From: Akkermansiaceae bacterium
GTDB lineage: Bacteria; Verrucomicrobiota; Verrucomicrobiia; Verrucomicrobiales; Akkermansiaceae
Direction of reading: 5' to 3'
DNA: 34,247 nucleotides
Assembly: GCA_903878115.1 (NCBI GenBank)
Contig: CAIRGO010000056.1
Coordinates: forward strand, 1 to 34,247
The notes under the pieces are model-generated. The model had not been told where the DNA came from. It saw nothing but the letters and a program-made list of their open reading frames with translations, and did not search any database. A program made the position numbers and the translations under genes. This document shows, piece after piece, positions 1 to 34,247 of the stretch (positions within the stretch are counted from its first letter, which is position 1; every line of letters begins with the position of its first letter).

Positions 1-180
1 CCTCCACTTCATCCAACCCTGCGGAAAAGCTTGTCAAAACATCCCCAAACAACCATAAAACAACCAAGCGCCGGGTGTCATGAATAATGGCGCAACGACT
101 TAACCTCTCCGGTGTCATTTTTCATTGGCTCAACACGGTTCGCTAAAATAGCACTTCACTTGTCTGTGAAATACCGACAG

Positions 181-1767
181 CTATTTATTCCGGTCCTTGA
201 TCGCATCGATCGCCTGCTGAAAGCTTGTTTTGACTTCCGCATCTGGCGTATTTTTCATTGCTTCCGTCAGTTGCTCAATCGCTTTTGAAGAGCCAATACG
301 CGCAAGAATACGTGCTGCCGACATCCGAATATTATTTGTGCCTTCGTTCAGATGACTGGCAATGAGCACCTCCCCTAGCGGGCCTGCTTTGGTGTAGGTT
401 TCTTCCCATTGGATTGGCTCACTGCGCCACATCTCATCTAGGATCGGATAGATCGCTGGATGACTCCACTTCGTTAAAAATTTCACAGAATCTTGCGGAA
501 TATCGTTATTTTTTTTGTGAAATTCTATCGCTACTTTTGCCAAATCTTCCATAGCTCCATCTTTGCCATCACTCCACACAGAAAATGCCATCGATAGATT
601 TTCTAACATTTCCTTATCGCACCCTGGCAATAGCTCACGCATACGACGAATGATGTCAGCGCGAAACTGCTTTGGTTCTGCCAAGGCCAAACGACGCAGA
701 GCATCATTGATTCGTTTCAGATCGATGCCCTCCAGCTCCATGTAGTTAGACTGATAAAAAGCCGCGTCCGTTTTATCACTTAATTTATCCAGCGGACGTT
801 CCGCAAACAGAGCATTGTCGACACTCACATCGACGAGGAATATTTCGTCAATGGATTGATCTACTTCACCTATGCGTTTGCAGTGCTGCACCAATTCCTT
901 CTGGGTGCATTGAACACCAACTAAGACTACCAAGAAATTACGATCAATGCGCGGATAAAGATGCGAATCTGTAGAAGCACCGGTAACGCGGACCAAGTAA
1001 TTGAAGACCATGTTCGAGTTACTTTCTTGTAATCCACGTAGCCATAAACCCAACACTTTTCCAGACTTTTCAGAACCCAACAACGCGGTTTCCATCGGTC
1101 CGTAGCCACAAGCGTCTTTGAGATCGGCGATTTTTTTGCGCTCATCGCTTTTTCCAGAAGTGATGATTTTATCAGGATTTACAACGATCGGATTGGTGCC
1201 AAGAATTTCGCGAGAACCCTCAGTAAAGAAAATCGGAGTCAACAGGAGTGCAAAAATTCCGATAGAAGAAAATAACATTGCCTTGGCGCGGGAACGTGGG
1301 TTGGCATAGAGAATCATAATCGTGCCGATCACCGCCGAAAAAGCAGCCAATATCAGACGCTGGTCCGTAGTCACGCCAACCATCGATCCGCCTTTTGATC
1401 CTCCCACAATGAGAATCAGCAATACAAATGCCATCACCGCCCCGCCCACAACACCGACCAAAATACGTGCAAATGACACGGGTTCATAAAATGCCGGATT
1501 CGGTGCTTGTGCATACTGCGCTGTTTGCATCGCCTGCGGAGCTTCTAACGAAGTATGCGGATTACGACTGAATTGCGCCAGTGCGGCATCGCGTTTTTCA
1601 CCAGGGTAGGTTTTTCTTTGGCGCACCAGAGAATCATCGTCAACACGGAATTTGTGCTCACATGCTCCGCACTCGACCATACGACCTTTCAATTCAGGCC
1701 CCACCTTAAAGCGTTGACCGCAATCAGGGCAGCGAATTTGTATTTGTGCGTTATCAATATCAGACAT
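181..1767 (-). CDS. zinc-ribbon, membrane and HEAT-repeat protein of unknown function
   Basis: The 528-residue product begins with an MJ0042-type zinc ribbon: paired CxxC motifs at Cys13/Cys16 and Cys33/Cys36. A low-complexity Gln/Ala-rich stretch follows. Three hydrophobic segments lie at about residues 99-123, 138-155 and 163-184. The long C-terminal part is soluble and ends in a HEAT-like helical repeat (about 470-520). The N-terminal ribbon is probably cytoplasmic. Proteins with this ribbon-membrane architecture are common in Planctomycetes and Verrucomicrobia and most have no assigned role. The start lies only 32 bp from the divergent start of the next gene, so the two promoters must overlap or lie inside coding sequence. 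The gene is certain, the function unknown. Confidence 0.85.
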   Translation of the reverse strand: MSDIDNAQIQIRCPDCGQRFKVGPELKGRMVECGACEHKFRVDDDSLVRQRKTYPGEKRDAALAQFSRNPHTSLEAPQAMQTAQYAQAPNPAFYEPVSFARILVGVVGGAVMAFVLLILIVGGSKGGSMVGVTTDQRLILAAFSAVIGTIMILYANPRSRAKAMLFSSIGIFALLLTPIFFTEGSREILGTNPIVVNPDKIITSGKSDERKKIADLKDACGYGPMETALLGSEKSGKVLGLWLRGLQESNSNMVFNYLVRVTGASTDSHLYPRIDRNFLVVLVGVQCTQKELVQHCKRIGEVDQSIDEIFLVDVSVDNALFAERPLDKLSDKTDAAFYQSNYMELEGIDLKRINDALRRLALAEPKQFRADIIRRMRELLPGCDKEMLENLSMAFSVWSDGKDGAMEDLAKVAIEFHKKNNDIPQDSVKFLTKWSHPAIYPILDEMWRSEPIQWEETYTKAGPLGEVLIASHLNEGTNNIRMSAARILARIGSSKAIEQLTEAMKNTPDAEVKTSFQQAIDAIKDRNK

Positions 1768-1799
1768 GCTTGCTAGATAAATAGTGCATTTTTGCCCTT

Positions 1800-2582
1800 A
1801 TGGCAACACCAAGCTCAAGCCAAACAAAAAATTCTCAGCGAACACTTGCTCACCTCGTCATACCTGTGCAATATATCTCCGTGCGGGAACAAATTCAACA
1901 ATTGCTAGTTTTACAAGAGCGGGATCAAAAACTTCTTATCATCGCTCGCGACCTTGAGCGCATTCCTCGTGATGAAGCGCATGCCAATTCTGCTCTCGCA
2001 GGTGATCAAGCTACTTTAGCAAAAGCCATCGATACGCTCAGACACTGCGAAGTGGATACAAAAAAAGTGGAACTGGATATCGCCACGAGAAAAACCACGA
2101 TTTTGCGTTTGCGTCAGCAACAATTTGAAACGCGGAAAAATGAAGAATACACCGCGCTCGGCAATGAAGTGATTCGTTACGAAAAAGAAATCGACCGCCT
2201 GGAGACCACCGAACTGGAATTCATGGAAAAAGCCGATGAACTAAGGCTGAAAGTCAAAGAAGCCGAGGCGCAACTCAAACGCTCCCAAACCCTTGTCAAT
2301 GACGACCTTGCCGACTTGGCTAACAAAAAAGAGCAACTCCTGGCCCGCAAGCAAGAACTGCAAAAAGAACGCAGCGAACTTTCTGCCTTGATTGATGCGG
2401 AAGTAGTCCCCCTTTACGAGCGATTGATGAAAGGAAAAAATGGATCTGCTCTCGTGCAAGTAGCGGGAGGTTTGTGCTGTGGATGCCACATGAAACTTGT
2501 CCCCAGCACGCTGGTGAAAGTCCTAGGCGGAGTAGAATTAACTCAATGCGAAAACTGCGGGCGTATTCTCTATCCTGAATAG
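1800..2582 (+). CDS. coiled-coil C4-type zinc ribbon protein (DUF164-like)
   Basis: The product is up to 260 residues. Most of it is a long charged coiled coil rich in Lys, Glu, Gln and Leu (about residues 30-200). It ends in a zinc ribbon with CCGCHM and CENCG cysteine pairs, the layout of the zf-RING_7/DUF164 family, which is often proposed to bind nucleic acid. The start is uncertain. ATG at 1800 adds about 27 residues that do not resemble the family, and the coiled coil really begins at an in-frame GTG at 1881, giving about 233 residues. Neither start has a clear ribosome binding site. dapL follows about 70 bp downstream in the same direction, so the two may be co-transcribed. Confidence 0.8.
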   Translation: MATPSSSQTKNSQRTLAHLVIPVQYISVREQIQQLLVLQERDQKLLIIARDLERIPRDEAHANSALAGDQATLAKAIDTLRHCEVDTKKVELDIATRKTTILRLRQQQFETRKNEEYTALGNEVIRYEKEIDRLETTELEFMEKADELRLKVKEAEAQLKRSQTLVNDDLADLANKKEQLLARKQELQKERSELSALIDAEVVPLYERLMKGKNGSALVQVAGGLCCGCHMKLVPSTLVKVLGGVELTQCENCGRILYPE

Positions 2583-2651
2583 AAAATTGTTAGAGAAAAC
2601 TTCCATTTCTCCCTTGTCACTGGCGCATTCCTGATTTATCCCTGCCCCGCC

Positions 2652-3881
2652 ATGGCATTAGTAAACGAAAATTTTCTCAAACTCAAAGCGGGATATTTAT
2701 TTCCTGAAATCGCACGACGCGTCACCGCTTTCCAACAGGAAAACCCCGAAAAAGCCAAACGCTTGATCCGTTGCGGCATCGGCGATGTGACCGAGGCATT
2801 GCCAGATGCCTGCATCAAGGCCATGCATCAAGGCGTGGACGAACTCGCTGATCGCAGCACATTCAAAGGCTACGGCCCTGAGCAAGGATATGCTTTCCTG
2901 CGCGATGCCATCGCGGAACATCAATACGCGGGTCTGAACATCAGTGCGGATGAAATTTTTATTTCCGATGGCTCCAAATGCGATACGGGAAATATCTTGG
3001 ACATTTTTGGCAAAGGCAACAGCATCGCCATCACCGACCCTGTTTATCCCGTTTATGTGGATACCAATGTCATGGCGGGCAATACCGGCGACGCCGATGA
3101 AACAGGTGCCTATGCGGGCCTCGTCTATCTGCGTTGTGATGCCGCCAATGGCTTTGTCGCAGCACCACCTAGCGAAAAAGTAGATCTGGTTTATTTGTGC
3201 TTCCCTAACAATCCCACTGGTGCCGTAGCTACTCGTGCTCAACTCACCGAGTGGGTCAACTATGCGATTGCGAACGATACCATCATTCTTTTCGATAGTG
3301 CCTACGAGGCATTCGTGCAAGATGAAAACGTGCCGCGTTCGATCTATGAAATCGCTGGCGCTCATCAATGTGCGATCGAGTTCCGCTCCTTCTCAAAACA
3401 CGGTGGATTCACTGGTGTTCGCTGCGCCTATACGGTCATCCCCAAAACCCTCACCGGAGCGACCCATGATGGGCAGCGCATCGCCTTGCATCAACTCTGG
3501 TCACGTCGTCATAGCACCAAGTTCAATGGAGCTAGTTACCCCGTGCAAAAAGCCGCAGCCGCGCTTTTCACGCCGGAAGGCAAGCAACAAGTGGCCGAAC
3601 TCATCGAGCATTACATGGGAAATGCCAGCTTGCTTCGTGAAGCCTGCCAACGTGCAGGGTTACCCGTTTTTGGTGGCGAAAATGCACCATACGTATGGGT
3701 CGGCTGCCCGAGCGGAAAAACCTCGTGGCAGATGTTTGACCACATGCTTCATGAAGCCCAAGTAGTCATAACCCCCGGCTCAGGCTTCGGTGCTGGTGGC
3801 GAAGGCTGGTTCCGCATTTCCGCATTTAATTCACGCGCCAATGTCGAAGAAGTCTGCCAGCGCATCGCTGCGATGCTGTGA
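2652..3881 (+). CDS. dapL: LL-diaminopimelate aminotransferase
   Basis: A 409-residue fold-type I PLP aminotransferase, the usual length for DapL. It converts L-tetrahydrodipicolinate to LL-2,6-diaminopimelate in one step, feeding lysine and peptidoglycan synthesis. Visible hallmarks are the N-terminal [19 protein letters not shown]-type opening, the [13 protein letters not shown] segment, a [15 protein letters not shown] substrate loop, CFPNNPTGA, the PLP-contacting FDSAYEAF motif and the Schiff-base lysine in [10 protein letters not shown]. The last motif has HGG where many relatives have TAG. The DapL route is typical of Verrucomicrobiota, Chlamydiae, plants and some other bacteria, which supports the lineage call. 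ATG 2652 gives the expected N terminus. Confidence 0.96.
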
Positions 3882-3934
3882 TCAATGGAACGGGAGCTCG
3901 GCCATCTTGGCGGTGGCTAATGCAACATTTTCTT

Positions 3935-4053
3935 ATCTGTGTAAATCAGTGAAATCTGTGGTGATAATCGCCCTCGTTTTGCAGACTGCATTTTCACGAA
4001 TTATGATTGTAGCATCATAACTCCTCTTCCTCTGCGTCTCTGCGTCTCTGCGC
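3935..4053. repeat. intergenic repeat-like sequence
   Basis: Two low-complexity elements follow dapL. At 3935-3962, ATCTGTG/AATCTGTGGT-like half repeats occur twice around a short spacer. At 4030-4053 an 8-bp unit CTCTGCGT is repeated three times in tandem, the last copy ending in C. From memory, very similar strings recur between genes in many environmental bacterial genomes. That recollection cannot be tested here. No gene is seen in 3882-4162. Confidence 0.5.
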
Positions 4054-4162
4054 GATAAAAAAACTCCTATGGCCGACGAATTTTAGACCAAGTTGATCAC
4101 AGCCGTCCCACAGGAAATTATTTTAGTGGCTGGCGGGCTGATCCCACACAGGATCGACCCTA

Positions 4163-4450
4163 ATGAAAAAGAAACAACCAGCCAAGCGAGATGCCATCGT
4201 ATTAAGCGGAATTTGTAAGCTCATTCCTGAGCATCTTGTCTCAAAGCTCGCGCGACAATATGCGATCGATCAACAAGCTCGCACGTTTAGCCCGTGGAGC
4301 CATGTCGTGAGCCTCCTTTACGCGCAACTCACCCACGCCGTAGGACTCAATGATGTCTGCGATGGCCTCGCTCATCACGCCACCAAACTTGCCACCATTC
4401 GCGGCGCAACGCCTCCCGCCAAAAAGCAAATTACTAGAAATAAATCTTGA
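4163..4450 (+). mobile_element. truncated IS4-family transposase, N-terminal DUF4372 part
   Basis: A 95-residue ORF matches the N-terminal DUF4372 region of IS4-type transposases. It has the RTFSPWSHVVSLLYAQLTH segment, the GLNDVCDGL helix and the LATIRGATPP stretch that precedes the catalytic DDE domain. It then runs out of homology and stops, so the whole catalytic domain is missing. It is a dead fragment, not a functional element. No terminal repeat or target duplication was identified. It lies just upstream of the GC-rich 4738-8329 unit. Confidence 0.75.
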
Positions 4451-4737
4451 CAAAGCGGTCGGAAGAACTATGCCTCGATTAGATAAATTTGACCGTCAAA
4501 ACCAGAAACTTCCGTCGCGATGCCGCTGTTGTGTCGCGTTTTTTCTACTTTGCAAACGACTCACTCGGCACTTTTCACTTATTTCTCAGCCTGCGGTCCG
4601 GCCACCGGATCTGCCAGCGGCTTTCACCCAAGAATGCAAATTCCTAGCAATATGTGAGCGATGCCATGGAGCGCAAGAAACGGACGCACCAGAAGCAGGA
4701 TCGGCCAACCATCACCAACCAAAGAAAACACAATACG

Positions 4738-7227
4738 ATGAAACGATATTTAATTTCGATACTACTAGTGACCGCCGTCCCATTGGGCTCCCCTGCCAAT
4801 ACGTTGCCCGCCGGCAAGGATTCTAAGGAATTCATGATCGGAGTGACTGGCATTCTCGCCGATATTACTGACGGAGTGCTGCGGGTGACGCAGGTCACCC
4901 CGACTACCCCCGCGGCCGGCAAGTTAGATAAAGGGGATGTATTGTTGGCTGTGAACGGCACGTCGCTGGAGATGCAGGATCCGCGCCATCCGCTGGGCTT
5001 TGCGATCGACGCGGCCGAGGGCCGCGACGGCAAGATGAAGTTCACGATCCGCCGCAGCGAGCACCAACAGACGGTGGTGATCCAACTCGACCCCATCGGC
5101 AGCTACAGTCCGACGTTTCCGGCCAATTGCAGGAAATCGCAGCGGATCGTGGACGACACTGCGGCGTTCATCCTCAAGCAGGGCGGACCCGAAGACGGTA
5201 TCACCGGCAACCTTGAAGGGCTATTTCTGCTTTCCACAGGCGATAAAAAATATCTACCCGCCATCGAAAAATACGCCGTCAGCCTCGCCGCGGGCAAGGC
5301 CGGCACCAGCACCTGGAGCATCGGCTACAGCGGTATTTTCCTCGGTGAATACTACCTTGCAACCGGCGACAAGCGGGTCCTGCCGGCACTTAAAGCCAGA
5401 TGCGACGCGCTCAGCGCTGGCCAGTATTACGGCGGCTGGGGCCACGGCACCGATCACTGCGGGCCGGGCTATGTCACCGGCGGTCTGTTGAACGCCGCCG
5501 GCGACCAGGCGCTGACGACGCTGGTGCTGGCGCGCGAGTGCGGCGTGGACGTCAACGAAAAAACCTACGATGATGCGTTGAGTTTATTCTTTCGTTTCGC
5601 CGGGCGGGGCGGAGTGCCCTACGGCGATCATCATCCCGAGTTATGGTGGGCTTCAAATGGCAAGAACGGTGGACTGGCCTCTGCCCTAACATTGCTGCCC
5701 GACCCGAAGTTTCAGGCCGGAGCCCAGTTGCTTGCTCTGGACGAGACCGATTCCTACGACGACAGCGAGACTGGGCATGGCTCGACCTTCGGCAACATGA
5801 CCTGGCGCAACATCGTCGATGTGATAGTCCCCGCCGAGCACATAGATTCGTATCGCCGCCACAAGGACAAGCTGATCTGGTTTTTCGAAATGTCGCGCAT
5901 GCCAGGTGGCGGCTTCCGCACGCCTTGGTATCCAGGCTCTGGACCCATCGGCAAAGAGCCTCATTATCAGACCGGCCTGATGGCGATGGCCTACACCGCA
6001 CAACTCAAAAACCTGCGGATCTGCGGCAAGCCGCGCACCCAGTTCAGCGTGCCACACCGGCCCACCGCGGTCGAACAATCACTGGCGAGCGACGATTTCC
6101 TGCGGACCGACTTCATCGAGGGTGCCGTCATCGAGGAGCAGCCGCATGAGATCGCGGAGGTGTTCATGACCCTTTACAACGCCGACGGCTCGGTCTTTTC
6201 CACCACCCCCAAGGCGGAAGCCAACGACGTACGCAAGAAGCGGATGCCCGCCACGTGGTATGCCAAGCTGATGCGCCACTATTCGCCGACGGTGCGTGAC
6301 TGGGCGGCCCACGGGCTGGGCTTCCTCGGCGAGGAGGCGATCCCGGAGATCCGCAAGGCGCTCGCCAGCAAGGACGGGCGGCTGCGGGTGGCCGGCCTCG
6401 ACGCCATCAGCTGCACCGGCGGCTGGGGCATCGGCAGGACGACATCGAACATCACGCCCGCGATGATCAGCGAACACTTCCTTCCGCAGATCCTGGCACC
6501 GCTCAAGGATCCCAAGGCACCAATGTGGGAGAAGCGCCACGCCCTCATGGCCTTGGGCTGCTGCGACGTCGCAACCATCACGGCCAACCTCCATCTGATC
6601 AAGCCTTACCTCGGGGACAAGGAATGGTGGTTACGAGCCTCGGCGTTTGAAGCCTTGCAGCCGATCATTCCCGAAACCGAGGCTTTCCGCTCGCTGCTGC
6701 CCGCGATGCTGGCGAGCTATGACGCCGACAGCAACCTGCCTAGCCGCCGCTGGGGCGCGACGAACCTGTTCAAAAAGGCCATTGAGAAGAACCCGGCGCT
6801 CAAGGCTGAACTCGTCAACGGCATGGCCGAGTCGGTCAACCGCATCAAACTCCGCGAGGGCTTCAAGCAGCCGATCGACATCAACAACATCTTCGAGACG
6901 TTCCGCTACGTGAACATGAAGAAGACCCCGGAAAACGCCATTCCGCTGCTGCCGGCCATCGAGCGGATCTATACGGACATGGAAGACCTACCGGCCAGTT
7001 GGACGATCCTCGGCGACCGTTGGGACAACCTCGGCCTGGTCAAAGCCGCCGCCCAGCTGGGCGAAGGCGGCAGACCGTTCATCGCGAGCATGAAGCGAAT
7101 TCAACCGTATCTGGAGTCCCGCCCGAAAAACAGCAAACAAGGTGCCACCCTCCAGAACGCCCTCGAAGCACTGAAAGAGGCCGTCAAGACCTACGAAGAA
7201 AAATACGGCGAGGTTAAAATCAACTAA
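4738..7227 (+). CDS. exported PDZ / DUF6288-like protein with HEAT-like C terminus
   Basis: The product is 829 residues from ATG 4738, chosen because it starts a good signal peptide (MKRYLISILLVTAVPLGS); upstream in-frame codons give only a charged tail. A PDZ-like domain follows (about 30-115, with LDKGDVLLAVNG). A large helical domain then contains conserved-looking GWGHGTDHCGPGY and GGVPYGDHHPELWW segments, and HEAT-like repeats occupy about 500-750. This order resembles DUF6288 proteins of PVC bacteria, whose activity is not established. Hand counting gives about 75% GC at 6301-6420, far above the neighbours and consistent with transfer. The SASA esterase starts 31 bp downstream, so the two probably form one unit. 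Periplasmic or extracellular location is inferred. Confidence 0.8.
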   Translation: MKRYLISILLVTAVPLGSPANTLPAGKDSKEFMIGVTGILADITDGVLRVTQVTPTTPAAGKLDKGDVLLAVNGTSLEMQDPRHPLGFAIDAAEGRDGKMKFTIRRSEHQQTVVIQLDPIGSYSPTFPANCRKSQRIVDDTAAFILKQGGPEDGITGNLEGLFLLSTGDKKYLPAIEKYAVSLAAGKAGTSTWSIGYSGIFLGEYYLATGDKRVLPALKARCDALSAGQYYGGWGHGTDHCGPGYVTGGLLNAAGDQALTTLVLARECGVDVNEKTYDDALSLFFRFAGRGGVPYGDHHPELWWASNGKNGGLASALTLLPDPKFQAGAQLLALDETDSYDDSETGHGSTFGNMTWRNIVDVIVPAEHIDSYRRHKDKLIWFFEMSRMPGGGFRTPWYPGSGPIGKEPHYQTGLMAMAYTAQLKNLRICGKPRTQFSVPHRPTAVEQSLASDDFLRTDFIEGAVIEEQPHEIAEVFMTLYNADGSVFSTTPKAEANDVRKKRMPATWYAKLMRHYSPTVRDWAAHGLGFLGEEAIPEIRKALASKDGRLRVAGLDAISCTGGWGIGRTTSNITPAMISEHFLPQILAPLKDPKAPMWEKRHALMALGCCDVATITANLHLIKPYLGDKEWWLRASAFEALQPIIPETEAFRSLLPAMLASYDADSNLPSRRWGATNLFKKAIEKNPALKAELVNGMAESVNRIKLREGFKQPIDINNIFETFRYVNMKKTPENAIPLLPAIERIYTDMEDLPASWTILGDRWDNLGLVKAAAQLGEGGRPFIASMKRIQPYLESRPKNSKQGATLQNALEALKEAVKTYEEKYGEVKIN

Positions 7228-7228
7228 C

Positions 7229-7255
7229 ACCACAACCACCACAACCACCACAACA
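7229..7255 (+). repeat. three tandem copies of ACCACAACC
   Basis: The gap between the stop of the DUF6288-like gene and the esterase start is almost entirely three 9-bp units ACCACAACC, the last ending in A. No Shine-Dalgarno sequence fits in this spacer, so translation of the esterase may rely on coupling or on an unstructured A/C-rich leader. Confidence 0.85.
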
Positions 7256-7258
7256 ATT

Positions 7259-8329
7259 ATGAAGACACACCTCCGAATAATGACGCTGTCCCTGTCCCTT
7301 GCGACGGCACTTGCGATCGCCCCCCCTGCCCTAGCCGAAAAAACCGTCAAGGTATTCATCCTGGCCGGCCAATCGAACATGGAGGGTAAGGCGAAAAACA
7401 GCCTGCTCGAGTTTCAGGCGACCGATCCGAAAACCAAGGACTTTTTCGCCCACCTGCGCAAGGGCGACGCGTGGATCGTCCGCGACGACGTGTTTATCAA
7501 GTATCTTGACCGCAAGGGAGGCTTGACGATAGGCTACGGATCACCAGATTCTACTGGCTTAGAACTCGAGTTCGGCACCGTCATGGGCAACCACTTCGAC
7601 GAACCCGTCGTTCTGATCAAGGCCGCGTGGGGTGGCCACTCGCTCTACAAGAATTTCCGCCCGCCCTCGGCTGGCCTGCCTTCCGAGGCGTTGCTCAAAG
7701 CGGAACTAGAAAAATCTCAAGACAATATCCGCAAGCAGAACGAAAAGAACAAGGGCAAACAGGCTCCGCTTCCCACGATGGAAGACATCAAGGCAGGTTA
7801 TGGCACTTCCTACCGCAACATGATGAAGGAAGTCAAAGACACTTTCGACAATTACGAGACGCTGTTTCCATTACTTAAGGGTAAGCAGATCGAATTGGCC
7901 GGGTTCGTCTGGTTCCAAGGCTTCAATGACATGTTCGGCGACCAGGCGCCCGGCGAATATGCCGCCAACATGGAGCACTTCATCAAGGACGTCCGCAAGG
8001 ACCTCAAGGTGCCGAAGCTGCCCTTCGTCATAGGAGCCCTCGGGCAGAACGGCTCCAAGCCCGCCAATGGCACAATGGAGACCATCCAGAACGCCCAACT
8101 CGCCATGAACGAAATCCCGGAATTCAAGGGCAACGTGAAGACAATCCGCACCGACGTCCTCGCCGACAAAGCCGCCGAAGCCCTCATCGAGGGGTGGAAG
8201 AACCATTTCGAGGAATGGAAAAAGGTCGGGTCGGACCACGGTTACCACTATCTCGGAAGCGCCATCTGGTTCACCCGCATCGGCCATGCTATGGGCGGCA
8301 CCATGCAGGACCTCATGACGGGTAAGTGA
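7259..8329 (+). CDS. secreted SASA-family carbohydrate acetylesterase
   Basis: A 356-residue protein with a signal peptide ending near PPALA-EK. It belongs to the sialate O-acetylesterase / DUF303 (SASA) group of SGNH-like hydrolases. The nucleophile motif GQSNMEG places Ser39 as catalytic. A WFQGFND block occupies the usual WxQGE position, with Phe in place of Glu, and a C-terminal SDHGYHYLGSAIW segment supplies the likely Asp326/His330 pair. The likely role is removal of acetyl groups from glycans outside the cytoplasm. True sialate specificity should not be assumed, because most environmental members act on plant or algal polysaccharides. It pairs with the upstream DUF6288-like gene and shares its high GC. 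Confidence 0.88.
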   Translation: MKTHLRIMTLSLSLATALAIAPPALAEKTVKVFILAGQSNMEGKAKNSLLEFQATDPKTKDFFAHLRKGDAWIVRDDVFIKYLDRKGGLTIGYGSPDSTGLELEFGTVMGNHFDEPVVLIKAAWGGHSLYKNFRPPSAGLPSEALLKAELEKSQDNIRKQNEKNKGKQAPLPTMEDIKAGYGTSYRNMMKEVKDTFDNYETLFPLLKGKQIELAGFVWFQGFNDMFGDQAPGEYAANMEHFIKDVRKDLKVPKLPFVIGALGQNGSKPANGTMETIQNAQLAMNEIPEFKGNVKTIRTDVLADKAAEALIEGWKNHFEEWKKVGSDHGYHYLGSAIWFTRIGHAMGGTMQDLMTGK

Positions 8330-8360
8330 ACGCCTTTAGCCAACCTGCCAGTGGGGCGTT
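8329..8360 (+). terminator. possible terminator after the SASA gene
   Basis: AACGCC at 8329-8334 and GGCGTT at 8355-8360 can pair across a 20-base loop that holds further partial pairing (CCA/TGG). The downstream sequence is only weakly T-rich, so the call is tentative. Confidence 0.3.
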
Positions 8361-8434
8361 TAGTTTGTAATCACCATGTGAATGGCACTGGTTCTGTCTC
8401 TGGGGTCTCTCTGGGGTCAGATGCGGTGATGAAA

Positions 8435-8617
8435 TCAAGCGCTTTTTTCATGTTTTTTAAGATATTCAGGATCGAAAGGTTTTTGATGCTTTAGCACCCC
8501 GTAAATGATGGGGAGGAGTCCTTCAATCGGGCGTTTTCGTACTGCTACTGGCTTGCCTTCTCGCCACTTATTCTTTTTTTCCAAGGCTTTCCATCCACCA
8601 TAGATCAAACCCAAAAA
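8435..8617 (-). mobile_element. decayed IS110-family transposase C-terminal tail
   Basis: Reading minus from 8617 gives 60 codons before TGA at 8435-8437, preceded in frame by a stop. The segment contains REGKPVAVRKRP, IIYGVLKHQKPFDPEYL and a charged tail. The GKP...LLxIIYGVLKxxKPFDP pattern is that of the C terminus of IS110/IS116/IS902 transposases. The catalytic DEDD domain and the rest of the Tnp_20 domain are absent. A different minus frame is open across part of this region (8568-8837), but it shows no family features and is probably incidental. The rest of 8361-8738 holds nothing recognisable. Confidence 0.5.
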
Positions 8618-8738
8618 CTAACCAAGCCGTAACAAGTCGCTCCGCCTTGGAATGATTCGTTTTCTTTTCAATAAAGCGATGATCGATGAGGGTGAGTTTA
8701 CAAAACTTGATGGCTGAAATCGCTAGCAAAATAGACAG

Positions 8739-8755
8739 GGAGGCGGGACGCCTCC
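8739..8755 (-). terminator. strong hairpin downstream of the TauE/SafE gene
   Basis: GGAGGCG-GGA-CGCCTCC is a perfect 7-bp stem with a 3-base loop. It lies 27 bp past the stop of the minus-strand exporter gene. In that direction the stem is followed by a T-rich stretch (TGTCTATTTTG), which fits an intrinsic terminator for the 14.1-to-8.8 kb cluster. It could instead be a REP-like intergenic palindrome. Confidence 0.5.
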
Positions 8756-8782
8756 GCCACGTTTTGACACCAATCAATTCCC

Positions 8783-9538
8783 CTATTGATGGAATCCGTT
8801 CCAGATCAGTTTTGCGGTTAGTGCGAAGACAACACAAAGAAAAACAGGGCGAATGAATTTTGCGCCATGTTTGATGACGAGACCAGAACCGAGTTGTGCG
8901 CCGATGAGTTGTCCCGCGATCATGGCGGCACCTGCTGTGTAGTTGACAGAATGCATGAAGATAAAAATCACCAGCGCACCAAGGTTGCTGGCGAGATTAA
9001 CTGCTTTCGTGTAGCCTGTGGCGTGACGCAAATCGAGCCCCAGCAGAGCCACGCAGGCCACCGTCCAAAAAGATCCAGTGCCGGGCCCGAAGAAGCCGTC
9101 GTAGAATCCGAGAATACAGCCGAAGATTAGCGCAAAGGCAATCAAGGGAAATTTTCTTAGCCCTTGATGAATGCCGAATTTCGGATTGAGCGCGGTATAG
9201 ATCGCAACGGCAGCCAGCATCCACGGAATGATTTTTTTCAGCGTGTCGTTGCTGATGATGCTGAGAACATGCACTCCTGCCATCGAGGCAAGGAATGAGC
9301 AAATGACAGCAACCCAGAGCCATGGGGTTTTCATCATGCCCGCGCGGAGGTAACGTGTGACGGCGATTATTGTGCCACAGGATGATTGAAATTTATTCGT
9401 GCCTAGTGCGATCTGTGGTGGCAAGCCGACAGCCAATAGAGCGGGCACCGTGATCAGCCCCCCTCCCCCCGCAATGGCATCAATGAAGCCGCCCACCAGT
9501 CCAGCGAGAAAAAGCAATGCGAGGGTGGTAGGAGACAT
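8783..9538 (-). CDS. TauE/SafE (TSUP) family membrane exporter
   Basis: A 251-residue integral membrane protein with about eight hydrophobic segments and the TSUP signature near the N terminus: GLVGGFIDAIAGGGGLITVP followed by ALGTNKFQSSCGT. A second half repeats the pattern around GCILGFYDGFFGPGTGSF. TSUP proteins move sulfite, sulfonates or other small organic or sulfur-containing anions. The substrate here is unknown. ATG 9538 is chosen because family members begin close to this residue; 13 further in-frame residues exist upstream. A short palindrome (GAGAT-CGA-ATCTC, 9588-9600) lies in the leader. It is downstream of and co-directional with the sulfatase cluster. Confidence 0.88.
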   Translation of the reverse strand: MSPTTLALLFLAGLVGGFIDAIAGGGGLITVPALLAVGLPPQIALGTNKFQSSCGTIIAVTRYLRAGMMKTPWLWVAVICSFLASMAGVHVLSIISNDTLKKIIPWMLAAVAIYTALNPKFGIHQGLRKFPLIAFALIFGCILGFYDGFFGPGTGSFWTVACVALLGLDLRHATGYTKAVNLASNLGALVIFIFMHSVNYTAGAAMIAGQLIGAQLGSGLVIKHGAKFIRPVFLCVVFALTAKLIWNGFHQ

Positions 9539-9630
9539 GGAACTATTGATAGAGACTAGACATGTAGTGTCAAACAAAACGCAACCCGAGATCGAATCTC
9601 AACGCAGAAATGGGATGATAATTTCCATCA

Positions 9631-11205
9631 TTAAGGTTTCGACGGAAAACCATGATAGAGATAAAGGGCCCCATAGGTCCAGTTAGCTTTCGGCATTCCG
9701 GGGAAGTTCACGCGGTCCATCATCAAAGCGATGTAGGGCGCGGGGTAGCCTTCGGGTAAAGGAATCACGTCGGGCCAGATCCGCGTGCCATTTTTATCAT
9801 TCCATGGTGGCATTTCTACCTTCAGTTCGCCCGCTGGTTGTAGATCTGGATACGTGCGAATGTAAATTTTTCGGTCGGCACTGCCAAAAAGCGCATAACG
9901 TTTGTTGCCGAACTTCTGGATCATCGTGCCAGTGCTATCCATCTCTACGGGACCAGCGAGTCGCGTGAATCCGCGATCCCAATTGTCACTTTCCCAGATC
10001 GCAGCGCGATATTTTTTGCCTTGCTCGCACACTAGCAGACGCCATTTTCCCGCCTCTTTGTCAAAAACGCCGTGCGGATCTTCGTGGGCACCGTCGATAC
10101 CAACAGGTCGGGCTTTCATGATGGAAAATCCTCGCCGTGGATCGCGCACTGAGCTGATTGCAAGGATCGTTTTTTCCTCAGCCCTGCCTGCTCCGCCAAG
10201 GGCGCTGAAGCCAGTGGTCCAACCTCGCCATTCACCAGACTTGGTATCGCGAAAAAGGTGCGATGCTAGATCGTTGCGCAGCAGTCCATCGTCCATATCG
10301 AAAACGATGATGCCCTCAAAGCGGAGGTCGAACACTGATGGATTGAGGGAAAAAACTCCCTGAAGCGGGTGAGGTAACGCCCGACCGCGCACGGTGATCG
10401 TGAACCAGAGTCGGCCATCATCAAGAAGCGGTGCACCTTCTTCATTGGTGATCGCTCGAATGTCGGCCTGGCCAGAACCTGGCGAGAGATAGGATGATGC
10501 ACCCGTCAACATAACCTGGGCACCAGCCTTAAGGTCGGTCCTGACCGCAAAGTCGATTTTTTGGAATCGTCTGCATTCTCTGAGGTCAAAATGCTGCGAA
10601 AAATCCGAATAACCAATGAGCTCCGACTTTCCCGATGATTCGAGAAGAAGGTTGACTCCCACTGCTGACATTTGAGCACGAAGTGTTAGATTTTTCATCT
10701 CCGTTCCCGCTGGAACTGGCCATTTTTCCTCGCTGACGATCTTGCCACCAGCAACAACATTCCACGTGACAGCTTCTGGCTTGCCTGCTTTGAATTGTAG
10801 GCTCGCGGAGAGAGAATCACCATTGACGGAATGCAGAAATGTCATCCCCGTGGCGCCGTCGCCTTGAGCATTTGCGATCACCAAATCATAAGTGGCAAAA
10901 GGATTGAATCCACCGATCCAGCGCATGGATTCGCCTGCCCCAGCGGAAGCCACACCAAAAAGATCGCCATCCTTGAAATCCCATTTGATCGCAGAGCTGG
11001 GCAGCATTTCAGGGTGCATCAGATCGAGGTCGATGACCTTCGCTGGCCGCAGCGAGGAAAGCGAAATGTTCTGATCGGCATCGAAAATCATGCGAATCAC
11101 CGCCTGACGTCGAAACTGAATTTCATCGGGGCGGATCTCCTCTTCGGCAGCGCGGGCAGCATGTGCAAAAATGAACAGGAAAAGAAGTGTTAGGCAGTTT
11201 TTCAT
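9631..11205 (-). CDS. secreted beta-propeller glycosidase-like protein
   Basis: A 524-residue exported protein with a signal peptide ending near HAARA-AEEE. The N-terminal half (about 25-260) is beta-rich and unassigned, resembling a carbohydrate-binding or sandwich domain. The C-terminal half (about 280-520) has repeated Trp/Asp-rich blades such as DPHGVFDKEAGKWRLLVCEQ and YALFGSADRKIYIRTYPDL, ending in a GALYLYHGF segment. This looks like the five-bladed propellers of GH43/GH32/GH117-type enzymes. No full catalytic triad could be assigned by eye, so enzyme activity is inference. It follows the sulfatase by 63 bp on the same strand. Confidence 0.72.
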   Translation of the reverse strand: MKNCLTLLFLFIFAHAARAAEEEIRPDEIQFRRQAVIRMIFDADQNISLSSLRPAKVIDLDLMHPEMLPSSAIKWDFKDGDLFGVASAGAGESMRWIGGFNPFATYDLVIANAQGDGATGMTFLHSVNGDSLSASLQFKAGKPEAVTWNVVAGGKIVSEEKWPVPAGTEMKNLTLRAQMSAVGVNLLLESSGKSELIGYSDFSQHFDLRECRRFQKIDFAVRTDLKAGAQVMLTGASSYLSPGSGQADIRAITNEEGAPLLDDGRLWFTITVRGRALPHPLQGVFSLNPSVFDLRFEGIIVFDMDDGLLRNDLASHLFRDTKSGEWRGWTTGFSALGGAGRAEEKTILAISSVRDPRRGFSIMKARPVGIDGAHEDPHGVFDKEAGKWRLLVCEQGKKYRAAIWESDNWDRGFTRLAGPVEMDSTGTMIQKFGNKRYALFGSADRKIYIRTYPDLQPAGELKVEMPPWNDKNGTRIWPDVIPLPEGYPAPYIALMMDRVNFPGMPKANWTYGALYLYHGFPSKP

Positions 11206-11268
11206 TGCTAAAAGTATATGATTTGCTGGGATTTTGAAATTAAAACAAACGAATGTTTAAAACATATG

Positions 11269-13203
11269 CTAAAAATCGGTGCGTAGTTTTTCCTTGCCGC
11301 TGATGACTTCGATCCAGTCGATCTCGATCAGGTGACCTTGCATTGGCACGTATAGACGCACGATTCCGAGTGGGCCAGTGGCGGGTAGCTCGACCGTGAT
11401 TTCTTCCCAATCGCCGCCCTTGAGGGTGAACTTGATTTGCTGAGCTTTGCCAGTGAGGCCACCTGGGAGCCAGTCGAAATGCGAAGTGCCGGCGTCAGCT
11501 TTAATACGGAATTTCACCGTCGTAGCTCCGCTATTTTTGCCAGCTGACAGACCGAGGAAACTAGCATCTGTGAGCTTTGTGAGATGCAAAATGCCATCAA
11601 CGACCTTGGCCTCACAAGCCCGCGCCCGCCAACCCTGTAGAGCAGGATCAACGATTTCCTTAGTGGCGGTTTTGGCAGCAGCCTTGGGTTTTGGCTTTGA
11701 TTTGTCTTTTATGCTCTGAATCCCTTCGAGTTCAGGATGATACTTTGATGGATCAAAAGCCGGATTCGGCACGGGGACGACTGCTTTCGTTTCAGTTAGA
11801 AAATTTTGCATCAACGCATCGAGTTCATTGACGAGCTCAGGCTTCAGCGCGGCGAGGTTATTTTTTTCACTGGGATCATCGCGCAGATTGAAAAGCAAAT
11901 AACGATGCACACCATTCTCGCCACCATGAAAAATGCGGATGAGTTTCCAGTCGCCAGAATGAACAGAAACCGAGGGCGGCAACCAATCCGGCACCCCGGG
12001 ATTATGCGGAAAGTACTGAAAGACGGCCTTATCAACGGGCTGCTCACCTTTGAGCGATGGCAGGATGCTAACACCATCGAATTTCTGATCGGCGGCGGGC
12101 TTCAAGCCAAGCCCGCTGAGCAACGTCGGGTAGTAGTCCTCGCTTTGCACGATGGCGCTGCTGCGACTGCCAGCCTTGGTAATACCTGGCCAAATGACGA
12201 CGCATGGCACGCGCGTGCCACCTTCAAAAAGTGTCGCTTTGCCGCCGCGCAACGGTGTGTTGTCAGTGGGTGTGATGCCATCAACACGATCATACATGTT
12301 GCCACCGTTGTCGGAGGTGAAAACGATGATGGTGTTGTCTGCAATCTTGAGGCGATCTAACGTATCCAACAAGGTACCGATCGCATCATCCATGCTTTCG
12401 ACCATGGCGGCGTATGTCGGACAGCGTTGCGGATCTTTTGGATTCACGCGTGCGCGATGTATCTCAATCAACTCTTTTTTTGCATCAAAGGGAGCATGCA
12501 CGCTAAACATCCAGTAGTTTAGGAAAAATGGCTGGTCCTTATGCTTCTCGATAAAAGCAACCGCTTCCTTCGCCATGCGATCTTCAATGTGCTGGTTCGG
12601 CACGCCAGGATCGGCATCGAAGTCTTTAAATTTCCAAGGGGCGATGTAACTCCCCGCTGGCCCCGGGCCTGAGGTGTGTGGTAAATCGACATCAAAGCCA
12701 TGTTGCAACGGCGAGTATGGCTCTGCCCCGAGGAGCCATTTGCCAAAATGACCCGTCGCATAACCCGCATCTTTCAAGGACTTCGACAAAGTATAGTATG
12801 TCGTCTGCAAGCGCGTCACAACGCTTGGCTGAATCGATTTCTGATCCGGTGATGCTTTACTGCCAACCGTCGATTTAAGCACCACTTCCGCTTCATGAGC
12901 ATTCGGTGCTGTGATGCCAGTGCGTGCTGGACTTAAGCCCGTGAGAATCGCCGAGCGCGTGGGCGAGCACAGTGGACTCGCGGAATAGGCCTGCGTAAAG
13001 GTGACTCCGCGTTTCGCCAAGCGCTCGACATTCGGCGTCTGATAGAACTTGGTTGTGCCGTAAAGTGTCGTATCGCTCCAACCGAGATCGTCAGCGAGAA
13101 TGAAAATAACATTGGGCTTTTTGTTAGATATTTCCGCAGAGTGTAACCATGCCAATGGCAGAAGACACAGGGCTGCAAAAAAAAGAGAGACCGAGAGTTT
13201 CAT
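11269..13203 (-). CDS. secreted arylsulfatase-type sulfatase with C-terminal extra domain
   Basis: A 644-residue exported sulfatase. After the signal peptide come [15 protein letters not shown] (metal ligands Asp38/Asp39) and the maturation motif C79-S-P-T-R, whose Cys becomes formylglycine. Further on are VFTSDNGG and the [14 protein letters not shown] active-site block. It should hydrolyse sulfate esters on a glycan, and it needs a formylglycine-generating enzyme not seen in this window. A Lys/Pro/Ala-rich linker (about 499-517) leads to a beta-rich domain (about 520-640) that resembles a carbohydrate-binding sandwich. Core sulfatases usually end near 480-500, so this is an added module. 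It starts 15 bp after the esterase stop. Confidence 0.94.
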
Positions 13204-13218
13204 CCGGGTTTTATGGTT

Positions 13219-14079
13219 TTATTTTTTAGCTGGCTTCACTTGCTTCAGCCAAGCAGCGCAGCGATCGGGCCAAGCCTTGGCGTCCTTCGTGCAATGCAGA
13301 CCATAGCCGTGTCCGCCGCTTGGATAGAGCGCGAATTCATGAGGAACTTTCGCGCTAGTTAACGCATCCGCATACACTTTACTGCCCGCAATATAATTTT
13401 TGTCATCTTCAGAATGTGCAATGAAGGAAGGTGGCACTTTTGTCGAAACAGTTAGATTTTTCGCAAGACTCCCCTTTTCATCTAGGTAAGCAGGATAGAC
13501 CAGAATCGCGAAATCTGGACGATCATCCAGTTTATCAACATCGTCAATCGCAGGGTAAAATACAGAACCATGGTTGGTGCTCAAACGCGCACAGAGATGA
13601 CCACCTGCCGAGAAACCCATCACGCCAACGCGGGCTGCGTCGACATTCCATTCCTTCTGCTTGGAGCGCACCAAGCGCACAGCGCGCTGGAGATCCTGCA
13701 AGGCCCCTTCTCGGTTATTGGGAACTCGGTATTTCAGAACGATGCCGGTGATACCGAGCGTATTGAGCCAAGCGGCAATCTCTGTACCCTCCTTATTGAA
13801 GGCCAAAATTTGATAGCCACCACCAGGGCAAATGATCACGGCTGGTGTAGGATTGGCGCTAGCTGGCGCACGAAAAACTGTTAGATTCGGTTCACTAACA
13901 TTGGTAAGTCGGATGACCCCATCTCCCTTGGCGGGCGCTTCTTTTTCAGGTGCTGCGGCACCAACACCAGGCATTTTGTTCGTTGGCCATACCGACAACT
14001 CAAGCGGAGCTTCAGCCGCGACTAGTGGAGAGAATAAAACGGCAGAGATGATCGAGATGAAGGGAAAGAGTTTTATCAT
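13219..14079 (-). CDS. secreted alpha/beta-hydrolase, acetyl-xylan-esterase-like
   Basis: A 286-residue exported hydrolase with a signal peptide ending near LVAAEA. It shows the oxyanion segment VIICPGGGYQ, the nucleophile elbow GFSAGG (Ser157), the acid in HSEDDKNY (Asp225 or Asp226) and the catalytic His257 in GGHGYG. This matches the BD-FAE / esterase-lipase group that deacetylates xylan and related polysaccharides. It is first in a minus-strand series (esterase, sulfatase, propeller protein, exporter). The spacing of 15 bp to the sulfatase strongly suggests one transcript. Confidence 0.9.
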   Translation of the reverse strand: MIKLFPFISIISAVLFSPLVAAEAPLELSVWPTNKMPGVGAAAPEKEAPAKGDGVIRLTNVSEPNLTVFRAPASANPTPAVIICPGGGYQILAFNKEGTEIAAWLNTLGITGIVLKYRVPNNREGALQDLQRAVRLVRSKQKEWNVDAARVGVMGFSAGGHLCARLSTNHGSVFYPAIDDVDKLDDRPDFAILVYPAYLDEKGSLAKNLTVSTKVPPSFIAHSEDDKNYIAGSKVYADALTSAKVPHEFALYPSGGHGYGLHCTKDAKAWPDRCAAWLKQVKPAKK

Positions 14080-14225
14080 GTCAGTATAGATCCGAGATCT
14101 GGCTAGAAGCTATCACATACTTATGAAAGGGAGCAAGGTTTATCGAAGTCAACAAATGAATTCGATAGTATCCCCCACAATGGCAAGGTATTTATATATA
14201 AATGTGACTTTTTGCACAAAGAAAA

Positions 14226-14253
14226 TTGACAAATTGTCGAGTAAATCTACGCT
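14226..14253 (+). promoter_or_regulatory. candidate promoter with overlapping palindrome
   Basis: TTGACA at 14226-14231 is followed after 16 bases by TACGCT at 14248-14253, a sigma70-like arrangement directed at the DUF1592 gene. An 11-base palindrome, GACAA-A-TTGTC (14228-14238), overlaps the -35 box and could be an operator. No regulator is encoded nearby, so this is a pattern call only. Confidence 0.35.
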
Positions 14254-14273
14254 AACGGCGAGTGGAGGTAACA

Positions 14274-14321
14274 ATGAAAGGCTCCAGTTCTGAAAGATCA
14301 TGCCCTCTACTGCTCACATAA
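14274..14321 (+). CDS. possible 15-residue leader peptide overlapping the cytochrome gene start
   Basis: ATG 14274 has the best ribosome binding site in this part of the window (GGAGGT, five bases away). It opens a 15-codon frame ending in TAA at 14319-14321. That frame overlaps, out of phase, the first codons of the large cytochrome gene, whose own ATG at 14300 has only a weak GAAAG upstream. It could be a coupling leader. Alternatively, the true start of the large protein could involve a frameshift here. Low certainty. Confidence 0.25.
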   Translation: MKGSSSERSCPLLLT

Positions 14322-17300
14322 CATTTCTCAACCGCCTTCCGATCAAAAGCAATTTCTTAGCTGCGTTCACTCTTACAGCAATGATCTCGGCATCTAAAGC
14401 AATCGCTGCCGAACCCGCAAAATTCCAAGTTGATCCCGTCGCAGGGCAAATCCTAGAACAATATTGCATCGATTGCCATGAAGACGGCACGGAAAAGGGC
14501 GATGTGCGACTGGATAATCTCGCTGAATTAACGTTGGACGCTCGACTGGATATGATGAATCGAATGCACGAAAAAGTTCATTTCGAAGAGATGCCTCCCA
14601 AGAAGAAAAAAGATCAACCCACTGAGCAGGAACGCAAACAGTTAGAGAATTGGCTGGCGGAGATCCTTCACGCCAACAACGCATCCAAGCTCGAGGACAA
14701 ACTGCGCATGCCGAATTATGGTAACAAGGTGGATCACGACAAATTGTTTTCCGGAAAATACAAGGATCTGCCCGGCTACACACCCGACCGCCGCTGGTTG
14801 ATCAGCGAATTCATTTTCGATGCGAAGATGAATTCGCTGTTGGAATATACTGGCCAGCGCGACATTGACGGCAAGCGTTACAAGGTCATCGGCGACAACG
14901 GCCGGAACGGGGTGAAGGTGAATCTTACCAATCCTTTTCTTTTGCCCACGCAAAGCGGTGTCCGCTACTACGACACCACGACGCTCGATGGCGGGCATTT
15001 GCTCACGATGCTGACGAATGCGAAAGAGTTGTCGGCGTTCATGATCTCGCGGGCGAAAAACAAGACCTACCTTCCCGCGATCTATTCGATCATGGGCGCG
15101 GAATGGGAGCAGGATAAAATTCTCGCGGATCGCGCCACTTATCTCAATGCGAACATTGAACCGCTGTTAGTGGATCTTTTCAAGGACAAGCACGATTCGC
15201 TACTGCCGAAATTTGTTGCGACTAAGCCTGCGCCACCCGTGACGATCGGCCCCGATGGTAAGCCGCTGAACCTTCCAGGTTTCGACTATGCAGGGATGTC
15301 TGTCGAGGATCGGGATCAAATTTGGGCAGCCATTCGTCGGTATTCGCAGGACGGGAAAATGGACGAGTCAATGATCGTGAAATCCGAGAGGGATTGGTTC
15401 AATTTTGGGCTTAGTGAGAGAGAGCTCATCGTGCGCGTCAATTTCATGCGCATTTACATGGATGAATTTTTCAAGCGTATGCCCAAGCCGAACACGAATG
15501 TGCCCAAGCCACCCGCTGAAGCGGAGCTTGCCGTCATGCGTGCCGCCCTCCTGAAACACCGCAAGGCTGGGGATAATTACATCGCAGTCATTGCCAAATG
15601 CATGACCGAGTGGAGCGACGGATTCCGCAGCGAGCGTGAAAAGGCGAGCATCACCGAAGAGCAGATAAGCAAACTCGTAGATCAGCTTTTTACCAAGATC
15701 ATCGAGCGCGCGCCGACATCAGAGGAGCAGGCTGAATACGCGACGCTGACAAAGTCTTACTATCAGAAAATCGGCAGCGAAGAGACCATTCATAAGCTGA
15801 TTCAGACTATCATTCTCCGCACGGATTTCGTTTATCGCCAAGAGTTCGGCGAAGGCAATGCCGACGAAAACGGACGCAAGATGCTCTCCCCGCGCGATGC
15901 CAGTTATGCGCTGGCCTACGCGCTCACCGACAGCAGCCCTGACAAAGAACTCGCCGCGGCCGCGAGCAGCGGCAGGCTCAACACGCGGGAAGATTACGGC
16001 CGCGAGGTGCTGCGAATGCTCAAGAACCGGAGCCAGTATTACATTGTGGACGATGCGGTGGAAAGAATTGGCTCCGACAGCTTCACCAATATGCCGATCC
16101 GGAAGCTGCGCTTCTTCCGCGAGTTTTTTGGTTACCCCAGAGCGCTCCCCATCTTTAAGGATAACAAACGGTTCGGCGGTGACTACATTACGGTGTCTGG
16201 GCGTGCTGTTAGCGAGGCCGACATGCTGGTGGAACGTATCCTCGAACAAGATACGAACGTGATCGAAACGCTACTCGGCACCGAAGATTTTTACGTCTTC
16301 CACTCCGGCAATAACGAAGAAATGGCGAAGTCATCGGCTTACGTCCGCAAGATCTACGACTATTTCAAGGACAAGGACTGGAGGAATTTTGACGGATTGA
16401 AATTGAAGGAACATCTGGCCTTTTTGAAGGAAAACGAGGTTAGAGGGGTGAATCCCGACGTTGTTGCGAAGAGCACCGGTGGCAAAGAGGCACTAGGGGG
16501 CTTTATATCCACGATGAGCAGTTATGAAGATCTTCTGGGTAAGGGGCAGGCCAACGCCGTTCCATTCTCGTCCACACCAGGCCACGGAAAAACCGAAGGT
16601 CAAACGCGGACGGGAACACAATTGCGCGGGCCGGAAATCGCCAAGTGCTTCAATATTGATTTAAAAAACTGGAACTATCCCACCACTCAGCCCACCAAAA
16701 TGGAGCACCGCAAAGGCATCCTTACCCACCCCGCGTGGCTGATCGCCTTCGCCGCCAACACCGAGACCGACCCAGTCCGGCGCGGCAAATGGGTGCGGGA
16801 AAAACTGTTAGCTGGATCGATCCCCGACGTGCCGGTTACCGTCGATGCCGTCATTCCCGAGGATCATCACAACACTATGCGCACCCGCCTCGATAAAAAA
16901 ACCAAAGAAGAATATTGCTGGGGTTGCCATGAGAGGATGAACCCCTTGGGGCTAAGCTTTGAAATGTATGACGATTTTGGACGGTATCGGACCGAAGAAT
17001 TTCTGGAGCATCCCGACAATCTCATCAAGAAAATGCCGGACAAAGGCCCACCACAGGACGACTTGCGGGATATTTACAAGACCCTGCCGGTCGATGCGAA
17101 AGGTCAACTCGTCGGGACGGGCGATCCGAATCTGGACGGGGATATCAAAGATGCCATCGATCTAACAGGCCGCCTAGCGAAGTCTACTAGAGTGCGCCAG
17201 TCAATCATTCGCTATGCCTTCCGTTATTTCATGGGACGCAATGAAACGCTCTCCGACTCCAAAACACTGATCGATGCGGATCTTGCCTACGTCCGGAATG

Positions 17301-17377
17301 GCGGCAGCTTTGATGCGGTCATCTATTCGCTACTGACCTCCGATTCATTCATCTACCGCAAACCAATCACCAATTAA
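14300..17377 (+). CDS. long DUF1592/DUF1588/DUF1585 exported c-type cytochrome protein
   Basis: A 1025-residue exported protein with an N-terminal signal peptide ending near SKAIAA. A haem-c motif C56-I-D-C-H60 (PSCyt1-like) follows. After a long middle region come a DUF1592-like helical part (about 500-680), a DUF1588-like part with RRGKWVREKLLAG and a second haem-type motif C873-W-G-C-H877 followed by ERMNPLG, and a C-terminal DUF1585-like part (about 930-1020). These proteins are abundant in Planctomycetes and Verrucomicrobia, are thought to be periplasmic, and have no proven reaction. The DUF1587 signature is not obvious and the protein is longer than the homologue at 25334-27190. The DUF1552 gene starts 4 bp after its stop, so they are co-translated. 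Confidence 0.85.
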   Translation: MPSTAHITFLNRLPIKSNFLAAFTLTAMISASKAIAAEPAKFQVDPVAGQILEQYCIDCHEDGTEKGDVRLDNLAELTLDARLDMMNRMHEKVHFEEMPPKKKKDQPTEQERKQLENWLAEILHANNASKLEDKLRMPNYGNKVDHDKLFSGKYKDLPGYTPDRRWLISEFIFDAKMNSLLEYTGQRDIDGKRYKVIGDNGRNGVKVNLTNPFLLPTQSGVRYYDTTTLDGGHLLTMLTNAKELSAFMISRAKNKTYLPAIYSIMGAEWEQDKILADRATYLNANIEPLLVDLFKDKHDSLLPKFVATKPAPPVTIGPDGKPLNLPGFDYAGMSVEDRDQIWAAIRRYSQDGKMDESMIVKSERDWFNFGLSERELIVRVNFMRIYMDEFFKRMPKPNTNVPKPPAEAELAVMRAALLKHRKAGDNYIAVIAKCMTEWSDGFRSEREKASITEEQISKLVDQLFTKIIERAPTSEEQAEYATLTKSYYQKIGSEETIHKLIQTIILRTDFVYRQEFGEGNADENGRKMLSPRDASYALAYALTDSSPDKELAAAASSGRLNTREDYGREVLRMLKNRSQYYIVDDAVERIGSDSFTNMPIRKLRFFREFFGYPRALPIFKDNKRFGGDYITVSGRAVSEADMLVERILEQDTNVIETLLGTEDFYVFHSGNNEEMAKSSAYVRKIYDYFKDKDWRNFDGLKLKEHLAFLKENEVRGVNPDVVAKSTGGKEALGGFISTMSSYEDLLGKGQANAVPFSSTPGHGKTEGQTRTGTQLRGPEIAKCFNIDLKNWNYPTTQPTKMEHRKGILTHPAWLIAFAANTETDPVRRGKWVREKLLAGSIPDVPVTVDAVIPEDHHNTMRTRLDKKTKEEYCWGCHERMNPLGLSFEMYDDFGRYRTEEFLEHPDNLIKKMPDKGPPQDDLRDIYKTLPVDAKGQLVGTGDPNLDGDIKDAIDLTGRLAKSTRVRQSIIRYAFRYFMGRNETLSDSKTLIDADLAYVRNGGSFDAVIYSLLTSDSFIYRKPITN

Positions 17378-17381
17378 GAAC

Positions 17382-18776
17382 ATGAAAACCAGAAGAGACT
17401 TTTTGAAATCAACCGCTCTGGGTGCAGGTGCCCTGTCGCTCACACCCTACCTCAGCGCATTTGGTGCAACGGCCCCGGCCAATGGCTTTCCCAAGCGCTT
17501 TGTGTTCATCCGCAAATCAAACGGGGAAATCCCGAGTGATCTGGCGCTGCCCACTTTTTCAGCGGCTGACAAGGCACTGGATGATAAAAAGCAGGCCTTG
17601 GAGGTGGACTTGGACAAACATGAACTACCCGCTTGGTTGCAGTCGTTGGAAAAGCACAAGGCAAACCTTTGCATCCTTCAAGGCCTTTCTTCTAGGATGA
17701 GTGAGAACGGGCATTTTTCCTATTCTTCGGTGATGGGGGCCTACAAATCGAATGCGAATTCCCTCAGCGGCATCAAACGGGCGACCATCGATTTTGAATT
17801 AGCGAAACTATTTCCCTCGCCATTCGGTCATGTCGAGTTGTCGCTATTAGGAGACTACACCAAATTCCGGACTGGGATCGTGTCAGGATATTCGGCATCC
17901 GGCCCTCATCAGCGAAATTATTGCTACGCAGATCCCCAGACGGCTTACAACGAGTTGTTTCGAGCCGTAACGAATCCTGATTCCGTGGATTCCGACAATG
18001 CCATGCTGACCTTTCTGGAAAACGACGAGTCCTTTAAAGAGAAAATCCTCCAAGGCTACGAAAAACTAAAGCTCAGCAACCACATCCACTCCATCGAATC
18101 CATCCAGGCGCGCAATAAAAAGTTGTCGCAGATGGCCGGCTCCATCGCGAAATACATTCCCAAGATCGGTAAAATCCACGCTGATGGAGGACTCACCGCC
18201 AGTTCACCAGAGAAGCAGGCAGCGATGACTGACATTCTCATCGCTGCGCTCGTTACCGGACTGACGAATGTGGTGACCTACACGATTGACGAGCTTTCCA
18301 CACCGATCAGGGGCTTGCCCGGCAACGAAGCCGACCGCATCTCTATCCACTCCATCGGCCACAACGGAAGCTACAGCGGTGTCTCTGCCAACAAGATTCG
18401 CGACAATATCCGAACCGGCCACATCCGCGAAGTGGCACGCATCGTCGAGGGTCTCAAGGCCGTGCCTGAGGGCAAGGGCACCATGTTCGACAACACCATG
18501 ATCATGTATTTCCCCGAAGGCGGTGAAGGCCACCACGGTCTTGGCATCGAGGCTCCCTTTGTGATTTTGGCAGGCAATAACTGCAAACTCGACATGACAG
18601 GTCGCTACATTCGCTTGCCTTTCCATGCGACCGAAGGGCACAAGACCATCGGCAACTGGTACACTACCCTGCTCAATGCCCATGGAAATCCAATCAAGCA
18701 CTACGGCGACCTCGATCTCGATATGTCTCGATTGAAACTCGATCAAATGGGAGCCATTTCTCGATTTACCGCATGA
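17382..18776 (+). CDS. Tat-exported DUF1552 protein, partner of the cytochrome gene
   Basis: A 464-residue protein with a twin-arginine signal (MKTRRDFLKSTALGAGALS). The rest matches DUF1552: an early PKRFVFIRKSNGEIP segment, a GLSSRMSENGHFSYSSVMGAY block and a C-terminal NTMIMYFPEGGEGHHGLG segment. The fold is probably related to alkaline phosphatase / DUF1501 proteins, but no substrate is known. Tat export suggests a folded, possibly metal-bearing periplasmic protein. It begins 4 bp after the cytochrome gene, and the same pairing recurs at 23850-27190, so the two products very likely work together. Confidence 0.88.
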   Translation: MKTRRDFLKSTALGAGALSLTPYLSAFGATAPANGFPKRFVFIRKSNGEIPSDLALPTFSAADKALDDKKQALEVDLDKHELPAWLQSLEKHKANLCILQGLSSRMSENGHFSYSSVMGAYKSNANSLSGIKRATIDFELAKLFPSPFGHVELSLLGDYTKFRTGIVSGYSASGPHQRNYCYADPQTAYNELFRAVTNPDSVDSDNAMLTFLENDESFKEKILQGYEKLKLSNHIHSIESIQARNKKLSQMAGSIAKYIPKIGKIHADGGLTASSPEKQAAMTDILIAALVTGLTNVVTYTIDELSTPIRGLPGNEADRISIHSIGHNGSYSGVSANKIRDNIRTGHIREVARIVEGLKAVPEGKGTMFDNTMIMYFPEGGEGHHGLGIEAPFVILAGNNCKLDMTGRYIRLPFHATEGHKTIGNWYTTLLNAHGNPIKHYGDLDLDMSRLKLDQMGAISRFTA

Positions 18777-18854
18777 CATACCAGTAGTTTGAGCGTGATC
18801 ATCGGGAATGAGCCCGTGTCCATGAATGGCGGCAATAACTCAATAGTTAGTCGC

Positions 18855-18883
18855 TTGACTAGCGTGTATCGCAGGATTAAAAC
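18855..18883 (+). promoter_or_regulatory. candidate sigma70-like promoter for the beta-helix gene
   Basis: TTGACT at 18855-18860 and TAAAAC at 18878-18883 are separated by 17 bases and lie about 75 bp upstream of ATG 18959. The match to sigma70 consensus is moderate. Confidence 0.35.
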
Positions 18884-18958
18884 GTGACAAGATTGCGTGA
18901 AGGAATGTGATCGATTAAACCAAAAAGCTTCGACTTTTCAACACCACGCTTTCCCATC

Positions 18959-20677
18959 ATGAAGAATCTCATTTCAGGCTCATTATTCCACCGCGTTGCA
19001 TGGGTCTCCGCCACGGCAATCCTCTTGCTAGCAGGTTGGTGCAAATGCGGCGAAAAAGTCGTGCTCACGGAACAGTCCGCCGACCTTCGGGCATTGATCC
19101 GCGGAGAACTTGTTGCGGGCAAGAAGCGCATCGTGATTCCGCAAGGTCGTTATCGCGTGTCTTCAGAAAAGGGGCACCATCTTCAATTCAAGAATCTCTC
19201 TGATGTGGAAATCATTGCGAACAACGTTGAAATGGTTTGCACGTCAACGGTTCAGGCTCTGCTGTTTGATCAATGTTCGAATGTAACCCTTCGCGGACTG
19301 GTTGTGGACTATGATCCTTTGCCATTCACCCAAGGAAAAATCATCACCATCGCACCTGATAAGAGCTCGATGGATTTCGAGGTAGCGGAAGGTTATCCCG
19401 AAAACGAACTGGTGGAACGCATTCAGATTTACGATCCCACCACAGGCGAACTCCGCAGGGACGATGCGAATTGGAAGCAAGAAATCCAATCCCTTGGCGG
19501 ACACCGCTACCGTGTTGGGAAAGATCACTACCGATACGATCCGCTTCGAGACACTGAACAAGTGGGAGATATCCTTGTGACCAACAACAATTTCGGACCC
19601 CGTGGCGGCCCGCATGCGGTCGAGTTGACAAATTCCAGTGGCGTGCAACTCGAAGACATCACACTCTTCGCCTCGCCTTGTTTTGGTTTTCTCGAATACG
19701 ACTGCACCGGAAATCGCTACATCCGTTGCAAAGTGGATCGTCGCGATCCCGCAGATGATCCAGTCAAACGAGTCATGCCACGGATGCGCTCGCTGAATGC
19801 CGATGCTTTTCACAGCAAGGACGCCATTCAAGGTCCTGCCATCATCGGCTGCAAGGCCCATTTTCAAGGTGACGACTGCGTGAACATCAATGGAAAGTAT
19901 AACTACGTGAGCGGTAGTCGCGGCAGACAGTTACGCATCGCGGTGACTGGCAAGCCCAAAATCAAGACGGGCGATCCTGTGGAATTTTTGCCCCATTCCG
20001 GACCACGTCCGCCCGATGCGATAGCAGTGAAAATGTAACCAGATCCAGCCCCGATCAACGAGGACGAGAAGGCATTGATCTCTACGCTCCGCTTTGATAG
20101 CAGAATCGATAAAGCACTGCTCTCAGGAGAAGCCGTCTTTTACACCCTCACACTGGATCGAGATATCAACATTCCCAATGGCTCTCTCGTTTGTTGCTCC
20201 GCGCGCATTGGCAACGGATTTGTCGTCAAGGACTGCGACTTCGGCCACAACCGCTCTCGCGGCATCCTCATCAAAGCCAGCAAAGGTGAGGTCAGCGGCA
20301 ACCGTATCGTCAAGAGCCGAATGGCTGCGGTGCTCATTAGTCCAGAATTTTACTGGATGGAGGCTGGGAGTTCCAGTGATGTAGTCGTAAAGGACAACGT
20401 CATCGAAGGCTGTCTGCAAACACCGATTCAAATCCAGGCCCACGGTGGAGACAGTCGCCCACTCCCTCCCGGCGCGCATCGTAACATTTCGATCTTGAAA
20501 AACCGCTTGGTCGATTGTCCCTGGCCGCTCATCCGCGTGTCCTCTACTACAGGATTAATCATCAAGGGCAATAGCCATGCAAAGTCCCCTCCCGCATGGC
20601 AGCCTACCAGCCCTGGGGGAAAGAGTCATGTCGCCATCGAGTTGACACAGTGTGAAAAAGTCGAGTCAAGTGAATGA
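18959..20677 (+). pseudogene. right-handed parallel beta-helix protein gene, interrupted by an in-frame TAA
   Basis: A signal peptide (first about 32 residues) and a beta-helix domain run to a TAA at 20036-20038. The same frame then continues open to 20677, with clear beta-helix sequence (GNGFVVKDCDFGHNRSRGI and similar rungs). Without that codon the product would be about 571 residues, close to the 596 of the intact paralogue at 31633-33423. Shared blocks include FTQG...EGYPE and GDDC(V/L)N. DAFHSK...GCKAHFQGDDCVNING recalls GH110-like and related polysaccharide-active beta-helix enzymes, but the family is not certain. A TTG at 20075 could restart translation. The simplest reading is a recent nonsense mutation, since no frameshift is needed. 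A sequencing error is also possible. Confidence 0.8.
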
Positions 20678-20811
20678 AAACACCGCCATTTCATTTCCGA
20701 CCGCTTTGAACTCGATGCATTTTCCTGCATTGACTCCTGTATTTTCATCCTTGCATGGGGTCAACTTGTTTTCTGCCAACAAATGAGATCTTCAAGATTC
20801 GACGAGAGAAC

Positions 20812-20876
20812 AATCTAACAAATTCTTAATGCGTCGACTGCATCCAGAATCACTTTCGTAAAAAAAACGTTAGATT
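20812..20876. repeat. 8-bp inverted repeat between convergent genes
   Basis: AATCTAAC (20812-20819) and GTTAGATT (20869-20876) are perfect inverted repeats about 49 bp apart, in the 288-bp gap between the convergent beta-helix and PEP-CTERM genes. They could form part of a bidirectional terminator, although the loop is long. Nothing else was recognised in 20678-20965. Confidence 0.35.
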
Positions 20877-20965
20877 TCATCACAGCATCTCACCCCGATC
20901 ATGACGAATTGGCGATTACGAAACTTGCCGTAACGAAAGAGAGAAACTTAGGCAAAAAAGCAGGA

Positions 20966-23002
20966 TTAACGGCGTCGGCGGAGCATTACAAGAAAGCCGA
21001 GTCCACCAACTAACAGCGTCGCGCTTGGTTCTGGAATTGCCATCAGCACGACATCGTTGCCACCAATGAAGGAATTGGTCACGCTATCTCCAAAATAGCT
21101 GATTTTGAAATCTTGTCCACCGAGCTTGTAGATACCACCGTCGACTGGAGCATTGCTGAAGGTGCCGGTAATCGCATCGGTTGGTAATCCATCGTTGGCG
21201 ATAATGAAGAACAACGCGCTGTCGGCAGGGGTGTAGCCCATGGAGACAGAGAGCAGGCCCGCCAGCGACAAGGTCCCGGTGACGTTGAGTTGATCGTATT
21301 GAGTGCTGACAGTGTTACCGTTGATCTCGACAGCAAAGGTGGACAAAGTCGCAAGGGAGGTACTTCCGACATTGAGAATTCCGGGGCTGTTTCCTGGGGC
21401 AAGCGTGCCGCCGCCTTCGACGGAAAGCCCTCCGACATAGCCCGAACCGCCGAGAGTGCCGCCGCTTTTAATGGTGGTCAAACTGGTGGAAATGTTGCCG
21501 TTGATGATCAGCGTGCCTGAGTTAACGGTTGTGGTGCCGGTGTAGGTGTTGGTGTCGCCAAGGGTCTGAGTGCCGCTGCCTTCTTTCACCAGCGAGATTG
21601 CCCCGCCGATCACCCCGGAGTTCGCGTCCGTGCCATCACCGAAGCTGTAGCTTCCCGTGCCGCCGATGGTCAGGGTGGCGGCCGTGGCGGAGGTGACGCT
21701 GTTGTTGGAGGCGGTGGCGTTGGTTCCCGCTGTCGAATTCAAGCCCGCGATTTGTTGGTTGCGGCCGTTGAGATCGAGTGTGCCGAGGTTGATACTGGCG
21801 GACTGACCGATGGATACCACGGTGCCGGTCGGAAGGCGGTCATTGCCAGTTGTTAGCTTGACTAAGCCGCTGTTGATCGCGGTGTCGCCCGTGTAGGTGC
21901 TGACACCGCCGAGTTCGAGCGTGCCACCTCCCTGCTTGGCCCAAGAGCCGGTCTCGCCGGTTTTGTTGGCGATGGCGTTGTTATAAATCAGGACTCCAGT
22001 TCCAGGGGAGCTGATCGCGGTTCCTACGGCATCTCCAACGGAAATGTCGCGGCCGCCACCAAGAGTGACCGTTAGTGCGTCACTGGCTTTTGCGAAGCGG
22101 CCGCCGTCAATCACAATGTCGTTCGCGGCATTGCCGATGCTACCGTCAGCCGTGAAGCGCACCTCGCCGCCCGTTACGTTGATGGGACCGGTGAATGTAT
22201 TGGACGCGTTAGTGATTTCGAAACGGCCGTCCGCGCTGACGTTGGCGGCGAAGGTTAGTCCTCCGCTCGTGTTTGAGATGATGCCGCTGAAAGTGTTCGT
22301 GCCACTGTTGCCCTGAGTGAGGGTGCGGTTGGCGGAACCGAGGCCGACGTTGTTGTTGAATGTCAGGTTGGCAGTGCTTGATGCACTCGAAACCACCGTT
22401 GCGCGTTCACCGAACTGGACATTACCTCCTATGACGATGCCGCTGTCGTATTTATCCGTCAGGTTACGAGTTGCGGAACCCGCGACTGTGCCGCCATTGA
22501 GTGTAAGCAAACCGCCGTCTCCCATGGCGTTCGTACCGCGAAGGATCACAGTGCCTGCGTTTACAGTAAAACCTCCTGCGTAGGTGCCGCCACCGAGAGC
22601 AAGGACACCTGAACCATCCTTGATGAAGCCAGTGCCGACTGTAGTTGACATAGAATTAGTAGAAAGATCAAAGATTGACCCGCTTCCGATGGTTAGAGTT
22701 CTGACGTTACCACCCGTTCCCCAAGTTCCTGAAGCTGCGGAAAAGGTAACGCTTGCGCCATCGGCCAAAGTAATATTTCCGACGCTGCCTGTTCCGCCGC
22801 CGGTAAAAGTGTAGGTTCCGGCTGCGAATGATGCGGCGTTGTTTGTCGTAAAGGTCGAGGTGTAGGGCGCAGCGTCGGTCGTGTTGTTCCAACGGTTGGA
22901 AAACCAGAGACCAGTGGAAGCTGTCCCCGTGTAGGAAGTCTGCGCTTGGACGATCCCAAGCGAGGCGGCAGCGAAGGCGAGGATAGAAAATTTTAGTTTC
23001 AT
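20966..23002 (-). CDS. PEP-CTERM protein with autotransporter-type beta-strand repeats
   Basis: A 678-residue secreted protein. After the signal peptide (MKLKFSILAFAAASLGIVQA), most of the sequence is Gly/Thr/Ser/Asn-rich. It carries repeated PATR-type units of the form GxLxLGGxxTYxGxTxVNxGxL, clearest at about residues 130-155, 355-385 and 480-505. This predicts a long beta-solenoid on the cell surface. The C terminus is a textbook PEP-CTERM signal: PEPSATL, a hydrophobic helix, then RRRR. Exosortase should cut and anchor such proteins, but no exosortase gene lies in the window. The substrate or binding role is unknown. Codon bias produces long antisense open frames here, which are not genes. 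Confidence 0.93.
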   Translation of the reverse strand: MKLKFSILAFAAASLGIVQAQTSYTGTASTGLWFSNRWNNTTDAAPYTSTFTTNNAASFAAGTYTFTGGGTGSVGNITLADGASVTFSAASGTWGTGGNVRTLTIGSGSIFDLSTNSMSTTVGTGFIKDGSGVLALGGGTYAGGFTVNAGTVILRGTNAMGDGGLLTLNGGTVAGSATRNLTDKYDSGIVIGGNVQFGERATVVSSASSTANLTFNNNVGLGSANRTLTQGNSGTNTFSGIISNTSGGLTFAANVSADGRFEITNASNTFTGPINVTGGEVRFTADGSIGNAANDIVIDGGRFAKASDALTVTLGGGRDISVGDAVGTAISSPGTGVLIYNNAIANKTGETGSWAKQGGGTLELGGVSTYTGDTAINSGLVKLTTGNDRLPTGTVVSIGQSASINLGTLDLNGRNQQIAGLNSTAGTNATASNNSVTSATAATLTIGGTGSYSFGDGTDANSGVIGGAISLVKEGSGTQTLGDTNTYTGTTTVNSGTLIINGNISTSLTTIKSGGTLGGSGYVGGLSVEGGGTLAPGNSPGILNVGSTSLATLSTFAVEINGNTVSTQYDQLNVTGTLSLAGLLSVSMGYTPADSALFFIIANDGLPTDAITGTFSNAPVDGGIYKLGGQDFKISYFGDSVTNSFIGGNDVVLMAIPEPSATLLVGGLGFLVMLRRRR

Positions 23003-23334
23003 GATAAAAAAAGTATAAAAGTGTTAGGCCTATTCGAGGATCGTTATTTTACAAATTAATTGTTAAAAAAATATGTAGTGGCTTGGAAAGAGTCTTACGA
23101 TTAGGGGTGAATCAAACGCTTTGGTAGGCATTCATGGTGACAATCCCGTCATGCAAGACCTTAGCCCTAGAAAATTGATTTTTTGATTCTGTTAGATTAA
23201 AAATCTGTTAGAATATTCAAATAATCCCGCGCTTACGATGGGACAGTGTGATGCAATAGCCCCTGCGTGTGCGGCAGAATTTTTCTTTTGCTTGAGATTT
23301 CCCCTAGGATAGAAACGGGGATTCATAGTTCATT
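23003..23334. other. non-coding region upstream of the PEP-CTERM gene
   Basis: No gene was seen. The part next to 23002 is A/T-rich and probably holds the minus-strand promoter and leader of the PEP-CTERM gene. At 23188-23212 the 9-mer TCTGTTAGA occurs twice, 16 bp apart, and AGATT-AAA-AATCT (23194-23206) forms a short palindrome inside that pair. These may be regulator sites for the PEP-CTERM gene. The rest, to the start of the MBOAT fragment, has no recognised feature. Confidence 0.5.
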
Positions 23335-23758
23335 ACTGACACCACGCAAGACATCGAATACACCCAAACATCGCGCGATCACCTCTTGTTGAAAAGCGGG
23401 TGGAAAAAACAGAGCTAGAGGCAAAACTACGATAATCAAAGTAGGAATTTTTCCTAAGAGACTCCGCCATTTTTTCCCACTATCGTGAGAATTCCATGCA
23501 ATAGAAAATAGAGAGTAGGCAAGCCAAAGCCCGAGCGAACAGGAAGTGTGATGCCCAACTCATGCAGCAATCCAGACGCCAAAAAAATCGCCATCACGCC
23601 TGCATTTGATCCAGCGATTGCTTCGACAGGTCGGCCCACGAGACGCTGCATCATTTGTGAATAGCCCACATTCCACCTCCGGCTCCAGAAGTCACCGACG
23701 CCAGTTGTCTCCAGCACATTGGGAAACAGTGTCCGCACAGGAAAAGCCTGCCATGCGC
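23335..23758 (-). pseudogene. broken duplicate of the MBOAT gene 3' part
   Basis: This segment aligns along its length with 27475-27898, the 3' part of the intact MBOAT gene, at roughly 90% identity by eye, in the same orientation. It keeps DFWSRRWN and GLLHEL. It has one extra base near 23745, in a run of A, which breaks the frame at the 5' edge. It has one base fewer in a T run near 23471-23476, which gives a premature end at 23454. Homology stops abruptly near 23758, and the sequence beyond is unrelated. It has no start and no complete domain, so it is a non-functional direct repeat of the MBOAT gene. Confidence 0.9.
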
Positions 23759-23849
23759 TAAAAGCCCAAAGCGGTGGCGGGAGCAAGCAGGAAGGCATTG
23801 TATTTCAAAAGGCCTAGGATCTGATATTCGCACTATGAAATGACCCAAT

Positions 23850-25256
23850 TTATGAGATGCCGCGGAGACCGTCGGTGGCGTCGCCAAAGTTGCTGGCTTT
23901 GCCGCCGGCGGTCTCAAGCATGCTAATCCACAAGCTGCAGAGCGGGGTGCCGGGTTCGTAGACGATGTGTTTGCCGGTCTTGAGACCGGCTTTGCCGCCG
24001 CCGGCGACTACGATCGGAACGTTCTTCGGGTCGTGCGAGTTGCCGTCGCGGATCGGTGAGCCGAAGGCTACCATCGAGTTGTCGAGGAGGTTGCCCTCGC
24101 CTTCCTTGATGCCCTTCATCCGGTCGAGCATGTAGGCATACTGTTCGACGTGCCAGCGGTTGATTTTTTCGTATTGGTCGAGCTTTGATCCGTTGTTGCT
24201 GTGGTGGGATAGGTCGTGGTGCCCGCCGTTGACACCTTCGAGGAAGGAAAAGTTCCGGCCAGTGACGTCGTTGCCGAACATGAACGAGGAGACGCGGGTG
24301 GAGTCCGACCAGAAGGCGAGGACCATCAGGTCCATCATGATCCGGCAATGCTCGCCGTGGTCGAAGCGGGGCATCGAGTTGAGTTCTTCTTCGCGACTAG
24401 CCTTACCCATCGCCTTGGAGATACGCTTGTCGAGAGCGTCCATCTGTTTGAGGATTTCAGGAGGGAGGTTCTCGCCGGCGCCGAGCAGGTTGGCTTCGGC
24501 TTCGATACGTCGTTCGACTTCGCGGACGGATTCGAGGTATTGCTCGAGCTTGTTCTTATCGGCGTCGCCAAGCTTCGACTGGAGCCGCTTGGTGTCGACG
24601 AGGATCAGGTCGAGCACCGATTTGTCATCGGTGGCCTGCTTTTCGCCGCCCTTGGAGCGGGTGCGGAAGAGGCGGTCGAAGGCGACGCGTGGGTTGATCT
24701 CGCAGGGCAGCGGGACGGTGGAGGTTTTCCAGGAAATGTGCGACGCGTAGAGGCGGGTGTAGTTGACGTTGGTGTCGATGCCAGTGGCGACCGCTTCGGT
24801 GCCGAGCTCGAGTGAGGGCAGCTTGGTCCGTTGACCGATTTGCTGGGCGGCGAGTTGGTCCATGGAAACGCCGCCAGCGGCGATGTCGGAGCCAGTGGTC
24901 TTGGTGATGGTGGTGCCGGTCAACCATCCACCAGTTTTCACGTAATGACCGTCACCGGAAAAGGAGGCCTTATTCTGGAGCCCAGTCAGTATGAGCAGGT
25001 CCTGCCGGTGTTTTTCAAGAGGCGAAAGGATGGGCGAGAGTTTGAAGCCCGAGCCGTCGCCTGCAGGAGTCCAGCGATCCTGGCGTACACCGTTGGGCAT
25101 GTAGAGCAGCGCCAGCCGGACTGGAAGCGAACTGGAAGTGCTGGCGGCCATAAGCGGGCGCATCGCGTCGAGAAAGGGTAACGCAAGGGTGGCACCGGCA
25201 CCGCGGAGGAAGCTGCGGCGCGGCAGGAGCCAGTTTTGAGTTTGGATGTTGGCCAT
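23850..25256 (-). CDS. Tat-exported DUF1552 protein (second pair)
   Basis: A 468-residue protein with a twin-arginine-like signal (LPRRSFLRGAGATLALPFLD) and typical DUF1552 sequence. It has VRLALLYMPNGVRQDRW, a LTGLQNKASFSGDGHYVKTG region, a long charged helix (about 215-285) and MLDRMKGIKEGEGNLLDNSMVAFGS near the C terminus. It is the second DUF1552 gene here. It differs clearly from the one at 17382 and resembles the commoner Planctomycetes form. It lies 77 bp downstream of its cytochrome partner on the minus strand. GC is high (about 65% on a hand-counted line at 24001-24060) compared with the MBOAT operon next door. Function unknown. Confidence 0.92.
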   Translation of the reverse strand: MANIQTQNWLLPRRSFLRGAGATLALPFLDAMRPLMAASTSSSLPVRLALLYMPNGVRQDRWTPAGDGSGFKLSPILSPLEKHRQDLLILTGLQNKASFSGDGHYVKTGGWLTGTTITKTTGSDIAAGGVSMDQLAAQQIGQRTKLPSLELGTEAVATGIDTNVNYTRLYASHISWKTSTVPLPCEINPRVAFDRLFRTRSKGGEKQATDDKSVLDLILVDTKRLQSKLGDADKNKLEQYLESVREVERRIEAEANLLGAGENLPPEILKQMDALDKRISKAMGKASREEELNSMPRFDHGEHCRIMMDLMVLAFWSDSTRVSSFMFGNDVTGRNFSFLEGVNGGHHDLSHHSNNGSKLDQYEKINRWHVEQYAYMLDRMKGIKEGEGNLLDNSMVAFGSPIRDGNSHDPKNVPIVVAGGGKAGLKTGKHIVYEPGTPLCSLWISMLETAGGKASNFGDATDGLRGIS

Positions 25257-25333
25257 GGGATGAGGTGTTGGATTGGAGATTTTAGATTGGAGATAATGGA
25301 TGGAAAAGCAAGTGGATTCCCCATCCAGCGGCT

Positions 25334-27190
25334 TTATCTCTTTGCGCTGCGGTTCTGGAAGGGTGGAGATTCGATGATTGATAGAATAAGGGTCTGCATC
25401 TTTAGGTTGTCCTTGCGGAGCTTGGCGACGAGGTCGGTGACGACCGGTTCATCGTAGTATTCTAAAGGCCGCCCGAGGGCATAGGCTAGCATTTTACGGG
25501 CGAGGTTGCGCATGAAAAGTTCGTCGGAGGAGAGGAGTAAGTCCTTAAGTTCCTTGGGGGACGAAAAGGTGATGTCACCGGGCAGGGTGGCGAGGGAATC
25601 GACGGGTTTGCCATTGGCGTCTTTCGTCCTCCAGCGGCCGATGGCGTCGAAGTTTTCCAGTCCGAAGCCGAGCGGATCGATCTTCTCGTGACAGCCGGCG
25701 CATGAGGCCTTGGTGCGGTGGACTTCCAGCGTTTCGCGGAACGACAGGCCTGCGGTCGATTTGTCATCGCCGGGTAGCACGCCGGCATCGGGCGGCGGGG
25801 GTGGCGGAGGGGTGCCGAGGAGGGTGTCTAGAATCCACTTGCCGCGTTTCACTGGGCTCGTGCGCAGAGGCATGGAGGTGGCGGTTAGGATGGCTGCTTG
25901 GCCGATGACGCCGCCGCGGTTAGCGTCAGCAAGAGCAATGCGTTGGAGCTGGGTGCCTTCGACGCCTGCGATGCCATAGTGCTGGGCGAGTTCGGCATTG
26001 ACGAAGGTGTAGTCAGACTGGATCAGTTCGCGGGCGGGGCGGTTGGCGCGAACGAGGTAGTTGAAGAATTCCACCGATTCGCGGTACATCGAGACGCGCA
26101 AACTCTGGGTGAATGTAGGGAAACGCTTGGCGTCTGGCTGGGCAATGTCACGCACGTCCTCGAAGCCCAACCATTGGCCGGCGAAGTGGCGGGAGAGAGT
26201 TTCGGAGCGAGGGTCGTTGATCATCCGCAGGGCCTCGGTGCGGAGGGTGGCGGGGGCGGACAGCTTGCCTTCGTCGGCTAGCTTTAGCAGGCGTCGGTCG
26301 GGCATCGAGGCCCAGAGGAAGTAGGAGAGCCGGGTCGCAAGTTCGAAGTCATCGACTTTCCATTCCGACCTGCCGGGCTGGTCGGCCTCGATCCGAAAGA
26401 GGAAGGAGGGATGCAGGAGCAGCGACTGGAGTGAAGGGCGTAGGGCTTCCTCGTAGGAGGCTCCGGCGGCGAGTTTCTTGCCAAAAAGGGCGAGTAGCGG
26501 CGCGAGATCCTCATCGGTAACACGGCGGCGGAAAGCGAGAGAAGCGTGGGTGAGCAGGACGGTTCGCGCGGCCTTGTCAGGTGGCATTTTTTCGTTGGGC
26601 TTGGCGAAGATCACGCTGGCGAGGCGCTGGGGGTCATCGTAGATCGATCCGATGATCTTTTTCGAGGCGGCGAGGTATTTCTCTGTGAGCGATGGCTGGA
26701 CGAAGAGAGCGTCGCCTACATTATCGAAGCCTTCGCCGCCGGCGCCATCGGATGGAAAATCGCGGCCAGGGAGGAAGTCGACGCCGAAGAGGTCGCGGAC
26801 AGTGTTATTGTATTCGTTTCGGTTGAGGCGGCGGACGGTTGCGCGACCAGGATTCCGCGGAAAGTCGCCGGTTTCGAGCTTTTTGAGGGTGGACTTGATC
26901 TCGTCTGCCAATAATTTGCGCTCGGCATCGGTGGGAAGCAGATCCTCGTCATCAGGCGGCATGTCGCCGGACTCGACCTGTTTCGCGATATTTTCCAAGA
27001 AACGGTGGTGGCGAAGGGCTGCGTCGGCCGAGTTGAGCTGATGAACTTCGACCCCCCCCTTCTGGGTCTTCTCGCCGTGGCACTCGCAGCAGTATTTCGA
27101 AAGCAAGGGCGTCGCCTTATTCGCGAAGTCATCGGACCAGCCAACGAGGGGCAGCGCGAATAATGCGACGAATATTACAAATTGTTTCAT
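25334..27190 (-). CDS. DUF1587/1595/1592/1588/1585 exported c-type cytochrome protein
   Basis: A 618-residue exported protein with the full planctomycetal set in order. After the signal peptide comes haem motif C34-C-E-C-H38. A DUF1587 block (RRLNRNEYNNTVRDLFGVDF) follows, then DUF1595 (FRRRVTDEDLAPLLALFGK), DUF1592 (LATRLSYFLWASMPD through YTFVNAELAQHYGI) and DUF1588 with KRGKWILDTLLGTPPPPPPP and second motif C497-A-G-C-H501 before EKIDPLGFGLENFDAIGRWR. A DUF1585 tail with YALGRPLEYYD ends the protein. It is shorter than many family members but all parts are present. It is probably periplasmic and works with the DUF1552 product of the next gene. High GC, as for its partner. Confidence 0.93.
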   Translation of the reverse strand: MKQFVIFVALFALPLVGWSDDFANKATPLLSKYCCECHGEKTQKGGVEVHQLNSADAALRHHRFLENIAKQVESGDMPPDDEDLLPTDAERKLLADEIKSTLKKLETGDFPRNPGRATVRRLNRNEYNNTVRDLFGVDFLPGRDFPSDGAGGEGFDNVGDALFVQPSLTEKYLAASKKIIGSIYDDPQRLASVIFAKPNEKMPPDKAARTVLLTHASLAFRRRVTDEDLAPLLALFGKKLAAGASYEEALRPSLQSLLLHPSFLFRIEADQPGRSEWKVDDFELATRLSYFLWASMPDRRLLKLADEGKLSAPATLRTEALRMINDPRSETLSRHFAGQWLGFEDVRDIAQPDAKRFPTFTQSLRVSMYRESVEFFNYLVRANRPARELIQSDYTFVNAELAQHYGIAGVEGTQLQRIALADANRGGVIGQAAILTATSMPLRTSPVKRGKWILDTLLGTPPPPPPPDAGVLPGDDKSTAGLSFRETLEVHRTKASCAGCHEKIDPLGFGLENFDAIGRWRTKDANGKPVDSLATLPGDITFSSPKELKDLLLSSDELFMRNLARKMLAYALGRPLEYYDEPVVTDLVAKLRKDNLKMQTLILSIIESPPFQNRSAKR

Positions 27191-27262
27191 GCTCTGTAAT
27201 TTGATACGCCGCTAAAATGTATTAGCTTTGAGAAAATGCAAACAAATCAACAATTTGTTGTA

Positions 27263-27448
27263 TTATTTCTTCTGCATGACGTAAGAGGCAGCGAGATCAG
27301 GCCGGAGGGAGGAGTTGTTGGCGGCGTTGCCATGGCAGGTTTGATTGAGATCTTCTTGAAACGCTTTATCTAAGACCCAATGGCATAAATCGGGGTTCAT
27401 GGAAATAAATGCAACGTGGCCGAGCATGGACCGCCGCTGTGGTATCAC
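27263..27448 (-). mobile_element. remnant of an ISAs1-like transposase C terminus
   Basis: A 61-codon minus-strand frame contains LCHWVLDKAFQEDLNQT followed by HGNAANNSSLRPDLAAS. This fits the C-terminal signature of ISAs1-family transposases (xLHWxLDVxFxEDxxxxRxGxAxxNxxxLR). The upstream part matches nothing and the catalytic core is gone. It lies exactly between the GC-rich cytochrome gene and the intact MBOAT gene, at the junction of two unlike base compositions. The rest of 27191-27461 has no recognised gene. Confidence 0.55.
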
Positions 27449-27461
27449 CGACTACCATAAT

Positions 27462-28382
27462 TTAAGGTGCAGCAATCACACCACTCAAGACATCGAACAC
27501 ACCCAAACACCGCGTGATCACCTCTTGTTGAAAAGCGGGTGGGAAAAGCAGACCTAGAGGCAAAACGACGATGATCAAAGTCGGAATTTTTCCTAAAGGA
27601 CTCCTCCATTTTTTTTCCAGTATCGTGAGAATCCCATGCAACAGAAAATATAAAGTCGGCAAGCCAAAGCCCGAGCGAACGGGAAGTGTGATAGCCAACT
27701 CATGCAGCAATCCCGACGCCAAGAAAATCGCCATAACGCCTGCATTTGATCCAGCGATTGCTTCGACAGGTCGTCCCACGAGGCGCTGCATCATTTGTGA
27801 ATAGCCCACATTCCACCTCCGACTCCAGAAGTCACCGATGCCAGTTGTCTCCAGCACATTGGGAAACAGTGTCCGCACGGGAAAGCCTGCCATACGCATG
27901 CATCCTTTTAGCACACGCAGTGCACCGAAATGAAAACCCAAACTCATCGGCAGAAACATTACGAAAATTTGACGCCATTCCATAAACCATACTAACCATG
28001 AGCCAAGAACCCCAGCCAGCATCAACATCAATCCTACTTTCACATCGACTTTCCAACTCAAGCCATCGCGTCTGTTTCTAAAACTTGCAGGATCCATCCC
28101 GAACCAAAAAAGAGAAAATATCCCATATCGAACGATCGTAAGACGCTGTTCTCCAGCCCATTCGGCGTAAACAAGTCCTTTCAGTCCTCCCAAAAGCACG
28201 GAGCAAATTCCCACCATTCGCAAAATCGCATCCGCATCTGTTAGAGCAAGATGAGCACCCGTCACAACGGCCACAAGAACCAGCCAACCGAGAAATCGCC
28301 TGAGCTTCAGATTTCTCACATTGGCCAAAAGCGGACCTGTCGTGATTCCTGCCATCACCAAAATGGGAATAATCCAGATCAT
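27462..28382 (-). CDS. MBOAT / wax-synthase-like membrane O-acyltransferase
   Basis: A 306-residue membrane protein with about eight hydrophobic segments. The DFWSRRWN motif (residues 184-191) and the later ASGLLHEL motif (His227) are the pair seen in wax-synthase-like MBOAT_2 acyltransferases, where the His is catalytic. The likely reaction is transfer of an acyl group from CoA or a carrier to a hydroxyl in the membrane. The acceptor is unknown. ATG 28382 is chosen over upstream codons because it overlaps the previous stop as ATGA and has AAAGGGGA just upstream. Last gene of a four-gene operon. A damaged copy of its 3' half lies at 23335-23758. Low GC (about 42% at 28081-28140). Confidence 0.85.
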   Translation of the reverse strand: MIWIIPILVMAGITTGPLLANVRNLKLRRFLGWLVLVAVVTGAHLALTDADAILRMVGICSVLLGGLKGLVYAEWAGEQRLTIVRYGIFSLFWFGMDPASFRNRRDGLSWKVDVKVGLMLMLAGVLGSWLVWFMEWRQIFVMFLPMSLGFHFGALRVLKGCMRMAGFPVRTLFPNVLETTGIGDFWSRRWNVGYSQMMQRLVGRPVEAIAGSNAGVMAIFLASGLLHELAITLPVRSGFGLPTLYFLLHGILTILEKKWRSPLGKIPTLIIVVLPLGLLFPPAFQQEVITRCLGVFDVLSGVIAAP

Positions 28383-28822
28383 GGCAAAAATCCCCTTTCT
28401 AACCATCCGGCGTTCCAACACAAGAGACTTGCATAGAGCACAACCAAGCCCATGAAGAGCAGAGTCAGCAATTGCTTCGCAATCCGATTGTGCAGAGTCC
28501 CCTCAACCTCTCTCAAATCGAACCCGAAAAACTGCAACCATAAGCGCACCGCCCACCATAACAACATAAAGGAACACATTGCCATCGCCGAACCGCTACC
28601 TCCCATGAGCCAGTCGCGAAAGCTCAGCGCCAGCACCGCGAAGAACGCATGACTAATCCAGACGTAGATCGAATACGTCCACCACAGTTCGCGCATCAAT
28701 GGAGTCAATCCCGCCAATTTTTCCCGCCAACACAGCACTTTAGGAATCCAAAAGCTGGCGATGCACAGCGCCACCAGCGACCACCCACCGATCATCAGGC
28801 CGATTTGTAATAGCTCCTTCAT
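28379..28822 (-). CDS. small four-helix membrane protein, paralogue of its neighbour
   Basis: A 147-residue protein with about four membrane segments. ATG 28822 overlaps the preceding stop as ATGA; an upstream extension would run inside the previous gene. A REKLAGLTPLMREL loop after the first helix and a WAVRLWLQFFGFDLRE segment align with RYAENLAGSEVMVRQ and WASRVVVQLTYYDKE in the adjacent 134-residue protein. The two therefore look like diverged tandem duplicates. No known family was recognised. It is sandwiched between its paralogue and the MBOAT gene with 4-bp overlaps on both sides, so it is likely a stoichiometric partner of the acyltransferase. Confidence 0.82.
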   Translation of the reverse strand: MKELLQIGLMIGGWSLVALCIASFWIPKVLCWREKLAGLTPLMRELWWTYSIYVWISHAFFAVLALSFRDWLMGGSGSAMAMCSFMLLWWAVRLWLQFFGFDLREVEGTLHNRIAKQLLTLLFMGLVVLYASLLCWNAGWLERGFLP

Positions 28823-29223
28823 TGGTAAATCGTAGCTAAGGTAAATACTGCGCAGAGAACGACAAAAACTAACAAAAAGAAAACATCCCATCCTCTCTCA
28901 CGGCGGCGGAGTTCCTTATCGTAATAGGTCAACTGCACCACTACTCTACTAGCCCAAAAGAGCCCGAAAAATCCGCTGAGCACCTGGCCCATACCGCCCT
29001 CTAACAACAACTGCGGCCAACCCAAACACAATAGAGCCAAGCCCGAGATGATCGATATGATGTAAGCGCAATGGACATAAAAAATCTGCCTCACCATCAC
29101 CTCTGATCCCGCCAGATTTTCGGCATATCGCAAACGCTTCGCAGCAACAAAATTCGCCAACACTAAACCTAACAAAATCACCCCTGTCCCGCGCAATCCC
29201 ATTTCCAAATATAACGTGTTCAT
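28819..29223 (-). CDS. small four-helix membrane protein of unknown family
   Basis: A 134-residue protein with four hydrophobic segments (about 7-25, 44-66, 76-96, 110-130). Its first loop carries RYAENLAGSEVMVRQ and its third loop WASRVVVQLTYYDKELRRRERG, both related to the next gene's product. It lies 21 bp after the DCC gene stop and ends in an ATGA overlap with the following gene. No enzymatic residues stand out. It may form a heteromeric membrane unit with its paralogue. Confidence 0.82.
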   Translation of the reverse strand: MNTLYLEMGLRGTGVILLGLVLANFVAAKRLRYAENLAGSEVMVRQIFYVHCAYIISIISGLALLCLGWPQLLLEGGMGQVLSGFFGLFWASRVVVQLTYYDKELRRRERGWDVFFLLVFVVLCAVFTLATIYQ

Positions 29224-29244
29224 TTTTTTATTCCTCCCAAATTA

Positions 29245-29700
29245 TCATTTCGTCACACAAAATCCACCATCACACTCGGCCTGTTCCATGTGATGCAATT
29301 CTTCCCTTACCTTCTTGTCTTTGCTCCGAAAAAAGACCTTGCTCAGCGCATGGCGATTCGCCGCCAGCACACGACATGCTTGCACCGCGACGGGAAGCAA
29401 ACCAGGCCCACCCAGCCTACGCGCCGCTGTCTGGTAATTCGCACAGCTATAAAGGCACCACACCCATGCTTCCGCGCCTCGATAAACTTCATTCTCACTG
29501 GTTCTCACCACCATCTCCCGAGCGGGATCTAGCGTGCCCAAGCCAGGGAAAATCCGTTCCGCATGCGCCGCTTGATAGGGAATGAATTGAATCCTGAATG
29601 CCCGAGTTTGGCGATTGATCCATTCATGAAAGCTGCAGCACATCCCACAGCGACCGTCGTAAAACACTTCAATTCCTTTGATTTCTTTTGGTAATTTCAT
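29245..29700 (-). CDS. DCC-family (DUF393) thiol-disulfide oxidoreductase-like protein
   Basis: A 151-residue protein with the DCC signature YDGRCGMCCSF: Asp15, then Cys18-G-M-Cys21 as the thioredoxin-like CxxC, plus an extra Cys22. There is no signal peptide, so it is probably cytoplasmic or peripheral. Further cysteine pairs (WCLYSCAN, and ECDGGFC near the C terminus) are unusually many for the family and suggest metal or redox chemistry. ATG 29700 is preferred because AAAGGAAA lies just upstream and the longer in-frame start gives a non-family tail. First gene of the operon with the two membrane proteins and the MBOAT. Confidence 0.85.
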   Translation of the reverse strand: MKLPKEIKGIEVFYDGRCGMCCSFHEWINRQTRAFRIQFIPYQAAHAERIFPGLGTLDPAREMVVRTSENEVYRGAEAWVWCLYSCANYQTAARRLGGPGLLPVAVQACRVLAANRHALSKVFFRSKDKKVREELHHMEQAECDGGFCVTK

Positions 29701-29806
29701 TGTGATTTCCTTTCGCTTTTTCAGATTAATCTGAAAATTCAGAAAATACAAGAAGAATTTTCCATGAAATTTAAACAATCAATGGGTGTTGGTAAAACGA
29801 TCGGCA

Positions 29807-31198
29807 TTAAGACTTATCAAAATAGCGAACGAGTCCGTAGGCGCGCTCGTTGATTCGTTTCATCGATTCAAGCAATGGTGTGTAGGGTTCGTAGCGATTG
29901 CCAAGGATACCTTTGTTGGCATCCTGATTGGAGGGATCAGAACGGGTGTCGGCCGGGTCATTATCGATATACTTGAACCAGTGCCAACCGACACAGCTTT
30001 TGGATTGAAGCAGTCCAAGAGTGAAATTTTCGTAAAATAAGCCGCGGTCGCGCTGTGTCTTGACAAGCCAACCTGCGCCACTGGTGTTTGCGAGACCAGA
30101 ATCTGCGCCCTTGGCATACCACTCGGTGATGATCACTGGTTTTCCTGCTTCGCGCGTCCACATCGCCAATCGCTCAGGATCTGGAGTCCACGCGTGATAA
30201 TAATTCACGGAAACCACGTCCACATGCGGACCAGCGGCGCGAAAAACTTCAGGAAAACGCAAGACACTGCCATGAAATCGCGCTCCGAGGTAAAGATGGT
30301 TCGGATCGTTGCGTTTGATGGCACGGGACACGATACGAAAATATCGCTCGACCATGAATTCCAGAAAAAGCGGCAGATCCGCCGACTTGATGTCGCGCGC
30401 GGTGGCTTTCTCACCATGCCGAGCGCGCAACCACGTCAACGCAGCTTGATGTCCCGGATCGCTGTCTGGCAGAGAGAGGTAGTTTTTCAGAGCATCCGCA
30501 CGAAACGGCAATTCATTGTCTGAAAAATGTCCGAGCAAGTATGGATCACTTTTTCCTGCAGCCAACTGGCGCGCGAAGTCCTCACAGAATGTCTCGAATT
30601 CTGGGTCGAACACGAAAATGCAGTCGCTAGGATAACCGGTGTGCCCAGGTTTTTGATAGGTTCCGCCGCGCTTCTTGCCATAGCTCGACATGAAGTTCCA
30701 AATGCGTGTGTAGGTGAGTGGTGTTTGCACCGCCCGCAAACGTTCCGTATCAGTCCATGCGCCGAGACCGTTGAAACCATAGGAACGCAACATCGCAGTC
30801 GTTTGTTCGGCCCAGTTTTTTTCATCGGTGAACTTCTGCTGCCACGCTGTTTTGGCTCCAGACGTGCTAAGCATGCTGACGGACGACATACCGCGCTGGA
30901 GAAATAAGCACCCTTCTGGATCCACTAACCACCATCGCCCGTCAACTTTCGCCGTATGAAAGAAGCCCGTGGTCTTTTCTTTGCGCGATGCGATTCCACC
31001 AAAGCGACTTAGGTCGCTATCGCTTTTTAGCGAGCTTGCACCAGGCACGTCTGCCAAGGTTAGGGTGGGACGAGCCACCCATTTGTCTCCTGGTTTATTG
31101 GCGACATCGACAGTCAGCGGCGAGCTTTGTGCGAATGATAGCGGCAAAAGCAGATGATAAAAAACTACGAGTGCGACTTTGATATTTAGCGTTTTCAT
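29807..31198 (-). CDS. secreted clan GH-A glycoside hydrolase, agarase-like
   Basis: A 463-residue exported enzyme with a signal peptide ending near SFAQS. The sequence fits a TIM-barrel of clan GH-A, with an acid/base Asn228-Glu229 in HFSDNELPF and a nucleophile Glu359 in VIITEWYAKG. WWLVDPEGCLFLQRGMSS near the N terminus and CVGWHWFKYIDNDP near the C terminus recall GH50/GH86 beta-agarases and their relatives. The substrate is probably a marine or plant galactan-type polysaccharide, but the family was not confirmed. It sits between the MBOAT operon and the beta-helix region on the same strand. Confidence 0.82.
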   Translation of the reverse strand: MKTLNIKVALVVFYHLLLPLSFAQSSPLTVDVANKPGDKWVARPTLTLADVPGASSLKSDSDLSRFGGIASRKEKTTGFFHTAKVDGRWWLVDPEGCLFLQRGMSSVSMLSTSGAKTAWQQKFTDEKNWAEQTTAMLRSYGFNGLGAWTDTERLRAVQTPLTYTRIWNFMSSYGKKRGGTYQKPGHTGYPSDCIFVFDPEFETFCEDFARQLAAGKSDPYLLGHFSDNELPFRADALKNYLSLPDSDPGHQAALTWLRARHGEKATARDIKSADLPLFLEFMVERYFRIVSRAIKRNDPNHLYLGARFHGSVLRFPEVFRAAGPHVDVVSVNYYHAWTPDPERLAMWTREAGKPVIITEWYAKGADSGLANTSGAGWLVKTQRDRGLFYENFTLGLLQSKSCVGWHWFKYIDNDPADTRSDPSNQDANKGILGNRYEPYTPLLESMKRINERAYGLVRYFDKS

Positions 31199-31199
31199 A

Positions 31200-31235
31200 C
31201 TTACTAAATTTTTTGTAAGATTTTTATTTTACAAT
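31200..31235. promoter_or_regulatory. overlapping inverted repeats upstream of the GH-A gene
   Basis: CTTAC (31200-31204) pairs with GTAAG (31215-31219), and TTGTAA (31213-31218) pairs with TTACAA (31229-31234). The two are therefore mutually exclusive pairings just upstream of the start at 31198. They could be an operator or an alternative-hairpin leader. No clear ribosome binding site precedes the gene. Confidence 0.3.
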
Positions 31236-31485
31236 CGAAGTCTAATCGTTCTCCAACGACTTCCTGAAATCCTTTCGTCCGATTTGATTACCTTAGCGAA
31301 GATGTATGGTGCTCTCGTTTTGCATGCTTATGGAATCACGGTAATTACGACTTCTTCAAGAAGATGAGGTTGGCTTCGGCGAAGTGCTTAGAAATGTGGC
31401 GATGTATTTCATAGGTATTGGTGTTAGATCGACTATACGTTGCATTTGATACGGCTGAGCTTTCGGAAGTCTATCAGTATGGCCC

Positions 31486-31590
31486 TTACTGTTTGAGCAT
31501 GTCAGTCATCCCCTTTCCCATGGCAGAGACGATGTTTCATCAAATCTTGGCGCTGCCGAAGAAGTTGCAGTCCTTGTCTGCGCCGACGTT
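31486..31590 (-). pseudogene. relic of a SASA esterase C terminus
   Basis: Minus-strand translation from 31590 gives VGADKDCNFFGSAKI, then two consecutive TGA stops, then NIVSAMGKGMTDMLKQ and a stop. This aligns without gaps to the last 34 residues of the SASA esterase at 7259-8329 (VGSDHGYHYLGSAIW...AMGGTMQDLM), with about 12 identities. The catalytic His position is Asn here. Nothing upstream is recognisable, because the intact beta-helix gene begins. The remainder of 31236-31632 shows no gene. Confidence 0.5.
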
Positions 31591-31632
31591 ATAAAACTAA
31601 ACCTAGGCAGGTCATTTTATGCCTTCCATGTC

Positions 31633-33423
31633 TTAATTTTTTTGCAAATCTACGCAGTCGGAAATGATGACATCGTTCATTGCCGCTTCCACGGGCTTAC
31701 CGTTTTTCTCCATGCGGTTATTTTTCACAGCGAGGTTTTGCACTCCTCTGATGTGCATGGCATTGCCCTGACCTAACTGAAAAAAGTTGTCGTTGATCGC
31801 AATATTTCGGGCGTTGAGCACACCCTGCTGATCTCGATAATTGTTAGAGATAATGATGCCAGAACTTTGAAATCCGGCCAACGTATTTTTGGTGATGTTT
31901 ATGTTCCCCATTTGTGCGCTTTCACCCATCGAGTAGGTGAAATTCAGTCCCATCACGCCGCCGTGTGTGCCGTCTAACTTATTGCCCTCGATGTTCATGT
32001 TCTGCGCTCTTACTAGCATGGCATTGCGCATGAACGGTTTCATCACGTTGTCGCGGATCACGGTGGATGAGGTCATCTGGTTGAGGTTGAGCACCAAGAC
32101 GCTGGCGGGATCGATCGCGGGTAAGATGCGGTCGATGACGATTCGGTGACAACGACGCTTTGGATCAATATCCACATTTTGTACGGTGGCGATGCCGACT
32201 TCGCGTTTCGTTTTCGTATCGAGAAACTGCAGCCGATCTGCCTTTTGAATCGTATAATAGTAATAGCGGTTATCAGTCGTGCACAACGTCATGACCTTGG
32301 GATCATCTTTGCTGATCTCTACGATCCGTTCCAAGAGAGTGCCGACATTCAGACAGTCGTCGCCAGGTGCTTCGATTTCGCATTTTTCGATCAGCAGTTT
32401 GCCCCGGATGTTCATCAAGTGCAGGGCGTCCGATGGCGTGGAAAGCAAGTTGCGCGAACCCGGCTTGCGGATGATGCGCACTTCTCGGACTGTGACATCG
32501 CCCAGCATATCGGACACGCGAATCCCCCCGTTCAAGGACTCGAAGAAATCGAGTTTTTCAAACGTAATATTTTCCACTCGATTGGCGGAAATCTGCGCAT
32601 ACGTGCTGGCAGACTTATCCTTCGCCACGACGACCGATTTTGTGAGATTATCCTTGTTAAATCCGTAGCTGATCCAGTTGCCGACCGCCATACCCTTCAT
32701 GCGCGGCAGGTAATCGTCCTTCACATGAAAGCGGAACACACTGGGTGAAACGCGCGTGATGTTACTGATGTAAAGGTGATCGCTGCCCATTCGTATATTG
32801 CGCATTGCTCCACCCTTTTCAAAAACAATCATGTGCCGCCCTCCCCCGCCGTGGGCCTCGTAACCATTTGCGATAAGAAATGCCTCGTCTGGAGGCTCTG
32901 GATAACCTTCCATGATCTTCACGTCAATGGAGCCGTTTTCCTGCATCGCCACCACCTCGCCTTGGGTGAACGATGGCGTGATGGCGTCGAAAGTAAAATC
33001 TCGCACAGTGATGTTGCGACAATTTTCAAAGAAAAACGTTAGATTTCCCTCGGGACAAAGTAGCGTTGCCCCACTGCCATCAATCATGAGATCATCGTGG
33101 CCTAACAGTTGAAAATAATGCCAAGCCGTCGGGTTATCACCGAGCCGATAGATTTTTTTCTCGAAGATTACCGTGCTCGAAATGCCATCCGCTTTGGCCG
33201 CTTCAAAAGCAGCTGTGATCGCTGGGCCATCGTCATGAATGCCATCACCCACCGCACCGAAATCTGCGACACGTATGAGCGCATTTTTAGCGACTGCTTG
33301 CCCTTTTTCAGCCGCGATTGCAGGAATAGCATCCTTCAGACAGAGAATGGCAATCACCAAGAAAACAAAAAATCCAAGGATCTGGCGGATGCTTGATATG
33401 AACAAATACTGACGTGAAAACAT
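31633..33423 (-). CDS. exported right-handed parallel beta-helix protein
   Basis: A 596-residue protein with a hydrophobic export signal (about residues 14-38, ending AIAAEKG) and a pectate-lyase-3-like opening (VADFGAVGDGIHDDGPAI). Many beta-helix rungs follow. Shared blocks with the interrupted gene at 18959 are FTQGEVV...IMEGYPE and DALHLMNIRGKLLIEKCEIEAPGDDCLNVG, where the paired Asp of GDDC may be catalytic, as in GH28/GH110-type enzymes. The gene is intact, so it gives the reference length for its broken paralogue. The likely role is polysaccharide cleavage; the precise family is unknown. The relic of a SASA gene lies just downstream. Confidence 0.85.
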   Translation of the reverse strand: MFSRQYLFISSIRQILGFFVFLVIAILCLKDAIPAIAAEKGQAVAKNALIRVADFGAVGDGIHDDGPAITAAFEAAKADGISSTVIFEKKIYRLGDNPTAWHYFQLLGHDDLMIDGSGATLLCPEGNLTFFFENCRNITVRDFTFDAITPSFTQGEVVAMQENGSIDVKIMEGYPEPPDEAFLIANGYEAHGGGGRHMIVFEKGGAMRNIRMGSDHLYISNITRVSPSVFRFHVKDDYLPRMKGMAVGNWISYGFNKDNLTKSVVVAKDKSASTYAQISANRVENITFEKLDFFESLNGGIRVSDMLGDVTVREVRIIRKPGSRNLLSTPSDALHLMNIRGKLLIEKCEIEAPGDDCLNVGTLLERIVEISKDDPKVMTLCTTDNRYYYYTIQKADRLQFLDTKTKREVGIATVQNVDIDPKRRCHRIVIDRILPAIDPASVLVLNLNQMTSSTVIRDNVMKPFMRNAMLVRAQNMNIEGNKLDGTHGGVMGLNFTYSMGESAQMGNINITKNTLAGFQSSGIIISNNYRDQQGVLNARNIAINDNFFQLGQGNAMHIRGVQNLAVKNNRMEKNGKPVEAAMNDVIISDCVDLQKN

Positions 33424-33512
33424 GATTTAAAAAACTACGCTTGGACCATTAAACTGCCAGTGAAGAATGCAACAAACAGATCGACGCGAGGAATAGAAAA
33501 AGCACTCCATGA

Positions 33513-34247
33513 TCAAGGAATGGTAATGCTTTGTTGACCAGCGGCACTACGCTCTTTTCCGCTCAGGCCAGCAAGCTTTGGACCATCGGGACGGTTGCGA
33601 CCGACTTTTACCGTGAAACTGCCTGCGGAAAAAACTGGTGGCTGGAAGCGATTTCCTACGACCCGCGTAGTATAAAGAATCTCGCCGCTTTTTTCGTCGA
33701 TCACCTGCACCACGGGATTGACCGCGCCTTCGAAAACCAGCTCGGGCAGCCACGCGACAGGCTTGCGTCCATCATTCTGATCGGCATCGATGGTGATCGG
33801 CCATCCGGGGAACTGCGCGCGATCACCTGATTTCACATCGGCAAAGCGTGGCCAGCATTCGACGGTAATCTTACGCGTTTTTTTCTGAAACCGAACAAGG
33901 CCATAACCATCCGCGCGTTGTCGTTCATCCTTGATATCGGGCGGGTTGGCGTAGGCCATGATCGACATCTTATTGCCGAGGCCATCTTTGAAATCGCCAG
34001 TCCACGGCAAGGGGCTGTTAGGCACGGGATTGGGTCCAGCTTTTTCATCGAGCGGATGCCACCAACGACCATAGATTGTGTTCACGAGTGCGGGGCTAGT
34101 GAAGGCATAGGGACCGTCGCCCCACTCGCTGATGCCGTGTTTAAGCATCACCGCGAGATGCTGATCACCGCAAAGATGCACCGCACGTGCGCGGCGGATT
34201 TCCTCAAGCGCGCGATTCCTACCGGTTTGCGGCCAACCATTGCAATC
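33513..34247 (-). CDS. PhoD-like metallophosphatase, C-terminal part (runs off the window)
   Basis: The reading frame is open to the right edge and the start lies outside, giving 244 codons here. Visible segments are DCNGWPQTGRNRALE, then HLCGDQHLAVMLKHG with the metal-binding Asp/His, and SPALVNTIYGRWWHP. They match the C-terminal portion of PhoD-like phosphatases/phosphodiesterases. A beta-rich tail (about the last 90 residues) follows. It probably hydrolyses phosphate esters outside the cytoplasm, but signal and N-terminal domains cannot be seen. A GTG at 34181 is not the real start, because the homology extends upstream of it. Confidence 0.82.
   Translation of the reverse strand, partial: DCNGWPQTGRNRALEEIRRARAVHLCGDQHLAVMLKHGISEWGDGPYAFTSPALVNTIYGRWWHPLDEKAGPNPVPNSPLPWTGDFKDGLGNKMSIMAYANPPDIKDERQRADGYGLVRFQKKTRKITVECWPRFADVKSGDRAQFPGWPITIDADQNDGRKPVAWLPELVFEGAVNPVVQVIDEKSGEILYTTRVVGNRFQPPVFSAGSFTVKVGRNRPDGPKLAGLSGKERSAAGQQSITIP

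Follow-up and report, generated by a model that had tools for sequence, protein, structure and literature searches.

A Conserved Verrucomicrobiota Operon of a DCC Protein, Twin Four-Helix Membrane Proteins and a Short MBOAT as a Candidate Membrane Acylation System

Results

Four Tightly Packed Genes under Purifying Selection

The window analysed here, by which we mean the whole stretch of 34,247 nucleotides of contig CAIRGO010000056.1 from an Akkermansiaceae bacterium, carries in the region 27462–29700 exactly four genes, encoding a DCC thiol-disulfide oxidoreductase-like protein, two small membrane proteins (TM1 and TM2) and a short O-acyltransferase of the MBOAT type (Table 1). A preceding inspection of the letters without database searches (the sequence-only reading) had described four tightly packed minus-strand genes with two ATGA overlaps, and the arrangement is indeed found as such: the 4-nt ATGA overlap occurs at both the TM1/TM2 and the TM2/MBOAT junctions, and DCC and TM1 are spaced by 21 nt. 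As the same −4 junctions recur in all the relatives measured (11 out of 11 for TM1/TM2 and 13 out of 13 for TM2/MBOAT), the overlaps are not due to chance. Moreover, against the relatives all four genes gave dN values of 0.09–0.28 with dS above 2 or saturated; therefore, DCC, TM1, TM2 and MBOAT are all under purifying selection. The flanking genes (29807–31198 and 25334–27190) are not represented in the conserved cluster. A search for RNA families gave none, and no promoter or terminator signal was above chance.

Table 1. Features of the operon and of the related decayed gene in the window (positions refer to the whole stretch).
Feature	Position	Strand	Description	Evidence
DCC thiol-disulfide oxidoreductase-like protein	29245–29700	−	151 aa, start ATG 29700	PF04134
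TM1 four-helix membrane protein	28819–29223	−	134 aa	AlphaFold2 model, no Pfam family
TM2, TM1 paralogue	28379–28822	−	147 aa	BLASTP to TM1, alignments, overlap
Short MBOAT_2 O-acyltransferase	27462–28382	−	306 aa	PF13813, invariant residues, DGAT1 profile/fold matches
Decayed partial second MBOAT copy	23326–23798	−	C-terminal half, frameshifted	92% DNA identity to the intact gene

A decayed second copy of the MBOAT is also present in the window, and a DUF1552/DUF1592 gene pair stands between it and the intact operon, a layout which suggests a recent tandem duplication or rearrangement. Planctomycete-type cytochrome (DUF1592-like) genes are paired with DUF1552-like genes twice in the window, the two pairs being divergent: at 14300–18776 on the plus strand and at 23850–27190 on the minus strand.

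The DCC Protein

The first product of the operon matched PF04134 (DCC1-like) with E 9e-14 (53.1 bits against a cut-off of 27.8) and shows the motif DGRCGMC, of the DxxCxxC type, so that by domain and motif match it is predicted to be thiol-disulfide oxidoreductase-like. In an alignment of 21 DCC proteins D15, C18 and C21 of the motif are invariant, and so is C148: of the 8 cysteines that had made the protein appear Cys-rich, three are thus invariant. Domain match and D-x-x-C-x-x-C motif are common to the ordinary, YuxK-like DCC proteins, from which the window protein, a long form, differs in being linked, and in places fused, to an acyltransferase, and in its C-terminal Cys tail; the tail is absent from the ordinary third DCC protein of the same genome. 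The PDB sequence search with the DCC protein returned no relative.

A Four-Helix Family with No Credible Match in the Databases Searched

TM1 and TM2 share 30% identity over 105 aa (BLASTP, E 5e-10), which agrees with the earlier view of the two as paralogues. The AlphaFold2 model of TM1 (pLDDT 89) consists of four long helices, and C52 and C66, both in helix 2, are invariant in 14/14 TM1 orthologues, whereas TM2 has no conserved cysteine. Membership of a well-characterised unrelated family, which would have spoken against an undescribed system, was not observed: neither protein matched a Pfam family, the search of NCBIfam with TM1 gave just a 12-bit match against a cut-off of 100, and across 43 members of the TM family the family searches produced stray single matches only. 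Likewise, nothing credible was obtained in the PDB by sequence profile and, by Foldseek, the TM1 model had no PDB counterpart, no match falling below E 2.9. The sigma-2 receptor and the voltage sensor were considered as relatives and rejected, since their matches were not significant.

A Predicted DGAT1-Type Acyltransferase

The wax-synthase-like acyltransferase noticed from the sequence was confirmed by a match to PF13813 (MBOAT_2) with E 6.5e-9, 36.4 bits against a cut-off of 25, and by the retention of the catalytic residues: H227, the catalytic histidine, N191, W186, W190 and E228 do not vary in either the close (20 sequences) or the broad (25 sequences) alignment, W190-N191 being the WN motif. 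C60, by contrast, is invariant in the close group only and varies in the broad set. The large list of MBOAT_2 matches, in which long AlgI/DltB-type MBOATs of about 500 aa predominate, was left out of the comparison. When the MBOAT profile was compared to the PDB, plant DGAT1 was matched with E 3.6e-9, with the HE and W-N motifs aligned and H227 facing the histidine of the plant HEL motif; the entry of the DGAT1 H447A mutant, in which this histidine is alanine, gave a weaker match. The AlphaFold2 model of the MBOAT (pLDDT 85) retrieved by Foldseek DGAT1 in first place (E 1.7e-4, probability 1.00), followed by ACAT and HHAT. Acyl-CoA is the donor for the known MBOATs with the exception of DltB (PMC10213974). 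Because of the matches to DGAT1, ACAT and HHAT together with this acyl-CoA use, the best reading of sequence and model, by family knowledge, is that the MBOAT would be an acyl-CoA-dependent lipid O-acyltransferase, and the DGAT1/wax-synthase type of enzyme favours a lipid acceptor over a glycan one.

Conservation and Gene Fusions

A scan for the MBOAT, with one genome per species, identified 19 loci, some of them cut by contig ends; all come from records that bear the name Verrucomicrobiales, Akkermansiaceae or a similar one. The order DCC-TM1-TM2-MBOAT is the same in most of the 19 loci, in line with the proposal that the four genes belong together, and TM1 is missing at two loci (L009 and L010). 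The operon is carried by three records titled Akkermansia muciniphila (L007, L008 and L010), titles which may be wrong, and the sampled genomes of a small-genome group of the same family (g2) are without this MBOAT.

In a sample of 338 Verrucomicrobiota genomes the MBOAT was found in 14 and the TM family in 24; the TM family is present in 14/14 of the MBOAT genomes, a co-occurrence not to be read as a probability statement because the genomes are related. By coordinates, the MBOAT and the TM gene are adjacent or fused in 12 of these genomes, one gene apart in another and about 8.5 kb apart in the last (G124). Several distant loci (L067–L072 and L124–L127) have no DCC gene next to the MBOAT; therefore, the locus does not strictly require one.

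The gene fusions occur in distant relatives. At five loci (L081, L082, L084, L086 and L087) DCC and MBOAT are joined in one open frame, and both Pfam domains were recognised by hmmscan in the protein of L086, while at L122 the MBOAT and a TM protein form a single ORF of 459 aa. No plasmid-borne relatives of the DCC-MBOAT fusion were found. That two different partners are fused to the same MBOAT is the strongest evidence for a physical complex of the operon products, which, on the basis of the sequences, we consider likely.

A Larger Module, Apparently Split between Two Contigs

Further genes accompany the operon in the close loci: a GbsR-like regulator lies upstream in 7 of 19, a small membrane protein, here sTM3, lies between DCC and TM1 in 4, and a TIGR01777 reductase follows the MBOAT in 6. 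More distant Verrucomicrobiales have the same set reordered, for instance as regulator–DCC-MBOAT–TM–TIGR01777–TM, and more distant families of the phylum show the order regulator–MBOAT–TM–TIGR01777. In the genome of the window, a second contig (C60, 5444–7734) carries a GbsR-like regulator, sTM3, a second DCC protein, 30% identical to the one in the window, and a TIGR01777 reductase that runs into the contig end; the reductase may continue in a C-terminal TIGR01777 fragment found at the beginning of contig C326. Other genomes have the same block of HTH, sTM3, DCC and reductase genes (L165, L169 and L171). Thus, the operon in the window appears to be half of a module that is undivided in other species.

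sTM3 (4762–5127 of L014, and its relatives) has many invariant residues, is usually found near DCC or the regulator, and was present in 17/289 sampled Verrucomicrobiota genomes; it had no credible match in Pfam or NCBIfam, and profile comparison revealed no relationship to the TM family. At L078 a fatty acid desaturase gene (PF00487; 8626–9627, minus strand) lies between the MBOAT and the regulator.

Discussion

The system is real, conserved and, within the reach of our searches, undescribed, although its parts are of known kinds; in the open-licence papers searched, no description of the four-gene set was found. Among the explanations advanced by the sequence-only reading, acylation of a membrane lipid, or acyl transfer under redox control, is the best class. 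In favour of that reading, the gene order is conserved, the paralogues belong to a family undescribed in Pfam and NCBIfam, the catalytic residues of the MBOAT are retained and the fusions speak for a likely complex; of the two outcomes that would have refuted it, neither was observed. The larger module and the DGAT1-type, lipid-alcohol character of the enzyme had been missed.

We propose that the operon encodes a redox-linked acyl-CoA:alcohol O-acyltransferase complex whose product would be a neutral or isoprenoid-type lipid ester, and we give this explanation as a whole a probability of about one half. With acyl-CoA as donor, the MBOAT, of the DGAT1/wax-synthase type, would place a fatty acyl group on the hydroxyl of a hydrophobic molecule; this acceptor is probably a lipid alcohol of neutral or isoprenoid type. 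TM1 and TM2 would be dedicated four-helix partner subunits on the flanks of the short MBOAT core, and the predicted cytosolic DCC protein would act as thiol-disulfide partner, controlling or maintaining the redox state of the complex. Candidate targets of the latter are C52/C66 of TM1 and C60 of the MBOAT, as judged by Cys conservation within the close clade only. The operon would then be the acylation half of a larger pathway, the other half being that on contig C60 with its GbsR/MarR-like regulator, in which the TIGR01777 reductase may make, supply or trim the alcohol acceptor. It is a more tentative suggestion, and a rather doubtful one in its full extent, that in a multi-subunit acyltransferase the thioredoxin-like DCC protein directly regulates, or relays thiol chemistry to, the DGAT1-type MBOAT via the four-helix pair, within a regulated lipid-ester pathway spanning the Verrucomicrobiota and comprising regulator, DCC, sTM3, TIGR01777 reductase, MBOAT and TM proteins. 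A loose parallel could be drawn with the plastoglobules, the lipid droplets of plants, since a review lists among plastoglobule proteins both the DCC protein AT1G52590 and the phytyl ester synthases (PMC12587418).

If the proposal is true, the operon would provide a DGAT1-like enzyme of bacterial origin to which partner subunits are dedicated and a redox partner is built in, and we found no description of such a combination; it would give a function to TM1/TM2 and sTM3, and to DCC and TIGR01777 proteins in such a setting, and would point to a specific lipid ester produced under regulation by Verrucomicrobiota.

Besides the ordinary DCC proteins, three known systems come closest. The window MBOAT shares the catalytic histidine, the W-N motif and the MBOAT fold with DGAT1 and ACAT, the acyl-CoA lipid-alcohol acyltransferases of the MBOAT superfamily, but it is bacterial, is much shorter (306 aa, compared with 528 in the plant DGAT1 chain), and is encoded with, and sometimes fused to, partners of the four-helix and DCC types. 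With the MBOAT_2/wax synthase family (PF13813) it has in common the FW..RWN and HE motifs, while it belongs to a distinct group of Verrucomicrobiota proteins associated with TM and DCC partners. Finally, the Dlt D-alanylation system provides the example of a bacterial MBOAT, DltB, which works with dedicated partners from one operon; however, homologues of DltA, DltC and DltD are absent from every cluster examined and the window MBOAT is nearer to DGAT1 in both sequence and fold.

This last comparison bears on a different explanation, namely that the MBOAT complex acylates an extracytoplasmic glycan or cell-wall polymer, as DltB, AlgI or WssI do, helped by TM1/TM2 and DCC in an accessory or folding role. 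Besides the presence of the MBOAT domain, it is in keeping with the fact that glycans and teichoic acids are frequent substrates of bacterial MBOATs of known function, such as DltB (PMC10213974) and WssI. Nevertheless, the best sequence and fold matches are to DGAT1, then to ACAT and HHAT, and not to DltB, the family matched is MBOAT_2 rather than the long MBOAT family, and the conserved cluster contains no glycan polymerase, DltD-like or AlgJ-like gene; we thus regard acylation of a glycan as unlikely.

To a similar degree improbable, in our opinion, is that the real core consists of DCC and the TIGR01777 reductase, with a redox- or quinone-related membrane function, the MBOAT being an optional tailoring enzyme and the TM proteins general partners. 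HTH-sTM3-DCC-SDR genes do occur at loci without a nearby MBOAT, several clusters include DoxX_3 genes, and members of the TM family are found beside DUF2071 and methyltransferase-like genes, distant from any MBOAT, so that the TM family is wider than the window system. On the other hand, all MBOATs of this type from the phylum sample come with a TM partner, and fusions to the enzyme exist for DCC as well as for TM; owing to this constant partner and to the fusions, the acyltransferase, wherever it occurs, is more than a loosely attached extra. Finally, that four unrelated membrane and redox genes are co-transcribed by chance in one clade is very improbable: the order does vary among relatives, some of which lack DCC or TM1, but the overlaps are conserved, co-occurrence is complete in the sample, fusions exist and the same set recurs in rearranged order.

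The DUF2071 genes of some clusters also prompted us to consider a decarboxylase-reductase-ester pathway, given the weak acetoacetate-decarboxylase similarity of DUF2071. It was not adopted, as DUF2071 is absent from the window cluster; in addition, the region which we take to be that of the Schiff-base lysine reads PYR, which would count against a decarboxylase. DUF2071-like genes are part of a second recurrent cluster (L088, L089, L092, L098, L099 and L100), together with a methyltransferase-like gene, whose product has N-terminal hydrophobic helices, and a single TM-family gene, and this cluster is sometimes accompanied by a DoxX-like gene.
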